Notes under the pieces: model-generated | What the model saw: the letters and a program-made list of their open reading frames with translations, nothing else | What the model was told of the DNA's origin: nothing | Database searches by the model: none | Program-made: the position numbers and the translations under genes | Shown here: piece by piece, positions 1 through 64,000 of the stretch | Position numbering within the stretch: the stretch's first letter is position 1 | Layout: the number at the start of each line of letters is the position of its first letter | NCBI RefSeq assembly: GCF_015350905.1 | Contig: NZ_JADKRZ010000003.1 | Coordinates: 1-64,000, forward strand | DNA length: 64,000 nt | DNA from: Curtobacterium sp. VKM Ac-2865 | GTDB taxonomy: Bacteria; Actinomycetota; Actinomycetes; Actinomycetales; Microbacteriaceae | Direction of reading: 5' to 3'

Positions 1-124
1 GACCGGCACCACCGTCCACGTCTCCGCCGACGCCGCGAAGCTGCTCAACAGCACCTTCAAGACCGACGCCGTCAAGGCAGGCCTGCTCGTCGGCACCGCC
101 ACGATCACCGCCCAGATCAAGTAA
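1..124 (+). CDS. 3' end of an unrecognised protein (start lies before the window)
   Basis: An open frame enters the window in phase 2 and ends at TAA (122-124). The 40 visible residues alternate hydrophobic and small polar residues and end in TATITAQIK, which looks like the last strands of a beta-rich, perhaps secreted, domain. Codon use is typical of the region and a strong hairpin follows 35 nt later, which supports a real gene end. Too little is visible to assign a family; no function is claimed. Confidence 0.6.
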   Translation, partial: TGTTVHVSADAAKLLNSTFKTDAVKAGLLVGTATITAQIK

Positions 125-159
125 CACCCCCGCGGGCACGCCCCGCACGCACCACCCAC

Positions 160-191
160 GAGAACGCCGCCCCAGCCGGGGCGGCGTTCTC
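160..191 (+). terminator. Rho-independent-type hairpin
   Basis: A perfect 14-bp stem (GAGAACGCCGCCCC / GGGGCGGCGTTCTC) with a 4-nt loop AGCC lies 35 nt after the TAA at 124. There is no T-run, as is usual in high-GC actinobacteria. Confidence 0.8.
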
Positions 192-343
192 TGCGTTGCT
201 CGGGGGTCCAGGCGTCACGGGCCCATTCGATGCCGGTTCCCCTCCGCGACGATGACAGATCCGGTCGTCTCCGCCCGAGATTCCCGAACCAGATCCGTCA
301 CCCCGCTGGCCACGAACCACCGCGCCCACGGACAAGCGCCGAT

Positions 344-458
344 CGAACGACCCGCCACGCGCGAAGCAACCCATCACGGATGCGTTGGGAAGCGGAATCG
401 AGCGTGGGAGGTCAGAACGAACGACCCCGTACGCGCGAAACGACCCGCTGCGCGCGGA
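344..458. repeat. Imperfect short repeats in a gene-free stretch (192-503)
   Basis: The 312-nt gap between the first hairpin and the ABC ATPase stop holds no convincing gene. It contains three related units of about 22 nt, at 344-365, 418-439 and 436-458, each reading roughly CGAACGACCCgNNaCGCGCGAA; a weaker copy may start near 313. They are not in a coding frame. Their role is unknown; they may simply be intergenic filler typical of this genome. Confidence 0.5.
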
Positions 459-503
459 GTCACACGCTGCGCGTGGGACGAGCCGCCCAGCCACCCGTCG
501 GCG

Positions 504-1271
504 TCAGCGCGGCAGGCGCGGCACCGCGTCGAGCAGCGCCCGCGTGTAGTCCGACTCCGGAGCGGCCAGCACCCGGGCGGTGTCCCCCTGCTCGACGACG
601 CGCCCGCCACGGAGCACCACGGTCGCCGCACACAGCCGCGCGACCACGGCCAGGTCGTGGGAGACGAGCACGATCGTCATGCCGTGCTCCTCGGCGAGCC
701 GCTCGAACAGCTCGAGCACCGCGACCCGCGTCGTCAGGTCGAGCGCGCTGACGGGTTCGTCGGCCACGAGCACCCGCGGCCCGGACACCACGGCACGGGC
801 GATGGCGATGCGCTGGCGCTGTCCGCCGGAGAACTCGTGCGGGTAGCGACGGCCGGCGTCGGCGTCGAGCCCGACGTCCCGCAGGGCTGCGGCGACGCGG
901 TCGGTGGCCTCGGAACCGGACGCCACCCCGAGGGACCGGAGCGGCTCCCCCACGATGCGGTCCACGCGCTGCCGGGGGTCCAGCGACGAGTACGGGTCCT
1001 GGAACACCGGCTGCACGGCCGTGCGGAAGCGGTGCATGCCGGCGCGGTCCCGCAGGTCGAGCGCCGAGCCGTCGAAGGACACCGTGCCGGAGTCGGGCGA
1101 TGCGAGCCCGAGGAGCATCCGGAGCACCGTGGTCTTGCCGGCGCCGGACTCCCCGACGATGCCGAGGTGCTGCCCGGGCTGGACGGCGAAGGACACGTCG
1201 TCGAGGGCGAGCCCCGCGTGCCGCCCCGGGTACCGGAACGCGACGTCGTCGAGTGCGAGCAGGGCGGTCAT
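504..1271 (-). CDS. Oligopeptide-type ABC transporter ATP-binding protein (DppF/OppF class)
   Basis: A 255-residue ATPase that would energise import of peptides or similar solutes at the membrane. Walker A is GESGAGKT (about residues 40-47), the Q-loop region is VFQDPYSSLDPRQ, the signature is FSGGQRQRIAIAR, Walker B is VLVADEP and the switch His is in VSHDL. The ATG at 1271 overlaps the stop of the upstream ATPase gene by 4 nt (1268-1271), so translation is probably coupled. It is the last gene of the minus-strand importer operon (5509 to 504). Substrate is unknown; peptides, nickel or opines are all carried by this family. Confidence 0.93.
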   Translation of the reverse strand: MTALLALDDVAFRYPGRHAGLALDDVSFAVQPGQHLGIVGESGAGKTTVLRMLLGLASPDSGTVSFDGSALDLRDRAGMHRFRTAVQPVFQDPYSSLDPRQRVDRIVGEPLRSLGVASGSEATDRVAAALRDVGLDADAGRRYPHEFSGGQRQRIAIARAVVSGPRVLVADEPVSALDLTTRVAVLELFERLAEEHGMTIVLVSHDLAVVARLCAATVVLRGGRVVEQGDTARVLAAPESDYTRALLDAVPRLPR

Positions 1272-2077
1272 CGGGGTCCTCCTCGGCCGCGGTCGAGCGC
1301 GTCCTGCAGTGCCCGCGCGCTCCCGATGAGCCGCTGCGTGTACGGGTGGCTCGGCGCCGCGATGACGTCCCGCACGGGCCCCTGCTCGACGGCACGCCCG
1401 TGCTCGAGCACGAGCACCCGGTCGACCGTGCGGGCGACCACGGACAGGTCGTGGCTGATGAAGAGCATGCCCATGCCACGGTCGGCGACGGCCCGGTCGA
1501 GCAGGTCGAGCACCTCCGACTGCACCGTGACGTCGAGCGCGGTGGTGGGCTCGTCCGCGATGAGGACCCGCGGTCGACAGGCCAGCGCCATCGCGATCGC
1601 GACGCGCTGCCGCTGTCCGCCGGAGAGCTCCCACGGGAACGCGCGGGACACCCGGTCGGGGTCGGGCAGGGCGACGTCGACGATCGCCTCGCGCACGGCG
1701 GACCGCAGGGCCTCGCCGCGCAGCCCCCGGTGCCGGCGCAGCGGCTCGGCGATCTGGTCGCCGGCGCGCATGATCGGGTCGAGCGCGGTCATCGGCTCCT
1801 GGAACACCGGCGCGACGGCGGCACCGCGGACGCCACGGAGCGCCCGCTCGGTCGCACCGACCACCTCGACGTCCCCGACCCGGATCGAGCCGGTGACCGT
1901 CAGGGCGGACGGCAGCAGGCCCAGCACGGCGAGCGCAGTGAGCGACTTGCCGCTGCCGGACTCCCCCACGATGCCGAGGCGGCCGCCGTCCTCGACGGCG
2001 AACGAGACGCCGTCGACGAGCGCCGCACCGTCGGCGGTGGTGATGCGCAGGTCGGTGACCTCGATGGCGGGGCTCAT
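1268..2077 (-). CDS. Oligopeptide-type ABC transporter ATP-binding protein (DppD/OppD class)
   Basis: A 269-residue ATPase, partner of the next one in a heterodimeric engine. Walker A GESGSGKS lies at residues 38-45, followed by VFQEPMTALDP, signature LSGGQRQRVAIA, Walker B LIADEPTTALD and ISHDLSVV. The C-terminal stretch SHPYTQRLI is the conserved tail of the oligopeptide ATPase subfamily. The start ATG at 2077 overlaps the permease stop at 2074. A longer open frame runs upstream but has no homology and covers the permease gene, so it was not used. Confidence 0.93.
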   Translation of the reverse strand: MSPAIEVTDLRITTADGAALVDGVSFAVEDGGRLGIVGESGSGKSLTALAVLGLLPSALTVTGSIRVGDVEVVGATERALRGVRGAAVAPVFQEPMTALDPIMRAGDQIAEPLRRHRGLRGEALRSAVREAIVDVALPDPDRVSRAFPWELSGGQRQRVAIAMALACRPRVLIADEPTTALDVTVQSEVLDLLDRAVADRGMGMLFISHDLSVVARTVDRVLVLEHGRAVEQGPVRDVIAAPSHPYTQRLIGSARALQDALDRGRGGPR

Positions 2078-2985
2078 CCGAGCCTCCTGTCCGGCTCTTC
2101 GGTGTCCGTCGCTTCTGGGGTGGTCGTGACCGGCACGGCCGGGAGGCTCGGTGCGGCTCCGCGCGTCGCTCGCCGTCCGCGGCGGGTCGGGTCCGCGACG
2201 TCGCGCAGACCGTCCGCCAGCAGGTTCGCGCCGATGACCAGGGCGACGAGCGCGAGGCCGGGTGCGAGGACGCCGGCGGGTGCCTCGAAGGCGGTCTGCT
2301 GGGCGTCCTGGAGCATCCGGCCCCACGACGCGTTGGGCGGCGGGGCGCCGAGACCGAGGTAGGACAGGCTGGCCTCGGCGAGCACCGCGAGCCCGAACTG
2401 CAGCGCGAGGTTGACCGCGAGCGTCGGCCAGATGTTCGGCAGCACGTGCTCGGTGACCACGCGCGCCCACGAGGTGCCGGAGGTCCTGGACGCGGTGACG
2501 TACTCCTGTCGGAGGACCCGCCGGGCCAGGATCCGGACCAGTCGGGCGACGACGGCGGTCATCACGAGGCCGATGGCGATGATCGCGGTGCCGAGGGAGG
2601 CGCCCCGCGCAGCGACGAGGAGCATCGCGACGAGCAGCGTCGGGAACGCGATGACGATGTCGAGGACGGCGGACAGGGTGTCGTCGAGCCAGGGTCGCGC
2701 GAACGCGGCGGCCAGGCCGACCGCGGTACCGAGGACCCCGCCGACCAGGACCGCGCCGAGGCCGGTGGCGAGCGCGATCCGCGCACCGATGAGCAGCTGG
2801 GTGGCGAGGTCGCGGCCGAGGGTGTCGGTGCCGAGCCAGTGCGCGCCGCCGGGCGGAGTCAACCGGCTGCCGGACGTGTCGTACAGCGAGTACGGCAGCC
2901 AGATCAGCGAGACGACCGCGGCGACGACGACCAGGCCGACGAGCACGATGCCCACGGTCAGGGACACCGAGCGGCGGGCGCTCAT
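2074..2985 (-). CDS. Oligopeptide-type ABC transporter permease (DppC class)
   Basis: A 303-residue inner-membrane permease with about six membrane segments. The first helix is near residues 10-30 and is followed by the DppC-type external loop with HWLGTDTLGRDL. The coupling-helix motif region reads EYVTASRTSGTSWARVVTEHVLPN and is followed by a helix-rich end. The C-terminus has a charged tail (about residues 270-303) that is longer than needed. The ATG at 2985 overlaps the DppB-like stop by 4 nt. Confidence 0.92.
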   Translation of the reverse strand: MSARRSVSLTVGIVLVGLVVVAAVVSLIWLPYSLYDTSGSRLTPPGGAHWLGTDTLGRDLATQLLIGARIALATGLGAVLVGGVLGTAVGLAAAFARPWLDDTLSAVLDIVIAFPTLLVAMLLVAARGASLGTAIIAIGLVMTAVVARLVRILARRVLRQEYVTASRTSGTSWARVVTEHVLPNIWPTLAVNLALQFGLAVLAEASLSYLGLGAPPPNASWGRMLQDAQQTAFEAPAGVLAPGLALVALVIGANLLADGLRDVADPTRRGRRATRGAAPSLPAVPVTTTPEATDTEEPDRRLG

Positions 2986-3944
2986 CGGTTCCCCGAGACA
3001 CTCGAGCGCAGGCGCGGGTCGACGATGCGCTGCACGACGTCGGCGATGAACCCGATCACGAGGACGGCGACGGTGGAGACGAGGAGCACGCCCTGGATGC
3101 TCGGGTAGTCGTGCTGCTCGATCCCGGTGATGAGCATGCTGCCGAGGCCCGGCAGGGCGAAGACGCTCTCGACGACGACCGCGCCGAGGAACGTCGATGC
3201 GAGCTCGATGCCGAGGACCGCGATCACGGGGACGACCGCGGACCGGACGCCGTGGCGCAGGAACGCCGACGCGGTGGAGGCCCCGAGTGCCCGGGCGGTG
3301 CGGATGTGGTCGGCGCCGAGGACGTCGAGCACCGCGCTCCGGATGTAGCGGGCGATCGACGCCGTCATCACGACGGCCACGGTGATGATCGGCAGCGCCA
3401 GCGACTGCAGCGCGTCGCCCGGGTACGTCCAGTCGTCGCGGGGGAAGCCGCTCGACGGCAGGAGCCCCCACTGCAGCGACACGACCTGGACGAGCAGGAT
3501 GCCGATCCAGAAGACGGGGACCGCGATGCCGAGCTGCGTGATGCCGGAGAGCAGCACCCCGTACCAGCGGTCGGCCCGGGCGGCGGCGACGAACCCGACG
3601 ACGCTGGCGACGACCACGGCGACGACGAACGCGATGAGCGTCAGCGGCACGGTCACGACCAGGCGCTGCGCGAGGTCCGGCAGCACCGGCAGGCCGCTCG
3701 TGAAGGACGTGCCGAGGTCGAGGTGCAGCATCTGCCCGAACCAGTGCACGAACTGCTGCGCCAGCGGTTGGTCGGAGCCGACCGCCCGCCGTGCCGCTGC
3801 GACCTGGTCGGGTGTGGCGTTCGCCGCGAGGAGGGCGTTCGCCGGGTCACCGGGCAGGATCCGCAGGAGCGCGAACACCACGACCAGGGACGCCGCGAGC
3901 GACAGCACGAGGATGCCGAGGCGGCGGAGGACGTACGCGGTCAT
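2982..3944 (-). CDS. Oligopeptide-type ABC transporter permease (DppB class)
   Basis: A 320-residue permease. It opens with the DppB hallmark YVLRRLGILVLSLAASLVVVF and then RILPGDPA, followed by five further membrane helices. The cytoplasmic coupling loop is YIRSAVLDVLGADHIRTARA (about residues 210-230). It lies 62 nt downstream of the binding-protein gene and pairs with the DppC-like gene to form the channel. Confidence 0.92.
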   Translation of the reverse strand: MTAYVLRRLGILVLSLAASLVVVFALLRILPGDPANALLAANATPDQVAAARRAVGSDQPLAQQFVHWFGQMLHLDLGTSFTSGLPVLPDLAQRLVVTVPLTLIAFVVAVVVASVVGFVAAARADRWYGVLLSGITQLGIAVPVFWIGILLVQVVSLQWGLLPSSGFPRDDWTYPGDALQSLALPIITVAVVMTASIARYIRSAVLDVLGADHIRTARALGASTASAFLRHGVRSAVVPVIAVLGIELASTFLGAVVVESVFALPGLGSMLITGIEQHDYPSIQGVLLVSTVAVLVIGFIADVVQRIVDPRLRSSVSGNR

Positions 3945-4006
3945 GGGGTGGTGCGGATCCTGCCTGGTGGGTGTCGGTGCGGGGCCGGCGCGTTCGCCGT
4001 CCGCGA

Positions 4007-5509
4007 CTACGAGACGGTGATGCCGGAGACGGGGAACTGCGAGTTCAGCCCGTTCTTCCAGTATCCCGTGACGTCCTTGTCCGACACGACGATCTGCGGG
4101 TACAGGTACAGCCAGTCACTCGCCGCGTCCTTGACGATCTGCTCGTTCGCCTGCTTGAGCAGCTCGGTCTGCTGGTCCTCGGACGTGGCCTGCTCGGCGT
4201 CCGCGATGTCCTGCTGCACGTCGGCGTTGTCGTACCCGAAGTAGAAGTCGGGGTCGCCGTAGAAGACGACGTCACGGTCGTTGACGTGCTCCTGCAGCGT
4301 CGCCTCGAAGTCGTGCTGCTGGTACACCTTCGTGTACCACTCGTCGGCGCTGATCGTGTTGATGTCGACGGTCACGCCGACCTTCTTCAGCGCGCTCTGC
4401 AGGTACTGCGCGACCGCGGGGTGCGGGTCGTACGACGGGGTGTCCAGCGTGAACGTGAAGCCGTCGGCGTGACCGGCCTGCGCGAGCAGGTCCTTCGCCT
4501 TGGCCGGGTCGTACGCGTTGACGCTCGTCAGGTCCTGGTACCAGGGGTCGGTCGGCGGGACCATCGACCCGTTCACCGTGCCGTAGTCACCCCAGATCGC
4601 CTTGAGCAGGGCCTTGCGGTCGACGGCGGCCGAGATCGCCTGGCGGAGCTTCACGTCCGTGAACGGCCCCTTCGCGTCGTTGAACGCCAGGAGCTCCTTC
4701 GTGGTCGAGTCGCCCTCGCTCACCGTGTACTTGGACGTGTCGGCCGTGAACCGGGAGAGCGCGTCCGGGGACTGGATGCTCGTGACGACGTCGACGCGGC
4801 CACTGGCCAGGGCGTTCGAGAGCGTCGAGGCACTGGTGAAGTAGTCGAACTCGACGCCACCGTTCGCGGGCTTCTTCCCCCAGTAGTCCGCGAAGGGCTC
4901 GAGGGTGAGCGAGGAACCGCGCTTGAACGTGCCGAGCGTGTACGGCCCGGTGCCGTTCTCCTCGGTCTTGAGCTTCGTGGCGTCCGCGGGCACGATCCAC
5001 ACGTACGACAGGTTGTAGACGAACGAGATCGAGCGCTTCGACAGCGTCACCTCGACGGTGTCGTCGTCAGGGGTGGCGATCGACTTCACGACGGCCAGGC
5101 TCGACTTCCGCGACGACTGCGAGTCCTCGGCGGTCACGCGCTCGATCGAGCTCTTGACGTCGGCGCTCGTGAGCGTGCCACCGTCGTGGAACTTGACGCC
5201 CTTGCGGAGCGTGAACGTGTAGGTCAGGCCGTCGGAGGACGTCTTGTAGGACGTAGCGAGCAGCGGGGTGACCTTGCCGTCGTCGCCGAGGCGGAACAGG
5301 CCCTCGTAGACGTTGTCCTGGAAGGCCTCGTTGACGCCCTGGCCACCGCCGTCGACGTTGGAGAGGTTGGTCGGCTCGTAGAGGGAGCCGATCGCCACGG
5401 TGGCGTCGGCGCCGGAGGACGAGCCGCCGTTCGAGGACGAGCAGCCGGCGAGGGCGAGGCTCAGGGCGATGCCGGATGCGACGAGCGCGGCTGCGGTGCG
5501 GGACTTCAC
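4007..5509 (-). CDS. Extracellular solute-binding lipoprotein, family 5 (DppA/OppA class)
   Basis: A 500-residue lipoprotein that captures solute outside the membrane and hands it to the DppBC-like channel. A short signal peptide ends in the lipobox ALAGC with the lipidated Cys at residue 23, followed by a Ser/Gly-rich linker. The body has typical SBP_bac_5 features: NVYEGLFRL, YTFTLRKGVKFHDG, and VTVDINTISADEWYTK. The start is GTG at 5509 with AGGAG just upstream. It heads the import operon; 81 nt separate it from the upstream DUF1684 gene. Confidence 0.93.
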   Translation of the reverse strand: MKSRTAAALVASGIALSLALAGCSSSNGGSSSGADATVAIGSLYEPTNLSNVDGGGQGVNEAFQDNVYEGLFRLGDDGKVTPLLATSYKTSSDGLTYTFTLRKGVKFHDGGTLTSADVKSSIERVTAEDSQSSRKSSLAVVKSIATPDDDTVEVTLSKRSISFVYNLSYVWIVPADATKLKTEENGTGPYTLGTFKRGSSLTLEPFADYWGKKPANGGVEFDYFTSASTLSNALASGRVDVVTSIQSPDALSRFTADTSKYTVSEGDSTTKELLAFNDAKGPFTDVKLRQAISAAVDRKALLKAIWGDYGTVNGSMVPPTDPWYQDLTSVNAYDPAKAKDLLAQAGHADGFTFTLDTPSYDPHPAVAQYLQSALKKVGVTVDINTISADEWYTKVYQQHDFEATLQEHVNDRDVVFYGDPDFYFGYDNADVQQDIADAEQATSEDQQTELLKQANEQIVKDAASDWLYLYPQIVVSDKDVTGYWKNGLNSQFPVSGITVS

Positions 5510-5590
5510 GGGACTCCTGGTCGTTCGGGGTCGGGTTCGGGGGGTGGTGCTCGGTGGGGGCGACGGCCGGTGCCGGGTCGCTCCCGTCTG

Positions 5591-6331
5591 TCAGGCCTGG
5601 TTCGCGACGTACCGCTCGCCGGCGTTGACCGGCACGTGCAGGCGGTTCTGGAACGGCGGCAGCGGGCAGTTGTACTGGTCGCTGAACCCGCACGGCGGCA
5701 CGAAGGCCTGGTTGAAGTCGAGGACGACGTCGGACTCCTCGCCCGTCGTTGACCCCGCCGGACGCTCCACGAAGAGGAAGCGGCCGGTGCCGTAGGTGCG
5801 GTCGGCGTCGTCGGTGCTGCGGTTCGTCGGGTCGCCGAAGACCAGGAGCAGGGTGCCGTCGTCGTCGAAGGCGCTCAGCGTGTACGAGCGGCCGTCGATC
5901 GTCGCCGTGATGTCGCCGGGGACGACCAGGTCGCGCGTGGCACCGGCGGCGTCGCGGAGGTGCTCGTAGGGGATGGTGCGGCCGGGCTCGGCGGGGGTGA
6001 AGTGCGCGGTGATGCGCCAGGCCGGGTCGTAGGGGAAGACCGGGACCTCGACGAAGGACCGGTTCGCCGGGGACTCGGCGTCCCACAGGCGGTAGCCGTG
6101 CTCGGGCGCCCCGGTGTCGAGGTCCTTCCGGTGCACGGCGGTCGCCACGACGCTCGCGGGCTGACCGTCGAGGACCGCCTCGAGGTCGGGCTCGGTGCCG
6201 TCCGGCAGCCAGACCGTGGACACGAGTGCGAGGTCGCCCTGCGGGCCGGTCACCCGCTGGCGGCGCGCCTGTCGCCAGTCGTGCCAGGAGGAGGGGGCGT
6301 CGTTCGTCGTGTCCGCGTCGGTGATGCTCAT
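5591..6331 (-). CDS. DUF1684 family protein
   Basis: A 246-residue soluble protein of the DUF1684 family, function unknown. The diagnostic C-terminal segment reads DFNQAFVPPCGFSDQYNC followed by PLPPFQNRL, matching the family consensus of an FN..Y/F.PPC....CPLPP..N pattern. The ATG at 6331 is preferred; an in-frame TTG at 6343 would add four residues and neither has a clear ribosome site. It lies between a TetR gene and the peptide importer, all on the minus strand, so it may belong to that operon. In other actinobacteria DUF1684 genes often sit beside transport or peptidase genes, which does not fix a role. Confidence 0.85.
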   Translation of the reverse strand: MSITDADTTNDAPSSWHDWRQARRQRVTGPQGDLALVSTVWLPDGTEPDLEAVLDGQPASVVATAVHRKDLDTGAPEHGYRLWDAESPANRSFVEVPVFPYDPAWRITAHFTPAEPGRTIPYEHLRDAAGATRDLVVPGDITATIDGRSYTLSAFDDDGTLLLVFGDPTNRSTDDADRTYGTGRFLFVERPAGSTTGEESDVVLDFNQAFVPPCGFSDQYNCPLPPFQNRLHVPVNAGERYVANQA

Positions 6332-6423
6332 CGGGATCGACAATCGCAGACCGGCGCTCGGTATTCCCCTGCAGCGTCACACGGAGCAACACCTGTGGTC
6401 GTGGCGGGTGCGCTCGGTGCGGC

Positions 6424-7053
6424 TCAGGACCAGCTGCCGTCGTCCCGCCCGAGGTGGTCGCGCCCGAGCTCGGTGACCGGGACGGCACCGAGGCTGGTGA
6501 GCCCGATGTCGAGCAGCGTCGCGCGGGACGCCCCCGACCCGCCGAGTGTCGCCATGCCCTCCATCACCGCGCAGAAGTACGCCCCGAGCGAGTCGGCGTC
6601 CGCGTCCGGGTCGACCTCGCCGGCCTCCTGCGCGTCGACGATGCACGCCGCGTAGTGCGCCCGCATCGTGTCGAACGCCGTGGCCACCGCCGACGCCACC
6701 TGCGGGTCGTGGGCCCCGAGCTCGACCGCGGCCTTCGTGAACAGCGACGGAGCAGCCTGCGCCGACCCGTGCGTCACCGCCACGTGCACGAGCTGCGCCC
6801 GGATCCGGGTGACGGGGTGGTCCGACCCGTGCCGGATGGTCTCGACGGCGTCCACCGCCTCGGCCGTGTCGCTGAGGAACGCCCGCATGAAGAGCTCCCG
6901 CTTGCCACCGAACGCGTTGTAGAGGCTCTGGCGGGCGAGCCCCGTCGCCTCGAGCAGGGCGTCGAGGGAGGTGCCGGCGAACCCGGTGTCGGCGAACGCC
7001 TGGCGTGCGCGGGCGACGACGTCGGCCTCGTCGAAGGTACGGGGTCTGGGCAC
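6424..7053 (-). CDS. TetR/AcrR family repressor
   Basis: A 209-residue regulator. The N-terminal helix-turn-helix covers about residues 8-50 with the recognition segment TGLARQSLYNAFGGKRELF. The ligand domain is of the TetR_C type seen in repressors that sense reactive or small organic compounds. The GTG at 7053 is chosen because GAGGAG lies 4 to 9 nt upstream; a TTG at 7089 is in frame but falls inside the operator. It is divergent from the SDR gene at 7139 and the shared gap holds a long palindrome, so it very likely represses both. Confidence 0.9.
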   Translation of the reverse strand: MPRPRTFDEADVVARARQAFADTGFAGTSLDALLEATGLARQSLYNAFGGKRELFMRAFLSDTAEAVDAVETIRHGSDHPVTRIRAQLVHVAVTHGSAQAAPSLFTKAAVELGAHDPQVASAVATAFDTMRAHYAACIVDAQEAGEVDPDADADSLGAYFCAVMEGMATLGGSGASRATLLDIGLTSLGAVPVTELGRDHLGRDDGSWS

Positions 7054-7070
7054 AGGGCTCCTCGGAGTTC

Positions 7071-7117
7071 TTGACTGATCGGTCCACAACGACGTACGTT
7101 GTGGATCACGCAGTCAA
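7071..7117. promoter_or_regulatory. Divergent promoter region with a 47-nt two-tier palindrome (TetR operator)
   Basis: Outer arms TTGACTG (7071-7077) and CAGTCAA (7111-7117) and an inner palindrome TCCACAACG-acgta-CGTTGTGGA (7083-7105) share one centre at 7094. TTGACT on each strand is a good -35 box; on the plus strand TACGTT (7095-7100) is a possible -10 with an 18-nt spacer. The TetR dimer(s) would therefore block both promoters. Confidence 0.8.
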
Positions 7118-7138
7118 AAACTACACGGGAGGACCATC

Positions 7139-7885
7139 ATGGGCCACACACTGCAGGACAAGACCGCACTCGTCACCGGCGGGACGTCGGGGATCGGGCT
7201 GGCCGTCGTCCGACGGTTCGTCGAGGAGGGCGCGCACGTCGTCGTCACCGGTCGACGCCAGCCGCAGCTCGACGCCGTCTCGGCCGAGTTCGGCGACGCG
7301 GTGACCGCCGTCCGGGCAGACGCGTCCGACTCCACCGACGTGGCGACGCTGTTCGAGGCCGTCGCCGCACGTGGCACCGGGCTCGACGCCGTGCACGTGA
7401 ACGCCGGCGGCGGGGCGTTCGGGCCCCTGGCCGACGTGACCGCCGACGACGTCGACACCGCCTTCGCGACGAACGTCCGCGGGGCCGCCCTCACGGTGCA
7501 GGGCGCGCTGCCGTTCCTCCGTGACGGCGCCGCGATCGTCGTCACCGGTTCCACCTCCGCCTCCGGCACCGAGCCGGCTCTGGGCCTCTACGGTGCGTCG
7601 AAGGCCGCCGTCACCGCGATGACGCGCACCTGGGCGGCCGAGCTGGCGCCCCGCGGCATCCGCATCAACACCGTCACCCCTGGGCCGACCGAGACCCCGG
7701 GCCTCGCGGGCCTGTCCCCGGACGCCCCGGACGCGCTGCTCGAGCAGATGGCCGCCGGGATGCCGATCGGTCGCCTGCTCCGGCCGGAGGAGGTCGCCGC
7801 CGCCGTCCTGTTCCTGGTGTCGGACCAGAGCTCGGGCATGACCGGCAGCGAGCTCGTCGTCGACGGCGGCAGCACGATCGCCTGA
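7139..7885 (+). CDS. Short-chain dehydrogenase/reductase (SDR)
   Basis: A 248-residue classical SDR oxidoreductase using NAD(P)H. The nucleotide motif TGGTSGIG is at residues 13-20, NAG at 88-90, the catalytic Ser near 138-142, and YGASK gives Tyr151 and Lys155. GRR after the second strand favours NADP(H). The C-terminal VVDGGSTIA is typical. A GGGAGG ribosome site precedes the ATG. The substrate is unknown; control by the adjacent TetR suggests induction by an organic or electrophilic compound. Confidence 0.92.
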   Translation: MGHTLQDKTALVTGGTSGIGLAVVRRFVEEGAHVVVTGRRQPQLDAVSAEFGDAVTAVRADASDSTDVATLFEAVAARGTGLDAVHVNAGGGAFGPLADVTADDVDTAFATNVRGAALTVQGALPFLRDGAAIVVTGSTSASGTEPALGLYGASKAAVTAMTRTWAAELAPRGIRINTVTPGPTETPGLAGLSPDAPDALLEQMAAGMPIGRLLRPEEVAAAVLFLVSDQSSGMTGSELVVDGGSTIA

Positions 7886-7897
7886 CCGGAGCACGCA

Positions 7898-7936
7898 GGG
7901 GCGTCCGCCGCGCACTGGGGGCACGGCGGACGCCCC
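7898..7936 (+). terminator. Hairpin terminator after the SDR gene
   Basis: A 12-bp perfect stem GGGGCGTCCGCC (7898-7909) / GGCGGACGCCCC (7925-7936) with a 15-nt loop begins 13 nt after the SDR stop. Confidence 0.75.
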
Positions 7937-7979
7937 GGACACGGCAGACTGCAGGGACCCGAATCCAGGAGTGTTCTTC

Positions 7980-8990
7980 ATGTTCGTCGCCGCCATCGTC
8001 TTCCTCGTCGCCGCGCTCGTCGCGCTGTCCTTCCGCGGACGGACCTACACGATCCCGGAGCGCCCGGCCACCCCGGGCCGCGAGGCCCGTCCAGCGCTCA
8101 CCACCCGTCGCCCGAACACGGTCGCCACCTGGACCGCCGTCAGCGCCGGCGTGCTCTTCGTCGGCTTCACCATCGCGAGCACCGTCTACGCGCAGGACAC
8201 GGGCGAGTCGAAGGTGCAGGTCGACATCTCCGGCAACATCGTCGGGCAGACCACGGACTCCGGCTTCCACGTCAAGGCCCCGTGGGCGACGCTGCACACG
8301 TTCAACATCCGCAACCAGACCGTCACGTACATCAACTCCGTGAACGGCTCCGACTCGGACAACAACGGCAACATCCGCTCCGGCCCGTTCGTCACCGTGC
8401 AGGACCAGGACGGCGTCTCGTCGAACATCAGCCTGAACCTGCAGTACAGCATCGACGCGAAGTCGGTCACCGACATCTACCGGTCCTACAAGACCGAGGA
8501 GAACTTCAAGACGCAGTTCATCGGCAACTCGGTGCGCAGCGTCGTCCGCCAGGTGCCGAACGACTTCACGACCATCGAGCTGATCACCAAGCGCGGGTCG
8601 GTCGAGAAGTCGATGATCCAGGCGCTCGAGAAGCGGTGGAAGGGCTCCGGCGTGCACGTCGACAACTTCTCGCTGCAGGAGATCACGCCGCCGAAGTCCG
8701 TCATCGACTCCTACGCCGCAGCGCAGCAGGCCCAGATCCAGGTGACGAAGGAGCGCGCGCTGCTCGATGCCAAGAAGGTGCAGGCGCAGCAGCAGGTCGC
8801 CGAGGCCCAGGGCCAGGCCGACGCGAACAAGGTGCTCAACGCACAGCCGCTCTCCGACGCCGCACTGAAGCAGCGTGAGATCGAGGCCCTCAAGAGCGCC
8901 GGCGACAACGGCTCGCTCATCGTCGTGCCGCAGGGCACGGACAACATCCTCAGCCTGCCGGGGACCGGCAGGGGCTCGTCGACCAAGTGA
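7980..8990 (+). CDS. SPFH/Band 7 domain membrane protein (prohibitin-like)
   Basis: A 336-residue protein with a membrane helix at the N-terminus and a second near residues 48-65, then an SPFH (prohibitin/stomatin) domain of about 170 residues and an Ala/Gln/Lys-rich coiled coil (about 245-290) that would drive ring assembly. The family scaffolds membrane microdomains and regulates membrane proteases; that role is inferred for this protein. The ATG at 7980 is chosen because AGGAG ends 8 nt upstream; a GTG at 7971 overlaps that ribosome site. It is followed by a long palindrome that also serves the convergent TetR gene. Confidence 0.88.
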   Translation: MFVAAIVFLVAALVALSFRGRTYTIPERPATPGREARPALTTRRPNTVATWTAVSAGVLFVGFTIASTVYAQDTGESKVQVDISGNIVGQTTDSGFHVKAPWATLHTFNIRNQTVTYINSVNGSDSDNNGNIRSGPFVTVQDQDGVSSNISLNLQYSIDAKSVTDIYRSYKTEENFKTQFIGNSVRSVVRQVPNDFTTIELITKRGSVEKSMIQALEKRWKGSGVHVDNFSLQEITPPKSVIDSYAAAQQAQIQVTKERALLDAKKVQAQQQVAEAQGQADANKVLNAQPLSDAALKQREIEALKSAGDNGSLIVVPQGTDNILSLPGTGRGSSTK

Positions 8991-9016
8991 CGGTCGGGCC
9001 CGTCCCGGCCCGCTGA

Positions 9017-9060
9017 CGGACGGGAGGCTCGTGGCGGCGCCGCCACGAGCCTCCCGTCCG
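9017..9060. terminator. 44-nt perfect palindrome, bidirectional terminator (repeat family copy 1)
   Basis: 22-nt arms beginning CGGACGGGAGGCTCGTGG meet with no unpaired spacer around GGCGCC. It lies between convergent genes, 26 nt after the SPFH stop and 4 nt from the TetR stop. The same element recurs at 10587 and 39737, always just after stop codons, so it is best read as a genome-wide terminator repeat. Confidence 0.85.
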
Positions 9061-9064
9061 CCGC

Positions 9065-9646
9065 TCACCGGACGACGCGGTCGAAGACCCCGACGAGCTG
9101 GTCGGCGAGCGCGGTCGCGTCTGCCCCGCCACCGAGTGACTGCAGCGCGCCGTCGCGGACCAGGGCGACCAGCCCGTGCGCGAACGCCCAGCTGACGAGC
9201 GCCATGACGGGCGGTACGCCGTCGGGCTGCCCCTCGACGGCGATGGTGGTGGTCGCCGACGCGAGGACCCCGATGCTCTCGGCCTGCGCCGCCTGCAGGG
9301 CCGGGTCGTCGGGGTGGAGTTCGTCCGGTCGGAACATCAGCTCGAACAGCGCCGGGTGCTCGAGTCCGAAGTGCACGTAGGCGCGCCCGAGGTCACCGAG
9401 CCCGGGGCCGTCACCCGCGCCGACCGCCCGCAGTCGGTCGGTCAGCTCGGCGAACCCCGCGGTCGCGATCGCCGTCAGCAACCCCGCCCGGTCTCCGAAG
9501 AAGTACTTCGGCGCGGCATGGGAGACCTCCGCTCGCCGGGCGATGCCCCGCAGGCTGACGCCCGCCAGACCCCGCTCGGTGAGTTCTGCCCGTGCGGCGG
9601 CGACGAGCCGTTCGCGTGCGTCTCCTGGAGTGCTGTGGTCGGTCAT
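9065..9646 (-). CDS. TetR/AcrR family repressor, divergent from the Ser-X-X repeat gene
   Basis: A 193-residue regulator. The DNA-binding domain covers roughly residues 10-55 (LTERGLAGVSLRGIARRAEV then SHAAPKYFFGDRAGLL), and the C-terminal domain has the WHG-type pattern LEHPALFELMF and VSWAFAHGLVAL (TetR_C_33/WHG class). The ATG is at 9646. Two inverted repeats lie between it and the divergent gene at 9741, so it probably represses that gene and itself. Confidence 0.9.
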   Translation of the reverse strand: MTDHSTPGDARERLVAAARAELTERGLAGVSLRGIARRAEVSHAAPKYFFGDRAGLLTAIATAGFAELTDRLRAVGAGDGPGLGDLGRAYVHFGLEHPALFELMFRPDELHPDDPALQAAQAESIGVLASATTTIAVEGQPDGVPPVMALVSWAFAHGLVALVRDGALQSLGGGADATALADQLVGVFDRVVR

Positions 9647-9666
9647 GGAACGATCTTGGCGAACGG

Positions 9667-9720
9667 GGTTGACACTGTCAAGCGGAGGGTGCATGCTGAT
9701 GTCACTTGACAGCGTCAACC
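9667..9720. promoter_or_regulatory. Two TetR-type operators with embedded TTGACA boxes
   Basis: The first site, TTGACACTGTCAA (9669-9681), is a perfect 6-1-6 palindrome. The second, TTGACAGCGTCAA (9706-9718), is a 5-3-5 palindrome. The flanks are also mirrored (GG before the first, CC after the second). TTGACA is also a consensus -35. The second site ends 22 nt before the ATG at 9741, so a bound repressor would block transcription of the repeat protein. Confidence 0.8.
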
Positions 9721-9740
9721 ACAACCGGAGGAACCCGCCC

Positions 9741-10076
9741 ATGTCGAACACCGCCACCACCACCTCGATCGCCTCCATCGCCTCCATCGCCTCCCGCGGC
9801 AGCATCCGCTCGATCGCCTCGGCCGCGTCCCGTGAGTCGATCGCCTCGGCCGCCAGTGCCGGCTCCGCCGCCAGCGCCGCGTCGTTCGGGTCCGCGTTCA
9901 GCGCCGCGTCGTTCGCGTCGGCGTTCTCCTTCGGGTCGGCGTTCTCGTTCGGCTCGCTGTTCTCGATCGGCTCCGTCGGGTCCGTGCTCTCCATCGGCTC
10001 GGTCGGGCAGTTCGGTGCCGTGTTCGGCGTCCCGGTCCTGCCGACCCTGCTCCGCGCCGCCGGCCTGGGCGCCTGA
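9741..10076 (+). CDS. Small protein with 27 consecutive Ser-X-X triplets
   Basis: A 111-residue protein with no family I recognise. From residue 9 to about 89 serine occupies every third position without exception, 27 times. The two other positions change along the chain: Ile-Ala in the first units, Ala-Ala in the middle, then Phe/Gly, Leu/Phe and Val/Gly; the last 22 residues (QFGAVFGVPVLPTLLRAAG) are hydrophobic and break the Ser rule. Ser codons vary (TCG, TCC, AGC, AGT), so the period is kept at protein level rather than by DNA slippage. Start ATG 9741 has GGAGGA 8 nt upstream. The regular period suggests a solenoid, a polyproline-II-like or helical stack, or a membrane-active peptide; this is inference. 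It is under the divergent TetR and shares its transcript with the SnoaL-like gene. Confidence 0.85.
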   Translation: MSNTATTTSIASIASIASRGSIRSIASAASRESIASAASAGSAASAASFGSAFSAASFASAFSFGSAFSFGSLFSIGSVGSVLSIGSVGQFGAVFGVPVLPTLLRAAGLGA

Positions 10077-10125
10077 ACCCCGCCCACCAGCCACCCCACA
10101 CACGACCCCGACAGGACACGCCGCC

Positions 10126-10578
10126 ATGTACCACGCACTCGTGAAGCGCCTCGCCGCGAAGAACTTCGAGCTCATCAACACCAAGGGCCACGCCGAGCTC
10201 CTGGCGTCGTGCACCCCGGACATCAGTCACCGGTTCGGCGGCGACCACGCCCTCGGCGGCCAGCGCCACACCCGCGACGCCCTCGCGACGTGGCTCGACC
10301 GCCTCGGTCGACTCGTCCCCTCCCTGCGCCTGACCATCACCGACATGTGGGTCAAGGGATGGCCGTGGGACACCACCGTGATCATCCGCTGGACCGGCAC
10401 CGCGACCTTCCCCGACGGCTCCCCGTACCACCAGCACGGCGTCCACGTCGTGGCACTCCGCTGGGGCAAGGTGACGGCCATCGACGCCAACGAGGACTCC
10501 CAGGCCGTCACCGTCCTCATGGCGGCCGTCGCCGCCTCCGGGGTCGACGAGGCTGCCGCAGCCCCAGTGCTCAGCTGA
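10126..10578 (+). CDS. SnoaL-like/NTF2-fold protein
   Basis: A 150-residue single-domain protein with the NTF2-like cone pattern: N-terminal helices, then HTRDALATWLDRLGRL and strands around LRLTITDMWVKGWPWDTTVIIRW and YHQHGVHVVALRWGKV. Such folds act as small hydrolases, isomerases or binding modules. The start ATG has only a weak AGGA 10 nt upstream. It lies 49 nt after the Ser-X-X gene with no terminator between, so the two are probably one TetR-regulated unit. The reaction is unknown. Confidence 0.8.
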   Translation: MYHALVKRLAAKNFELINTKGHAELLASCTPDISHRFGGDHALGGQRHTRDALATWLDRLGRLVPSLRLTITDMWVKGWPWDTTVIIRWTGTATFPDGSPYHQHGVHVVALRWGKVTAIDANEDSQAVTVLMAAVAASGVDEAAAAPVLS

Positions 10579-10586
10579 GCCGATGG

Positions 10587-10630
10587 CGGACGGGAGGCTC
10601 GTGGCGGCGCCGCCACGAGCCTCCCGTCCG
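10587..10630. terminator. 44-nt perfect palindrome (repeat family copy 2)
   Basis: Identical to the element at 9017 and placed 8 nt after the SnoaL-like stop codon. It separates this unit from the DoxX-like gene downstream. Confidence 0.85.
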
Positions 10631-10670
10631 GCATCCGCCTGGCCGGGTGGCCGTGACGGACGCGTGTTAG

Positions 10671-10682
10671 GTTGTGCACAAC
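10671..10682. promoter_or_regulatory. 12-bp palindrome GTTGTGCACAAC near a candidate -10
   Basis: A perfect palindrome lies 37 nt before the ATG at 10720 and touches TAGGTT (10667-10672), a plausible -10 box. TTGT...ACAA palindromes are typical MarR-family operators, so an unlinked MarR regulator may control the DoxX-like gene. No such regulator is adjacent. Confidence 0.45.
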
Positions 10683-10719
10683 TTTGTTCCGGTCCCCGCC
10701 TGAAAGGCAGCTGCCCCTG

Positions 10720-11148
10720 ATGTCGTCCCGTCTCCGCCCCACCCGCTCGACGAAGCCCAGGACCGTGGTGCGCATCCTGCTGGGTGCGGCCATCACCTGG
10801 GCCGGGATCAGCCACCTCACCGTGGCCCGGCAGGAGTTCCGCGCACAGGTCCCCGAGTTCGTGCCGCTCGACCCCGACGTCACCGTCCTGGCGTCGGGCA
10901 TCGCGGAGATCTCCATCGGTGCCGCACTGGTGCTCCTGGTCCGCCGACAGGCGACCGTCGGCTGGGTCGCCGCCGTGTTCTTCGCCGCGGTGTTCCCGGG
11001 GAACATCGCGCAGTGGCTCCACCACCGGGACGGCTTCGGCCTGGACACCGACACCAAGCGGTTCGTCCGGCTGCTGTTCCAGCCCGTCCTCATCGCGGTC
11101 GCGCTCTGGGCGACCAACGCCCTGCGGACCGGTCGCCGGGGGCGCTGA
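10720..11148 (+). CDS. DoxX-like small membrane protein
   Basis: A 142-residue protein with about four membrane segments (roughly 16-34, 60-80, 85-105, 122-140). The pattern GAAITWAGISHLT, an intervening VPEFVP, and FPGNIAQWLHHRDGFG resembles DoxX-like proteins of the DoxX/MauE superfamily. The ATG at 10720 is preferred; a GTG 48 nt earlier lies inside the palindrome. The role of this family is poorly defined and often linked to redox or thiol stress. It stands alone between two terminator-like regions. Confidence 0.75.
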   Translation: MSSRLRPTRSTKPRTVVRILLGAAITWAGISHLTVARQEFRAQVPEFVPLDPDVTVLASGIAEISIGAALVLLVRRQATVGWVAAVFFAAVFPGNIAQWLHHRDGFGLDTDTKRFVRLLFQPVLIAVALWATNALRTGRRGR

Positions 11149-11160
11149 CCATCCGGGGGA

Positions 11161-11182
11161 GTTGTCTGGATTTCTGGACTGG
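11161..11182. promoter_or_regulatory. Predicted PhnF operator 1, upstream of phnD
   Basis: Reading the minus strand, this site contains TCCAGAAATCCAGACAAC. The site before phnG has TCCAGAAACACAGACAAC, so 16 of 18 positions match. The only regulator in the locus is the GntR/HutC protein at 15523-16314, which is the obvious candidate to bind both. The rest of the gap to 11296 holds the phnD promoter but no gene. Confidence 0.75.
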
Positions 11183-11295
11183 TTCACGGATTCGTCACTG
11201 AGGCAGGGGCTCCGCTCCACCTGACGTCCTTACCGTCACCGTGACACGCATGCGGAACCCACCGCGGCGCGTGCACGACCGGAAGGCCCTCCCCC

Positions 11296-12273
11296 ATGCA
11301 TCTGTCCCGAAGCACGCGCATCGGCGTCGTCGGCTCCGTCCTGGCCCTCGCCGTCGTCGCCCTCACCGGCTGCTCGGCAAGCAGCAACGCCGCCACCAGT
11401 GACTCCTCCGCCGGGTCCTCGACCGGCACCTGGGCCAAGTCGAAGGGCACGCTCGTGTTCGGCGCCGTCCCCGACCAGGCCGGCTCGGACGCCAACAACA
11501 AGCCGCTCGAGGAGTACATCGCCAAGAAGACCGGCTACGAGGTCGAGTACTACCCGACCGCCGACTACACGGCGCTCATCGCCGCGGCCGTCGCCGGCAA
11601 GGTCGACGTGATGTCCTCCGGCGGGCTGCAGTACGTGCAGGCCACCAACAAGGGCGCCGCCCTCGAGCCGGTCGCCGCGACGCTCAGCTCCCCCGACGTG
11701 AAGGACCCCGGGTACTACTCCGAGGCCATCACCAAGGCCGGCTCGTCGATCACCTCGCTGAAGCAGGCGAAGGGCAAGACGGTCTGCTTCGTCGACCCGA
11801 ACTCCACCTCGGGCTTCCTGTTCGGGCTGTACCAGCTGAACAAGGCCGGGGTCGACGTCTCGACCTCGGGCACGGACGCCAGCGGCAACCCGAAGTTCGA
11901 CGCGTTCACCGCGTACTTCGCCGGCGCCCACGACAAGTCCGAGCAGGCCGTGGCGTCAGGTCAGTGCGACGTCGGGTTCGCCGAGGACTCCATCGCGGAG
12001 CCCGCGGCGAAGAAGGGCGAGGTCGAGGTCCTCGGCAAGCAGTACGTGCCCGGCGGCCCGCTCTCGATCTCGACGAAGCTGCCGAAGGACGTGCAGACGA
12101 AGCTCGGCGACGTCCTGTCCGGTGCCTCGCCGGAGGCCATCAAGAAGGCCGGGATCACCCTGACCGACGGCTTCACCGAGGGCTACTTCGGGGTGCAGGC
12201 CGAGGACGCGTCGTACTACAAGTCGATCCGCGACCTGTGCTCCACCATCCCGAGCGCCGACTGCGCCAAGTGA
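11296..12273 (+). CDS. phnD: Phosphonate ABC transporter substrate-binding lipoprotein PhnD
   Basis: A 325-residue lipoprotein that binds phosphonates (and perhaps phosphite or phosphate esters) outside the membrane. The signal peptide ends in VALTGC with lipidated Cys26 and a Ser/Thr linker. The body has the PhnD pattern LVFGAVPDQAG, the YPTADYTALIAAAVAGKVDV region, and FVDPNSTSGFLF, whose Ser/Thr cluster contacts the phosphonate. It heads phnDCE; the predicted PhnF site lies 114 nt upstream. Confidence 0.93.
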   Translation: MHLSRSTRIGVVGSVLALAVVALTGCSASSNAATSDSSAGSSTGTWAKSKGTLVFGAVPDQAGSDANNKPLEEYIAKKTGYEVEYYPTADYTALIAAAVAGKVDVMSSGGLQYVQATNKGAALEPVAATLSSPDVKDPGYYSEAITKAGSSITSLKQAKGKTVCFVDPNSTSGFLFGLYQLNKAGVDVSTSGTDASGNPKFDAFTAYFAGAHDKSEQAVASGQCDVGFAEDSIAEPAAKKGEVEVLGKQYVPGGPLSISTKLPKDVQTKLGDVLSGASPEAIKKAGITLTDGFTEGYFGVQAEDASYYKSIRDLCSTIPSADCAK

Positions 12274-12303
12274 CGCGCAGGACCTGGACGAGGGACTGAC
12301 ACC

Positions 12304-13149
12304 ATGCAGCACACGACGACCTCCCCGGTGATCTCAGTGACCGGGGTCACCAAGGACTTCGGCACCACGAGGGCCCTCGACGACGTCGACCTGACCGTCG
12401 AGCAGGGGGAGGTCGTCGTGCTGCTCGGGCTGTCCGGCTCCGGCAAGTCGACGCTGCTGCGGCACGTCAACGGCCTCGAGTTCCCGACCTCCGGATCCGT
12501 CCGGGTGCTCGGCGAGGAACTCACCACGCTCCGTCCACGCGCCCTGCGGACGATGCGCGGCCGGGTCGCCATGGTCTTCCAGCAGTTCGAACTGGTGCCG
12601 GCGCTGACGGTGCTCGAGAACGTCCTGACCGGAGCGCTGTCCCGCCTGTCGGGTCCGCGGCTCGGCCTCTGGTCGTACCCGCGGGCCGTCCGGACCGCGG
12701 CGCTGACCCACCTGGACCGCGTCGGGCTGCTCGAGAAGGCCTACCAGCGCGCCGACGAGCTCTCCGGCGGACAGCAGCAGCGCGTCGCGATCGCCCGGGC
12801 ACTCATGCAGGACCCGGAGGTGCTGCTCGCCGACGAGCCCGTCGCGTCGCTCGACCCGGAGTCGAGCGCGCAGGTGATGCGACTCATCCGCGAGATCGCC
12901 GCCGACGACGGCCTGACCGTCGTCTGCAGCCTGCACCAGGTCGACATCGCGCTCGGCTGGGGTGACCGGATCGTCGGGCTCCGGCACGGCGAGGTCGTCC
13001 TGGACCTGCCGACGGCCGGGATCAGCAAGGCCCAGGTCATGGAGATCTACGGCCGCGTGAGCACGTCCTCCGCCGAGATGCGGGTCATCGAGACGGAGCT
13101 CGCCGACGTCGGCCTGCTCGACCCGGCGCGCGCCGCCGGCGACCGATGA
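12304..13149 (+). CDS. phnC: Phosphonate ABC transporter ATP-binding protein PhnC
   Basis: A 281-residue ATPase for phosphonate import. Walker A GLSGSGKST is near residue 43, the Q-loop is VFQQFELVPALTVLENVLTG, the signature LSGGQQQRVAIARALMQDP and Walker B LLADEPVASLDP. The insertion around LSRLSGPRLGLWSYP is characteristic of PhnC. It lies 30 nt after phnD and its stop overlaps phnE by 4 nt. Confidence 0.95.
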   Translation: MQHTTTSPVISVTGVTKDFGTTRALDDVDLTVEQGEVVVLLGLSGSGKSTLLRHVNGLEFPTSGSVRVLGEELTTLRPRALRTMRGRVAMVFQQFELVPALTVLENVLTGALSRLSGPRLGLWSYPRAVRTAALTHLDRVGLLEKAYQRADELSGGQQQRVAIARALMQDPEVLLADEPVASLDPESSAQVMRLIREIAADDGLTVVCSLHQVDIALGWGDRIVGLRHGEVVLDLPTAGISKAQVMEIYGRVSTSSAEMRVIETELADVGLLDPARAAGDR

Positions 13150-14870
13150 CGGTCCTCGAGGCACCGCGCGTCACCGGCGCCGGTGACGTCGACGCCCGCG
13201 CGCCGCGCCGACCGGTCGCGGTCCAGCGGATCGTCGCGGGGGTCGTGGTGCTGGCCATGGTCGCCTTCGGCGCGTGGTCGCTGTCCGAGCTCGACTTCGG
13301 CTGGAGCGCCGTGCCGACGAGCATCGCGAACGCCGCGCGGGTGTTCGAGCAGATGGACCCGATCAGCTTCCCGGCACCCGGCGACCTGGTCTACCTCATC
13401 GGACTGACGATCGGCATCGTCATCCTCGGCACCGTCATCGCCGCGGCCGTCTCGGTGCCGGTCGCCTGGATCGCCGCAGCGAACACGACACCCGTCGGCT
13501 GGTCGCGCTGGGTCGGACGGGCCATCGGCGCGCTGACCCGCGCGGTGCCGGACGTCGTGATCGCGCTGGCGTTCTCCCTGACGTTCGCGCTGGGCAGTCC
13601 GCTGCCGGGCATCCTGGCGCTCGGCATCCACTCGATCGGGATGATCTCGAAGCTGTTCGCCGACGCCGTCGAACAGATCGACGACGGGCCCCGGCTCGCG
13701 ATCCGTGCCGCCGGTGGCTCCCGCGCGCAGGAGTTCTGGTCCGGCGTCGTCCCGCAGGTGCTCCCCGCCTGGATCGCGATCACCCTGCACCGGTTCGACA
13801 TCAACCTGCGCGGCTCCGCGATCCTCGGGTACGCCGGGGTCGGCGGACTCGGGTACGCGATGAAGATCGCGTTCGGGCAGTTCCCGACCGGCTACGGGCG
13901 GGGTCTCGGCATAGCGATCGTCATCTTCGCGCTCTGCGTCGTGCTCGAGGTCGTCTCGTCGACGATCCGGCGCAACCTGCTCGGCGTGGAGCCGTCCGGC
14001 CGCGGCCTCGGCGACCGGATCGTCCGTCGTGCGACGCGGAACCGTCCCGCTCCGGTCCGACGCGACGACCGGGGCGTCACCGTCGCGTCGATGTCCCGCC
14101 GACCCTGGACGCCGCGTCGGGTGCGCAACACCGCGTGGTCGCTCGCAGCCGTCGTGCTCGTGGTCTCGAGCTGGTGGATGGCCGGCGTCGACTTCGACGA
14201 CATCGCGTGGAACCAGGTCGTGCCCACGCTGCAGAGCTTCTGGCCGCCGAACCTCGGCAGCCACACGTTCGGCGAGTTCGCGCAGGCGCTGCTCGTGACC
14301 GTGCAGGTGGCCTTCGCCGCCGCGCTCCTGTCGCTCGTCCTGTCGCTCGTGGTCGGGTCCCTCGCGGCGCGTAACGTCGCACCGAACGGAGCCGTCCGGG
14401 GCGTGTTCCGGGTCGTGCTCGTCGTGTTCCGCGGCGTACCCGAGCTCGTGCTCGCGATCTTCCTGATCATGGTGACCGGGCTCGGGAACCAGGCCGGCGT
14501 CGTCGCACTCGCCTTCGGTGGCATCGGGCTGCTCGGCAAGCTCGTCGCCGACTCCTTCGAGGAGGTGCCGTCAGGACCGGAGCAGGCCCTCACGGCGGCG
14601 GGGGCCACCCGGGGGCAGCGCTACCTGGCCGCAACGCTCCCCCAGGGTCTGCCGTCACTGGTGGGCAACTCGCTGTACCTCGTCGACACGAACATCCGCG
14701 CGGCGACGCTGCTCGGGATCGTCGGCGGCGGCGGGGTCGGCTTCTACCTGACGAACGCGTCCACGGTCCTCACCCTGCACGGCCAGGTGACGACGCTCGT
14801 GGCCATGGTGCTCGTCGCCGTGCTCGCGGTCGAGGGACTCGCGGCGTGGATGCGTCGGGTGTACCGGTGA
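13146..14870 (+). CDS. phnE: Phosphonate ABC transporter permease, PhnE1-PhnE2 fusion
   Basis: A 574-residue protein with two PhnE-like permease halves in one chain (about 25-280 and 325-574), joined by an Arg-rich linker. Each half carries its own PhnE coupling motif: [20 protein letters not shown] in the first and [20 protein letters not shown] in the second. The family normally works as a homo- or heterodimer, so the fusion supplies the whole channel. It follows PhnC by a 4-nt overlap. Confidence 0.92.
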
Positions 14871-15511
14871 GCGGCGACGGCCTGCCGGTGCCCGGACCGA
14901 ACCGGCTCACCGAGGAACCGACCGTCGGGCCGGGCACCGTCATGACCGGCAGCACGCTCGGACGCTGGGTCGAGATCGGCGACGACTGCCGGCTCCTCGA
15001 CAGCGCGATGGGCGACTACAGCTACTGCGACCGGCTGTGCGACATCGCCAACACCACCGTCGGCCGGTTCGCGAACATCGCGAGCGCCGTGCGGATCGGC
15101 GCGACCGACCACCCGCTCGACCGGGCGACCCTGCACCACTTCATGTACCGCAGCAGCCGCTACTGGGACGACGAGCAGGACGACGCCGCGTGGTTCGCCC
15201 AGCGTCGTGCACGTCGGACACACATCGGTCACGACACGTGGATCGGCCACGGCGCCCAGGTCAAGCCCGAGGTGACCGTGGGCGACGGCGCCGTGGTGGC
15301 GTCCGGCGCGGTCGTCACCAAGGACGTGCCCGCGTACGCCGTCGTCGCCGGGGTGCCGGCGCGGGTGATCCGACTCCGACAGCCCCCGGAGACCGCCGAG
15401 CGGCTGCAGCGGCTGGCCTGGTGGGACTGGGACCACGACACGCTGAAGGCGCGGCTGCCGGACTTCCGCACGCTGCCGGTCGAGGAGTTCCTCAGCCGGT
15501 ACGGCGCGTAG
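14867..15511 (+). CDS. Phosphonate-operon hexapeptide-repeat transferase (TIGR03308 type)
   Basis: A 214-residue left-handed beta-helix acyltransferase of the kind found in C-P lyase operons. It has hexapeptide-type turns ([20 protein letters not shown]), the family core [31 protein letters not shown] with a conserved [13 protein letters not shown], and [20 protein letters not shown] with the catalytic-type His. Acetylation of aminoalkylphosphonates before cleavage is a plausible role but is inferred. GTG at 14867 overlaps the phnE stop (GTGA); an ATG 21 nt earlier is possible. Confidence 0.85.
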
Positions 15512-15522
15512 GCCGCGGGACG

Positions 15523-16314
15523 CTACGGCGTGCCGACTCCCGCGTCGGGGTGTCCGACGCCGAGCACCCCGGCGCCCGCGTCGGGGTGTTCGACGTCGAG
15601 CTCGACCCGGTCCGCCCGGAAGCGGGTGATGCCGGCCTGCAGCGGCGTGCCGTCGGGCAGCGCGTCGAGGGCGTGGACGACCAGCACGACCGTCCCCATC
15701 GGCAGCGCCATGTCCGACGACTCGGCGCCGCTGGCGATGCGCGCCCCGACCGTCGTGTGCGCACGGAGGTAGTCCTCGATGCCCACGGCACGCAGGGCGG
15801 AGGTCATCGACCCGGTGCGGGCGAAGTGCTCGTCGATCCCGGCCACGCGCTCGGCGTCGAACCAGTGCGTGCCGCGGGAGATCGTGACGCCGTCGACGGA
15901 CCGAGCCGACTCCATCAGCAGCGCGGGACGCCCCTCGAGCCGGAGCTGCTCGTCGACCTCGGACGGCGGCACCGGGACCGTCCGGGACTCCAGCAGCCGG
16001 CCGGACACGGCGGACCCGCGTCGGCCGAGGCTGTCGCTCAGGCGTGTCCGGAGGCCGATCCGGTGCACGATCACGGAGTGCTCGACGACGAACGTGCCGC
16101 TGCCGCGACGGGAGCGCACCAGGTCCTCGGACGCGAGCGCCGCCACCGCCTGCCGGACGGTGTTCCGGTGCACGCCGAAGCGTTCGGCGAGTGCGCCCTC
16201 GGTCGGCAGCTTGGCCGACGGCAGCAGCGAACCGTCGAAGATCTCGCGGCGGAGCTCGTCGGCGATGAGTCGCCAGGCCGAGTACCCGCTCGCCGATCGC
16301 CCCTGCACCGTCAT
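15523..16314 (-). CDS. phnF: GntR/HutC family regulator, PhnF
   Basis: A 263-residue regulator. The winged helix (about 10-80) has the GntR pattern LPTEGALAERFGVHRNTVRQ and the wing RRGSGTFV. The C-terminal UTRA ligand domain carries SRGTHWFDAERVAG, the PhnF-type pattern. The tail ends in two similar segments (VEHPDAGAG and VGHPDAGVG), mirrored by a DNA repeat at 15540-15600. It is convergent with the transferase gene (11-nt gap) and divergent from phnG; the two TCCAGAAA-nn-CAGACAAC sites are its likely targets. Confidence 0.9.
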   Translation of the reverse strand: MTVQGRSASGYSAWRLIADELRREIFDGSLLPSAKLPTEGALAERFGVHRNTVRQAVAALASEDLVRSRRGSGTFVVEHSVIVHRIGLRTRLSDSLGRRGSAVSGRLLESRTVPVPPSEVDEQLRLEGRPALLMESARSVDGVTISRGTHWFDAERVAGIDEHFARTGSMTSALRAVGIEDYLRAHTTVGARIASGAESSDMALPMGTVVLVVHALDALPDGTPLQAGITRFRADRVELDVEHPDAGAGVLGVGHPDAGVGTP

Positions 16315-16420
16315 GCGACCGCACTCTACCGTCGGCGGTGAACGGGCCAGTTCCCCGGATGTTCACCCGCTGTCGTGCTGCTCGTCGCCCCGTGCGGTCG
16401 TGCTGCTCGACCGACAGCGC

Positions 16421-16454
16421 TACGGTCAAGTTATCCAGAAACACAGACAACTTG
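16421..16454 (+). promoter_or_regulatory. phnG promoter (-10) and predicted PhnF operator 2
   Basis: TACGGT (16421-16426) is a candidate -10. Immediately downstream is an inverted repeat with perfect arms CAAGTT (16427-16432) and AACTTG (16449-16454), whose core shares 16 of 18 bases with the site before phnD. A protein bound here would cover the transcription start of phnGHIJKL. Confidence 0.78.
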
Positions 16455-16467
16455 ATCGGAGGACGCG

Positions 16468-16950
16468 ATGTCCACGAACTCAGCAGCACCGGCGGCCGTC
16501 GTCGAGCGGCAGCGGTGGATGCGCGCACTCGCGCTCGCACCGACCGCCGCCCTCGACGCCGCGTGGCGACGGCTCGAACCGAAGCCCGACGTGCAGGCGA
16601 TCCGCGGTCCGGAGACCGGACTCGTCATGGTCCGCGCCCGGGTCGACGCCGGCGGGGACCGCTTCAACATGGGCGAGGCGACGGTGAGCCGGGCGACGGT
16701 CCGGCTGCACGGCGCCCCGCTCGACGCCGACGTCGTCGGGACCTCGTACCTGCTCGGCACCGACCTCGAGCACGCACGGCTCGCCGCCGTCTTCGACGGG
16801 CTGCTCGCCGACGCCGGCCTGCGCGAGCGCCTGCTCGCCGAGGTGGTCGGTCCGCTCGAGGACGCCCAGGTCGAGCGCGACGAGGCCCGCCGGGTCGAGG
16901 CCCGCAGCACCCTGGTCGACTTCTTCACGATCTCGCGGGAGCACGCATGA
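16468..16950 (+). CDS. phnG: C-P lyase subunit PhnG
   Basis: A 160-residue subunit of the carbon-phosphorus lyase core complex (PhnGHIJ), which with PhnI helps form the ribose-triphosphate phosphonate intermediate. Family signs are ERQRWMRALALAP at the N-terminus and GEATVSRATVRL near the middle. GGAGGA precedes the ATG and the gene overlaps phnH by 4 nt. Length is close to that of other PhnG proteins. Confidence 0.95.
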   Translation: MSTNSAAPAAVVERQRWMRALALAPTAALDAAWRRLEPKPDVQAIRGPETGLVMVRARVDAGGDRFNMGEATVSRATVRLHGAPLDADVVGTSYLLGTDLEHARLAAVFDGLLADAGLRERLLAEVVGPLEDAQVERDEARRVEARSTLVDFFTISREHA

Positions 16951-17567
16951 GCACCACGACGCCCATCCCCGCCCCCGGGTTCGACGACCCCACCCGTGGC
17001 GCGCAGCGGGTGTTCCGCGCCGTCCTCGACGCGCTCGCCCACCCCGGCCGCCGGTACCCGCTGGCCGTCCCCCCGGCACCCCCGACGGCGTTCGGCCCCG
17101 GGCTCGCCGCCGTCGCACTGACGCTGTTCGACGAGGAGTGCTCGGTGTGGATCGCCGGCGCCGCCGGCGACGACGCGGAACTCGCGGCCTGGCTGGCCTT
17201 CCACACGGGGGTGTCCCGCGCCACCCACCCGGCCGACGCCGACTTCGTCGTGGTGACCCGAGCCTCCCGTCCGGCCCTGGCCGACCTGGCCCAGGGCACC
17301 GACGTGGACCCGCACCGCTCCGCGACCCTCGTGCTCGACGTGCGCGACCTCGACGGCCAGCAGCCGCTCACCGCGAGCGGCCCCGGCATCGACGGCAGCG
17401 TCGACGTCGCCGCACCGTGGGTCGACGCCGCGTTCCTCGACGAGTGGCGGCAGAACGGTGCGCGGTTCCCGCGCGGCGTGGACCTGCTGCTCGTCGAGGC
17501 CGACCACGTCGCCGCGTTCCCCAGGACCACGCGGCTCGCCGCGTCCGACACCGCACAGGAGGCCTGA
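16947..17567 (+). CDS. phnH: C-P lyase subunit PhnH
   Basis: A 206-residue subunit of the C-P lyase core. It shows the PhnH start GFDDPTRGAQRVFRAVLDALAHPG and the conserved GPGIDG segment late in the protein. PhnH is structurally like a PLP transferase but lacks cofactor chemistry and is needed for intermediate formation. It overlaps phnG by 4 nt and phnI by 1 nt. Confidence 0.95.
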   Translation: MSTTTPIPAPGFDDPTRGAQRVFRAVLDALAHPGRRYPLAVPPAPPTAFGPGLAAVALTLFDEECSVWIAGAAGDDAELAAWLAFHTGVSRATHPADADFVVVTRASRPALADLAQGTDVDPHRSATLVLDVRDLDGQQPLTASGPGIDGSVDVAAPWVDAAFLDEWRQNGARFPRGVDLLLVEADHVAAFPRTTRLAASDTAQEA

Positions 17568-18715
17568 TGTACGTCGCAGTCAAGGGTGGCGAGAAGGCGA
17601 TCGCCAACGCCCACGCCCTGCTCGCCAAGGAGGGTCGGGGCGACCCCGAGACGCCCGTGATCGCCGTCGAGGCGGTCGCCGGCCAGCTCTCGGTGCTGGT
17701 GGCCCGCGTCATGAACGAGGGCTCGCTCTACGACCCCGAGCTCGCGGCGCGAGCCGTGCTGCAGGCGCAGGGCGACGTGCTCGAAGCCGTCACCCTCGTG
17801 CGGTCCTACCGCACCACGCTCCCCCGCCTCGGCTACACGCTGCCGCTCGACACCGCGTCGCTCCCCCCGCAGCGACGGATCTCGGCGACCTTCAAGGACC
17901 TGCCCGGCGGCCAGCAGCTCGGCGTCACGTTCGACTACACGCACCGGCTCTTCGCCGACGCCGCGACGGACGGACCCGTCGTCACGGAGACCGCGGCCGA
18001 GCCGTCCGGGCCGATGCCGCGCGTGAACGACCTGCTCGGCGACGCGTCGCTCATCGAGCCGGAGCGCCACCCGGACTCGACCGACCCGGAGCCGGCCGAC
18101 CTGACGCGCGACCCGACGATGTTCCCGATGAGCCGGGCCGAACGGCTGCAGGCACTGGCGCGGGGGGACGAGGGCTTCCTGCTGTCCCTCGGCTACTCCA
18201 CGCAGCGCGGCTTCGGTCGCACCCACCCGTTCGCCGGCGAGGTCCGGGTCGGTGAGGTCGAGGTGGAGTTCGACGCACCCGACCTCGGCTTCCCGGTGCC
18301 GCTCGGTCGGCTCGAGGTCACCGAGTGCCAGATGATCAACCAGTTCACCGGCAGCGCCGACAAGCCCGCCCAGTTCACCCGCGGCTACGGACTGGCCTTC
18401 GGGCGGAGCGAGCGCAAGGCGATGTCGATGTCGCTGCTCGACCGGGCACTGCGCGCCGACGAGTTCGGCGAACGACGCGTCGCACCGGCGCAGGACGAGG
18501 AGTTCGTGGTGAGCCACAGCGACAACGTGCAGGCGACGGGCTTCGTCGAGCACCTGAAACTGCCGCACTACGTCGACTTCCAGGCGGAGCTCGGCCTGGT
18601 CCGGCGGCTCCGCGGCGAGCACGAGCGACGCGCCGCGGGCGGCGCGGGCGGCGCGGGCGACGCGGCGACCACGGCGGCGAGCGCCGCTGTCGACACCGAG
18701 GCGGTGCCCGCATGA
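17567..18715 (+). CDS. phnI: C-P lyase subunit PhnI
   Basis: A 382-residue subunit that couples phosphonate to ATP ribose with loss of adenine, acting with PhnG, H and L. It begins with the PhnI signature MYVAVKGGEKAIANAHALL and contains ATFKDLPGGQQLGVTFDYTHR, QRGFGRTHPFAGE and VSHSDNVQATGFVEHLKLPH. The last 25 residues form a Gly/Ala-rich tail not seen in the E. coli protein. The start codon overlaps the phnH stop (TGATG). Confidence 0.96.
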   Translation: MYVAVKGGEKAIANAHALLAKEGRGDPETPVIAVEAVAGQLSVLVARVMNEGSLYDPELAARAVLQAQGDVLEAVTLVRSYRTTLPRLGYTLPLDTASLPPQRRISATFKDLPGGQQLGVTFDYTHRLFADAATDGPVVTETAAEPSGPMPRVNDLLGDASLIEPERHPDSTDPEPADLTRDPTMFPMSRAERLQALARGDEGFLLSLGYSTQRGFGRTHPFAGEVRVGEVEVEFDAPDLGFPVPLGRLEVTECQMINQFTGSADKPAQFTRGYGLAFGRSERKAMSMSLLDRALRADEFGERRVAPAQDEEFVVSHSDNVQATGFVEHLKLPHYVDFQAELGLVRRLRGEHERRAAGGAGGAGDAATTAASAAVDTEAVPA

Positions 18716-19632
18716 GCGGCGAGCTGGTGTACAACGTCGGCTACCTCGACGAGCAGACCAAGCGGATGATCCGCCGTGCCCTGCTGAAGGCCGTGGCGAT
18801 CCCCGGGTTCCAGGTGCCGTTCGCCAGCCGCGAGGTCCCGATGCCCCGCGGCTGGGGCACCGGTGGCGTGCAGGTGACGGCGGCGGTCCTCGGCGAGGAC
18901 GACGTCCTCAAGGTGATCGACCAGGGCGCCGACGACACCACCAACGCCGTGTCGATCCGGCAGTTCTTCGCCCGGGTGAGCGGCGCCGCGACCACGACCC
19001 GCACGGACGAGGCGACGGTGATCCAGACCCGGCACCGGATCCCGGAGACGCCGCTGCGTGACGGACAGGTGATGGTCTACCAGGTGCCGATCCCCGAGCC
19101 GCTGCGCTTCTTGGAGCCGCGGGAGACCGAGACGCGGCGGATGCACGCGCTCGAGGAGTACGGCCTGGTCTACGTCAAGCTCTACGAGGACATCGCGCGG
19201 TACGGGCACATCGCCACGACCTACGCGTACCCGGTGATGGTCAACGGGCGGTACCTGATGGACCCGTCGCCGACGCCGAGCTTCGACAACCCGAAGCTGC
19301 ACCGGAGCCCGGCGCTCCACCTGTACGGCGCCGGCCGCGAGAAGCGCATCTACGCGGTGCCGCCCTTCACCGACGTCGTGAGCCTGGGGTTCGAGGACCA
19401 CCCGTTCGAGCCCCAGCGGTTCGAGCACCCGTGCGCGATCTGCGGGTCGACGGGCGTGTACCTCGACGAGATCATCACCGACGACGCGGGCGGCGTGCTG
19501 TTCGCCTGCTCGGACACCGACCACTGCGAGCGGACGGTCGCCGCAGGCGGCGGGGCCGCGACTCGCGGCGGGGCTGCCGCCGTCACCACCGGCCCCGCCG
19601 CGGACACGACGACCGAGGAGGTCACCGCATGA
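18712..19632 (+). CDS. phnJ: C-P lyase catalytic radical SAM subunit PhnJ
   Basis: A 306-residue enzyme that breaks the C-P bond by a radical SAM reaction, releasing the alkane and ribose cyclic phosphate. The iron-sulfur and thiyl cysteines are intact in the PhnJ-specific order C-x2-C-x21-C-x5-C (starting in HPCAICGSTG and ending in CSDTDHC). The N-terminus has YNVGYLDEQTKRMIRRALLK, a family signature. A Gly/Ala-rich tail of about 30 residues follows the last Cys. It overlaps both neighbours by 4 nt. Confidence 0.97.
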   Translation: MSGELVYNVGYLDEQTKRMIRRALLKAVAIPGFQVPFASREVPMPRGWGTGGVQVTAAVLGEDDVLKVIDQGADDTTNAVSIRQFFARVSGAATTTRTDEATVIQTRHRIPETPLRDGQVMVYQVPIPEPLRFLEPRETETRRMHALEEYGLVYVKLYEDIARYGHIATTYAYPVMVNGRYLMDPSPTPSFDNPKLHRSPALHLYGAGREKRIYAVPPFTDVVSLGFEDHPFEPQRFEHPCAICGSTGVYLDEIITDDAGGVLFACSDTDHCERTVAAGGGAATRGGAAAVTTGPAADTTTEEVTA

Positions 19633-20408
19633 GCGAACCACGTCCCCTGCTCCAGGTCCGGGGGGCCGGCCACCGCTACGGCGACCGGTACGGCTGCCGC
19701 GACGTCGACTTCGAGCTGTGGCCAGGCGAGGTGCTCGCCGTCGTCGGCGAGTCGGGTTCCGGCAAGTCCACGCTGCTCGGCACCCTCTCCCGGCGCCTGG
19801 CGCTGACGGAGGGCTCCATCCGCTACGGCACGGCCGACGGCGAGACCGTCGAGCTCGGCGACCTCAGCGAGACCGCCCTCCGACGGCTCTGGCGCTCCGA
19901 GTGGGGCTTCGTCCACCAGGACGCCGCCGATGGCCTGCGGATGCACGTCAGTGCCGGCGGCAACGTCGGGGAACCGCTCATGGCGACGGGGTGGCGGCAC
20001 TACGGACAGATCCGGGCGGTGGCGGCGGAGTGGCTCGAACGCGTCGAGATCCCGGTGGACCGCATCGACGACACCCCGGCGGAGTTCTCGGGCGGCATGC
20101 GCCAACGTCTGCAGATCGCCAGGAACCTCGTGGTGTCACCGCGGCTGGTCTTCATGGACGAACCGACCAGCGGACTCGACGTGTCGGTGCAGGCCCGCCT
20201 GCTCGACCTGATCCGCTCGCTCGTCGCCGAACTCGGGCTGGCCGTCGTGATCGTCACGCACGACCTCGCGGTCGCCCGGCTCATCTCCCACCGCACGCTC
20301 GTGATGCAGGGCGGTCGGGTCATCGAGTCCGGTCTGACCGACCGGGTGCTCGACGACCCCCAGGCCGCGTACACGCAGCTCCTCGTCTCCTCGATCCTCC
20401 AGGGGTGA
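19629..20408 (+). CDS. phnK: C-P lyase ABC-type ATPase PhnK
   Basis: A 259-residue ABC ATPase that docks on the C-P lyase core and is thought to drive turnover rather than transport. Walker A GESGSGKST, the Q-loop FVHQDAADGLRMHVSAGGNV, signature FSGGMRQRLQIARNLV and Walker B LVFMDEPTSGLD are all present. It resembles dipeptide ATPases but its position after phnJ (4-nt overlap) fixes the identity. Confidence 0.95.
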   Translation: MSEPRPLLQVRGAGHRYGDRYGCRDVDFELWPGEVLAVVGESGSGKSTLLGTLSRRLALTEGSIRYGTADGETVELGDLSETALRRLWRSEWGFVHQDAADGLRMHVSAGGNVGEPLMATGWRHYGQIRAVAAEWLERVEIPVDRIDDTPAEFSGGMRQRLQIARNLVVSPRLVFMDEPTSGLDVSVQARLLDLIRSLVAELGLAVVIVTHDLAVARLISHRTLVMQGGRVIESGLTDRVLDDPQAAYTQLLVSSILQG

Positions 20409-20415
20409 ACCGACC

Positions 20416-21141
20416 ATGACCGATCCGATCCTCACCGTCTCCGAGGTCGAGAAGACCTTCACCATGCACCTGCAGGGCGGCCAGCGCATCGAGGTGCTCC
20501 GCGGACTCAGCTTCCGCGTGCACCCGGGCGAGTGCGTCGTCCTCGGGGGCGCGTCCGGCGCCGGCAAGAGCTCCGTCCTGAAGATGGTCTACGGCAACTA
20601 CGCCGTCGACCGGGGCAGCGTCCTGCTCGGCACCGACCCGCCGCTCGACCTCGCCACCGCCGACCCACGACAGGTCATCGCCGCCCGCCGCGACACCATG
20701 GGCTACGTCAGCCAGTTCCTGCGCTGCGTGCCGCGCGTCCCGGCACTGCAGGTGGTCGCCGAGCCGCTGCTGGAGCGCGGCGTCGACCGACTGGAGGCTC
20801 GTGACCGGGCCGCCACGCTCCTCACCCGGGTGCACATCCCGGAACGCCTGTGGTCGCTGCCGCCCGCCACCTTCTCCGGCGGCGAGCAGCAGCGCGTCAA
20901 CATCGCGCGCGGCTTCATCGCGGACCTGCCGCTGCTGCTGCTCGACGAGCCGACCGCGTCCCTCGACGCACGGAACCGCGACGTCGTCGTGGAGCTGATC
21001 GCCGAGAAGCGGCGCACCGGCACCGCGATGCTCGGGATCTTCCACGACGCAGCGGTCCGTGACGCGGTCGCCGACCGCGTGGTCGACGTCGCGGTGTCCT
21101 CGCCGGCCGCGGCCCGGGAACTCGAGCGGGCCGACGCATGA
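20416..21141 (+). CDS. phnL: C-P lyase ABC-type ATPase PhnL
   Basis: A 241-residue ATPase required with PhnG, H and I for the first step of phosphonate breakdown. It has the PhnL-type opening VEKTFTMHLQGGQRIEVL, Walker A GASGAGKSS, VSQFLRCVPRV, signature FSGGEQQRVNIARG and Walker B LLLDEPTASLD. It starts 7 nt after phnK and overlaps the next gene by 4 nt. Confidence 0.95.
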   Translation: MTDPILTVSEVEKTFTMHLQGGQRIEVLRGLSFRVHPGECVVLGGASGAGKSSVLKMVYGNYAVDRGSVLLGTDPPLDLATADPRQVIAARRDTMGYVSQFLRCVPRVPALQVVAEPLLERGVDRLEARDRAATLLTRVHIPERLWSLPPATFSGGEQQRVNIARGFIADLPLLLLDEPTASLDARNRDVVVELIAEKRRTGTAMLGIFHDAAVRDAVADRVVDVAVSSPAAARELERADA

Positions 21142-21887
21142 GAGCGGCCGTCTACGCCGCACCGGGGACGCCCTCGGTGCACGCCGGGGCGGCGCGGCTC
21201 CGCACCCTGGCGGAACAGTGGCTCGGGCGGAGCGCCACCGGGGAACCCGTCGAGGCCGCGGCGCCGCTCGGGCACAGCCGGTCCTCGATCGACGCGATCA
21301 CGCGGGACGCTCGACGCTACGGCTTCCACGGGACGCTCAAGGCCCCGTTCCGGCTCGCACGGGGACACAGCCTCGACGAGCTCGACGGCGCCGTGGCCCG
21401 GTTCGCCGCCCGTCGACCGCTCGTGGTCCTGCCGTCGCTCACCCTGGCCAGGATCGACGGCTTCTTCGCCCTGGTCCCCGGCGTGCCCGCCCCGCGGCTC
21501 GACGCCATCGCGAACGACGTGGTGGTGAAGTTCGACCGGTTCCGGGCACCGCTGTCCGACGCGGACCGCTCGCGACGCGACCCGGCCGCGCTCACCGAGC
21601 GGCAACAGGAGCTGCTGGACACCTACGGCTACCCGTACGTGCTCGAGGAGTTCCGCTTCCACCTGACCCTGACCGACCGCGTCCCCCCGGGCCAGCAGCC
21701 CGAGGTCGAGCGGATGCTGCGCAGCTGGTTCGACGAGGTGCTGGGACACGACGTCCCGCTCGACGCCCTCGCGGTGTTCGTCGAACCTGAGCCGGGCGCA
21801 CCGTTCGTCCTGCACGCCGCACACCGGCTCCACCCCACCCTCACCTCCCGCACCGCCGAAGCCCCAGCCAGCGAAGGAACACGATGA
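21138..21887 (+). CDS. DUF1045 phosphonate-operon protein (2H phosphoesterase fold)
   Basis: A 249-residue protein of the DUF1045/TIGR03223 family found in C-P lyase operons. It carries two H-x-T motifs, FHGTLKAPF (about residues 63-71) and FHLTLTDR (about 173-180), the catalytic pair of 2H cyclic phosphodiesterases. No PhnP-type metallo-hydrolase is present in the window, so this enzyme may open 5-phosphoribosyl 1,2-cyclic phosphate. That role is inferred. It overlaps phnL and phnM by 4 nt each. Confidence 0.88.
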   Translation: MRAAVYAAPGTPSVHAGAARLRTLAEQWLGRSATGEPVEAAAPLGHSRSSIDAITRDARRYGFHGTLKAPFRLARGHSLDELDGAVARFAARRPLVVLPSLTLARIDGFFALVPGVPAPRLDAIANDVVVKFDRFRAPLSDADRSRRDPAALTERQQELLDTYGYPYVLEEFRFHLTLTDRVPPGQQPEVERMLRSWFDEVLGHDVPLDALAVFVEPEPGAPFVLHAAHRLHPTLTSRTAEAPASEGTR

Positions 21888-23059
21888 CCCGCGAGACCGT
21901 CTTCACCAACACCCGCGTCGTGCTCGGCGACGAGACCGTGCTCGGCTCGGTCCTGGTCCGCGACGGCGTCATCGCCGACGTCGCGACCGGTCCGGCCGCG
22001 ACCGTCGGGCTCGACCTCGACGGCGACCACCTCATGCCGGGTGTCGTCGAGCTGCACACCGACCACCTCGAGTACCACTTCAGCCCGCGGCCCGGGGTCT
22101 CCTGGGACCCGCTGCCCGCCGTGCTCGCACACGACGCACAGCTCTCGGCGGCCGGCGCGACGACCGTGTTCGACGCGGTCCGCATCGGTTCGGAGCCGGA
22201 CGGGCGCGACGGCGCAGCGGCTGCGGCACACCGGCTGGCCGGGGCCGTCGAGTCCGCGATGGGCGCTGGACTGCTCCGCGCCGAGCACGCGGTGCACCTG
22301 CGCTGCGAGGTGTCGTCCGCCGACTGCCTCGACGCCTTCCACGAGTTCGACGACGACCCGTTCGTGCGGTTGGCTTCACTCATGGACCACACGCCCGGAC
22401 AGCGGCAGTACGCCGACGTCGAGGACTTCAAGCGCTACTACCTCGCCAAGCGCCGGGTGAGCGAGGCGGACTTCGAGCAGTACGTGCAGCTGCTCCACGA
22501 GCAGTCGGCCCTGCACGCCGACCGCAACCGACGGGCCATCGCCGCCCTGGCCTCCGAGCGCGGCATCACCCTCGCCGCCCACGACGACGCGACGCCCGAG
22601 CACGTGGCGGAGTCCGTCTCCCTCGGCGTGCACATCTCCGAGTTCCCGACGACGGTCGTCGCCGCGCAGGCCGCCGTCGACCAGGGTCTGCACGTGGTGA
22701 TGGGCGCACCGAACATCGTCCGCGGCGGCAGCCAGTCCGGCAACGTGGCGGCTTCGGAGCTGCTCGACCTGGGCCTGCTCGACGTGCTGTCGTCGGACTA
22801 CGTGCCGTCGAGCCCGCTGCACGCCGTGTTCCAGCTCGCTGCCGACGGCGTGATCACCATGTCCCAGGGTGCGCGACTCATCAGCACCAACCCGGCCCGG
22901 GCGGTCGGGCTCGACGACCGTGGCGAGATCGCCGTGGGCAAGCGCGCGGACCTGGTGCGGGTCGCCACCCACGAGCTGCCCGCGGACGACCGTCGGCCGA
23001 ACGGGCGGAGCATGCCCGTCGTCCGCGGCGTGTACCGCAGCGGGGAACGCGTCTCGTGA
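21884..23059 (+). CDS. phnM: Ribose-triphosphonate diphosphatase PhnM
   Basis: A 391-residue amidohydrolase-superfamily enzyme that removes pyrophosphate from alkylphosphonate ribose triphosphate. The metal motif is MPGVVELHTDHLEYHFSPRP; other conserved parts are VFDAVRIGS, LMDHTPGQRQYAD, HDDATPEHV and LSSDYVPSSPLHA. Length and motif order match PhnM. It overlaps DUF1045 and phnN by 4 nt. Confidence 0.95.
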   Translation: MTRETVFTNTRVVLGDETVLGSVLVRDGVIADVATGPAATVGLDLDGDHLMPGVVELHTDHLEYHFSPRPGVSWDPLPAVLAHDAQLSAAGATTVFDAVRIGSEPDGRDGAAAAAHRLAGAVESAMGAGLLRAEHAVHLRCEVSSADCLDAFHEFDDDPFVRLASLMDHTPGQRQYADVEDFKRYYLAKRRVSEADFEQYVQLLHEQSALHADRNRRAIAALASERGITLAAHDDATPEHVAESVSLGVHISEFPTTVVAAQAAVDQGLHVVMGAPNIVRGGSQSGNVAASELLDLGLLDVLSSDYVPSSPLHAVFQLAADGVITMSQGARLISTNPARAVGLDDRGEIAVGKRADLVRVATHELPADDRRPNGRSMPVVRGVYRSGERVS

Positions 23060-23646
23060 CCCCGACCCCGATCGGCCCGGGTGCGTTCGTCGCCGTCGTC
23101 GGCGCGAGCGGCGTCGGCAAGGACGCCCTCATCACCTACGCGCACGACCGGACGCCCGACACCGTGCGCTACCCGCGACGGACCGTCACCCGGCCGTCGG
23201 GCCCGGGCGAGGACCACGACCCGCTCGACCCGGACGCCTTCGCCACCGCTGCCCGAACGGGCGCGTTCGCCGTCCACTGGCACGCGCACGGGCTCGACTA
23301 CGGGATCTCCGCTCAGGTCGACGAGGACGTCCTGGCGGGCATGACGGTCGTCGCGAACGTCTCCCGCGGGGTCCTCGGCGTGCTCGCGGAGCGCTACGCC
23401 CGGCTCGTGGTGGTCTGCGTGACGGTGCCGGATGCGGTCCGCGCCGAGCGGCTGCTGGCCCGCCGTCGTGAGTCCGGCGACGCGGTCACCGCCCGGCTCG
23501 AGCGCCCGGACCCGGCGCCGGACCACCAGGTCGACGTCGAGATCCGCAACGACGGCCCGCTCGAGGTCGGCGGTGAGGCGATGCTCGCCGCCGTCCTGCG
23601 TGCCCACGCCGGGGCACGGTCCACGGCGTCCGGCGGGTCCCGGTGA
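23056..23646 (+). CDS. phnN: Ribose 1,5-bisphosphate phosphokinase PhnN
   Basis: A 196-residue guanylate-kinase-like enzyme that makes PRPP from ribose 1,5-bisphosphate. The P-loop GASGVGKD is at residues 16-23 and RRTVTRP with the later FAVHWHAHGLDYGI match PhnN. The start is GTG (GTGA overlap with phnM). The segment ARRRESGDAVTARLER is a lid-like Arg-rich region. Confidence 0.92.
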   Translation: MTPTPIGPGAFVAVVGASGVGKDALITYAHDRTPDTVRYPRRTVTRPSGPGEDHDPLDPDAFATAARTGAFAVHWHAHGLDYGISAQVDEDVLAGMTVVANVSRGVLGVLAERYARLVVVCVTVPDAVRAERLLARRRESGDAVTARLERPDPAPDHQVDVEIRNDGPLEVGGEAMLAAVLRAHAGARSTASGGSR

Positions 23647-24542
23647 GCGCCAGCGCGTCGGCGGGGACCGTCGCGGTGATCGGCCCCGGCGCGATCGGCA
23701 CCACCATCGCGGCGGCACTGCACCAGGTCGGGCGCACCCCGGTCGTCTTCGGACGGTCGGCGCGCGACGAGCTGGCGTTCCGGACGGGATCGGAGCGGGT
23801 CGTTGTGCCGGGCCCCGTCCGGACGGACACCGCCGCCGTCGACGGCCCCTTCGACCTGGTGTTCCTGGCGGTCAAGACCACGCAGGTGTCCGGCGCTGCC
23901 GGGCTGCTGGCGGCGACGTGCGGTCCCGACACCGTCGTGTGCGTGCTGCAGAACGGCATCGAGCAGGTCGACTCGGTCACGCCGCTCGTCGCGGGAGCAA
24001 CGGTCGTCCCCGCGGTCGTGTGGTTCCCGGCGGTCCGGGAGCCCGACGGCGAGGTGCTGCTCCACGGAGCCGCGCGGCTCACCCTCCCCACCGGGAGCGC
24101 GTCCGACCGTGCCGCCGCCGCCCTCGACGGATCGTGGTGCACGGTCGAGACGAGCACCGACTTCCACAGCACGGCGTGGCGCAAGCTGCTGCAGAACGCG
24201 GCGGCGGGGCTGATGGTCCTGACCGGGCGCCGCTCGGGCATGTACACGCGTGACGACGTCGCCGGTCTCGCGGTGGTCTACCTGCGCGAGTGCCTGACCG
24301 TGGCCCGAGCGGACGGCGCCGTGCTCGACGACGCGGTGGTCGGGACGATCCTCGACGGCTTCCGCACGCGGCCCGCCGACCTCGGGACGTCCATCCTCGC
24401 GGACCGCGTGGCCGGCTTCCCCCTCGAGTGGGACGCCAGGAACGGCGTCGTGCAGCGCCGCGGTCGGGCGCACGGGATCCCGACGCCGGTGTCCGACGTC
24501 GTCGTGCCGCTCCTGGCGGCGGCGAGCGACGGGCCCGGGTGA
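23643..24542 (+). CDS. PanE/ApbA-family 2-dehydropantoate-reductase-like oxidoreductase
   Basis: A 299-residue NADP-dependent dehydrogenase of the ketopantoate reductase family. The Rossmann motif GPGAIGTTIA lies at about residues 13-22, FLAVKTTQ marks the NADP domain, and AWRKLLQNAAAG holds the conserved Lys and Asn. GTG start overlaps phnN by 4 nt, so it is the last gene of the C-P lyase operon. That position is unusual; it may reduce an aldehyde or keto product of phosphonate breakdown instead of ketopantoate. This is inferred. Confidence 0.85.
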   Translation: MSASASAGTVAVIGPGAIGTTIAAALHQVGRTPVVFGRSARDELAFRTGSERVVVPGPVRTDTAAVDGPFDLVFLAVKTTQVSGAAGLLAATCGPDTVVCVLQNGIEQVDSVTPLVAGATVVPAVVWFPAVREPDGEVLLHGAARLTLPTGSASDRAAAALDGSWCTVETSTDFHSTAWRKLLQNAAAGLMVLTGRRSGMYTRDDVAGLAVVYLRECLTVARADGAVLDDAVVGTILDGFRTRPADLGTSILADRVAGFPLEWDARNGVVQRRGRAHGIPTPVSDVVVPLLAAASDGPG

Positions 24543-24575
24543 CCTCGCCAGCGTCCGCGCCACCCGTTCCGGTCG

Positions 24576-25241
24576 TCAGCGACCAGCGGAGTCGAGCCCG
24601 CGCTCCCATCGGGTGAGCCACGGCAGGATCGTGGTCAGGTCGTCCGTGTCGAGGGCGTCCGTGGCCCCGGCCCGAGCCGCTGCCCCGGCGTTCAGCGCGA
24701 GCGACAGCGGGACCGTCCCGAAGAGCGGGAGGTCCGATCGGCTGTCCCCGACGGCGCAGCACCGGTCCGGCGTCAGCCCCCGCTCGGCGGCGAGCGCCAG
24801 TGCCCGGTCGCGCTTGTCGTGCTCGTCGAAGTGCTCGGCGACGGTGCCGTCGTACACGCCCCCGGTGAGCCCGATGCGCGGTCCGCCGTTCGCCGTGCAG
24901 CCGAACCGCCGGGCGAGCGCCGCGCTGACCGGCTGCCAGGCGAGCGATGCGAGGACCGGCTCCACGTCGTGCTCTCGGCACCACGCGACGACGGCGTCGA
25001 TCCCGGCGATCACGGGCAGGTCCTCGAGCCACCGGTCGATCGTCGCCGGGGTGGTCCCCCGCCATCCCCTGGCATCGATCTCGCTGACCTCCTGGTTGGA
25101 CAGCTCGCCGCTGGCGTACCGAGCCTCCGCCTGGTCGAGGTCGTGCTGGTGCCCGAGTCGTGCGGCGAGGAAGCTGCTGCTGGAGCCCGACGGCACGAGG
25201 GTGCCGTCGATGTCGACGAACACGATGCCGCGCGTGGTCAT
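24576..25241 (-). CDS. HAD-superfamily hydrolase (phosphatase)
   Basis: A 221-residue HAD phosphatase. Motif I is VFVDIDGTLVPSG (nucleophile Asp in DIDGT), motif II falls near VLASLAW, and the metal motif is CCAVGDSRSDLPLF. The cap sits between motifs I and II (helical, Trp-rich WRGTTPATIDRWLEDL). It overlaps the upstream HAD gene by 4 nt and the pair is convergent with the phosphonate operon (33-nt gap with no clear hairpin). The substrate is unknown; a sugar or amino-alcohol phosphate is possible. Confidence 0.88.
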   Translation of the reverse strand: MTTRGIVFVDIDGTLVPSGSSSSFLAARLGHQHDLDQAEARYASGELSNQEVSEIDARGWRGTTPATIDRWLEDLPVIAGIDAVVAWCREHDVEPVLASLAWQPVSAALARRFGCTANGGPRIGLTGGVYDGTVAEHFDEHDKRDRALALAAERGLTPDRCCAVGDSRSDLPLFGTVPLSLALNAGAAARAGATDALDTDDLTTILPWLTRWERGLDSAGR

Positions 25242-25936
25242 GCCGGGCGACCGCTCCGACGCGGGTCGAGCACGGGCCACCCGGACGCGCGGGCGTGGGC
25301 GGCGAGCTGCCGGTCCGGGTTCACCACGACGGGGTGACCGACCAGGGACAACAGCGGGATGTCGTGACGGGAGTCCGAGTACGCCCAGCACCCCGCCGGG
25401 TCCGCGCCCGTCCGCTCGAGCAGTCGTCGTGCCGCGGCGGCCTTGTGCGTGCCGTGCAGGAACTCGCCGTCGGGGCGTCCGGTGTAGATGCCGTCGTGCA
25501 CCTCGAGGCCGCTGGCGAGCGCGCCGGTCAGGCCGAGCCGCTCGGCGATGACCTCGGCGAGGAAGGCCGGCGACGCGGTCACGAGCCAGACCTGGTGCCC
25601 CTGCTCGAGGTGGTCCCGCGCCACGCGCGCCATCTCCGGCCACACGGCGGCCTCGGTGTGACGGTCATAGACCTGGTCGGCCAGCCGCGCCATGTCGGCG
25701 ACCGGGACACCCGTGAGCACCTCCAGCCCACGCACCCGCGCCGAGGCGAGGTGCCGGTCGTTCTCGCCGCGGACCTTGAACCGCGCCTGCTTCCAGACGG
25801 CGCCGACGATGTCCCGCACGGTGATGAGCCCGGCTGCCCGCAGACCCCGCAGCAGGTGGAACACGCTCGCACCGTGGATGAGCGTGTTGTCGACGTCGAA
25901 GAACGCGATGACCGAGGTGCTCGCCTGCTCGTCCAT
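25238..25936 (-). CDS. HAD-IB family phosphatase (SerB-like)
   Basis: A 232-residue HAD-IB hydrolase. Motif I is FFDVDNTLIHGAS, motif II LVTASPAFLAEVIAERLG, motif III region THKAAAARRLLE and motif IV AYSDSRHDIPLLSLVG. This resembles the TIGR01490 phosphoserine-phosphatase-like group. A TAGCCT box lies 9 nt upstream of the ATG, so the leader is very short. It forms an operon with the next HAD gene. Confidence 0.9.
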   Translation of the reverse strand: MDEQASTSVIAFFDVDNTLIHGASVFHLLRGLRAAGLITVRDIVGAVWKQARFKVRGENDRHLASARVRGLEVLTGVPVADMARLADQVYDRHTEAAVWPEMARVARDHLEQGHQVWLVTASPAFLAEVIAERLGLTGALASGLEVHDGIYTGRPDGEFLHGTHKAAAARRLLERTGADPAGCWAYSDSRHDIPLLSLVGHPVVVNPDRQLAAHARASGWPVLDPRRSGRPA

Positions 25937-26019
25937 GATCGGCTCAGGCTACGCGACTGGTCCGTCCGACCCGTGGTTCGCCATGATGGTCATCACCACG
26001 CGACCCGAAAGGCTCGACC

Positions 26020-26889
26020 ATGCCGCTCGTGCACACCCGCTCCACCGTCATCGAGTACCTCGACGAGGGCCCGCGGACCGGCACGCCCGTGGTGCTGGTG
26101 CACGGCTTCCCCGACCACCCGGGCACCTGGGACGACGTCGTCGCCGCCCTGCCGCCTGGCCTCCGGGTCATCCGCCCGTTCCTCCGCGGCGTCGGTGAGA
26201 CCCGGGTGGTCGACCCGGAGGCCCGTTCGGCGCAGGTCGCCGCACTGGCGACGGACCTCCTCGACCTCCTCCACGAGCTCGACCTGGGACCCGTCGTCCT
26301 GGTGGGGCACGACTGGGGCGCCCGGACCGCACACGCCCTGGCTGCGCTGGCGCCCGAGACCGTCACCGGCCTGGTGACGATCGCGACTGCGTACGGCCCG
26401 TCTTCGCTGCTGCACGGCGAGGCGGCGCTCGACGAGGCCGCAGGGGCCTGGTACCGCTACTGGCTCTGCACGGAGCCAGGAGCAGAGGCGTTCCGACGGG
26501 CGCCGGAGGACCTGGTCAGGTGGGCGTGGAAGCACTGGTCCCCGTCCCTCCCGCTGTCCGCCGACGCGCTCGGCCAGGTGCTCCGAGCGGTCGACACCGA
26601 CGACTTCGCCGACCTCGTCGTCCACTACTACCGACACGGCACGGGCGAGGCACCGGGCAGTCCCCGGTACGAGGCGGCCCAGGCCGTCCTCGACACCTGG
26701 CCGGAGATCACCGTCCCGACCACGTTCCTCATCGGCCTGGAGGACGACTGCGAGACACCGACCATGGCCCGCGCGAACGCCCCGTGGTTCCCAGCGGGCC
26801 GTCGCCTGGTCGAGCTCGACGAGGTGGGCCACTTCGTGCAGCGCGAGGACCCGCGCGCGGTCGCCGACGCGATCGCGCAGCACCTCTGA
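26020..26889 (+). CDS. Alpha/beta hydrolase (epoxide-hydrolase-like)
   Basis: A 289-residue alpha/beta hydrolase. The oxyanion motif HGFPDH is at residues 28-33 and the nucleophile elbow GHDWG places Asp at residue 98, as in epoxide hydrolases and dehalogenases. The catalytic His lies in VGHFVQRE near the C-terminus. GAAAGG precedes the ATG. It stands alone; no substrate can be inferred. Confidence 0.9.
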   Translation: MPLVHTRSTVIEYLDEGPRTGTPVVLVHGFPDHPGTWDDVVAALPPGLRVIRPFLRGVGETRVVDPEARSAQVAALATDLLDLLHELDLGPVVLVGHDWGARTAHALAALAPETVTGLVTIATAYGPSSLLHGEAALDEAAGAWYRYWLCTEPGAEAFRRAPEDLVRWAWKHWSPSLPLSADALGQVLRAVDTDDFADLVVHYYRHGTGEAPGSPRYEAAQAVLDTWPEITVPTTFLIGLEDDCETPTMARANAPWFPAGRRLVELDEVGHFVQREDPRAVADAIAQHL

Positions 26890-26935
26890 ACCACCGCCGG
26901 GAGGCTCGTCCTGCGTCCGCCAGGTCCGTCCCGTC

Positions 26936-26954
26936 CGCCAGGTCCGCCCTGGCG
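26936..26954 (+). terminator. Short hairpin between hydrolase and metal-sensor genes
   Basis: A 7-bp stem CGCCAGG / CCTGGCG with a 5-nt loop. A half copy of the palindrome family (CCGGGAGGCTCGTC, 26897-26910) lies 8 nt after the hydrolase stop, and GTCCGCCAGGTCC occurs twice here. Confidence 0.5.
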
Positions 26955-26972
26955 ACACGTCAGCCGTCGCTG

Positions 26973-26978
26973 TATGGT
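26973..26978 (+). promoter_or_regulatory. -10 box TATGGT of a leaderless transcript
   Basis: TATGGT ends 6 nt before the ATG at 26985, so transcription should begin at or next to the start codon. No ribosome site is present. GTCAGC (about 26960) and GCTGAC (about 26988) form a loose inverted repeat spanning the start and could be the sensor's operator. Confidence 0.55.
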
Positions 26979-26984
26979 CATCGC

Positions 26985-27329
26985 ATGCTGACCATCGCCT
27001 CGCGGCTCGACGTGATGAACCGGCTCGGTCGGGCGCTCTCCGACCCGACCCGGTCGCGCATCCTGCTCCGGTTGCTCGACGAGCCCGGCTACCCGGCCCG
27101 CCTGGCCGACGAACTCGACCTGACGCGGACGAACGTGTCGAACCACCTGGCCTGTCTCCGCGGGTGCGGGATCGTCGTCGCCGTGCCCGAGGGGCGTCGG
27201 ACCCGCTACGAGATCGCCGACCGGAACCTCACCGTGGCCCTCGAGGCCCTGGTGGACGTCGTCCTCGCGGTCGACGACGGCACCGCCGAGCAGGACTGTG
27301 CCGCTGAGCAGGACTGCGCCGCACGATGA
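26985..27329 (+). CDS. cmtR: ArsR/SmtB-family metal-sensing repressor, CmtR-like
   Basis: A 114-residue winged-helix repressor. The recognition helix region is LTRTNVSNHLACLRGCG. Cys57 and Cys61 sit in this helix, as in the Cd(II)/Pb(II) sensor CmtR, and the C-terminal tail adds Cys105 and Cys111, near CmtR Cys102. Metal binding should release it from DNA. Its stop overlaps the start of the CDF-like gene by 4 nt, so it controls its own efflux pump. The tail repeats AEQDCA twice. Confidence 0.92.
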   Translation: MLTIASRLDVMNRLGRALSDPTRSRILLRLLDEPGYPARLADELDLTRTNVSNHLACLRGCGIVVAVPEGRRTRYEIADRNLTVALEALVDVVLAVDDGTAEQDCAAEQDCAAR

Positions 27330-28009
27330 CCGCGACGACCGCCCCGCTCGCCGGACTGACCCCCGCCCGACGCGCCATCCTGCAGCGGCGCATCCGGTGG
27401 ATCGTCGCCGCCACCATCACCTACAACCTGGTGGAGGCCGTCGTCGCGGTCACGGCCGGCACACTGGCGTCGTCGACCGCGCTCATCGGCTTCGGCCTCG
27501 ACTCGGTCGTCGAGGTCCTCTCCGCCGCGGCCGTGGCGTGGCAGTTCGCGGGTCGTGACCCGGAAGCCCGCGAGCGGACGGCACTGAAGGTCATCGCGGT
27601 GTCGTTCTTCGGCCTGGCCCTCTACGTCACGGTCGACGCCGGACTGGCCTTCGCCGGCCTCCGCGAACCGGAGCACAGCACCGTCGGCATCGTCCTGGCC
27701 GCGGTCAGCCTCGCCGTCATGCCGTTCCTGAGCCTGCTCGAACGGCGCACCGGCACGGAACTCGGATCGGCCTCCGCGATCGCGGACTCGAAGCAGACCC
27801 TGGTGTGCAGCTACCTGTCCGCAGCGGTCCTCGTCGGGCTGCTGCTCAACACGCTGTTCGGCTGGACGTGGGCCGACCCGGTGGCGGCGCTCGTGGTGGT
27901 GGTCGTCGCCGTCCGCGAGGGACTCGAAGCCTGGCGCGGCGACGCCTGCAAGCAGCCGGTCGCGGCAGTCACCGGCGACCGACCGGCTGCCGGCTGCGAC
28001 TGCTGCTGA
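27326..28009 (+). CDS. Cation-diffusion-facilitator-like metal transporter
   Basis: A 227-residue membrane protein with about six helices. Asp in GFGLDSVVEV and again in IADSKQTLVCSYLS fit the paired helix metal sites of CDF-type exporters. It lacks the cytoplasmic CDF C-terminal domain and instead ends in a Cys-rich tail (GDACK and CDCC), suited to soft metals. Co-expression with the CmtR-like sensor points to cadmium or lead export; this is inferred. Confidence 0.85.
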   Translation: MTATTAPLAGLTPARRAILQRRIRWIVAATITYNLVEAVVAVTAGTLASSTALIGFGLDSVVEVLSAAAVAWQFAGRDPEARERTALKVIAVSFFGLALYVTVDAGLAFAGLREPEHSTVGIVLAAVSLAVMPFLSLLERRTGTELGSASAIADSKQTLVCSYLSAAVLVGLLLNTLFGWTWADPVAALVVVVVAVREGLEAWRGDACKQPVAAVTGDRPAAGCDCC

Positions 28010-28027
28010 TCCACCGAGGACGGTGGA
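28010..28027. terminator. Bidirectional hairpin between convergent genes
   Basis: A 7-bp stem TCCACCG / CGGTGGA with loop AGGA starts at the transporter stop and serves the convergent rpmJ gene on the other strand. Confidence 0.6.
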
Positions 28028-28039
28028 CCAGTACCGAGC

Positions 28040-28162
28040 TCAGCCCTGACGGCCCTTGCCCCGCGGGTTCAGCTTGTTGATGACGAACGTGCGACCACGG
28101 CGACGGACGACCTGCGCGCCGGGGAGCCGCTTGAGGGACTTCAGCGAGTTGCGGACCTTCAT
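28040..28162 (-). CDS. rpmJ: 50S ribosomal protein L36, zinc-free paralogue
   Basis: A 40-residue L36 of the larger ribosomal subunit. It begins [20 protein letters not shown] and ends in [12 protein letters not shown]. The four zinc ligands of ordinary L36 are absent, which marks the C-minus version made when zinc is scarce. GGAGG precedes the ATG. A Zur-like palindrome lies 14 nt upstream of the start, shared with the divergent CobW-C gene. Too short for most gene finders. Confidence 0.95.
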
Positions 28163-28175
28163 GATGCCTCCTTCG

Positions 28176-28190
28176 TGAGAACTGTTCTCA
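28176..28190. promoter_or_regulatory. Zur box between rpmJ and the CobW-C gene
   Basis: TGAGAACTGTTCTCA is a perfect 7-1-7 palindrome of the length and style of actinobacterial Zur sites. It sits just upstream of TAGAGT (28192-28197), the probable -10 of the leaderless gene at 28205, and 14 nt from the rpmJ start. Zur with zinc would silence both. Confidence 0.82.
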
Positions 28191-28204
28191 GTAGAGTAGT
28201 GCGC

Positions 28205-29269
28205 ATGGACCACGTAACGGAACCCCAGCACCCCACCCGCCCCGAGCCTCCCGGCCTGCACGTGACCCTCGTGAGCGGCCTGCGCCCGGACGCACGGACG
28301 CGGGTGTGTCGACGACTCGCCGGTACGGCGGCCGGAGCAGGACCCGAGCCGTCCGGCACGGCGGTGGCGGACGACACCCAGGACAGCGGCGAATTCGCCC
28401 TGGTGCTCGCCGACCGCCTCCTCGCGATGGCACGCGACGGGTCCTCCGGTCGGACGATCGTCGGACTCGAGCCAGAAGCCGACCTGATGGAGGTTGCATT
28501 CGTCCTCGAGACCGAACTCGACCACCACCGCGACGAGGGACCCGTCGTCGAGCTCCACGACCTCGTCGCCGTGGTGTCGGTGCGGGACCTGCACCGCTGG
28601 CTGCTCTCGCCCGTTGCGGGTCCAGCGGAGGACCACGTCACGGCCGAGTTCCTCGCGTCGCAGGTCGAGTTCGCGACCGTCGTCGTGCTCACCGACGCCA
28701 CGACGGCCCCCGCCGACCAGCTCGACAGCGTGCTCTGGCTGCTCCGACGGCTCAACCCGGACGCCGCCGTCATGGGCATGCCGGCGGGGCCGTTGCGCGC
28801 CGCGCGGTGGAGCGGCCGTGGGTGCGCCCGTCGCCTCGGCCAGCGGATGGGGTGGACGCGGGCGCTCGCCGGCCCCGACGCAGGCGACGCGCTCGTCTTC
28901 CGTGACCCACGGCCCTTCCACCCGGAGCGGCTGTTCGAGGCGGTCCGGCACGACCTCGTCCCGCACCGGGTCGGACGGATCGCGCGGTCCCGCGGGCTGG
29001 TGCAGCTCGCCACCCGGACGGTCCAGTACGGATCGTGGCGCAGCGCCGGGGACACCGTGTCCTTCGACCCCTCCGGGATCTCGAGCTGGGACCCGGACGC
29101 ACCGGTCGGGCAGGAGCTCGTCCTCTTCGGCGAGCGCCTCCACCGGGACCACGTCGTCTCGGCGCTGCAGGCCTGCCTGCTGACCGACGAGGAACTGCTC
29201 GACGGTCCGCCGGCCTGGGACGGGTACGCGGACCCGTTCCCGGTGTGGCCGGTGCCGCACCACCACTGA
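28205..29269 (+). CDS. CobW C-terminal-domain protein with a degenerate GTPase half
   Basis: A 354-residue COG0523-like protein. The C-terminal CobW_C domain is clear (about 265-335: [40 protein letters not shown]). The N-terminal half aligns with the GTPase but the P-loop GxxxxGKT is replaced by GLRPDART (about 25-32), the CxCC metal motif is missing, and the NKxD region reads VLTDATT. It should not hydrolyse GTP. The ATG at 28205 lies 7 nt after TAGAGT (leaderless). The Zur box implies a zinc-starvation role, probably metal handling for zinc-free ribosomes. It ends in His-His-His. Confidence 0.85.
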
Positions 29270-29284
29270 TCGCGCGCGGTCGTC

Positions 29285-29301
29285 CGACGGGAGGCTCGTG
29301 G
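29285..29301 (+). repeat. Half copy of the GGGAGGCTCGTGG palindrome family
   Basis: CGACGGGAGGCTCGTGG starts 16 nt after the CobW-C stop. It matches one arm of the element at 9017, 10587 and 39737, but the second arm is absent (replaced by a different sequence), so no long hairpin can form. Confidence 0.6.
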
Positions 29302-29319
29302 TTCCGCTCGCAGCCCGTC

Positions 29320-29357
29320 GTAACGATCTCTCATTCCGACGGAAACCAATCCGTAAC
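29320..29357 (+). promoter_or_regulatory. GlnR-type nitrogen box 1, upstream of the nitrilase operon
   Basis: Four 5-mers in strict 11-nt phase: GTAAC (29320), TCATT (29331), GAAAC (29342) and GTAAC (29353), each separated by 6 nt. This is the a1-b1-a2-b2 architecture of actinobacterial GlnR sites (GTnAC-n6-GaAAC). It ends 22 nt before the ATG. GlnR would activate the nitrilase cluster under nitrogen limitation. Confidence 0.72.
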
Positions 29358-29379
29358 ACCCGCTGCTCAGACTGGCTGC

Positions 29380-30285
29380 ATGTCCCCCATCACCGTCGCG
29401 GCGGTCTCGGCGAACTTCACCCGCGACCTCGACCAGAACTACGCGCTCATCGAGCAGACGATCGCGGAGGCCCGCGCACGGGGTGTCCAGTTCGTGGCGT
29501 TCCCCGAGGCCTCGATCGGTGGGTACCTCTCCTCCCTCGGCAACCACGGCGACACCGTGGCCACGACCAAGCGGTCGCTGCCCCCGGCGGTCCGGCTGGA
29601 CGGGCCCGAGATCCGGCGGGTGCAGGAACTGGCCGGCGACATGCTCGTCGCGATCGGGTTCTGCGAGCTCGGCGACGACGGCGAGACGCGGTACAACGCG
29701 GCGGTCTGTCTCGACGGCGGCCAGGTGTACGGCTCGTACCGGAAGGTGCACCAGCCACTCGGGGAACACATGTCCTACGCCGCCGGGGACTCCTACGCCG
29801 CCTTCGACACCCCGCTCGCCCGCGTCGGCCTGCAGATCTGCTACGACAAGGCGTTCCCCGAGGCAGCCCGCATGCTCGCGCTCGACGGCGCCGAGGTCAT
29901 CGTGAGCCTCTCCGCCTGGCCCGCGGCCCGCACCGCCACGGCCGAGGACCTGCAGGAGGACCGCTGGACGTACCGGCACAACACCTTCGACGTCGCACGG
30001 GCGCTCGACAACCAGGTGTTCTGGATGGCGTCGAACCAGTCGGGCACCTTCGGGTCGCTCCGCTACGTCGGCAACGCGAAGGTGGTCGACCCGGGCGGCA
30101 ACGTGCTCGCGAACACGTTCCTGGAGTCGGGGCTGGCGGTCGCCGAGATCGACATCGCCGAGACGTTCCGCGGCATGCGCGGCGGGATGTTCCACCTCCG
30201 GGACCGTCGCCCGGACCTCTACGGCCCGGTGAGCGAGTCCGACACGGCGTCCGTCACCGGCTGGCAGGAGCTCGCACATGCCTGA
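29380..30285 (+). CDS. Nit1C-cluster nitrilase (sll0784 type)
   Basis: A 301-residue carbon-nitrogen hydrolase with the full Glu-Lys-Cys triad: Glu43 in FPEASIGGY, Lys122 in [10 protein letters not shown] and Cys154 in [11 protein letters not shown]. The context (MSMEG_0570, _0569, _0572, radical SAM, GNAT, AIR synthase) identifies the Nit1C cluster, which in other bacteria is induced by nitrogen starvation and has been linked to growth on cyanide as a nitrogen source. It overlaps the next gene by 8 nt. Confidence 0.93.
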
Positions 30286-30577
30286 GATGCAGTTCGTGGT
30301 CCGCTGGCCGGACGGCACCGAGGCGTCGTACTACTCACCGAGCCTCGTCATGCACGACTTCCTCGACGCGGGTTCGGTCTACCCGGTCGACGAGTTCGTC
30401 CGTCGGGCCACCGAAGCGCTCGACATCGCGAGCGAGCGCGTCCGCGCGAAGTACGGCTTCGCGTGCACGTCGGCGATGCACACGCAGGAGTCGATCGCGC
30501 TGGCCGCCACACGGAACCCGCTCGGGGACGTGACGGTCACCGGGCTCGAGCCACCACACGCAGGGACACCAGCATGA
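30278..30577 (+). CDS. MSMEG_0570 family nitrogen-starvation protein
   Basis: A 99-residue protein of unknown function, always found in Nit1C clusters. Recognisable parts are FVVRWPDGTE, YYSPSLVMHDFL, YPVDEFVRRATEALDIASER and VRAKYGFACTSA. The single CTSA segment may matter for function. It overlaps both neighbours (8 and 4 nt), so it is translated with them. Confidence 0.88.
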   Translation: MPEMQFVVRWPDGTEASYYSPSLVMHDFLDAGSVYPVDEFVRRATEALDIASERVRAKYGFACTSAMHTQESIALAATRNPLGDVTVTGLEPPHAGTPA

Positions 30578-31869
30578 TCCCGACCACGATCCGGGACGGC
30601 GACCACGTCGAGGCGGTCGTCGTCGGCGGCGGGCAGGCGGGCCTGTCCGTCAGCCACGGCCTCGTCGAGGCGGGCGTGCGCCACGTCGTCATCGAGCGGG
30701 ACTCCGTCGCGCACGAGTGGCGGGACGGGCGCTGGGACGCCTTCACCCTCGTCACGCCGAACTGGCACTGCCACCTCCCCGGGTACCCGTACGACGGGGA
30801 CGACCCGGACGGCTTCATGACCCGCGACGAGACCCACGCCTGGGTGCGGCGCTACGCCGACACGTTCGACGCGCCGGTCGCCGAGGGCGTCGCCGTGCAG
30901 CTCGTGACCCGGCGTGCCGACGGGGTCTTCGTCGTCGCCACGTCCGCGGGCACGATCACGGCGGACACCGTGACGGCAGCGACGGGCGGCTACCACCGCC
31001 CGGTCGTGCCGACCTGGGCAGCCCAGGTGCCGGCACACGTCCGCCAGGTCCACTCACACGAGTACCGCAACGCCGCAGCACTGCCGGGAGGCCCGGTGCT
31101 GGTCGTCGGGACCGGCCAGTCCGGCACGCAGATCGCCGAGGACCTGCACCTCGAGGGCCGCCAGGTGCACCTCGCCGTCGGCCGCGCGCCGCGGGTCGCC
31201 CGGTTGCACCGCGGCAGGGACTGCATGACGTGGCTCGCCGAGATGGGCGTCTACGACATCCCGATCGCCACGCGGGGGATCGCCAAGCGGGAGTCCACCA
31301 ACCACTACGTCACCGGCCGTGACGGTGGCCGTGACGTCGACCTGCGCGCCTTCGCCCGCGAGGGCATGGGGCTGCACGGCCGCGCCACGGGCATCGAGGA
31401 CGGCGTCGTGCACTTCGACGACACCCTCGCGGCGAACCTCACGCACGCGGACTCCGTGGCCGACTCGATCAAGGACGACATCGACGCGTACATCGCCCGC
31501 GAGGGCATCGACGCTCCCCCCGAGGCCCGGTACGTGCCCGTGTGGCAGCCGGAGCCCGGACCGTCGACGCTGCCCCTCGACGAGGTCGCCACGATCATCT
31601 GGGCCATCGGGTTCCGCGCGGACTGGTCGTGGCTCGGCGCGCTGGACGTCCTCGACCCCGAGGGGCTCCCCCTGCAGGACCGGGGCGAGACCAGCGTCCC
31701 CGGGTTCCGGTTCATCGGGCTGCCGTGGATGCACACCTGGGGCTCCGGACGCTTCCACGCCGTCGCGCGGGACGCCGAGAACGTCTCGGCTGGCATCACG
31801 CGGACCGTCAGGACCCCGCACGTCGGGACTCCGCTCGTCAGGACGGCGGTCCCCGAGCCAGCGCCGTGA
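30574..31869 (+). CDS. MSMEG_0569 family flavin-dependent oxidoreductase
   Basis: A 431-residue FAD/NADPH oxidoreductase of the flavin-monooxygenase type. FAD motif GGGQAG is at residues 18-23; the NADPH motif VGTGQSGTQIAEDL is near 170; ATGGYHRPVVP links the domains. It is a regular member of Nit1C clusters and may oxidise the nitrile or cyanide-derived intermediate. The C-terminus carries a threonine/proline-rich tail. Confidence 0.9.
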   Translation: MIPTTIRDGDHVEAVVVGGGQAGLSVSHGLVEAGVRHVVIERDSVAHEWRDGRWDAFTLVTPNWHCHLPGYPYDGDDPDGFMTRDETHAWVRRYADTFDAPVAEGVAVQLVTRRADGVFVVATSAGTITADTVTAATGGYHRPVVPTWAAQVPAHVRQVHSHEYRNAAALPGGPVLVVGTGQSGTQIAEDLHLEGRQVHLAVGRAPRVARLHRGRDCMTWLAEMGVYDIPIATRGIAKRESTNHYVTGRDGGRDVDLRAFAREGMGLHGRATGIEDGVVHFDDTLAANLTHADSVADSIKDDIDAYIAREGIDAPPEARYVPVWQPEPGPSTLPLDEVATIIWAIGFRADWSWLGALDVLDPEGLPLQDRGETSVPGFRFIGLPWMHTWGSGRFHAVARDAENVSAGITRTVRTPHVGTPLVRTAVPEPAP

Positions 31870-31894
31870 CCAGGCCACGGCCTACGCTGGGGCC

Positions 31895-32743
31895 GTGACC
31901 ACCGTGACGATGGCAGCCGTGGCCGCACACTTCGGGCGGGACGTCAGCCGCACGCTCGCGAAGCTCCCCGGGATCATCGAGCAGGGCCGTGAGCGCGGCG
32001 TCGACCTCCTGGTGCTGCCCGACGCCACGATCGGCGGCTACCTCCTCGACCTGCACCACCCGGCATCCGCTGCCGACGGCATCCCCGAGGCGATCGACCT
32101 CGACGGCCCAGAGGTCCGCGCGGTCGCCGCGATGGCCGGCGACATGACCGTGGCGTTCGGGATCTCCGAGCGGGGCGTCGTCGACGGGGAGCCCGTCCGG
32201 TACAACACCGCGGTGTGCGTCACCGGCGACGGGGTCCTCGGCACCCACCGCAAGGTGCACCTGCCCCTCGGCGAGTCCGAGGCGTACGTCGCGGGTGACT
32301 CCTTCCGGGCCTTCGACACCCCGGTCGGTCGCATCGGGATGCTCATCGACTTCGACAAGACCTTCCCGGAGTCCGCCAGGACTCTGGCGCTCGACGGAGC
32401 CGCGGTCATCGCGTGCCTCAGCGCCTGGCCGGCCAGCGTCACCGACCGCTCGGACCGCATCCGGACGGACCGGCAGGCGCACCTGTTCGACCTCTACGAC
32501 TGCGCTCGTGCCGCGGAGAACCAGGTGTTCGTCGTCTCCTCGAACCAGACCGGCGTGCTCGGGGACCTCCGGTTCCTCGGGCAGGCGAAGATCGTCGACC
32601 CCGGCGGGGAGATCGTCGCGAAGACCTGGGCGAAGGGCGGGATGGCGGTCGCCGAGGTGGACGTCGACGCGACGATCACCCGGGCCCGGCGGTCGCTCGA
32701 CCACGCGGCGCAGCGGGTCACCGGCGCGTACCGCCTGACCTGA
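31895..32743 (+). CDS. Nitrilase-family pseudoenzyme (catalytic Cys and Glu lost)
   Basis: A 282-residue nitrilase homologue that aligns along its length with the nitrilase at 29380. The triad is broken: the catalytic Cys is Asp152 (MLIDFDKTFPE against [11 protein letters not shown]), the Glu is Asp43 (LPDATIGGY), and only Lys120 (HRKVHLPLGE) remains. The fold, the dimer-surface motifs and SAWPA and SNQTG segments are well kept, so it is under selection. It may be a partner or regulator of the active nitrilase or a binding protein. GTG start lies 7 nt after TACGCT, so it may also be made from its own leaderless transcript. Confidence 0.88.
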   Translation: MTTVTMAAVAAHFGRDVSRTLAKLPGIIEQGRERGVDLLVLPDATIGGYLLDLHHPASAADGIPEAIDLDGPEVRAVAAMAGDMTVAFGISERGVVDGEPVRYNTAVCVTGDGVLGTHRKVHLPLGESEAYVAGDSFRAFDTPVGRIGMLIDFDKTFPESARTLALDGAAVIACLSAWPASVTDRSDRIRTDRQAHLFDLYDCARAAENQVFVVSSNQTGVLGDLRFLGQAKIVDPGGEIVAKTWAKGGMAVAEVDVDATITRARRSLDHAAQRVTGAYRLT

Positions 32744-32793
32744 GAGCCGGGCGACGGCGCCCTGCGAGGGCCAGAAACCAGAACGTCATCGAC

Positions 32794-32831
32794 GAAACGC
32801 ATCGTTGTTCCAGGTGAAACCAGTCCGAAAC
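32794..32831 (+). promoter_or_regulatory. GlnR-type nitrogen box 2, upstream of the MSMEG_0572 gene
   Basis: Same architecture as box 1: GAAAC (32794), TTGTT (32805), GAAAC (32816), GAAAC (32827), all 11 nt apart with 6-nt spacers. It divides the cluster into two transcription units. The gap 32744-32910 otherwise holds no gene. Confidence 0.72.
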
Positions 32832-32910
32832 GGGCCTCGACACAGACTTGGACCACCGCCAGGAGCACCCGCCTGGCGGCACCACCGACGCTGAGCCCTG
32901 GGAGCACCCG

Positions 32911-33459
32911 ATGACCGATGCAACGACCGCCGAGACGCCGGACTACGACACCCTGGTCGCGGAGAACGCGGAGAAGTCCCGCAACGAGATCGCGCACCCG
33001 TCCCTGCCGAAGGGCAGCACCATCTACGGCTCGACCAAGGTGTTCCCCGACTACACCGCGACGCCGGACCAGTACTACTTCCAGCTCGTCCACGGCATCG
33101 CGCACGAGTCCTCGGTGTCGTTCGTCGCCGTGCTGCAGGCCACGCGGGCCCTCCGCAAGGGCTTCACGAGCGTCCTCTACTTCTACGGCCCCGGCGCGAT
33201 GAACTGCATCGCGAACCGCGGTTTCCCGACCACGGGGTCCGACGGGTTCCCGGGCGAGAACAACATCAACAACGCGCTCGAGACCTTCATCGCCGAGGGC
33301 GGCACGGTGTTCTGCTGCCGGTTCGGGCTGGCGCTGCACGGCAACCGCGAGGAGGACCTCATCGCGGGCGTGACCCCGTGCCACCCGCTCGACGTGCAGG
33401 ACGCCGTCATCCACTACGCCCGCAAGGGCGCGATCATCAACAGCACGTACATGGTCTGA
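32911..33459 (+). CDS. MSMEG_0572/Sll0783 family nitrogen-starvation response protein
   Basis: A 182-residue protein with a DsrE-like look, conserved in Nit1C clusters from mycobacteria to cyanobacteria. Conserved parts are HPSLPKGSTIYGSTKVFPDY, VHGIAHESSVSFVAVLQATR, YFYGPGAMNC, VFCCRFGLALHG and DAVIHYARKGAIINSTYMV. GGGAG lies 6 nt before the ATG. An in-frame TTG at 32848 was rejected. The biochemical role is unknown. Confidence 0.9.
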   Translation: MTDATTAETPDYDTLVAENAEKSRNEIAHPSLPKGSTIYGSTKVFPDYTATPDQYYFQLVHGIAHESSVSFVAVLQATRALRKGFTSVLYFYGPGAMNCIANRGFPTTGSDGFPGENNINNALETFIAEGGTVFCCRFGLALHGNREEDLIAGVTPCHPLDVQDAVIHYARKGAIINSTYMV

Positions 33460-33462
33460 CCA

Positions 33463-34536
33463 GTGACGATCACGAACAACGGGGCCATCGGTCACCGCGT
33501 CGCCCTCTCGCTGCTCGGGGTCCGGGTCGCCGCCCCGGTGCACCGTGAGGGCGGCGCCGGACCCTCGGACGACGGCCACGTCCTGTTCGAGGGCCTGCAG
33601 GCGGCACTGCCCGTGAACGCGACGAGCCCGTACACCGTCGCCGACGGCAAGCTCATGCTCGAGGGCGCCGACCTCGGCCTGTCCGTCGAACCGGTGGCGC
33701 GTCCGCGCTTCTACGACATGTCGACCGCCGACGGCACCCCGTACGAGCAGATCGCCAGGCTGCACGGTGCCGAGGTCCTCGCGACGACCGTCGTGCAGAC
33801 CTGCATGCGGTACGACGAGGCGGAGCGCTGCCGCTTCTGCTCGATCGAGGAGTCCCTGCGTGCGGGCAGCACGATCGCGGTCAAGACACCGGCGATGCTG
33901 GCCGAGGTCGCCGAGGCAGCGGTCCGGCTCGACGGCGTCACGCAGATGGTGATGACGACCGGCACGTCGAAGGGGCGCGACCGCGGCGCCACACACCTGG
34001 CCCGCTGTGTCCGCGCGATCAAGGAGCGCGTCCCCGAGCTCGGCATCCAGGTGCAGTGCGAGCCACCGGCCGACCTGTCGACGATCACCGACCTGTACCA
34101 GGCGGGAGCGCGGAGCATCGGCATCCACGTCGAGTCGATGGACGACGACGTCCGCCGCCGCTGGACGCCCGGCAAGGCCCGGGTCCCGCTCGACGAGTAC
34201 CGCGCCGCCTGGCGCGAGGCGGTCCGCGTCTTCGGCTGGAACCAGGTCTCGACCTACCTGATCGTCGGCATGGGCGAGGACCCGGACGAGCTCGTCGCGT
34301 CCGCCGCGGAGCTCATCGACATGGGCGTCTACCCGTTCATCGTGCCGTTCCGTCCGATCCGCGGGACGCTCGCGGTCGACGTGGACGGCGCGACCACCCC
34401 GCCGCGCGACGTCATGCACGACGTCACCCGCCGCGTCTCCGACCTCCTCCTCGCCGCCGGGATGCGCGGCGCCGACCAGGCCGCCGGCTGCGCCGCGTGC
34501 GGAGCCTGCTCGGTCCTCAGCACGACGGGAGCCTGA
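33463..34536 (+). CDS. MSMEG_0568 family radical SAM protein
   Basis: A 357-residue radical SAM protein of the Nit1C cluster. The iron-sulfur cysteines are Cys114, Cys123 and Cys126, giving C-x8-C-x2-C instead of the usual C-x3-C-x2-C. A second cluster site, C-x2-C-x2-C (343, 346, 349), is at the C-terminus. The barrel segments (MVMTTGTSKGRDRG, GIHVESMDDDVRRRW, TYLIVGMGEDPDEL) resemble biotin-synthase-like enzymes. GTG start follows the previous stop by 3 nt. The product is unknown. Confidence 0.9.
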   Translation: MTITNNGAIGHRVALSLLGVRVAAPVHREGGAGPSDDGHVLFEGLQAALPVNATSPYTVADGKLMLEGADLGLSVEPVARPRFYDMSTADGTPYEQIARLHGAEVLATTVVQTCMRYDEAERCRFCSIEESLRAGSTIAVKTPAMLAEVAEAAVRLDGVTQMVMTTGTSKGRDRGATHLARCVRAIKERVPELGIQVQCEPPADLSTITDLYQAGARSIGIHVESMDDDVRRRWTPGKARVPLDEYRAAWREAVRVFGWNQVSTYLIVGMGEDPDELVASAAELIDMGVYPFIVPFRPIRGTLAVDVDGATTPPRDVMHDVTRRVSDLLLAAGMRGADQAAGCAACGACSVLSTTGA

Positions 34537-34537
34537 C

Positions 34538-35977
34538 GTGGCGGTCTTCGACGTCCCCGCCCTGACGGGTCCCGCACCGGTCCGACCGGGTCCGACCGCC
34601 GACCCCGCCTGGGTCGTCGGCATCGCGGACAGTCGCGAGGTCGCCGAGCACCGTCGGCTCCGTCGCGACGCGTTCGTCGGCGAGCAGGGGCTCTTCGCCG
34701 GCAGCGACCACGACGACCTCGACGACGACCACCGCACGGTGGTGCTCGTCGCCCGGGCCACCGACGGCAGCGGCACGGTGCTCGGCGGCGTCCGCATCGC
34801 GCCCGCCACGATCCGGGACACGGGGTGGTGGACCGGCAGCCGGCTCGTCGTCGCACCGACCGCGCGCAACGCCACCGGCATCGGGCCCGCCCTCGTCCGA
34901 GCGGCCTGCGCCCTCGCGGAACAGCGCGGGGTCCTCCGCTTCGATGCCGTCGTGCAGGAGCACGCGGCGGTCCTGTTCCGACGCATCGGCTGGCAGGCCA
35001 CCGGCACCGACGTCATCGGTGGCGTCCCCCACCTGCGGATGCGCTGGCCGATCGACCGGTACCAGCGGCTCGTCGACACCACCAAGGCGCACCTCGCCGG
35101 GCTCTTCGGCGACGACCTGCCCGGTGGTCAGGGGTGGGTCGGCGACGACGGCGCCCCGGTCAGCGGCACCGACGTCGTCGCGGCCTGCGACGCGATCCTG
35201 CCGAGCATGGTGGAACGCGACCCCGAGTGGGCCGGGTGGTGCGGTGTCCTCGTCAACGTCAACGACCTCTCCGCCATGGGTGCGACCCCCACGGCGCTCC
35301 TCGACGCCGTCGCCGGCCGCGATGCGTCCTTCGTCGCCCGGGTCGTCCGCGGGCTCCGCCGGGCAGCCGACGCCTGGGGCGTGCCGATCATCGGCGGCCA
35401 CACCCAGCTCGGTGTCCCAGCAGCACTGTCGGTCACCGCGCTCGGCCGGACCACCGACCCGGTGCCGGGTGGCGGCGGACGGGCCGGACAGCGTCTGACG
35501 CTCACAGCCGACCTGACCGGAGGATGGCGCACCGGACACCGCGGTGCGCAGTGGAACAGCACCGAGGGCCGCGACCGGGCAGCCCTCCGCGACCTCGCCG
35601 CCACGGTCGCCCGGGCACGACCCGCCGCAGCGAAGGACGTCAGCATGGCCGGCATCGTCGGGACCGCCGGCATGCTCGCCGAGGCGTCCGGGTGCGGCGC
35701 GGTCCTCGACGTGGCCGACGTCCCGACCCCGCGGCTCGCCGCCACCGCCGACTGGCTCGGTTGCTTCCCCGGGTTCGCCATGCTCACGGCCGACGACCCC
35801 GGCGCCGGCAGGATGCGCTCCGCCGCCGCCGTCACCGCCGAGTGCGGGGAACTCACCGCTGCCCCCGGCGTCCGGCTGCGGTGGCCCGACGGCGAGGAGA
35901 CCGTCGCGATCACCGGCTCGGTCACCGGGCTCGGCCCCGCCACGGGGACCGCCGCGAGCACCGCCCTCGCCGGCTGA
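34538..35977 (+). CDS. GNAT acetyltransferase fused to an AIR-synthase-like domain
   Basis: A 479-residue two-domain protein. Residues about 25-170 are the MSMEG_0567/sll0786 N-acetyltransferase (LRRDAFVGEQGLF, GGVRIAPATIRDT, ATGIGPALVRAACALAEQ, LFRRIGWQATG). Residues about 175-475 are the sll0787 AIR-synthase (PurM-like) domain, with VNVNDLSAMGATPTALLDAV, IGGHTQLGV and AKDVSMAGIVGTAG. In cyanobacteria these are separate genes. The PurM-like half suggests ATP-dependent phosphorylation of a nitrogenous intermediate. GTG start. Confidence 0.9.
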   Translation: MAVFDVPALTGPAPVRPGPTADPAWVVGIADSREVAEHRRLRRDAFVGEQGLFAGSDHDDLDDDHRTVVLVARATDGSGTVLGGVRIAPATIRDTGWWTGSRLVVAPTARNATGIGPALVRAACALAEQRGVLRFDAVVQEHAAVLFRRIGWQATGTDVIGGVPHLRMRWPIDRYQRLVDTTKAHLAGLFGDDLPGGQGWVGDDGAPVSGTDVVAACDAILPSMVERDPEWAGWCGVLVNVNDLSAMGATPTALLDAVAGRDASFVARVVRGLRRAADAWGVPIIGGHTQLGVPAALSVTALGRTTDPVPGGGGRAGQRLTLTADLTGGWRTGHRGAQWNSTEGRDRAALRDLAATVARARPAAAKDVSMAGIVGTAGMLAEASGCGAVLDVADVPTPRLAATADWLGCFPGFAMLTADDPGAGRMRSAAAVTAECGELTAAPGVRLRWPDGEETVAITGSVTGLGPATGTAASTALAG

Positions 35978-35990
35978 CGGCACGCCACCG

Positions 35991-37136
35991 ATGCGCATCG
36001 CCCTGCTCACGTACTCCACGAAGCCCCGCGGCGGGGTGGTGCACACGCTCGCCCTCGCCGAGGCCCTCGCCGCGTCCGGCCACGACGTGACCGTCGGGAC
36101 GCTCGGCCGCGGCGGCGACGCGGTGTTCTTCCGCGCCGTCGACCCGAGGGTGACGATGCAGGTCGTCCCGTTCCCCGACGCATCCCCCGACGAGACCGTC
36201 GGTGAACGGATCGTCCGGTCGATCGAGGCGCTCCGTGCCGGCCTCGACCTGTCCGGCTTCGACGTCGTCCACGCGCAGGACTGCATCTCGTCGAACGCTT
36301 GCGACGGCGCCGTCCGCACCGTCCACCACCTCGACACGTTCACGACCACGCAGCTCGTCGCCTGCCACGACCGGGCCGTCCGCGAACCGGCCGCCCTGGT
36401 CTGCGTGTCCCGATCGGTCGCCGCCGAGGTCATGGCCTCCTACGACCGGTCGGCCACCGTCATCCCGAACGGCGTCGACGCCGCCCGGTTCACCGATGCC
36501 GCCAGCGACTCCCCGACGGCCGCCGCCGCCCGGGCCGCGTGGACCGATCGTCTCGGCCGGTACGTCCTCGCCGTCGGCGGCATCGAACCGCGCAAGGGCA
36601 CCATCGACCTGCTCCGCGCCTACGACCTGCTCCGGACCCGCGGCCACGACGACGTCGCACTCGTCCTCGCCGGCGGCGAGACCCTCTTCGACTACCGGCC
36701 CTACCGCGCCGAGTTCGACGCCCTGGTGCGCGAACGCGGGATCCCGGTGACGGAACTCGGCGTCGTCGACGACCCGAGCCTCCCGGCCCTGGTCGCCGGA
36801 GCCGCCGCCTTCTCCTTCGTCTCCACCAAGGAGGGATTCGGCCTGGCGGCCATGGAGGCGCTCGCCGCCGGCGTCCCGGTCGTCGCGCGCGACCTCCCCG
36901 TCCTCCGCGAGGTGTTCGGCGACACCGTCGCCTTCGCCGGGGACGTCGACGGCATCGCCGACGCACTCGGGTCCGCGCTGCACGACCCCGTGGACCCGCT
37001 GGCCGGACGCGCGCTCGCAGCGAGCTACTCGTGGAGCGCCGCCGCAGCCGCGCACGTCGAGCTGTACGGCCGGCTCCTCGACCGCTCCGGCGGCGCACCC
37101 GTCGGCCGGGTCCGGTCCGACGCGGTCCCCGCCTGA
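35991..37136 (+). CDS. MSMEG_0565 family glycosyltransferase (GT4 type)
   Basis: A 381-residue GT-B glycosyltransferase. It starts IALLTYSTKPRGGVVHTLAL with the donor-loop Gly-Gly, has a nucleotide-sugar fold with AVGGIEPRKGTIDLL, and the acidic E-x7-E motif in STKEGFGLAAMEALAAG. In a Nit1C cluster it probably modifies the same small molecule made by the other enzymes. Its stop overlaps the ligase start by 1 nt (TGATG). Confidence 0.9.
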   Translation: MRIALLTYSTKPRGGVVHTLALAEALAASGHDVTVGTLGRGGDAVFFRAVDPRVTMQVVPFPDASPDETVGERIVRSIEALRAGLDLSGFDVVHAQDCISSNACDGAVRTVHHLDTFTTTQLVACHDRAVREPAALVCVSRSVAAEVMASYDRSATVIPNGVDAARFTDAASDSPTAAAARAAWTDRLGRYVLAVGGIEPRKGTIDLLRAYDLLRTRGHDDVALVLAGGETLFDYRPYRAEFDALVRERGIPVTELGVVDDPSLPALVAGAAAFSFVSTKEGFGLAAMEALAAGVPVVARDLPVLREVFGDTVAFAGDVDGIADALGSALHDPVDPLAGRALAASYSWSAAAAAHVELYGRLLDRSGGAPVGRVRSDAVPA

Positions 37137-38632
37137 TGCGCGTCTCGATCTCGCGGGCGTTCACCGGGCTCGCGGACGAGGACCCCGACCGACTCGCCGT
37201 CGACGACGGCACCACCCGGTCGGACCGACGGACACTTGAGGAACGGTCCAACCGGTTGGCCTGGCTCCTCCTGGAGGCCGGGGTCACCCCCGATGCGTTC
37301 GTGACGGTCATCGGGTCCAACACCGTGGACACCGTGGTCGCCACCGTCGCGGCATGGAAGGCCGGCGCGACGCCCCAGCCGCTGTCACCCCGACTGCCGC
37401 CGAGCGACCGCGACGCCGTGCTCGACCTCGTCCGACCGGCGCTCGTCCTGACCGATCAGCCGATGGCGCAGCACCGGTCGATGCCCCTCACCGGCTGCGG
37501 TGTCGGGGACGGTGACGCCGCCGCGCTCCCCGACGCCGCGGCGCGCTCCTGGAAGGCACCGACCTCGAGCGGGAGCACCGGCACCCCGAAGGTCGTCGTC
37601 GCGGCGGCCTCGGCCCATGTCGACCGGGACGGACGGGTCGCTGCGTTCGTCCCGCGGCACGCGACGCAGCTCGTCGCCGGTCCGCTGCACCACGCGGCGC
37701 CGTTCGTCTACGCGATGCGCGGCCTGATGACCGGGCACGAGCTGGTCCTGCTCCCCCGCTTCGAGGCCGGAGCCTGGCTGTCGGCCGTCGAGCGGCACCG
37801 GGTCACGTGGGGCATGGTCGTGCCGACGATGATGTCGCGCGTCACCGCGCTCGGTCCGGACCGCCTGGCGAGCGCGGACGTGTCCTCGCTCGAGTCGGTC
37901 CTGCACATCGGGGCCGTCTGCCCGCCGCACGTGAAGCGCGCGTGGATCGACTGGCTCGGGCCCGACCGGGTCGTCGAGGTGTACTCCGGCACCGAGTCGA
38001 ACGGACTGACGATGATCACCGGCCGGGAGTGGGTCGAGCGGCCGGGCTCCGTCGGGCGAGCGGCCGGTGGCTCGGCGGTCCGCATCCTCCGACCGGACGG
38101 CACCATCGCCGGGCAGGACGAGATCGGACGCATCGAGTTCACCCGACCGGGGCCCGCGACCTACCGGTACCTCGGCCGACCGGAGCCCGCCGCAGACGCA
38201 TGGCACGGGCTCGGCGACATGGGCCACCTCGACGGCGACGGCTACCTGTACCTGGCCGACCGCGCCGACGACCGGATCGTCTCCGGCGGCGTCGACGTCT
38301 GGCCGGCCGCGATCGAGTCCGTGCTCGAGGCCCACCCCACCGTCCGGTCCTGCGTCGTCGTCGGGGTGCCGGACGACGACCTCGGCGAGCGAGTCCGAGC
38401 GGTCGTCGAGATCGGGGAGCACGACACCGCGGAGAACGACCTCGACGAGTCCGCCCTCGACCGGTGGGCCGCTGAGCGCCTCGACCCCGAGCGGCGGCCT
38501 CGCGAATGGGTCATCGTGCGCGAACCACTGCGCGACGACACCGGGAAGGTCCGCCGCTCCCGCTGGCGCGGAGCGGCGGCCGACCAGGGACCGCCACCGC
38601 CACCAGCACCGCCACCACCGAGAGAACCGTGA
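37136..38632 (+). CDS. AMP-dependent acyl-CoA synthetase/ligase
   Basis: A 498-residue adenylate-forming ligase. Core motifs are intact: P-loop SSGSTGTPK, YSGTESN (A5), GDMGHLDGDGYLYLADR (A7), IVSGGVDVWPAAIE (A8) and the terminal Lys in DTGKVRRSRW (A10). It ends in a proline run (PPPPPAPPPP). AMP ligases are known companions of Nit1C clusters; it could activate the acid released by the nitrilase. It overlaps the glycosyltransferase by 1 nt. Confidence 0.88.
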   Translation: MRVSISRAFTGLADEDPDRLAVDDGTTRSDRRTLEERSNRLAWLLLEAGVTPDAFVTVIGSNTVDTVVATVAAWKAGATPQPLSPRLPPSDRDAVLDLVRPALVLTDQPMAQHRSMPLTGCGVGDGDAAALPDAAARSWKAPTSSGSTGTPKVVVAAASAHVDRDGRVAAFVPRHATQLVAGPLHHAAPFVYAMRGLMTGHELVLLPRFEAGAWLSAVERHRVTWGMVVPTMMSRVTALGPDRLASADVSSLESVLHIGAVCPPHVKRAWIDWLGPDRVVEVYSGTESNGLTMITGREWVERPGSVGRAAGGSAVRILRPDGTIAGQDEIGRIEFTRPGPATYRYLGRPEPAADAWHGLGDMGHLDGDGYLYLADRADDRIVSGGVDVWPAAIESVLEAHPTVRSCVVVGVPDDDLGERVRAVVEIGEHDTAENDLDESALDRWAAERLDPERRPREWVIVREPLRDDTGKVRRSRWRGAAADQGPPPPPAPPPPREP

Positions 38633-38640
38633 GGAACACC

Positions 38641-39051
38641 ATGAGCACACCTGCCCCGACCAACGTCCTCGACGTGACCGTCGTAGACTCGAACCGAGCG
38701 CCCTGGGACCTCTTCGTCGTCCCGCAGACCGGCGCCGAGATCCCCAGCAAGGCGCTGGTCAGCGACCCGGACACGGGCATGCAGGTCTTCAAGATGCGCT
38801 ACCCAGCGGGCTTCGTCAACAAATGGCACACCCACTCGCACGCCCACGGCATGTACGTCCTCGACGGCGTCCTCCACACCCACCAGGGCGACCACGGCCC
38901 CGGCTCGTTCGTGTGGTTCCCGGAGGGCGGCTGGATGGAACACGGCGCGACTGAACACGGAGACGTCACCTTCCTGTTCATCACGAACAAGCCGTTCGAC
39001 ATCGCCTACGAAGGCGATGCTGTCCATCCGTACCCGCCGCACCTGACCTGA
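38641..39051 (+). CDS. Cupin-domain protein
   Basis: A 136-residue single cupin. Motif 1 is WHTHSHAHGMYVLDG with three or four metal-binding His, and motif 2 GPGSFVWFPEGGWMEHG. GAGGA precedes the ATG, 8 nt after the ligase stop, so it is the last gene of the nitrogen cluster. Cupins of this size are dioxygenases, isomerases or binding proteins. It is not a standard named member of Nit1C, so its role is open. Confidence 0.85.
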   Translation: MSTPAPTNVLDVTVVDSNRAPWDLFVVPQTGAEIPSKALVSDPDTGMQVFKMRYPAGFVNKWHTHSHAHGMYVLDGVLHTHQGDHGPGSFVWFPEGGWMEHGATEHGDVTFLFITNKPFDIAYEGDAVHPYPPHLT

Positions 39052-39066
39052 GCAGTGGACGCCGGC

Positions 39067-39708
39067 TCAGCCCTGCACGGTCGGCCGCGACGCAGCCACC
39101 GCCGCCGCGGCACCCGCGGACCGGATCAGGAGCCGCTGCCCGAGCCGGGTCATGTACCCGCCGTAGGACAGCGTCGCCGCTGCGGCACCAGCACCGACCC
39201 ACGACCACGCGAGCGGCCACGCCGATCCGTCGGCGAGCACCGCGACCACACCGGCGAGGCCCACGAGGGTGGTCCACGTCGCGATCCAGGTGTCGATCGA
39301 CCGCCGGAAGACGCGTGCCATCGGGTAGAAGTGCAGCCCGACGATGACCGCGATGGTCGGCACGGTGAACCGGTCGAGGCCGTTCGCCCCGAGGACCCCG
39401 ACCGCCACCCCGATGAGCAGCCCCTCGGCGCCGAACACCGCCCCGAACAGCGCGCCGTTCGGCTTCCGCGTCTGGTCCGACGCGCTGAGCATGGTGGACA
39501 TTCGCCGGCTGGCCACGAGGAGCCGGACCGCCTGCACGAGGAACAGCGCCGCCGCGGCGGCGCTCAGCCCCATGACCACCGTCGCGACCGGCACCGGCCA
39601 CCCGGTGAAGGTGTCGCTCGCCCACCAGAGCGAGAACACCGCCATCAGGACCAGACCTGCGGCGACACCGACGGCCAGCGCTCGGGGTGGACGCGTCTCG
39701 TCGCTCAT
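39067..39708 (-). CDS. Membrane protein of unknown function
   Basis: A 213-residue protein with six likely membrane helices (about 12-32, 40-62, 85-105, 110-128, 143-160, 165-183). I do not recognise the family. The ATG at 39708 is preceded by TAGGAT at 7 nt, so the transcript is leaderless; an in-frame start 21 nt earlier was rejected for that reason. It is convergent with the cupin gene (15-nt gap) and separated from the operon to its right by the 39737 palindrome. Confidence 0.75.
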   Translation of the reverse strand: MSDETRPPRALAVGVAAGLVLMAVFSLWWASDTFTGWPVPVATVVMGLSAAAAALFLVQAVRLLVASRRMSTMLSASDQTRKPNGALFGAVFGAEGLLIGVAVGVLGANGLDRFTVPTIAVIVGLHFYPMARVFRRSIDTWIATWTTLVGLAGVVAVLADGSAWPLAWSWVGAGAAAATLSYGGYMTRLGQRLLIRSAGAAAAVAASRPTVQG

Positions 39709-39736
39709 GGTCGCTATCCTAGGGCCCACCCGATAC

Positions 39737-39780
39737 CGGACGGGAGGCTCGTGGCGGCGCCACCACGAGCCTCCCGTCCG
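39737..39780. terminator. 44-nt palindrome (repeat family copy 3, one mismatch)
   Basis: The same element as at 9017 and 10587 with one base change (CCACCA for CCGCCA) near the centre. It lies 8 nt past the stop of the SMP-30 gene on the minus strand and should end the operon that begins at 44792. Confidence 0.85.
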
Positions 39781-39788
39781 TCATCCGG

Positions 39789-40658
39789 TCAAGGACCAGG
39801 GACCGTCACCCGGACCGCGCTGATGCGCCCGTCGCGCGTCTGCGCGGTCGTGGCCGGGTCGTAGCTGTCAGCAGTGGCCAGGTAGAGCGTGCGCCCGTCC
39901 GGACCACCGAGCGCGCAGTCGACGGCGCAGCGTCCCGGTGCGTCGATGCGGTCCGTGACCTCGCCGCCCTCGACCACGCGCAGGAACTCCCCCGTGTCGA
40001 CGGAGCACACCCAGACGGCGCCCTCGGCGTCGACGGTGCTGCCGTCCGGCGTGATGCCCTGCGGGAGTGCCGCCCACTCGCGGCGGCCGGTCAGGGAGCC
40101 GTCGGCCTCGATGTCGAACGCCGTCAGGCGTCCGGCCCAGGTCTCGCTCACGACCAGCGTGCGGGTGCCCGGCAACACGTTCGCGCTGTTCGGGAAGACC
40201 AGCCCGTCGGCAGCCAGGCGGGCCGAGCCGTCGGGTTCGACGACGTAGAGCGGGCCGGGGCGGAGTTCCTCGCCGCCGTACAGGTCGTAGCCGAAGGCAC
40301 CGATGTAGGTCCGACCGGTGGCGGCGTCGACCACCAGGTCGTTGACGAGGGACGACTCGATCGGCGACAGGTCGGCGAACACGCTCTGGGATCCGTCGGG
40401 CTCGACGGCCACGATCGCGCGGGCCTCCATCGCGCTGACGACCAGGCGGCCGTCCTGCAACCAGCCGAGGCCCGAGGACTGGCCGTCGACCGTCGTCTCC
40501 AGGCGGGGTCCCTGGTCGGTGGTCGGGTCGAGCGAGAAGACCTCGCCCGTGTGCATGTCCGAGTAACAGAGTCGGCCGTCGTGCCAGCGGTTGCCCTCGG
40601 GGAAGCGGATGCCGGTGACGACGTCGGTCGCGGTCGTGGGGTCCAGGGTGATGTGCAC
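39789..40658 (-). CDS. SMP-30/gluconolactonase-family lactonase
   Basis: A 289-residue six-bladed beta-propeller hydrolase. Metal ligands fit: Glu in GIRFPEGNRWHDG, Asn in FPNSANV or SLVNDLVVD, and Asp in ITPDGSTVDAEGAVWV. The family opens sugar lactones. The GTG at 40658 is chosen with GGCAGG 9 nt upstream. It is the last gene of the LacI-flanked minus operon, 5 nt after the small barrel gene. Confidence 0.88.
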   Translation of the reverse strand: MHITLDPTTATDVVTGIRFPEGNRWHDGRLCYSDMHTGEVFSLDPTTDQGPRLETTVDGQSSGLGWLQDGRLVVSAMEARAIVAVEPDGSQSVFADLSPIESSLVNDLVVDAATGRTYIGAFGYDLYGGEELRPGPLYVVEPDGSARLAADGLVFPNSANVLPGTRTLVVSETWAGRLTAFDIEADGSLTGRREWAALPQGITPDGSTVDAEGAVWVCSVDTGEFLRVVEGGEVTDRIDAPGRCAVDCALGGPDGRTLYLATADSYDPATTAQTRDGRISAVRVTVPGP

Positions 40659-40663
40659 GTCGA

Positions 40664-41041
40664 TCAGCCTGCCAGGCGGGCCGGGCCCGCGCTCGAGACG
40701 AGGTCCTCCAGGAACAGGACGCGGAAGTCCGCGACCCAGCCCTCCCACTCCGTGGCGAGCGCGGCGCCCGCGGTGGCGTTCTCGTGCTCGAAGTCGACGC
40801 GGGAGCTGATCACGATCACCTCGACGAGTTCCCACCCGTCGAGCGCGGTCAGTCCCCCGGCGACGCGGTAGTCCAGGAAGCCGAGGACCGACGGCATCGT
40901 GAGCATCCCCGGACGCACGGTGTCCCGGCTGAAGGTGCGGTAGTCGTCCTCGGTCAGGCCGTCGCGGAGCCGGAACAGCGTGAGGGCGATCTCGGGTGTG
41001 CGGCCGAGGTGCGCCAGGCCGAGGTCCGTCATGCCGGGCAT
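40664..41041 (-). CDS. Small protein, probable dimeric alpha/beta-barrel fold
   Basis: A 125-residue protein. The pattern IALTLFRLRDGLTEDDYRTF, VLGFLDYRVAGG and WELVEVIVISSRVDF resembles the ferredoxin-like dimeric alpha/beta barrel (EthD, NIPSNAP, stress-responsive barrel) group. I cannot name a family. The ATG at 41041 overlaps the peptidase stop by 1 nt (TGATG); a second ATG lies 9 nt in. It may act on a product of the neighbouring hydrolases. Confidence 0.72.
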   Translation of the reverse strand: MPGMTDLGLAHLGRTPEIALTLFRLRDGLTEDDYRTFSRDTVRPGMLTMPSVLGFLDYRVAGGLTALDGWELVEVIVISSRVDFEHENATAGAALATEWEGWVADFRVLFLEDLVSSAGPARLAG

Positions 41042-42240
41042 CAGAGGATCCCGGGGGCACCGGGCCGACGCGGTGGGGCCAGGCCGACGAACCGCTCGAC
41101 GAGGCCCTGCGCCCAGACGATGTTCTCCGCGATCCCCTCGTTCGGCAGGTCGTCGGGCTGGTGCAGACGGTGCAGGTCGTTGAACGTCATGAACACCGTC
41201 GGCACCCCCGCTCGGTGGAAGGACGCGTCGTCGGTGCCGGTCGTCGGCGGGAAGCGGTTGACGGTCTCGAGGACGCGCCCGGTGTCGCGGGCGTACGCCG
41301 TGACCGTCCGGTCCACCTCGACACCGAACTCCTCGGGGGATGCGAACGTCTCGAGCATGGAGCCCCGGCCGAGCCCGTCGACGTTCACGACGTGGTCGAT
41401 CGCAGCGAGGTCCTCGGCCGTCGCCGTGTCGACGTGGTGTCGGGAGCCACCGAGGTGCCACTCCTCCGCGGTGAACCAGACGAGCCGGACGGAGCGCTCC
41501 GGCGGCGCGGCTGCCCAGCGCTCCGCGAGTTCGAGCAGCGCGACGGTGCCGCTGCCGTTGTCGTACGCGCCGACGGTGTTGTAGAAGGTGTCGTAGTGGG
41601 CGCAGAGCAGCACGGTGCCCGCACCGGTCCCGGTGCCGGTTCCGGTTCCGGTTCCGGTTCCGGTTATGTCGACGACCAGGTTGTCGGCGACCGCGGCGTC
41701 GACCCCGGCAGAGGCGTCGCAGTGCAGGACGACCGTGACGTCCCGCTCCGTGGTGGACCACTCGCGCAGCTGCAACCCGTCGAGCCGCCCGACGACGAGG
41801 TGCGGGACGCTGAGGTCCGAGCCGTGCGGGAGCGGTTGGGGCGCTGCCGGGCCGACGTCGCGGGCGTGCACGAACGCGACGACCGCGCCCGCGTCGTCCT
41901 CGACGACGAAGCGCTGCCAGGTGATCGAGTCGCCCCAGATCCCCTGCGGGCCGAGCGGGCGGAGGCGACCCGTCACAGTGCCGTCCGACCCCCCGCTCCA
42001 GAGCATGGGCCAGACCGGCATCGACCGTTCGATCGGCGTGGTGACGAGCAGGGTGTTCTCGGCACCCGGCCGCCACGCCGGCAGTGACACCGGCTGTCGT
42101 CGGACGTCCAGGCCGGCGGTCTCGAGCCGGCCGACGAGCCAGTCGGCGGCGTCGTGGATGCCCTGCTCGCCGTGGAACCGGGGGCCGAACGCGGTCAGGT
42201 CGGTGAGGTCGCGGAGCGCGCGGGTCGTGTCCTGGCTCAT
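41041..42240 (-). CDS. M28-family metallopeptidase
   Basis: A 399-residue zinc aminopeptidase-like enzyme without a signal peptide, so cytoplasmic. Ligands fit M28: His-Asp in CAHYDTF, Asp in AYDNGSGT, Glu-Glu in FTAEEWHLGG, Asp in VNVDGLG, and a late His near LHRLHQPDD. A PA-type insert precedes the catalytic core. A (Gly-Thr)n tract at about residues 192-206 is coded by a hexanucleotide repeat. It overlaps its neighbours by 1 and 4 nt. Confidence 0.87.
   Translation of the reverse strand: MSQDTTRALRDLTDLTAFGPRFHGEQGIHDAADWLVGRLETAGLDVRRQPVSLPAWRPGAENTLLVTTPIERSMPVWPMLWSGGSDGTVTGRLRPLGPQGIWGDSITWQRFVVEDDAGAVVAFVHARDVGPAAPQPLPHGSDLSVPHLVVGRLDGLQLREWSTTERDVTVVLHCDASAGVDAAVADNLVVDITGTGTGTGTGTGTGAGTVLLCAHYDTFYNTVGAYDNGSGTVALLELAERWAAAPPERSVRLVWFTAEEWHLGGSRHHVDTATAEDLAAIDHVVNVDGLGRGSMLETFASPEEFGVEVDRTVTAYARDTGRVLETVNRFPPTTGTDDASFHRAGVPTVFMTFNDLHRLHQPDDLPNEGIAENIVWAQGLVERFVGLAPPRRPGAPGIL
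41621..41666. repeat. Hexanucleotide repeat inside the M28 peptidase gene
   Basis: The plus strand shows CCGGTC-CCGGTG and then four to five CCGGTT units in a row, coding Gly-Thr dipeptides on the minus strand. Unit length 6 keeps the frame if copies are gained or lost, so it can vary in length without killing the gene. Confidence 0.8.
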
Positions 42241-43340
42241 CGGGCGGTCCTTCCGTGGGCCGCGCGTTCGAAGAGCGCCCGGACGTTGGTCGTGTTGAGG
42301 CCGCGGACGACGGTCTCGTCGATGCCGTCGTCGACGAGCCGGTCGAGGAAGGCCCCCGGGATGTAGGAGAGCCCGTTGCCGCCGTTCCTGCGGAGCATGC
42401 CCTTGAGGAAGAGGTCATGACTGACGAGCACCCGGTCACCGTGCCCGGCCTGGACCAGTGCTCCGATGGCCCGTGCGGTCTGTGCCACGGACGGTGAGTC
42501 GCCCTCGCCGGGCAGGGTGAACCGGTACGGCATGCCGACCATGTCGAACTCCGCGACGATCCCACGGTCGGCGAGTGCCCGCTGGTGGTCCGGGTCGTCG
42601 CCGGAGGGGTCCATGTGGCAGAGCACGACTGCTCCCGGGGGGACGCCTTCTTCGTCGAGGACGACGTCGAGGACCCGCGGCCCGTGCCGGACGAACCCCG
42701 GCAGGTGGACGTACATCGGCAGACCGACCTCGCGCTGCAGTCGGCACGCCGCACGCAGCGAACGCTCCTCCCGCTCGGTGAACGCGGGTGAGACGCCGAT
42801 CTCGCCGATCACGCCGGAGAGCGGCTCGTCCCGTGTCGGGCTGTCGACGTAGTCGGCGAGCAGGTGCTCGACCAGGCTGTCGACCGGGTCGTCCGCCGTC
42901 ATCGCGGGGTGGAAGCGCTCGAGGTACCACCCGCCGCCGGCGACGATCTGGATCCCGGTCGCCCGGCTGAGCGCCGCAAGCCCCGGCCGGTCACGACCTT
43001 GGCCGTCGGACGTGACCTCGACGACCGTCGTGCCGCCGAGCAGCGCGTAGGCGTCGAGCTCGGCGCGCGCGTCCTCGGGGTCGTCGAGCTGGCAGTTGTC
43101 CCGCGACGCGTAGGGGTGGTCGCGGAGGAGCCATGCGAGGTCCGGCGTCACCGGCTGGTCGAACAGCTCGGGGTGTCGCGGGTCCGGCTCGATCCCGCCG
43201 ACCTCGATGCTGTTGAGCAGGTGCTCGTGCGGCAGGGTGAACCCGAGCGCGTCGCTGCCGACGGTGCCGGTCACGGTGCGCACGGGCACGGTCGGGCCGT
43301 CGTCCCGTGCCGGTGGGCGAGCGAGGGCTTCGGTGGTCAT
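42237..43340 (-). CDS. Phosphotriesterase-family metal hydrolase
   Basis: A 367-residue amidohydrolase-superfamily TIM barrel. The first metal pair is HEHLL near residue 36, the bridging residue is Glu in VIGEIG (as in PHP-type members, not carboxylated Lys), followed by His in MYVHLPG, CHMDPSGDDP and the Asp of SHDLFLKGML. This family includes lactonases and amidohydrolases as well as true phosphotriesterases. GAGGA lies before the ATG. It overlaps the peptidase gene by 4 nt. Confidence 0.9.
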   Translation of the reverse strand: MTTEALARPPARDDGPTVPVRTVTGTVGSDALGFTLPHEHLLNSIEVGGIEPDPRHPELFDQPVTPDLAWLLRDHPYASRDNCQLDDPEDARAELDAYALLGGTTVVEVTSDGQGRDRPGLAALSRATGIQIVAGGGWYLERFHPAMTADDPVDSLVEHLLADYVDSPTRDEPLSGVIGEIGVSPAFTEREERSLRAACRLQREVGLPMYVHLPGFVRHGPRVLDVVLDEEGVPPGAVVLCHMDPSGDDPDHQRALADRGIVAEFDMVGMPYRFTLPGEGDSPSVAQTARAIGALVQAGHGDRVLVSHDLFLKGMLRRNGGNGLSYIPGAFLDRLVDDGIDETVVRGLNTTNVRALFERAAHGRTAR

Positions 43341-43347
43341 GGGGTCC

Positions 43348-44046
43348 TCACGGTCGGGTCTGGGCGGCGGGACGGAGCGCATCGGGGCGGAGCCCGCCGG
43401 GCTCGACCGCGTCGGGGTGGACCGCGTCGTGGAAGGCGTCCTCCGCGGCGAGCGTGTCGCGGAACCACGCGGTCAGGGTGCGGTCGTCGACGGACTCGGG
43501 GATGGCGTCGACCGCGGCGGCGAGCGCCCGGACGCCCTCGGTGAACGACGCTGCTGCGTGCAGGTCGATCCAGTCGCGCAGGTCCGAGAACCGTTCGACG
43601 GGCAGCGCAGCCGCGCGGGCGCACCACCCGGCGTAGAGGGTCTCGGCCGCGAACATCGCGGTCACCGCGGCCGGCGCTCCGTGGTCGGCGACGAGCCGGA
43701 GCACGTGCGCGGCGAGCGGCTCCGACCGTGTCACGGCCTCGGCGATGCGGTCGGGGTCGCCCTGCCAGCGGGGGCGCACCCGGTGGAACCAGTCGAGCTG
43801 CGGTCCGACCAGGGCGCCGACGGTCCTGGCGTGGGCAGCGGACTCGTGCCAGTCCGCGGACGCCCACACCAGGTACCCGGTCACGCGGGTGGCCGTGCGG
43901 ACGAACCGTTCCTCGATCGCCAGGTAGGCGGCGAAGGCGTCGTCGTCCAGGGTGCCGTCCACGGCCTCGCGGATGAAGCGCACGTCGGCGGAGCGGGTGA
44001 GGTCCGTGGCGCAGTCGGCCACCAGGCGCTCACTCCGGGACGTCAC
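43348..44046 (-). CDS. TenA/thiaminase-II-like protein
   Basis: A 232-residue all-helical protein of the TenA/HemeO-like class. The pattern FIREAVDGTLDDDAFAAYLAIEERFV, then WFHRVRP and ETLYAGWCARAA, fits TenA, with the Cys in GWC as a possible catalytic residue. TenA enzymes hydrolyse aminopyrimidines; relatives are metal-oxygenases. Here a role on a nitrogen-containing ring or amine is plausible but inferred. GTG start overlaps the GATase-like stop by 4 nt. Confidence 0.78.
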   Translation of the reverse strand: MTSRSERLVADCATDLTRSADVRFIREAVDGTLDDDAFAAYLAIEERFVRTATRVTGYLVWASADWHESAAHARTVGALVGPQLDWFHRVRPRWQGDPDRIAEAVTRSEPLAAHVLRLVADHGAPAAVTAMFAAETLYAGWCARAAALPVERFSDLRDWIDLHAAASFTEGVRALAAAVDAIPESVDDRTLTAWFRDTLAAEDAFHDAVHPDAVEPGGLRPDALRPAAQTRP

Positions 44047-44792
44047 CGCGCGCTCAGCCACCGGACGAGCCCGTCGAACAGGGCCGGGTAGCCGGCCCAG
44101 GTCTCGCAGAACGCCGGCGGCGCCCAGTGCGGCGAGCAGTCGCTCGTGAAGACGGCGGTGCGGCCGGTGCCCTCGGTGCGCACGGCGACGAGGGGGTCGC
44201 CGTCGATCTCGACGAGCACGTCCGCGTCCGCCTTCGGCACCAGGCGGTTGTAGCCGAGCAGGGCCGGCCATGCGCCGGTCACGCCGGCGAGCACGGGGTG
44301 ACCGGCGTCGAGCACGGTCGCGACCGAGCCGGCGGGACGTTCGACCCGGTCGTCCCACGGCGCGATGTCCACGGGCAGCACGTCGGCGATCCGGGTACCC
44401 GCGTAGGCACCTCTGGCCTGCCACCCCGAGAAGGACAGGTAGCCGCCGATCATCATGAGGGCCCCGCCCGCGGTCACCCAGTCGGCGAGGGTCGCGATCC
44501 GGTCGGCGCCGGGCACGGACCGCTCGAGGACGGCGGGCGCGAGCTGCAGGGAGTTGGCACCGATGTCGGAGAGCACGACGACGTCGTACTCGCCGAGCGC
44601 CTCGGGGGTCTCGGGGAAGTCGGTCGGCACCAGGTGGCCCGGCAGGTGGACCACGGCGTGGCCGGTGGAGGTGAGGGCGTCCCGCAGCTGAGTGACGCCC
44701 TCGGCGTAGGAGTGGACGGTGAACTCGTCGACGCCCTTCGCGTGGGTGGTGGTGGTGATCCAGCTCTCGCCGGCGATGAGGATGCGGGCCAT
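44043..44792 (-). CDS. Class I glutamine-amidotransferase-like protein (DUF1355-type)
   Basis: A 249-residue flavodoxin-like protein of the putative glutamine amidotransferase group that includes PF07090. Signs are ILIAGESWITTTTHAKGVDEF, VVVLSDIGANSLQL, GGALMMIGGYLSFSGW and VFTSDCSPHWAPP. No clear Cys nucleophile is present at the elbow (GGYLSFSG), so it may not be an amidotransferase. First gene of the minus operon; the LacI operator lies 33 nt upstream. Confidence 0.8.
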   Translation of the reverse strand: MARILIAGESWITTTTHAKGVDEFTVHSYAEGVTQLRDALTSTGHAVVHLPGHLVPTDFPETPEALGEYDVVVLSDIGANSLQLAPAVLERSVPGADRIATLADWVTAGGALMMIGGYLSFSGWQARGAYAGTRIADVLPVDIAPWDDRVERPAGSVATVLDAGHPVLAGVTGAWPALLGYNRLVPKADADVLVEIDGDPLVAVRTEGTGRTAVFTSDCSPHWAPPAFCETWAGYPALFDGLVRWLSAR

Positions 44793-44824
44793 GGGCGTCC
44801 TGGTCTCTCGTGGATTGGCGGCTT

Positions 44825-44838
44825 GGCAATCGATTGCC
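44825..44838. promoter_or_regulatory. LacI-family operator over the minus-operon start site
   Basis: GGCAATCGATTGCC is a perfect 14-bp palindrome with the central CG typical of LacI operators. On the minus strand TAGCGT (44849-44844) is a candidate -10, placing the start of transcription inside the palindrome. GTTAC-n6-GTTAC (44871-44886) lies between it and the LacI gene. Confidence 0.8.
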
Positions 44839-44936
44839 CTGGAACGCTACCCCGTTGGGTGCATCGGAGGGTTACGGTTGTGTTACACCGTGCCGGGAGG
44901 CTCGGCAAACGTTCGCCACGACCTTCCGGAGTCCGC

Positions 44937-45935
44937 ATGGCCGTCACCCTCGCCGACGTCGCGCTGCGCGCGGGCGTCTCGATCACGACGGCGTCGCGGG
45001 TCCTGGCGCGGTCGCGCACGGTGTCCCCCGGGGCGCAGGCCGCGGTGGAGCGCGCAGCGACCGAGCTCGGCTACGCCGGCAACGGCGTCGCGCGGGCCCT
45101 CCGCCGGCAGCGGACCGACGCGGTCGGGATGGTGGTGCCCAGCATCAGGAACCCCTTCTTCACGGCACTCGTCGACGCCGTCGAGCGCACGCTGCAGACC
45201 ACCGGGCGCGTCCTGTACCTCTGCGACGCCCGCGACGACGTCGAGGTCGAGGCACGCCACCTCCGCTCGCTGGTCGCCCGTGGCGTCGACGGCATCGTCG
45301 TGAGCCCCTGCGCCGACGACCGGAGCACCGCCGCCGTCGTCGAGGCCGCGGCACACGTCCCGCTCGTCCAGCTCGACCGACACGTCCCCGAGCCCGTCGC
45401 GGACTGGGTCGGGCTCGACGACCGGGTGGCGATGGACCTGGTGGTCGGTCGCCTGGCGGAGCGGGGGGTCCGGTCCGCCGGGTTCGTCACGGCGTCCATT
45501 GCGAACTCGTCCACCCGGGAGCGCGCCGCGGGGTTCGCGGACGCGTGCGCACGGTTCGGCATCCGCACCGACCCTCGCTGGACGGTGCCCGCAGCGTTCA
45601 CGATCGCGGACGGCGTCGACGCCGGTGCGCGGTTCGTCGAGCTCGGCACCGACCGCCCGGCCGCCGTCGTGTGCGCCGACGACCTGCTCGCGATCGGCGT
45701 CACGCACGCGCTCGTCGCCGGCGGCCTGCGGATCCCGGAGGACGTCGCCGTCACGGGGCTCGACGACCTCGAGTTCGCGCGCTACGTCACGCCGCCCCTG
45801 ACCACCGTGCGGCAGCCGACCACACGGATGGCGGAGGAGGTCCTCCGACTCCTCGACCGCGCTCCGTCGACGGACCGCACCCCCGGTGTGCGGATCGCGC
45901 TGCCCCCGGCCCTCGTCGTGCGCGCGTCCGCCTGA
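44937..45935 (+). CDS. LacI-family transcription regulator
   Basis: A 332-residue repressor. The helix-turn-helix and hinge (VTLADVALRAGVSITTASRVL, then NGVARALRRQRTD) precede a periplasmic-binding-like ligand domain (VGMVVPSIRNPFFTALVDAV, GIVVSPCADDRS, VAVTGLDDLEFARYVTPPLT). GGAG lies 7 nt before the ATG. Divergent from the six-gene minus operon, it should repress that operon through the 44825 palindrome and respond to a sugar-like or lactone ligand. Confidence 0.92.
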   Translation: MAVTLADVALRAGVSITTASRVLARSRTVSPGAQAAVERAATELGYAGNGVARALRRQRTDAVGMVVPSIRNPFFTALVDAVERTLQTTGRVLYLCDARDDVEVEARHLRSLVARGVDGIVVSPCADDRSTAAVVEAAAHVPLVQLDRHVPEPVADWVGLDDRVAMDLVVGRLAERGVRSAGFVTASIANSSTRERAAGFADACARFGIRTDPRWTVPAAFTIADGVDAGARFVELGTDRPAAVVCADDLLAIGVTHALVAGGLRIPEDVAVTGLDDLEFARYVTPPLTTVRQPTTRMAEEVLRLLDRAPSTDRTPGVRIALPPALVVRASA

Positions 45936-46006
45936 CGACACCGGACCACCCGCCGCTCTCGGTGGACCCGCGCCACCACTGACGTCGCCGTGTCGATTTC
46001 CTCGGT

Positions 46007-46064
46007 GTTACGCGACCGTGAAGAAAAGTAACGTCACGATCACGTCTCTGGCGTATTTGGTTAC
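46007..46064 (+). promoter_or_regulatory. Promoter region with weak GlnR-like half sites
   Basis: GTTAC (46007), GTGAA (46018), GTAAC (46028), ATCAC (46039) and GTTAC (46060) are spaced by 10, 11 or 21 nt, close to but not exactly the 11-nt phase of GlnR boxes. The region is unusually A/T-rich for this genome and precedes the ATG at 46074. Confidence 0.35.
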
Positions 46065-46073
46065 TTCTCGAAC

Positions 46074-47486
46074 ATGATTCGTGAACATACCGAATCGACC
46101 GCGGGAGAACCGGTGACCACACCAGAGCAGCACGCAGTCCTGGACCTCGTCGACGCCCAGTTCGACGACGCGGTCCAGCTCGTCCGCGACCTCATCGACA
46201 TCCCGAGCGTCGGGCCCTGGTTCGGTGACGACGACTCCGTGAGCGGCGAGGGTGACGTGCAGACCTTCCTCCGGCGCCACGTCGAGGACCTCGGCGGCAC
46301 GGTCGACGTGTGGGAGCCCTCCGCCGTCGAACTCGCCGGGTACGCCGACGGGCCCGGGTTCTTCGCCGACCGCGACTTCACCGGCCGTCCGAACCTGGTC
46401 GGCCACTTCCGCTCAGGAGCTGGCGATGCCGACGCCCCCGCACTGATGTTCCTCGGGCACTGCGACGTCGTCCCCGGCGGACCGGGCTGGACCGACGGCC
46501 CCTTCTCGAGCACGATCCGCGACGGCCGTGTGGTCGGCCGGGGCGCCTGCGACATGAAGGGCGGCATGGCGGCGGCCCTGGCAGCGATCCGTGCCGTGCG
46601 GTCGAGCGGGATCGATCTCTCCGGTGACGTCGAGTTCGCCTCCGTGACCGAGGAGGAGACCGGCGGGATGGGCACCCTGGCCCTCGTGCACCGCGGCTAC
46701 CGCCCGGAGCTCGGCATCGTCATCCCCGAGCCCACCAGCCTGCAGGTCGCACCGCTGTGCCGCGGGATCCTCTGGGGCGAGATCACGATCCCGGGCAAGA
46801 GCGGCCACATCGAGATCGAGCAGCCGCGTTGGCAGGACGGCGGCGCCGTCGACGCCATCGCCCACGGCCGCAGACTCCTCGACGCCGTCGATGCGTTGAA
46901 CACCCGGTGGCGGTCGCTCCCGGAGAAGAACCACCGGCACGTGCCGCTCCCCTGCCAGGTGAACGTCGCCGAGATCGACGCCGGCACGTACCCCAGCTCC
47001 TGGGCCGGGTCGTTCACCATCCGGTTCGACATCCAGTACCTGCCCGCAGAACTCGACGCGTTCGGCGGTGGCGGCCTGGTGCGCGCGCAGATCGAGGACA
47101 TGGTCCGGGACTTCGTCGGCGACGACCCGTGGCTGACCGAGCACCCACCGGTGGTCACCTGGCTCGTCGACGCCGACTGCGGCGAGACCGACGACACCCA
47201 TCCGCTCGTCGTCGCTCCGCAGACCGCGCTCGATGCCCTCGGGATCGCCCCGGTCGTGCAGGGCGTCACGTGCCACACCGACATGGGCCTGCCGATCAAG
47301 GCCGGTGTGCCCACCATCACCTTCGGACCTGGTCAGCTCAGCGTCGCGCACCAGCCGGACGAACACCTGGACCTGGACGAGTACCGCACATGCATCCAGG
47401 CGATGGCACTCATGATCCTCGACCTCTGCGGTGCCGGTCAGTCCGTCGCCTCGGGCGCTGCCGACGTCGGGACCGCCCGTGGTTGA
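46074..47486 (+). CDS. M20-family deacylase/peptidase (ArgE/DapE type)
   Basis: A 470-residue zinc hydrolase. Ligands are in place: His and Asp in LGHCDVVPGG, bridging Asp in GACDMKGGMAA, catalytic Glu pair in TEEETGGMG, PEPTS, and the late His in SVAHQPDEH. The lid domain covers about 215-360. M20 enzymes remove acyl or carbamoyl groups from amines. It starts the plus-strand catabolic operon, overlapping the kinase gene by 8 nt. Confidence 0.9.
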   Translation: MIREHTESTAGEPVTTPEQHAVLDLVDAQFDDAVQLVRDLIDIPSVGPWFGDDDSVSGEGDVQTFLRRHVEDLGGTVDVWEPSAVELAGYADGPGFFADRDFTGRPNLVGHFRSGAGDADAPALMFLGHCDVVPGGPGWTDGPFSSTIRDGRVVGRGACDMKGGMAAALAAIRAVRSSGIDLSGDVEFASVTEEETGGMGTLALVHRGYRPELGIVIPEPTSLQVAPLCRGILWGEITIPGKSGHIEIEQPRWQDGGAVDAIAHGRRLLDAVDALNTRWRSLPEKNHRHVPLPCQVNVAEIDAGTYPSSWAGSFTIRFDIQYLPAELDAFGGGGLVRAQIEDMVRDFVGDDPWLTEHPPVVTWLVDADCGETDDTHPLVVAPQTALDALGIAPVVQGVTCHTDMGLPIKAGVPTITFGPGQLSVAHQPDEHLDLDEYRTCIQAMALMILDLCGAGQSVASGAADVGTARG

Positions 47487-48429
47487 CCTCGTCGCCCACC
47501 TGCGCACGCGCGGCGTCAGCGGCGTCACGGGGATGCGGGACACCGGCTCCGAGACCGACCGCACCGTGCTCGTCGACGCAGCGAGCGGTCCGGTGGTGCT
47601 GAAGCTGTCGGACAGCGCGCACATGCAGGCCGCACTCCTGCAGGCCGTCGCCGCGAGCGACCCCACCGTCCCGGTCCCCCGTGTCCTGCCGGACGGCGAC
47701 GGGTCGGCGGTCAGCGCCACCGACGCCGGCGACCTGTTCGTGATGACGACGGTCCCCGGGATCCCCCTCGAGGACGTCGAGCTCTGGCCCGCGCTCGTCG
47801 ACGACCTCGCGGACGTGCAGGCCGCCCTCGTCACCGCGTTGTCCGCGGTGCCGTCGGCGTCGGCGCAGGTCCCCGGCGAGAACGACTGGTCGATCGAGGC
47901 CGTCACCCGACACGAACACCTCGTCGACGACGTGGCGGACGAACGCCACCGTGCCGGCATGCACGACACGGTCGCGCACTATCGTGACGCGCTCGCGCCG
48001 GTCCTCGCCGACCTGCCCCGGCAGGTGCTGCACGCGGACGCGAACCTGTCCAACGTGCTCGTCGCGGACGGCCGGGTCAGCGGCGTCATCGACTTCGGCG
48101 ACGCGGTCGAGGCACCCCGCGTGCTCGACGTCGCCGTGACCGCCTGCTACCTCGCCATCGCGCTCGGGTCCTTCGACCACCCGCTCGTCGAGCGGTACAC
48201 GGCACGCATCGCCAGCGCGCTCGCGCTCTCCCCCGCCGAGGAGTCGGTCGTGCTGCCGCTGGCCGCCTGCCGACTCGTCCAGGCGGTGGTGCTCGCCCGC
48301 GACACCGCCCGTCGCGAGCCCGACCGAGCCGACTACGTGCTGCGGTACGACCGCGCGGCCGTCGCACTCCTCGACGCGCCCAACGCGCGACCGGCCCGTC
48401 CCGTCCACCTCACCTCGGAAGGCGCGTGA
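47479..48429 (+). CDS. APH-type kinase (hydroxylysine/choline-kinase-like)
   Basis: A 316-residue kinase of the aminoglycoside phosphotransferase fold. The Brenner motif VLHADANLSNVLV and the metal motif GVIDFGDAV are intact, and VVLKLSDS holds the ATP-binding Lys. Its place directly before a class III PLP enzyme matches hydroxylysine kinase plus phospho-lyase pairs. GTG at 47479 overlaps the M20 stop by 8 nt and is preferred over upstream codons inside that gene. Confidence 0.85.
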   Translation: MVDLVAHLRTRGVSGVTGMRDTGSETDRTVLVDAASGPVVLKLSDSAHMQAALLQAVAASDPTVPVPRVLPDGDGSAVSATDAGDLFVMTTVPGIPLEDVELWPALVDDLADVQAALVTALSAVPSASAQVPGENDWSIEAVTRHEHLVDDVADERHRAGMHDTVAHYRDALAPVLADLPRQVLHADANLSNVLVADGRVSGVIDFGDAVEAPRVLDVAVTACYLAIALGSFDHPLVERYTARIASALALSPAEESVVLPLAACRLVQAVVLARDTARREPDRADYVLRYDRAAVALLDAPNARPARPVHLTSEGA

Positions 48430-48433
48430 CCCC

Positions 48434-49900
48434 GTGCAGCAGACCCAGACCCAGACCCAGACCCAGGTGGACACCACCACGGCGAACGCCGCCACGGCGA
48501 TGGTGAACCGGTTCGACCCGGCCGACGCGGCCCTCCTGCCCGACGGCGACCGGGACCTCCTCGCCCGACGCCGCGCCGTCCTCGGCGACATCTACCCGCT
48601 CTTCTACGCACGACCGGTGCACGTCGTCCGCGGTGCCGGCGCACGGCTCTGGGACGCCGACGGAACCGAGTACCTCGACGCGTACAACAACGTCCCGGCG
48701 GTCGGGCACGCCAACCCGCGGGTCGCGACGGCCGTGCACGAACAGCTGACCCGGATGAACACCCACACGCGGTACCTGCAGGACGGCATCGTGACGTTCG
48801 CCGAGCGGTTCCTCCGCACCTACCCGGAGCACCTCGACCGGGTGATCTTCTCGAACTCCGGGTCCGAGGCGAACGACCTCGCGATCACGATCGCGCAGTG
48901 GCGGACCGGCCACCAGGGGGTGATCGTCACCGAGAACGCGTACCACGGCACCACCCAGCTGCTCGCCGGCACGTCGCCGGAGAACGGCACGTCGATGCCG
49001 CTGCACCCCTGGGTGCGGACCGTTCCCGCGCCGGACACGCACCGCGACGGCGACCGGGCCGGCGAGCTGTTCGCCCGGGCGGTCACCGCCGCTGCCGCCG
49101 ACCTCGACCGCCACGGCTTCGGTCTCGCGGCCCTGCTCCTCGACTCGATCATGTCGACCGACGGGATCTTCCCCGGCGCCCCCGGCATGCTCGTGCCGGC
49201 CTACCGCGCCACCCACGCCGCCGGCGGTCTGGTGGTCGCCGACGAGGTGCAGCCGGGCGTCGGCCGCACCGGTGAGGCGATGTGGGGGTTCCAGCGGCAC
49301 ACCGCGACGGAGCCGCCACGGCGTGCCGGAGCCGAGCCGAGCCTCCAGGCCGGACCGACCGGCGGCACCGCCGACGCGGCCGACGTCGACGGCCACGTCG
49401 ACATGGTGACCTGCGGGAAGCCGCTCGCCGGTGGGCTGCCCATCGGCACCCTCGTGCTCGGCTCCGCGCTCAGCGACGGGTACGCCGCCGGACACCGCTA
49501 CTTCAACACCTTCGGCGGCAACCCGGCGTCGATCGCCGCGGCCACCGCCGTGCTCGACGAGGTGCAGGACCGCGGCCTCGTGGAGCACGCCCGCACGGTC
49601 GGCGCGTTCCTGCTGCAGGGCATCGCCGACCGTTCGGCGTCGTCGGGGCTCGTCGTGGACGTCCGCGGCGTCGGTCTGTTCATCGGTGTCGAGATGGCCG
49701 GACCCGACGCCGGGGCGCTCGCGGCCCGGGTCGTGAACGCCCTCCGCGACCGCAACGTGCTCATCTCCGCAGTCGGTGCCGACGGACGCGTCCTCAAGGT
49801 CCGCCCGCCGCTCGTCTTCACCCGCGAGGACGCCGACGCGTTCCTCGCCGCCTACGACTCCGTGCTCACCACGCTCCAGCAGGAAGGACCCACCTCATGA
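48434..49900 (+). CDS. Class III aminotransferase-family PLP enzyme (possible phospho-lyase)
   Basis: A 488-residue PLP enzyme. NSGSEANDLA, ENAYHGTT, ADEVQPGVGRTG and the PLP Lys in TCGKPLAGGLPIG are all present. With a kinase in front, it resembles ethanolamine-phosphate or phosphohydroxylysine phospho-lyases, which release phosphate and ammonia; a plain aminotransferase is the alternative. The N-terminus has Gln-Thr repeats and there is an extra loop of about 30 residues before the Lys motif. GTG start, 4 nt after the kinase stop. Confidence 0.88.
   Translation: MQQTQTQTQTQVDTTTANAATAMVNRFDPADAALLPDGDRDLLARRRAVLGDIYPLFYARPVHVVRGAGARLWDADGTEYLDAYNNVPAVGHANPRVATAVHEQLTRMNTHTRYLQDGIVTFAERFLRTYPEHLDRVIFSNSGSEANDLAITIAQWRTGHQGVIVTENAYHGTTQLLAGTSPENGTSMPLHPWVRTVPAPDTHRDGDRAGELFARAVTAAAADLDRHGFGLAALLLDSIMSTDGIFPGAPGMLVPAYRATHAAGGLVVADEVQPGVGRTGEAMWGFQRHTATEPPRRAGAEPSLQAGPTGGTADAADVDGHVDMVTCGKPLAGGLPIGTLVLGSALSDGYAAGHRYFNTFGGNPASIAAATAVLDEVQDRGLVEHARTVGAFLLQGIADRSASSGLVVDVRGVGLFIGVEMAGPDAGALAARVVNALRDRNVLISAVGADGRVLKVRPPLVFTREDADAFLAAYDSVLTTLQQEGPTS
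48440..48466 (+). repeat. CAGACC hexanucleotide repeat at the start of the PLP-enzyme gene
   Basis: Four perfect CAGACC units and a partial fifth code (Gln-Thr)4-Gln immediately after the start codon. Copy changes would keep the frame and alter only the N-terminal tail. Confidence 0.8.
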
Positions 49901-50664
49901 GCGACGCACCTCCCGCGACGCCGACGACCACCCCCCGCGAGGTGCTCAGCATCTCCGGCGTCGCCAAGGACTTCGGCGCCGTCCGCGCCCTCCGCGACAT
50001 CGACCTCAGTGTCAGGTCGGGCGAGATCGTCGCCCTGCTCGGCGACAACGGCGCCGGCAAGTCGACCCTGATGAACATCATCTGCGGCTCGAACACCCCG
50101 GACGAGGGCGAGATCCACGTCAGCGGCCAGCCGATGTCCGGACTCGCCGACGCCAAGCGCCTCGGCGTCGGCGTCGTGTACCAGGACCTCGCCCTGGCGC
50201 CGCACCTGTCGCTGACCGAGAACCTGTTCCTCGGCAACGAACTCCGTCGAGGCCCCTGGCTCGACCGGAAGCGCATGCACACCGAGGCCCGCGCCGCCAT
50301 CGAGAAGCTCGGCATCTCGACGCTCCGCGACGTCCGGCTGCCGGTCGGGTCACTCTCCGGCGGACAGCGGCAGGTCCTCGCCGTCGCCCGCGCGATGAAG
50401 TGGGCGTCCGACCTCATCCTGCTCGACGAGCCGACAGCGGCCCTCGGTCCGAAGCAGGTCGGCATCGTCCTCGACGCGATCCGCGTCGCCGCGAGCCACG
50501 GGCTCGGCGTCGTCCTGGTGTCGCACGACATCCCCAACGTCCTGCAGCTCGCCGACCGGATCGTGGTCCTCCGCCACGGCACGATCATCGCCGACCTCGA
50601 GCCGGCAGGGCTCTCCGTGTCCGACGTCATGACCGTCATGGTCGGAGACGAGGTAGCAGCATGA
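49897..50664 (+). CDS. Ribose-type ABC transporter ATP-binding protein (single-domain)
   Basis: A 255-residue ATPase for the importer formed with the next two genes. Walker A GDNGAGKST, the Q-loop VYQDLALAPHLSLTENLFLG, signature LSGGQRQVLAVARAM, Walker B LILLDEPTAALG and VSHDIP match the sugar (CUT2) class, but with one ATPase domain as in FrcA. Start ATG overlaps the aminotransferase stop by 4 nt. Confidence 0.92.
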   Translation: MSDAPPATPTTTPREVLSISGVAKDFGAVRALRDIDLSVRSGEIVALLGDNGAGKSTLMNIICGSNTPDEGEIHVSGQPMSGLADAKRLGVGVVYQDLALAPHLSLTENLFLGNELRRGPWLDRKRMHTEARAAIEKLGISTLRDVRLPVGSLSGGQRQVLAVARAMKWASDLILLDEPTAALGPKQVGIVLDAIRVAASHGLGVVLVSHDIPNVLQLADRIVVLRHGTIIADLEPAGLSVSDVMTVMVGDEVAA

Positions 50665-51704
50665 CCACAGCAGCCCACACCCCCAGCTCCACGTCCGACA
50701 CCGTCAGCCGTCGGGGCTCCGCGCTCCGGCACGGCGTGACCAGGGTCTCCGGCAACCGAGCGGTGCAGATCATCGCCGTCGAGGTCGTGCTCATCGCGGT
50801 GTTCCAGGCGCTCTCCCCGAGCGGCGCGTTCCTCAGCGAGGCGAACATCCGCGGCATCCTGCTCACCGCGTCGCAGGTGCTCCTGCTCGCGGCCGGTCAG
50901 GCGGTGCTGATGTCCGCCGGACAGATCGACATCTCGCAGGGCGCCGTCCTGATCCTGTCATCGGTGGTCTCCGGGCAGGTGATGATCGCGATGGGGACCT
51001 CGGCACCGGTCGGCCTGGTGATCCTGGTCGGCCTGGTCGTGGCGATCGCGACCGGCGCGGTGCTCGGTGCCGCCAACGCACTGTTCGTCGGCGTGGTCGG
51101 CATCAACTCGCTCGTCACCACCCTCGGGATGCTCTCGCTCGCGACGGGCATCGCCCAGGTCGCCACGAAGGGCGTCAACCTGGTCGGCATCCCGACCCAG
51201 CTCGCGTCGTCGTTCGGGACCGTCACCGTCGGGGCCTTCCCGCTCCCGACGATCCTCGCCCTGGTGCTCCTCGCCGTGATCTGGGCGCTGTACCGGTACA
51301 CCGCGTGGGGCACCCACACGCTCGCGATGGGCTCGAACTTCCTGGCGTCCCGCCGGGTCGGCATCAAGACCCTCGCGAACACCATCGGCATCTTCGTCCT
51401 GTCCGCCGGTCTCGCCGGGCTCGCCGGGTTCATCGACCTGTCCCGCTACTCGACGACGAACATCTCCGGGCACACCAACGACTCCCTGGCCGCGATCGCC
51501 GCCGCGCTGATCGGTGGCACCGCCCTGACCGGCGGCCGGATCAACTTCCTCGGCGTGATCGTCGGCGCCTTCCTGGCGATCATCCTGCAGTCCGGGCTCG
51601 TGATCATCAACCTGTCGCCCTTCTACCAGACCATCGCGATCGGCGCGATGCTCCTCGTCGCCGTCAGCCTCGACCGCAGCAGCCGCAACCGGCGGACGAC
51701 CTAG
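50661..51704 (+). CDS. Ribose-type ABC transporter permease (RbsC class)
   Basis: A 347-residue permease with eight to ten helices. Family marks are LLTASQVLLLAAGQAVLMSAGQIDIS, NALFVGVVGINSLVTTLGML, YTAWGTHTLAMGSNFLASRRVGI and AAALIGGTALTGGRINFLGVIVG. It overlaps the ATPase gene by 4 nt. Only one permease gene is present, so it should act as a homodimer. Confidence 0.93.
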   Translation: MTTAAHTPSSTSDTVSRRGSALRHGVTRVSGNRAVQIIAVEVVLIAVFQALSPSGAFLSEANIRGILLTASQVLLLAAGQAVLMSAGQIDISQGAVLILSSVVSGQVMIAMGTSAPVGLVILVGLVVAIATGAVLGAANALFVGVVGINSLVTTLGMLSLATGIAQVATKGVNLVGIPTQLASSFGTVTVGAFPLPTILALVLLAVIWALYRYTAWGTHTLAMGSNFLASRRVGIKTLANTIGIFVLSAGLAGLAGFIDLSRYSTTNISGHTNDSLAAIAAALIGGTALTGGRINFLGVIVGAFLAIILQSGLVIINLSPFYQTIAIGAMLLVAVSLDRSSRNRRTT

Positions 51705-51766
51705 TCCTCCCCTCCCCGCACCACGGCACCACCTCCTGTCCACCCCCTCCCCGCTAGGAGACCACC

Positions 51767-52783
51767 GTGTCCCGTCCCAAGACCAGCTCCGCCATCGCCG
51801 CCGTCTCCGCCATCGGCATCGTCGTGGCCCTCGCCGGCTGCTCCGCCGGCAGCCCCGCCGCGACCGGCGACTCGTCGTCTTCGTCCGGCAAGACCATCGC
51901 CATGGTCACCCCGGAGTCGACCGGCGAGTTCTACGGCACCATGTACTGCGGCGCCAAGGCAGCCGCGAAGAAGGAGGGCGTGACCCTGAAGATCCAGGGC
52001 ACGCCGGAGACCACCACCGACGCCGAGATGCAGGTCCTGCAGTCGGTGCTCGCGACGAACCCCGACGGCCTGCTGCTGACCGTGTGGGACAACACCGCCT
52101 TCAACTCGACCCTGAAGGCGTACACCGACGGCGGCAAGCCCCTCGTGATGCCCGACTCGTTCCTGTCGAACGACCAGTACGTGCAGTCCATCCGGACCGA
52201 CAACTACCAGTCGTCGTACGACGCGGCGGTCCAGGCGCTCAAGGACTTCAAGCTCACGTCGGGCAAGGTCGTCATCGTCACCGACGCCCCGGGCAACCAG
52301 GTGCAGTCCGCCCGCGCGAAGGGCTTCAAGGACGCCATCGAGAAGGAGAGCAAGCTCACCCCGCTCGACGTCCAGTACGTCGGTGGCGACTCGGCCAAGG
52401 CGTCGCAGACGGTCTCGTCGCAGCTGTCGGCGAACCCCGACGTCAAGCTCGTGTTCTCGACGAACATCGGCGCCGGCACCGGTGCGGCGAACGCCATCGC
52501 GGCCTCGGGCACCAAGGGCATCGTGCACATCGGCTACGACACCGCGTCGAACCAGGTGGCAGCGCTCAAGAAGGGCGACTACGACGCCCTCGTCGCACAG
52601 GACCCGTACACCGAGGGCTACCAGGCGACCGAGCTGATGGCGAAGCTCATCACCGGCGAGACCAAGGCGTCCGCGGTCGAGAAGAAGACCGTGTACTCGC
52701 CCTGGAAGCTCGTCACCAAGGCCAACGTGGACGACGACGACGTGAAGAAGTTCCTCTACACGTCGGACTGCTCCGCGCTCTGA
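51767..52783 (+). CDS. Sugar-type periplasmic binding lipoprotein
   Basis: A 338-residue binding protein. The lipobox ALAGC gives lipidated Cys25, followed by a Ser-rich linker. The body is a type I periplasmic-binding fold (GEFYGTMYCGAKAAAKKEGV, SVLATNPDGLLLTVWDN, SIRTDNYQSSYDAAV, FSTNIGAGTGAANAI, AQDPYTEGYQATELM). GTG start follows a 62-nt gap with AGGAG. Its genes lie among amidases and a deacylase, so the ligand may be an amide or glycoside, not a simple sugar. Confidence 0.92.
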   Translation: MSRPKTSSAIAAVSAIGIVVALAGCSAGSPAATGDSSSSSGKTIAMVTPESTGEFYGTMYCGAKAAAKKEGVTLKIQGTPETTTDAEMQVLQSVLATNPDGLLLTVWDNTAFNSTLKAYTDGGKPLVMPDSFLSNDQYVQSIRTDNYQSSYDAAVQALKDFKLTSGKVVIVTDAPGNQVQSARAKGFKDAIEKESKLTPLDVQYVGGDSAKASQTVSSQLSANPDVKLVFSTNIGAGTGAANAIAASGTKGIVHIGYDTASNQVAALKKGDYDALVAQDPYTEGYQATELMAKLITGETKASAVEKKTVYSPWKLVTKANVDDDDVKKFLYTSDCSAL

Positions 52784-52790
52784 CCTGCCG

Positions 52791-52835
52791 GGTGCGGAGC
52801 AGGGCAGGACCCACGCCGTCCGCCTGCTCCGCACC
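52791..52835 (+). terminator. Hairpin between the binding-protein and amidase genes
   Basis: A 13-bp stem GGTGCGGAGCAGG / CCTGCTCCGCACC with a 19-nt loop begins 8 nt after the binding-protein stop. It may cut transcription before the amidases, or protect the abundant binding-protein message. Confidence 0.7.
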
Positions 52836-52880
52836 CGCCCCACCCATCCCGTCCTTTCCCCAGCCCCTGGGAGGTGCTCC

Positions 52881-55043
52881 GTGCTCGACTCCGACATCGC
52901 CGACCTGCGCGGGCAACTCCAGCGCGGCGAGACGACGGCACTCGCCCTCGCGCAGCACGCACTCCGTCGCATTGCGAGGATCGACCGCGACGGCCCCCGC
53001 CTCGGCGCCGTCCCCGTGCTGGACCCCCGGCTGCTCGAGCGGGCGGCGGCGAGCGACGCAGAGCGCGCCGCGCTGCTCGAGCTGGCGGCGGCTGGGGTCG
53101 ACGCAGAGCGCGCCGCCGACCTGAACGGACCCGGACCCGGACCCGGACCGCTGCACGGCATCCCCTTCACCCTCAAGGACAGCTTCGCCGTGACCGGCCT
53201 GACGGTCGCCGCCGGCTCCCCCGCCTTCGCGACCACCGTCGCCCGCCGCGACGCGGTCGTCGTCGAACGGCTGCTCGCCGCCGGCGCGCTGCTCGTCGGC
53301 AAGACGAACATGCCGCCGATGGCGATCGGCGGCGGCCAGGCCGGCCTGTACGGACGCACCCGCAGCCCGTACTCCCCGGAGTGGCTCGCCGCCGCCTGGC
53401 ACTCCGGCTCCTCGATCGGCAGCGCCGTGGCCGTCGCCGCCGGCTTCTGTTCCTTCGGCATCGGCGAGGAGACCGTGTCGTCCGGCCGTTCCCCGGCGTC
53501 GAACAACGCACTCGTGGCGTACACGCCGTCCTGGGGCGTGGTGCCGAGCGTGGGGAACTGGCCGCTGCACCCGTACCGTGACGTGGTCGTGCCGCACACG
53601 CGCTCCGTCGCCGATCTGCGCGAGGTGCTCGCCGTCGTCGCCGGCCCCGACGACCGTGACGTGTGGCAGCAGCAGACCGCCGTCGACGTGTCCCGGGCCG
53701 AGGCCGTCGCCGCCCGGTTCCGGAAGCGGACACCGGGCCAGGGCCCTCGCCCGCTCGACGGCCTGGTGGTGGGCGTGCCCACCCTGTACGTCCCGGCCCA
53801 CGACACGGACGCCGACGCCGACGCTCCGCCCTCCGTCCCCCTCCGTCCGAGCATCCGTGCCAGGTGGGACGCCGTCGAACGCGAGCTCGTCGCCGCCGGG
53901 GCCCGCGTCGTGCGCGTCAGGTTCCCCCTGGTCGAGGCCGCCGAGGGCCGCGGGACCGCCCCCGCACTCGAGGACACCGGCCACCTGCTCACCGACTGGA
54001 CCGCCTTCGAGCTCCGCGAGCTGATGACCGCGTCGTGGCAACGCTTCCTCGACGACCACGCCACGGATCCCGTCGCCCTGTCGCAGCTGGCGCCCGGGTC
54101 GATCCGACCAGACCCGCCGTACGTGATCGACGCGGTCGAGAACGGCCGACTCCACCCGGGCCGCGACGTCTTCGACTTCACCGCGATCACCCGGGACGCT
54201 CCGCTCCCCGACGACCAGGTCGCCGCGCGGGTCGCACCCGCGATCGCCGGCCTGGACCGCGCCCGTCGCGAGCTCTTCGAGGACTGGCTGCGCCGCGAGG
54301 GCATCGACGTCGTCGCCTTCCCCGCCAACTCCGACATCGCCCCGTACGACGCGGACGTCGACCAGGAGGCGGCCCGAGCCGCGTGGGCCGACGGGGCCGT
54401 CTTCTCCACCACGAACCACGTGCTCCGCCGCGTCGGCATCCCGAGCGTCACGATCCCGATGGGCACCATGGCCGACACCGGCATGCCGGTGGGCGCGACC
54501 GTCTGCGGACCGGCCTGGTCGGATGCACACCTCGTCGACGTCGCCGCCGCCCTGGAGGCTCGACTCGCCCCTCGCACGCCGGCTCGCCTGCCCGACGTGG
54601 CCGGTCTGGGCACCTCGCGCTCCCCCGCCTCGACCCACTCCATCGCCGTCCCCGAGCCGACCGACCCCGTCACGGCGACGCTGACCGGCACGGCCACGAT
54701 CGACGACGACGGGGGCGTCACCGTCGAGGTGCAGGCGACCGTCGACGCCGGCGCTGCGACGACGGCGTGGGTCGAGGTCGGGTCGCGGTCCGCCTCCGTG
54801 ACGACCCGCGGCACCGGTGCCGCGCGCTTCCGCATCGGCCCCGAAGCCCGACGGACGCACCGCGCGACCCGCGTCCTCGCCCTGCTGACGGTCGTCGGCC
54901 TGGACGGTCTCGCCGTGGCCGCCGACGTCGTCGACCTCCCCTTCCGCCGCCCGATGCGCGACGACGCCGACCGACCACCGGTGACGCCGTCCAGCACACC
55001 TCCCCGGACCCCGTCCGCGCACCCGATCAGGAGCACCCCGTGA
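52881..55043 (+). CDS. Amidase-signature enzyme with a C-terminal extension
   Basis: A 720-residue amidase. Catalytic Lys is in TLKDSFAV, the cis-Ser in SGSSIGSAVAVAAG, and the nucleophile Ser probably in SSGRSPAS, where most relatives have GGSIR.PA. A beta-rich extension covers about residues 585-690 (THSIAVPEPTDPVTATLTG and a following sandwich) and the tail is Pro/Ser-rich. Related long amidases include allophanate and urea amidolyases, but the extension differs. GTG start with GGGAGG upstream; overlaps the second amidase by 4 nt. Confidence 0.85.
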   Translation: MLDSDIADLRGQLQRGETTALALAQHALRRIARIDRDGPRLGAVPVLDPRLLERAAASDAERAALLELAAAGVDAERAADLNGPGPGPGPLHGIPFTLKDSFAVTGLTVAAGSPAFATTVARRDAVVVERLLAAGALLVGKTNMPPMAIGGGQAGLYGRTRSPYSPEWLAAAWHSGSSIGSAVAVAAGFCSFGIGEETVSSGRSPASNNALVAYTPSWGVVPSVGNWPLHPYRDVVVPHTRSVADLREVLAVVAGPDDRDVWQQQTAVDVSRAEAVAARFRKRTPGQGPRPLDGLVVGVPTLYVPAHDTDADADAPPSVPLRPSIRARWDAVERELVAAGARVVRVRFPLVEAAEGRGTAPALEDTGHLLTDWTAFELRELMTASWQRFLDDHATDPVALSQLAPGSIRPDPPYVIDAVENGRLHPGRDVFDFTAITRDAPLPDDQVAARVAPAIAGLDRARRELFEDWLRREGIDVVAFPANSDIAPYDADVDQEAARAAWADGAVFSTTNHVLRRVGIPSVTIPMGTMADTGMPVGATVCGPAWSDAHLVDVAAALEARLAPRTPARLPDVAGLGTSRSPASTHSIAVPEPTDPVTATLTGTATIDDDGGVTVEVQATVDAGAATTAWVEVGSRSASVTTRGTGAARFRIGPEARRTHRATRVLALLTVVGLDGLAVAADVVDLPFRRPMRDDADRPPVTPSSTPPRTPSAHPIRSTP

Positions 55044-56488
55044 CGACCACCACCGACACCGACGAGACCACGACCACCACACCGCTGCACTGGCGGACGG
55101 CAACCGACCTCCGCGACGCCATGGCCGACGGGTCGCTCACCGCCGTCGAGGTCATGCGCGCCTTCTACGACCGCATCGACGCCACCAACGACGCCGTGAA
55201 CGTCATCGTGTACCGCCTGCCGCGGGACGAGGCACTCGCACTCGCCGCCACCGCCGACGAGCTCCGTGCCTCCGGGGCGACCCTCGGACCCCTGCACGGT
55301 CTGCCGATCGCGATCAAGGACCTGGTCGACGTCGCGGGCATGCCGACCTCGCGCGGGTCGCGAGCGTTCGCGGACCGCGGGCCGATGCCGACCGACGCCC
55401 CGCACGTGGCGAAGCTCCGGGCCGCCGGCGCGCTCGTCATCGGCAAGACGAACTCGCCGGAGTTCGGCGTCGGCACCGTCACCTGGAACGAGGTCTTCGG
55501 CATCACCCGCAACCCGTTCGACCTGTCCCGGCACGCGGGTGGTTCCACCGGAGGCGTCGCCGCGGTCGCCGCCGGCATGCTGCCCTTCGCGGACGGGTCG
55601 GACTCCGGTGGCAGCCTGCGCTACCCGGCGTCGTTCTGCAACGCCGTCGGGCTCCGCACCACACCGGGCCTCGTGCCGGCCGCACAGGGTGCCACGTCCT
55701 GGGAACCGCACTCGGTGAACGGCCCCGTCGGTCGGAACTGCCGCGACGTCGCCCTGCTGCTGACCGGCATGTCCGGCACCGACCAGCTCGCGCCGCTGTC
55801 CGCGGGCCGTGCCGCCACGACGGAGCTCGGCGACGCCACGGAGACGCCGATCCGTCTGGCCTGGAGCACCGACCTCGGCGGCCTGCCGATCGCGCCGGAG
55901 GTCCGCGCGGCCCACGGCGCCACCCGTGCCGCACTCGAGGCCGCCGGCATCGAGGTCGTCGACGTCGAGATCGACACCGATGGCCTCGACGAGACCTGGC
56001 AGACGATCGAGCTGTTCGGGTGGTTCGCCCTGCTCGGCACCGATCCGGTCGAGCACCCGGACGCGTACCGCGACGACTTCGTCCGGAACGTGACCGAGGC
56101 GTCCGGCTACTCGTCCGGCCGGATCGTCGCCGCGCTCGAGCGCCGGTACCGGGCGTACACGGAGATGGCCGCTCTGCTGGAGGACTTCGACGCGTTCGTC
56201 GTCCCCGGCGCACCCGTCGTCGCCCCGGCCGCCGAGGACAAGTGGGTCACCGAGGTCGACGGTGTGCCCTTCGACCGGTACTTCCTGTGGCAGCGCCTCG
56301 CCTGTCGCCTCGTGCCGTCCGCGCACCCGGTGCTCGCGATGGCGGCCGGCTTCGGTGCCGACAGCGGACTGCCGATCGGCATCCAGGTCGTCGGCCGCCA
56401 CGGCGCCGACGGGGAGCTGCTGGCACTCGGCGACCGGCTCGAACGAGTCCTCGGCGTGTCCGACGTGCACCCCGAGCTGGCCTCGTGA
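55040..56488 (+). CDS. Amidase-signature enzyme
   Basis: A 482-residue amidase with a standard triad: Lys in AIKDLVDVAG, Ser in AGGSTGGVAAVAAG and nucleophile Ser in DSGGSLRYPASF. It should hydrolyse a carboxamide or aryl amide in the cytoplasm. The N-terminus has a Thr/Asp-rich tract. GTG start overlaps the first amidase (GTGA), so the two enzymes are co-translated. Confidence 0.92.
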   Translation: MTTTTDTDETTTTTPLHWRTATDLRDAMADGSLTAVEVMRAFYDRIDATNDAVNVIVYRLPRDEALALAATADELRASGATLGPLHGLPIAIKDLVDVAGMPTSRGSRAFADRGPMPTDAPHVAKLRAAGALVIGKTNSPEFGVGTVTWNEVFGITRNPFDLSRHAGGSTGGVAAVAAGMLPFADGSDSGGSLRYPASFCNAVGLRTTPGLVPAAQGATSWEPHSVNGPVGRNCRDVALLLTGMSGTDQLAPLSAGRAATTELGDATETPIRLAWSTDLGGLPIAPEVRAAHGATRAALEAAGIEVVDVEIDTDGLDETWQTIELFGWFALLGTDPVEHPDAYRDDFVRNVTEASGYSSGRIVAALERRYRAYTEMAALLEDFDAFVVPGAPVVAPAAEDKWVTEVDGVPFDRYFLWQRLACRLVPSAHPVLAMAAGFGADSGLPIGIQVVGRHGADGELLALGDRLERVLGVSDVHPELAS

Positions 56489-56527
56489 CTGCCACTACAG
56501 TGATCGGCGACGAAGGGGTGGGACGAC

Positions 56528-57322
56528 GTGGGTGACAAGCGCGACCAGCGACTGCTGCGCATCGTCGAGATGCTCGAGGAGGGCGGCAAGGTCGAGACGG
56601 CGACGCTCAGTCATGAGCTCGGCGTCACGGAGCTCACCATCCGCCGCGACATCGACCACCTCGACACCCAGGGCATCGCGCGCCGCGTCTACGGCGGTGC
56701 GGTCCTGGCCGCCGGACGGAGCTTCGAACCGCCGTTCAGCCTGCGAGTGCGCACGAACGTCGTGGAGAAGCAGGCGATGGCCCGTGCCGTCGTCGACCTG
56801 GTCCCCCGCAAGGCGAACGTCGCGATCGACTTCGGCACCAAGGCGTACCACGTGGCGATGGAGATGCGCGGCCGGCACCTCCAGGCCCTCGTCGCCCCGA
56901 CCAGCGTGCAGGTCATGGAGGTCCTCGGGCAGGAGGAGGACATCCACCTCCTCGTCCCCGGTGGCGAACTCAAGCCGGGCGAGCTGAGCCTGCACGGTTC
57001 CGTGACCGAGCAGTTCTTCCGCGCGCACCGCTGGGACGTCGCCGTGGTGAGCGTCGCCGGCATCAGCGCGGAGAGCGACTCGGTGACCGACTTCGACGAG
57101 ACCGACGCGCGCCTGAAGTCGACCATGATGGCCAGCGCCGACCACGTCATCGTCCTGTGCGAGGCGCGGCACCTCGGCCAGGTGTCGTTCGCGCCCGTCG
57201 CGCCGCTCGCCGGCGTGACGACCGTCGTCACCGACGCCGTGGGCCCGAACGAGACCGCCGACGCCCTCGAGCTGCGCGGCATCCAGGTGATCCGCGCGAT
57301 GGAGACCCACCGTGTCGGTTGA
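56528..57322 (+). CDS. DeoR-family regulator
   Basis: A 264-residue regulator. The N-terminal helix-turn-helix (LSHELGVTELTIRRDIDHLD) and YGGA loop are standard; the C-terminal DeoRC domain (DFGTKAYHVA, VPGGELKPGELSLHG, SVTDFDETDARLKSTMMASA) binds phosphorylated metabolites. A phosphorylated intermediate made by the kinase at 47479 could be its signal. TACAGT (56495-56500) is a possible -10 in front. GTG start. Confidence 0.92.
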   Translation: MGDKRDQRLLRIVEMLEEGGKVETATLSHELGVTELTIRRDIDHLDTQGIARRVYGGAVLAAGRSFEPPFSLRVRTNVVEKQAMARAVVDLVPRKANVAIDFGTKAYHVAMEMRGRHLQALVAPTSVQVMEVLGQEEDIHLLVPGGELKPGELSLHGSVTEQFFRAHRWDVAVVSVAGISAESDSVTDFDETDARLKSTMMASADHVIVLCEARHLGQVSFAPVAPLAGVTTVVTDAVGPNETADALELRGIQVIRAMETHRVG

Positions 57323-58370
57323 CGTCGTCGACCTGACCCAGCACCTCGTCCGCATCCCCTCCGTCTCCGGTTCACCCGGCGAGGCCGCCGTCCTCGACGT
57401 GCTCTCCCGCCTGTTCGACGATCGGTACGCGGTCCGCACCCTGGCCGGCCCGGACGGGTCGCTGCGCGCGGTCGCCGTCGTCCCCGCGGTCCCGAACGGC
57501 CCGCTCCTGGTGTTCACCGGCCACGTCGACGTCGTGCCGACCGGCGACGAAGCCCTGTGGACGCACCCGCCGTTCTCCGGCGACCTGGCCGAGGGCCGCG
57601 TCTGGGGCCGCGGCACCACCGACATGAAGGGCGGCGTCGCGGCGATCGTCGCCGCACTCGACGGCGCACCCGACGGCGCGTCCGTCGCGGCCCTGTTCAC
57701 CGTGGAGGAAGAGACGGGCAGTCGCGGCGCCGCAGAGGCGGCGACCCTGCTCGACGGACTGGAGGCGCGCCTCCTGGTCGTCGCGGAACCCACCGACGGG
57801 CGCGTGGTGCGCGGACACCGCGGGGTCACCTGGCTGCGCGTCGTCACCGACGGCGTCGCCGCCCACGGCAGCACCCCGCACCTGGGACGCAACGCGATCA
57901 CCGGACTGACCCGCGTGCTCGACCGCGCCGCCACCGAGGGCACCGGGTGGGACACGCTCAACGTCGGGACGATCGGCGGCGGGACCGCCGTCAACGTCGT
58001 GCCTGACCGGGCGTGGGCGCAGGTCGACCTGCGCACCGCCGACCCGCTGGCCGACCCGGCCGCCTGGTGGCGGGAGCAGCCCGACCTGGCGGCCGTCGAG
58101 TCCGAGCTGACCCTGCCGGCGGTGCTGCTCGACCCCGACGACGCCGAGGTCCGGCGCCTCGGCATCGAGCCGGACGACCGGATCGTCGGGTACTTCACCG
58201 ACGCAGCGGTGCTGACCGGGGCGCTCGGGTGCGACCGCGTGGTGCTGCTCGGGCCGGGGCAGACCGACCTGGCGCACAAGCGGGACGAGTCCGTCAGCGT
58301 GGACGCCCTGCACCGCGCCGTCGTGGAGTACGCGGGGCTGATCGTGCGGTGGGGGCGGAAGCGCCCCTGA
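57312..58370 (+). CDS. M20-family deacylase (DapE type)
   Basis: A 352-residue zinc hydrolase. His and Asp are in TGHVDVVPTGD, bridging Asp in TTDMKGGVAA, the Glu pair in VEEETGSRG, AEPTDG, and the last His in AHKRDESVSVDAL, the DapE-like ending. It could be succinyl-diaminopimelate desuccinylase, but the context suggests a deacylase of the amide pathway. GTG start overlaps the DeoR gene by 11 nt. Confidence 0.88.
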   Translation: MSVDVVDLTQHLVRIPSVSGSPGEAAVLDVLSRLFDDRYAVRTLAGPDGSLRAVAVVPAVPNGPLLVFTGHVDVVPTGDEALWTHPPFSGDLAEGRVWGRGTTDMKGGVAAIVAALDGAPDGASVAALFTVEEETGSRGAAEAATLLDGLEARLLVVAEPTDGRVVRGHRGVTWLRVVTDGVAAHGSTPHLGRNAITGLTRVLDRAATEGTGWDTLNVGTIGGGTAVNVVPDRAWAQVDLRTADPLADPAAWWREQPDLAAVESELTLPAVLLDPDDAEVRRLGIEPDDRIVGYFTDAAVLTGALGCDRVVLLGPGQTDLAHKRDESVSVDALHRAVVEYAGLIVRWGRKRP

Positions 58371-58374
58371 TCGA

Positions 58375-58391
58375 CACCGCAATCGGCGGTG
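58375..58391 (+). terminator. Short hairpin after the catabolic region
   Basis: A 6-bp stem CACCGC / GCGGTG with a 5-nt loop begins 4 nt after the M20 stop. The following stretch to 58488 shows nothing else. Confidence 0.45.
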
Positions 58392-58488
58392 CTGGTGCCC
58401 TGGTGACGTCCTCCGCCGCGGGTCTCGTGTTCCTCCACGCCGTTGCCTGCCCAGGAACCCCCGGCAAGGACCCCGGCATGCGCTGCAG

Positions 58489-58560
58489 CTCCGCCTCCAG
58501 GACTCGAACCCAGACCTAACGGCACCAAAGGCCGTCGTGCTGCCATTACACCAAGGCGGA
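58489..58560 (-). tRNA. tRNA-Gln (anticodon UUG)
   Basis: A full cloverleaf reads on the minus strand: 7-bp acceptor stem TCCGCCT / AGGCGGA, discriminator G, anticodon stem ACGGC / GCCGT with loop CTTTGGT (anticodon TTG), and T-arm with GGTTCGAGTCC. The 3' CCA is not encoded. Confidence 0.95.
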
Positions 58561-58668
58561 ACGCGCACGGAGGCGCCCGACCATCTTCCCATGCGTCGGA
58601 CGGTGGGCGTGCGCCGGGGTCCGTGTGCCGCAGTGGCCGCGCGCAGCCCGACCGGCCATGATGGACGG

Positions 58669-59163
58669 ATGCCGGACCAGGACGAAGTCGATCGGATCGT
58701 CGCGGCCTGGGGACGGCAGCGGGACGACCTCGACTTCGCGCCGCTGCAGGTGCTCTCCCGGGTGGACCGGCTGGCCCGCCACCTCGACCGGGCACGGCGG
58801 GCGGCGTTCGACGCGAGCGGCATGGAGCCGTGGGAGTTCGACGTGCTGTCGGCACTCCGGCGGGCGGGCGATCCGTTCGAGCTCAGCCCGAAGACCCTGC
58901 TCCAGCAGACGATGGTGTCGAGCGGCACGATGACGAACCGGGTGGACCGCCTCACGGCACGCGGGCTCGTCGCACGTCGGACCGACCCGAAGGACGGCCG
59001 CGGCATCCTCGTGTCCCTGACCGATGCCGGTCGGAGCGCGGTGGACTCGGCGATCGCGGACCTGCTGCAGGCCGAGCGGGACATCCTGACCGTCGTGTCC
59101 GCGGGTGAGCAGGACCAGCTCGCGGGGCTCCTGCGCCGACTGATCCTCGGCCTCGGCGACTGA
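58669..59163 (+). CDS. MarR-family regulator
   Basis: A 164-residue winged-helix regulator. DNA-binding parts are EPWEFDVLSALRRAG, SPKTLLQQTMVSSGTMTNRVDRL and the wing RRTDPKDGRGILVSLTDAG. CATGAT lies 6 nt before the ATG, so the gene looks leaderless. Downstream palindromes at 59179 and 59241, before dacB, are its probable targets. Confidence 0.9.
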   Translation: MPDQDEVDRIVAAWGRQRDDLDFAPLQVLSRVDRLARHLDRARRAAFDASGMEPWEFDVLSALRRAGDPFELSPKTLLQQTMVSSGTMTNRVDRLTARGLVARRTDPKDGRGILVSLTDAGRSAVDSAIADLLQAERDILTVVSAGEQDQLAGLLRRLILGLGD

Positions 59164-59178
59164 GACGACTCCCGCGGC

Positions 59179-59254
59179 TTCGTCCGATCGGACGAACGAG
59201 CAGCCCTCACTTGGGCCGAGCGGGCGATGCCGGGCGAATGCGTCCAATCGGACG
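59179..59254 (+). promoter_or_regulatory. Two related operators before dacB
   Basis: TTCGTCCGATCGGACGAA (59179-59196) is a perfect 18-bp palindrome; CGTCCAATCGGACG (59241-59254) is a near copy with one mismatch. The second overlaps GACGAT (59251-59256), a candidate -10 located 6 nt before the dacB GTG. A repressor, most simply the adjacent MarR protein, would block it. Confidence 0.75.
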
Positions 59255-59262
59255 ATGGACGT

Positions 59263-60585
59263 GTGACCAGCCCCCGCTCCTTCCTCCGCCGCTACCCCTA
59301 CGTCGTCGCGCTCGTCGCAGTGCTCGTCCTCGTCCTCGGCGGCCTCACCGTCGCGGTGACCGCGATCAGCACGGTGCCGGGCCGGGCATCAGCGGCCGAA
59401 CAGCGCTGCACTGCGGACGACCTCGCCGGCCGGTGGTCCTCCGGTCAGCTGCACCTCGACGCCCGGTCGGTCCGGACCGGGGCGACGGTGCTCGCCGTGC
59501 GCGGAGACCAGCCGACACAGACCGGCAGCACGATGAAGCTCGTCACGGCATCGGCAGCGCTGACGGCCCTCGGCGCGGACCACCGCTTCACCACCAGGGT
59601 GGTCAGCGGGCCCTCCCCCGACGCCGTCGTCCTGGTCGGTGGCGGGGACCCGACCCTCAGCCGACTGGCCTCCGGCAAGGACGGTGTCTACCCGGGCGCC
59701 CCGCACCTCGACGACCTCGCACGGCAGGTCCGCGCGGCACACCCCGGGCCGATCCGGCTCGTGCAGGTCGACACCGCCCTGTTCGACGGTCCCGCATGGC
59801 ACCCGAGCTGGACCGAGAGCGCCCGCACGAGCGGCAGCGTCTCGAACATCACCGCGCTCATGGTGGACGGCGACCGGGACGACCCGACCGAGGCCTACTC
59901 GCTCCGCAGCGACACCGCGGTGTCACGTGCGGCGACGTCCTTCGCGACCCTGCTCGGCCCGGACGTCCAGGTCGAGACCGCGTCCGTCGGCGTGCCGAAG
60001 GCGGCGACGACGCTCGGATCCGTCCGGTCGGCGACGGTGTCGGAGCTCGTCGGGACGCTGCTCACCCACTCGGACGACACGCTCGCCGAGGTCCTGGCCC
60101 GGCACGTCGCGGTCGCCGAGGGCACCGGTCGCTCGTTCGACGCGATCCAGACCGGCACGACGACGGCGCTCCGGCACGTCGGTGTCCCGACGAGCGGCCT
60201 GCGCCTGGTCGACGGCTCCGGGCTCAGCGGGGACAACCGCGTGCCGGCGGCGTTCCTGACGCAACTGATGCGGGTCGTCGTGCAGCACCGGGACGGCCTC
60301 GCCCCGGTCGACGCGGGCCTGGCGGTCGCGGGGAAGACCGGCACGCTCGCGGAGCACGGCCGCTTCACCGGCCCCGCGAGTGACGCCCGCGGGCACGTCC
60401 GCGGCAAGACCGGGACGCTCGACGACATGTTCGGGCTGACCGGGGTGACGGACGAGGTCGGCGGTGACCGCATCGTCTTCACGGTCTTCGCCGAGGGCAC
60501 GGGCGACGCCGAGGCCCGCCAGGAGATCGACCGACTGGCCGCATCCCTGTGGCGCTGCGGCGGCGACGCACCGGCCCTCCGCTGA
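59263..60585 (+). CDS. dacB: D-alanyl-D-alanine carboxypeptidase/endopeptidase, S13 family
   Basis: A 440-residue penicillin-binding protein anchored by an N-terminal helix (about 12-36) with the enzyme outside. It trims or cuts peptidoglycan peptides. SxxK is STMK (residues 89-92), the KTG motif appears as GKTGTL, and the second motif reads SDDTLAE where most relatives have SDN. GTG at 59263 lies 6 nt after a -10-like box, so probably leaderless. Confidence 0.9.
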   Translation: MTSPRSFLRRYPYVVALVAVLVLVLGGLTVAVTAISTVPGRASAAEQRCTADDLAGRWSSGQLHLDARSVRTGATVLAVRGDQPTQTGSTMKLVTASAALTALGADHRFTTRVVSGPSPDAVVLVGGGDPTLSRLASGKDGVYPGAPHLDDLARQVRAAHPGPIRLVQVDTALFDGPAWHPSWTESARTSGSVSNITALMVDGDRDDPTEAYSLRSDTAVSRAATSFATLLGPDVQVETASVGVPKAATTLGSVRSATVSELVGTLLTHSDDTLAEVLARHVAVAEGTGRSFDAIQTGTTTALRHVGVPTSGLRLVDGSGLSGDNRVPAAFLTQLMRVVVQHRDGLAPVDAGLAVAGKTGTLAEHGRFTGPASDARGHVRGKTGTLDDMFGLTGVTDEVGGDRIVFTVFAEGTGDAEARQEIDRLAASLWRCGGDAPALR

Positions 60586-60609
60586 CCACGTCGCGCCCAG
60601 TCATGGACA

Positions 60610-60654
60610 TCGCGCCCCGTCACATCGGGGTGCGACGTTCACGGCGGGGCGCGA
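60610..60654. terminator. Hairpin between convergent dacB and ABC-F genes
   Basis: A 9-bp stem TCGCGCCCC / GGGGCGCGA encloses a 27-nt GC-rich loop. It can serve both strands. Confidence 0.55.
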
Positions 60655-60682
60655 CGGGCAGCGGGCAGCCGCCGCCCCGGGA

Positions 60683-62560
60683 CTACACCCCGAGCTGCTC
60701 CGCGATCTCGAGCCAGCGTTCCTCGAGCTGCTCGATCTCGGCCTCAAGCGCAGCGAGCTTCGCCTGCAGCTCCCCCAGCCCGGCGTAGTCCGACTGGTCG
60801 TGCCCCGCGAAGAGGTCGAGCATGGTCTGCCGGTCAACCCCCAACCGGGCGATCCTGCGGTCGAGCGCCGACATCTCCTTCTCCACCGTCCGCCGCTCCG
60901 ACCCCGACAACCCGGACGCAGCAGCGGACCCACCGGACCCGGCCCCGTGCCCTGCACCCGGCCCCGAGGCGGTGGTGCCGGACCCTGACCCGGCCGTGTC
61001 GGGCCTCCCGGCCGTGGCGGCGGCAGCCGCAGACGCGGTCCCACCACCGGTGCCGGCCGCACGGAGCCGCATGTACTCGTCGACGCCGCCCGGCAGGTGC
61101 CGGAGGTGACCGCCGAGGACGGCGTACTGCTGGTCGGTGACCCGCTCGAGCAGGTACCGGTCGTGCGAGACGACGAGCAGGGTGCCGGGCCAGGTGTCGA
61201 GGAGGTCCTCCATCGCGGCGAGCATGTCCGTGTCGAGGTCGTTCGTCGGCTCATCGAGGATGAGCAGGTTCGGCTCGTCGAGCAGGATGAGCATGAGCTG
61301 CAGGCGGCGCTTCTGCCCACCGGACAGGTCCTTGACCGGGGTGGAGAGCTGCTCGGCCGTGAAGCCCAGGCGCTCCAGGAGCTGCGACGGCGTCATCTCC
61401 TTGCCGTCGGCGACGTAGCTGGTCTTCTTGCGGGCCACGACCTCGCGGACGCGGTCGTTCGCGAACTGCGCCAGGTCCGCGAGCTGCTGGTCGAGCACCG
61501 CTACCTGTACGGTCTTGCCGGTCTTCACCCGGCCCGCGGTCGGCTGGAGCCGTCCCGCGATGAGCGCGAGCAGCGTCGACTTGCCCGCGCCGTTCGGCCC
61601 CAGGATCCCGGTCCGCTCACCCGGGGCGATGCGCCACTCGATGCTGCGGATGGTCGGCTCGTCGGCGCCCGGGAAGGTCAGACCGACGTCGAGCAGGTCG
61701 ACGACGTCCTTGCCGAGGCGTGCCGTCGCGGTCTTCGCCAGGGCGACGCCGTCACGGATGGGCGGGACGTCGTCGATCAGGGCGTTCGCCGCGTCGATGC
61801 GGAACTTCGGCTTGCTCGTGCGGGCCGGCGCACCGCGGCGGAGCCACGCGAGCTCCTTGCGCGCCAGGTTCTGCCGACGCTGCTCGCTCGAGGCGGCCTG
61901 CCGGTCACGCTCGACGCGCTGCAGGATGTAGGCCGCGTAGCCGCCCTCGAAGGGCTCGACGATGCCGTCGTGGACCTCCCAGGTGTCGGTCGACACCGCG
62001 TCGAGGAACCACCGGTCGTGCGTCACGACGACGAGCCCGCCCTGGTTCGCCGGCCAGCGCCGGTTGATGTGCTCCGCGAGCCACTGGATGCCCTCGACGT
62101 CCAGGTGGTTGGTCGGTTCGTCGAGGAACAGCACGTCCCAGTCGCCGACCAGCAGCCGGGCGAGCGCCACCCGTCGACGCTGTCCACCCGACAGGTCGTC
62201 GACCGTCACGTCCCAGGGGATGTCCGACACGAGTCCGCCGATCACGTCGCGGATCTTCGGGTCGCCCGCCCACTCGTGCTCCGCGCGGTCGCCGACGACG
62301 ACGCTGCCGACGGTCTCGCCCGACGGCAGCTCGTCGCGCTGGTCGAGCGAGCCGACGGTCACCCCACGGCGGTGCGTCACGCGGCCCGTGTCCGGGTCGA
62401 GGCGCTTCGACAGCAGGCTCAGGAGCGTCGACTTGCCGTCGCCGTTGCGGCCGACCACGCCGATGCGGTCACCCTCGTCGATGCCGATGGTGACGCTGTC
62501 GAAGACGGTGCGGGTGGGGAACTCGAGATGCAGGTTCTCGGCGCCGAGGAGATGTGCCAC
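60683..62560 (-). CDS. ABC-F family ATPase (Uup-like)
   Basis: A 625-residue soluble ATPase with two ABC domains. Domain 1 has GRNGDGKST, LSGGQRRRVALAR and LFLDEPTNHLD; domain 2 has GPNGAGKST, LSGGQKRRLQLML and LILDEPTNDLD. A Gly/Ser/Ala-rich linker (about 505-555) leads to a C-terminal coiled coil, as in Uup. ABC-F proteins act on the ribosome. GTG start lies 6 nt after TACCCT, so it is probably leaderless. Confidence 0.93.
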   Translation of the reverse strand: MAHLLGAENLHLEFPTRTVFDSVTIGIDEGDRIGVVGRNGDGKSTLLSLLSKRLDPDTGRVTHRRGVTVGSLDQRDELPSGETVGSVVVGDRAEHEWAGDPKIRDVIGGLVSDIPWDVTVDDLSGGQRRRVALARLLVGDWDVLFLDEPTNHLDVEGIQWLAEHINRRWPANQGGLVVVTHDRWFLDAVSTDTWEVHDGIVEPFEGGYAAYILQRVERDRQAASSEQRRQNLARKELAWLRRGAPARTSKPKFRIDAANALIDDVPPIRDGVALAKTATARLGKDVVDLLDVGLTFPGADEPTIRSIEWRIAPGERTGILGPNGAGKSTLLALIAGRLQPTAGRVKTGKTVQVAVLDQQLADLAQFANDRVREVVARKKTSYVADGKEMTPSQLLERLGFTAEQLSTPVKDLSGGQKRRLQLMLILLDEPNLLILDEPTNDLDTDMLAAMEDLLDTWPGTLLVVSHDRYLLERVTDQQYAVLGGHLRHLPGGVDEYMRLRAAGTGGGTASAAAAATAGRPDTAGSGSGTTASGPGAGHGAGSGGSAAASGLSGSERRTVEKEMSALDRRIARLGVDRQTMLDLFAGHDQSDYAGLGELQAKLAALEAEIEQLEERWLEIAEQLGV

Positions 62561-62600
62561 CCGTCAAGGGTAGGTGGTGCGAGGGCGGGGTCGGCGCGGG

Positions 62601-62624
62601 GTGCGGGTGCGGGTGCGGGTGCGG
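62601..62624. repeat. GTGCGG tandem repeat in the gap 62561-62767
   Basis: Four perfect GTGCGG units. The 207-nt gap also holds repeated GTGCGAGG words (near 62577, 62644 and 62660) and a CCGGGAGGCTCGG half element (62754-62766). No gene is seen. Confidence 0.6.
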
Positions 62625-62767
62625 CGCGGGGCCGCTCCGGCTGGTGCGAGGTTGCCCACACCGTGCGAGGTCGTGCCGCCGCACGGGGCGACCAAGCTCG
62701 CACCGCCCGGCTGCGCGCGCACCGTGCGACCCGCACGTGGTCCCGACGGACAGCCGGGAGGCTCGGC

Positions 62768-63454
62768 TCAGCTCCCCGGCGCCGGCTCGCCCCCGTCAGA
62801 CGGGTGCGCTGCGAGGAAGGCGCGCAGACGGCGTCGCTGACGGACGGCTGAAGCCACTCCGACCACCCAGAGGACCGCGAGGCCGAGATGGACAGCTCCG
62901 GTCCACTCCCCCCAACCCACGGCCACCTGCCCGATCGAGAAGGGCAGCAATCCGCTGATGAGACAGAGCATCCATCCGATCTGGCTCATGCGCGTCAAGG
63001 CGACACGACGGAGGCTCGACCTGCGGGCCGGGTCCTCCTGCGCGCGGCCACGGAACACGTCGTTGATCGCCCGTCGTTGCGCTCGAGGCAGCTCCTGGGT
63101 CGGCTCCCGCCACGACCAACTGATGCCACCGCGCCGGATGAGCACGACGACGCCGACCGCCCAGACCACCACCGCGACGACGAATGCAGCGATGCCGATG
63201 ACCCCTCGAACGGTCGACACCGAAGTGGTCGCGGACCGATCGACGTCGCCCGGCAAGACCGTCGCGGTCACCCATCCTGCCGCGAGGCCCAGGATCACGA
63301 TGGCGACGGCAGCCCAGAGCAGGAAACGGACTCGACCACGATCTGGCCGTCGGGGGTCACCGTCCTCGGTGAGGTTGCCGTCGAGGCGTCGGTCGATCGC
63401 GTTCCACTGCTCGTCGGTGACGATGTCTGTGGCGTAGGTGGTCTCGGTGGTCAT
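62768..63454 (-). CDS. Membrane protein of unknown function
   Basis: A 228-residue protein with four likely helices: about 42-62 and 85-108 in the first half, 155-175 and 180-200 in the second, with an Arg-rich cytoplasmic loop between. The N-terminus is charged and soluble. I recognise no family. It starts 7 nt after the upstream PLDc_N gene and is probably co-transcribed with it. Confidence 0.78.
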   Translation of the reverse strand: MTTETTYATDIVTDEQWNAIDRRLDGNLTEDGDPRRPDRGRVRFLLWAAVAIVILGLAAGWVTATVLPGDVDRSATTSVSTVRGVIGIAAFVVAVVVWAVGVVVLIRRGGISWSWREPTQELPRAQRRAINDVFRGRAQEDPARRSSLRRVALTRMSQIGWMLCLISGLLPFSIGQVAVGWGEWTGAVHLGLAVLWVVGVASAVRQRRRLRAFLAAHPSDGGEPAPGS

Positions 63455-63461
63455 CGGCGGG

Positions 63462-63860
63462 TCAGAGCGACGAGGCGGTGTCGCCCTCGCCCGCAGCTTC
63501 CTTCGCGCGCTTCAGCCGGGCCTTGGCCTCCCAGAACTCGATCTCGCGGTCGAGCTCGGCGAGCTCCTGCTCCGTCGTGGTCACGCGGCGGTCGCCGTGC
63601 GCCGCCCGGGCGTGACCGAGGGTGGGGTGCTGGTCCTCGTGGCGGTTCGGCTCGATGTACCGGCCGTGGTTGCGAGGACCGGGAGCCCAGTCGTGCCCGA
63701 TCGCGAACCACACGACGCTGCCGACGACGGGGACCAGGATCACGAGGATCACCCACGCGATCTTCGGGAGGCCGCGGATCTGGTCGTCCGTCTTCGTCAG
63801 GATGTCGATCAGTGCGAACACCAGCAGGACGATGGTGACCCCGGACAACAGCACGCTCAT
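63462..63860 (-). CDS. PLD-nuclease N-terminal-domain (PLDc_N) membrane protein
   Basis: A 132-residue protein. Two helices (about 3-22 and 33-53) form the PLDc_N domain with LPKIAWVILVILVPVVGSVVWFAIG. A His/Arg-rich segment and a C-terminal coiled coil (about 95-125, TTTEQELAELDREIEFWEAK) follow. This arrangement is common in actinobacteria and its role is unknown. TAGGAT lies 8 nt before the ATG. Confidence 0.88.
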   Translation of the reverse strand: MSVLLSGVTIVLLVFALIDILTKTDDQIRGLPKIAWVILVILVPVVGSVVWFAIGHDWAPGPRNHGRYIEPNRHEDQHPTLGHARAAHGDRRVTTTEQELAELDREIEFWEAKARLKRAKEAAGEGDTASSL

Positions 63861-63897
63861 GACGTCGAATCCTATGGATCAGCGGTGAACTGCGCCA

Positions 63898-63918
63898 CGC
63901 ACCCCTTCGCGGGGTGCG
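63898..63918 (-). terminator. Hairpin upstream of the PLDc_N gene
   Basis: An 8-bp stem CGCACCCC / GGGGTGCG with loop TTCGC. It probably ends the minus-strand gene that enters from the right edge. Confidence 0.65.
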
Positions 63919-63972
63919 GTTCCCCGCGGCGAGCCCTGCGGAGTTCTCAGGAACGGGGTACGCGTCCGGCGG

Positions 63973-64000
63973 TCACAGGGACGCGACCCACTCGTCCGAG
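63973..64000 (-). CDS. Possible 3' end of a minus-strand gene
   Basis: Read from the right edge, the minus strand codes SDEWVASL and then TGA (63975-63973). A hairpin follows about 55 nt later. Only eight residues are visible, so the gene itself is uncertain and no function can be given. Confidence 0.35.

Follow-up and report, generated by a model that had tools for sequence, protein, structure and literature searches.

A large family of serine-triplet repeat proteins with a branch probably controlled by a TetR regulator in Curtobacterium

Introduction

Several classes of proteins with very short sequence periods have been described. Collembolan (snow flea) antifreeze proteins consist of Gly-X-X triplets and adopt the polyproline-II conformation. 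In the Hxs systems, the radical-SAM maturases HxsB and HxsC are encoded next to the peptide gene. The short-period beta-solenoids and beta-rolls include the left-handed hexapeptide helices and the RTX nonapeptides, and one coil of the left-handed beta-helix comprises 18 residues. Here we describe a gene of Curtobacterium sp. VKM Ac-2865 that encodes an unbroken series of Ser-x-x triplets, together with its relatives. Like HxsA4 and other His-Xaa-Ser repeat proteins, the product is a triplet repeat with Ser at every third position, but it has no His at a fixed position. With the snow flea antifreeze proteins, it shares the strict three-residue period and a single fixed small residue; however, the family described here fixes Ser instead of Gly, almost lacks Pro, consists of aliphatic triplets with a nine-residue superperiod, is bacterial and, in the present case, is probably TetR-controlled. 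The Gly at every third position that is typical of collagen and other Gly-X-X proteins is not found (Gly in 14 of 4198 register positions); the PF01391 Collagen model matches 3 of the 58 members of the family profile A4 (best E 9.3e-4). The nonad SIL-SIG-SAG resembles a strand followed by a Gly turn, as in RTX proteins, and two nonads, that is, 18 residues, equal one coil of the left-handed beta-helix. Unlike these proteins, the family lacks the Asp residues for calcium, neither consensus includes Ser at every third position, and there are no Pfam beta-solenoid or RTX matches for the Curtobacterium protein or the 58 members of A4. We rate the class as new, but cautiously, since it might yet be assigned to the known solenoids once a structure is solved.

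The gene is located in the window, by which we mean the whole stretch of 64,000 nucleotides that was analysed. The preliminary description of this DNA concerned the Ser repeat and passed over the palindromes, the TetR gene and the SnoaL neighbour, all of which are present beside the Ser-repeat gene. The features of the locus are as follows.

9065..9646 (-): TetR-family regulator, divergent, with TetR_N and TetR_C_33 domains (Pfam; conserved beside Ser-repeat genes)
9669..9681 (no strand): palindrome 1, probable operator, TTGACACTGTCAA (palindrome search, genome site count)
9706..9718 (no strand): palindrome 2, probable operator, TTGACAGCGTCAA, starting 37 bp past the start of palindrome 1
9727..9731 (+): GGAGG, likely ribosome-binding site, 9 bases 5' of the ATG (read directly)
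9741..10076 (+): Ser-x-x triplet-repeat gene, 111 aa (translation, orthologues, frame comparison)
9765..10007 (+): 27 uninterrupted Ser-x-x triplets, residues 9-89 (translation)
10008..10073 (+): C-terminal motif after the repeat, QFGAVFGVPVLPTLLRAAGLGA (alignment A5)
10126..10578 (+): SnoaL_2 (NTF2-like) protein, 150 aa, probable second gene of the unit (Pfam E 2.4e-11; neighbour in relatives)
10591..10626 (+): perfect GC-rich hairpin 3' of the SnoaL gene (36-bp sequence repeated at 9021-9056)
10720..11148 (+): small protein beyond the hairpin with sub-threshold MauE similarity (25.0 bits, cut-off 27)

The serine-triplet gene is under selection at the protein level

The translated window protein (111 aa), MSNTATTTSIASIASIASRGSIRSIASAASRESIASAASAGSAASAASFGSAFSAASFASAFSFGSAFSFGSLFSIGSVGSVLSIGSVGQFGAVFGVPVLPTLLRAAGLGA, contains Ser at residue 2 and then at residues 9, 12 and so on up to 87, that is, at 27 consecutive register positions without exception, exactly as first described. 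Because the second-longest period-3 run of any one residue in the 64-kb window spans 10 positions (Arg; best runs in stop-to-stop frames of more than 50 aa), chance is excluded as the origin of the 27-triplet run. The 28 Ser residues are encoded by TCG (14), TCC (10), AGC (3) and AGT (1), in agreement with the earlier count of at least four codons. In the C-terminal motif, FG, VPVL and LRA are invariant in 8 close relatives (alignment A5).

The ORF at 9741-10076 is a real protein-coding gene under selection at the protein level. A search of 66 genomes of the genus, the window's own among them, identified close orthologues in two genomes, G059 and G033, and distant versions in two others, G049 and G038 (E ~1e-13), with no match better than 1.1e-5 in the remaining 61. 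The comparison of synonymous with non-synonymous variation that had been suggested as a check is clear-cut: the genes of G059 and G033 differ at 4/5/33 nucleotides in codon positions 1/2/3, and 31 codon changes are synonymous versus 6 non-synonymous, which indicates selection on the protein. Of the 25 Ser residues shared by the two, 13 are encoded by different codons, in one case through a TCN/AGY switch. Across genera, protein identity drops to 55-72%, with most Ser positions kept; the N-terminal leader varies freely among the relatives, and the single gap in the later part of the repeat spans three residues. Neither frameshifts nor a loss of the Ser period were found in close relatives. In G315, G049 and G038, Ala replaces Ser at some register positions, so that the longest runs there are only 11, 10 and 10 triplets.

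The period had been attributed to selection as opposed to DNA slippage. The codon changes between G059 and G033 bear out the first part of this claim, but slippage has left its mark as well. Tandem Repeats Finder (TRF) detects imperfect arrays with periods of 9 to 27 bp across the gene, including one of period 9 at 9752-9794 (82% matches) at the N-terminus, and the Ser run comprises 27 triplets in the window copy versus 25 in the closest orthologue, that of G059. Probably, slippage adds and removes triplets while selection maintains the register.

The family and its distribution

The window protein almost certainly belongs to a large family of Ser-triplet proteins and is itself selected; it is not the one-off that it first appeared to be. 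A single-sequence search yielded 6 relatives and a profile search 1517 (E <= 1e-3), with about 7,985 candidates scored in both; among the best 120 of the 1517, which are the ones listed, the only name is 'hypothetical protein', and most are unnamed. A scan of a genome collection with one degenerate motif gave at least 592 stretches, of which 479 were confirmed by tblastn and 80 loci were kept. These come from Acidimicrobiales/Acidimicrobiia and other Actinomycetota, Chloroflexi, Thermomicrobiales, Ktedonosporobacter, one Acidobacteria bin, Cyanobacteria (Microcystis, Nodosilinea, Leptolyngbya and others), and Streptomyces, Kitasatospora, Rhodococcus, Nocardia, Kineosporia and others; most contain SILSIGSAG-type runs, as expected from the motif used in the scan. 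The Ser-repeat genes span 43% to 74% GC and employ two unrelated Ser codon families: AGT accounts for 18 of 22 Ser codons in the Microcystis gene (43% GC), and TCG and TCC predominate in GC-rich genomes. A profile search across the taxonomic family of the window found matches in 100 of 299 genomes, from which no prevalence is derived because many of the matches are of low complexity (plain (GSV)n runs among the 30 loci inspected). Since low-complexity triplets match easily, remote members may be convergent.

That no described family has this pattern, as stated in the preliminary description, agrees with our searches. There was no match of the window protein in Pfam (E<=1), PHROGs (E<=1) or among PDB sequences (E<=10), and the best NCBIfam match, HxsA4 (NF038313; 25.6 bits, E 1.7e-5, residues 47-90), stays below its cut-off of 55 bits. 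Phrase and motif-word searches of the open-access literature, a scope that leaves most subscription papers outside, returned no Ser-triplet family among the matches listed. The family profile A4 has six PDB matches (E 7e-6 to 1e-3; four kinesin constructs, CDC27 and nup54), which we take to be linker-like or FG-type low-complexity stretches.

Several lineages have versions of their own. A compact form of ~80 aa, such as MENENSVMSVGSKNSVLSLWSTNSFMSIGSRGSAFSIGSIGSFGS..., with a hydrophobic stretch at the end, occurs at loci L042, L043, L044 and L049 (also L041 and L054), and its persistence in ~1.6 Mb genomes hints at a core role. In Nodosilinea/Leptolyngbya-like cyanobacteria (L116, L118, L123, L127, L128, L129, L134), the Ser-repeat gene is strongly conserved, with summed pairwise differences of 242/90/493 at codon positions 1/2/3, and follows a gene that we take to be RecF-like. 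Eleven loci (L113, L124, L131, L133 and others), mostly labelled Acidimicrobiales or relatives, share a gene near the Ser-repeat gene that presumably encodes ribonuclease HII (rnhB-like). We clustered 787 neighbour proteins from 101 loci and the first 20 kb of the window, and found no partner common to the wide family among the 22 largest clusters, which were rnhB-like in Acidimicrobiia, recF-like in one cyanobacterial group and otherwise mixed. These and other shared neighbours look like synteny within orders. Given that the wider family has no common neighbour among these clusters, the TetR setting described below is special to the branch of the window protein.

Rules of the repeat and structure prediction

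Repeat statistics were computed for 189 members (210 minus 21 redundant ones), which contain 12-35 triplets (median 22), 3.2% charged residues and a GRAVY of 0.97. The register residue is Ser in 4128 of 4198 cases, followed by Ala (30), Cys (23) and Gly (14), a Ser count that is inflated because Ser served both to find and to register the members. At the two following positions (+1 and +2), the rules are less circular. Beta-branched residues (I, V, T) occupy 2219 of 4009 positions at +1 versus 58 at +2, and 517 versus 58 of 1758 once the five commonest triplets are removed. Gly shows the opposite preference (28 of 4009 at +1, 1791 at +2), the bulky Leu takes up +2 in 1054 triplets, Pro is present in 12 of 4009, and His is rare in the repeat.

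The triplets are also ordered. Identity between triplets is 0.332 at lag three, versus 0.080 in shuffled sequences, and falls below the shuffles at lag one (0.022) and lag two (0.029), so successive triplets tend to cycle through three kinds in a fixed order. This nine-residue superperiod (SIL-SIG-SAG) prevails among the 189 members, an outcome favoured by the choice of the 80 genome loci with a nonad motif, and is stronger in the C-terminal half (lag-three identity 0.524) than in the N-terminal half (0.132). In the window protein, nonads are not clear, and the middle consists of hexads such as SAF-SFG. Taken together, the residue rules at +1 and +2 suggest a packed, hydrogen-bonded structure.

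Structure prediction, proposed in the preliminary description as a check, did not resolve the repeat: the AlphaFold models have a pLDDT of 47.2 for the window protein (60 aligned sequences) and 56.9 for the relative P0042 (58 aligned sequences). The fold is therefore a guess, and disorder is possible. In P0042, only a C-terminal helix (118-139) is confidently modelled (pLDDT 76 and 92 for the blocks within 121-140); AlphaFold predicts no such helix with confidence in the window protein. Of the 189 members, 65 have a hydrophobic C-terminal segment and 81% have an N-terminus with a net positive charge. Together with the modelled helix of P0042, these features suggest that part of the family is linked to the membrane. 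As for the other forms considered at the outset, an exact period of three should, on geometrical grounds, produce no amphipathic face in an alpha helix, and nothing in the data examined links the window protein to ice or polymer binding.

A divergent TetR gene and paired palindromes

A divergent intergenic region separates the TetR gene from the Ser-repeat gene, which comes first on its side and is followed by the SnoaL_2 gene. Both palindromes lie between the TetR and Ser-repeat genes, and the left arm of palindrome 1, TTGACA, could double as a -35 box. The 3.73-Mb genome contains 2 TTGACNNNGTCAA sites, both upstream of the Ser-repeat gene, and none of the reversed control. The tetR frame (9065-10138, minus strand) is open backwards over the entire Ser-repeat gene, so automatic annotation may add up to 164 residues to TetR and overlook the gene.

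Twin TTGACNNNGTCAA sites were found in 8 of 398 genomes of the taxonomic family, 6 of them with an adjoining Ser-repeat gene. All sites in the genome are located at the unit in G059 (2), G197 (4), G267 (2), G391 (2) and G033 (5), as are 2 of the 3 in G315. The other two genomes, G112 and G119, have twin sites with no Ser-repeat gene within the 3-kb stretch; G119 has a weakly similar TetR (31%). No site lies upstream of the distant Ser-repeat versions of G049 and G038; G038 has one elsewhere. An order-wide profile search of 396 genomes produced matches in 11. Two of these, G704 and G768, combine TetR, twin sites and the Ser-repeat gene, and G595, which belongs to another family, has TetR, one site, the Ser-repeat gene and SnoaL. 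No TTGACNNNGTCAA site was detected in the stretches examined of the Kineosporia-like G575 and G649, or in those of G746, G737, G646 and G611, and the match in G143 is a GSV run. Altogether, the combination of TetR, palindrome and Ser-repeat gene was found at 11 loci in 10 genomes, the window included, which represent six genera and two families; 6 of the 11 loci have a SnoaL gene nearby and 5 do not, three of the latter being 3-kb stretches only. With a divergent TetR gene and palindromes in the shared intergenic region, an arrangement conserved in relatives, the Ser-repeat gene is very probably under dedicated TetR control.

Other genes of the unit and its spread

The hairpin at 10591-10626 is probably the terminator that closes the two-gene unit. 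The 36-bp GC-rich sequence occurs three times in the window (9021-9056, 10591-10626 and, with one mismatch, 39741-39776) and apparently serves as a stock terminator; two of the copies bracket the TetR/Ser-repeat/SnoaL unit. The MauE-like protein encoded beyond, at 10720-11148, is perhaps a loosely associated neighbour.

The composition of the unit varies. In G033, the TetR and Ser-repeat genes have an MFS gene between them, a DoxX_2 gene comes after the Ser-repeat gene, and TTGACNNNGTCAA sites also precede an MFS transporter/TetR pair and a SnoaL gene. The G033 contig carries what we take to be a recombinase-like gene near the unit, and one Ser-repeat copy of G197 lies on a 13.8-kb contig with a presumably ParB-like gene. 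Because of these neighbours, and because the gene is absent from most genomes of the genus, the unit appears to be accessory and may be mobile.

Plasmid searches retrieved 94 records for TetR, each with less than 60% identity, and 8 for SnoaL. A scan of four of the stretches turned up no Ser-repeat gene, and three others were read from their annotation. Related arrangements do occur. On the Lichenicola plasmid NZ_CP053710.1, a TetR gene and a SnoaL-like gene diverge, the product of the latter being 60% identical to the SnoaL protein of the window, with one TTGACNNNGTCAA site 78 bases before the SnoaL-like end of the pair and within the annotated 5' end of the TetR gene; a scan of this stretch found no Ser-repeat gene. 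In Streptomyces lavendulae, a related TetR (41%) faces a DoxX gene, and the annotation of the stretch includes no Ser-repeat gene. The unit resembles other TetR-linked SnoaL/NTF2, DoxX and MFS genes, with the difference that the palindrome-proximal gene of the window encodes a Ser-repeat protein.

Alternative explanations

That the ORF is not a gene at all, being an open-frame artefact of GC-rich DNA or the shadow of an antisense gene (9065-10138, minus strand), is scarcely credible. A crude gene caller did choose the antisense frame in the window, and frames tend to stay open in GC-rich DNA; however, changes in the sense frame fall mostly in the third position, and the palindromes and the register are conserved on the sense side. 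Across the window and 13 relatives, the antisense frames are interrupted by stops in 10, 6 and 13 of the 14 sequences (the sense frame is open in all 14, but by construction, each gene having been read from its start to the first stop). On this codon pattern and these stops, we reject the antisense gene. Also very improbable is a ribosomal peptide precursor with the triplets as substrate of a modifying enzyme, as in the His-Xaa-Ser radical-SAM systems. This possibility is raised by HxsA4 being the best NCBIfam match, but that match is far below the cut-off, no HxsA4 match exceeded it in the 12 genomes searched, His is rare in the repeat, and no modification enzyme was apparent by eye in the 22 largest neighbour clusters. 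No radical-SAM gene adjoins the Ser-repeat gene, and the nearest of six matches in the genome is ~24 kb away; with this distance and the sub-threshold score, an HxsA-like precursor is not supported. That nearest match, at 33823-34311 (+), is a radical-SAM domain protein in a 358-aa open frame within the window.

The remaining alternatives concern the state of the chain. A polyproline-II type bundle, already named in the preliminary description, would have three residues per turn, a Ser stripe and Gly or small residues at +2 facing the core, like the Gly-X-X antifreeze proteins, and perhaps would present a regular hydroxyl face. An exact period of three over up to 35 triplets suits such a turn, as would the Gly at +2 in 1791 of 4009 triplets. 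Set against this are the scarcity of Pro (12 of 4009), the crowding of Ile and Val at +1, Leu at +2 in 1054 of 4009, a superperiod unexpected for a uniform polyproline-II strand, a GRAVY of about 1, and a window protein with no PDB sequence match and no apparent link to cold. We consider the bundle quite improbable, and a beta structure is favoured over it because Pro is scarce and beta-branched residues crowd +1. A somewhat better case, still on the unlikely side, can be made for a low-complexity, mostly disordered chain that forms condensates or aggregates, sequesters the inducer or coats membranes. The SFGSAFSFGS stretch of the window protein looks like FG repeats, charge is very low, the repeat stays unfolded in the AlphaFold models built on 60 and 58 aligned sequences, and the six PDB matches of the A4 profile appear to be linker-like or FG-type stretches. 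In contrast, the strict +1/+2 rules and the fixed order of triplets suggest defined packing rather than free composition.

A possible role in chemical stress

The explanation that we tentatively put forward, and that as a whole seems possible rather than likely, is that of a selected, TetR-controlled Ser-triplet family whose product forms a protective, membrane-proximal, self-associating, beta-rich scaffold. By analogy with other TetR regulators, TetR would bind the TTGACNNNGTCAA palindromes and repress the unit. A small, probably lipophilic or toxic compound would bind TetR and release the Ser-repeat and SnoaL genes and, in G033, would free an MFS transporter gene as well. The uncharged stretch of I/V/A/F, G/L/A and Ser might then self-associate rather than fold into a soluble enzyme; our guess is that this would involve short beta strands split by Gly-Ser turns, with nine residues per unit in most relatives. 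The protein could reside at or near the membrane, shielding or scaffolding it under chemical stress. Taken separately, beta-rich self-association near the membrane is doubtful, and a protective role slightly more so. Two features lead us to favour this combination of membrane-near self-association and protection: neighbouring genes of transporter, DoxX and SnoaL type, and a long chain that is uncharged and follows set rules.

An unlikely but far-reaching reading is that these proteins constitute a new class of tandem repeats with a stereochemical code of its own, in which Ser at position 0, beta-branched or small residues at +1, Gly or Leu (and hardly any beta-branched residue) at +2 and nine residues per unit would specify a hitherto unseen serine-laddered solenoid or fibre at bacterial membranes; in the branch of the window protein, a dedicated chemical sensor would deploy it when needed as a coat against toxic compounds. 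Being strict over 43% to 74% GC and two Ser codon families, such a code should serve a defined structure. The unit of palindromes and TetR offers an experimental handle that most orphan families lack, by which the fold, location and effect of the Ser-repeat protein become testable.
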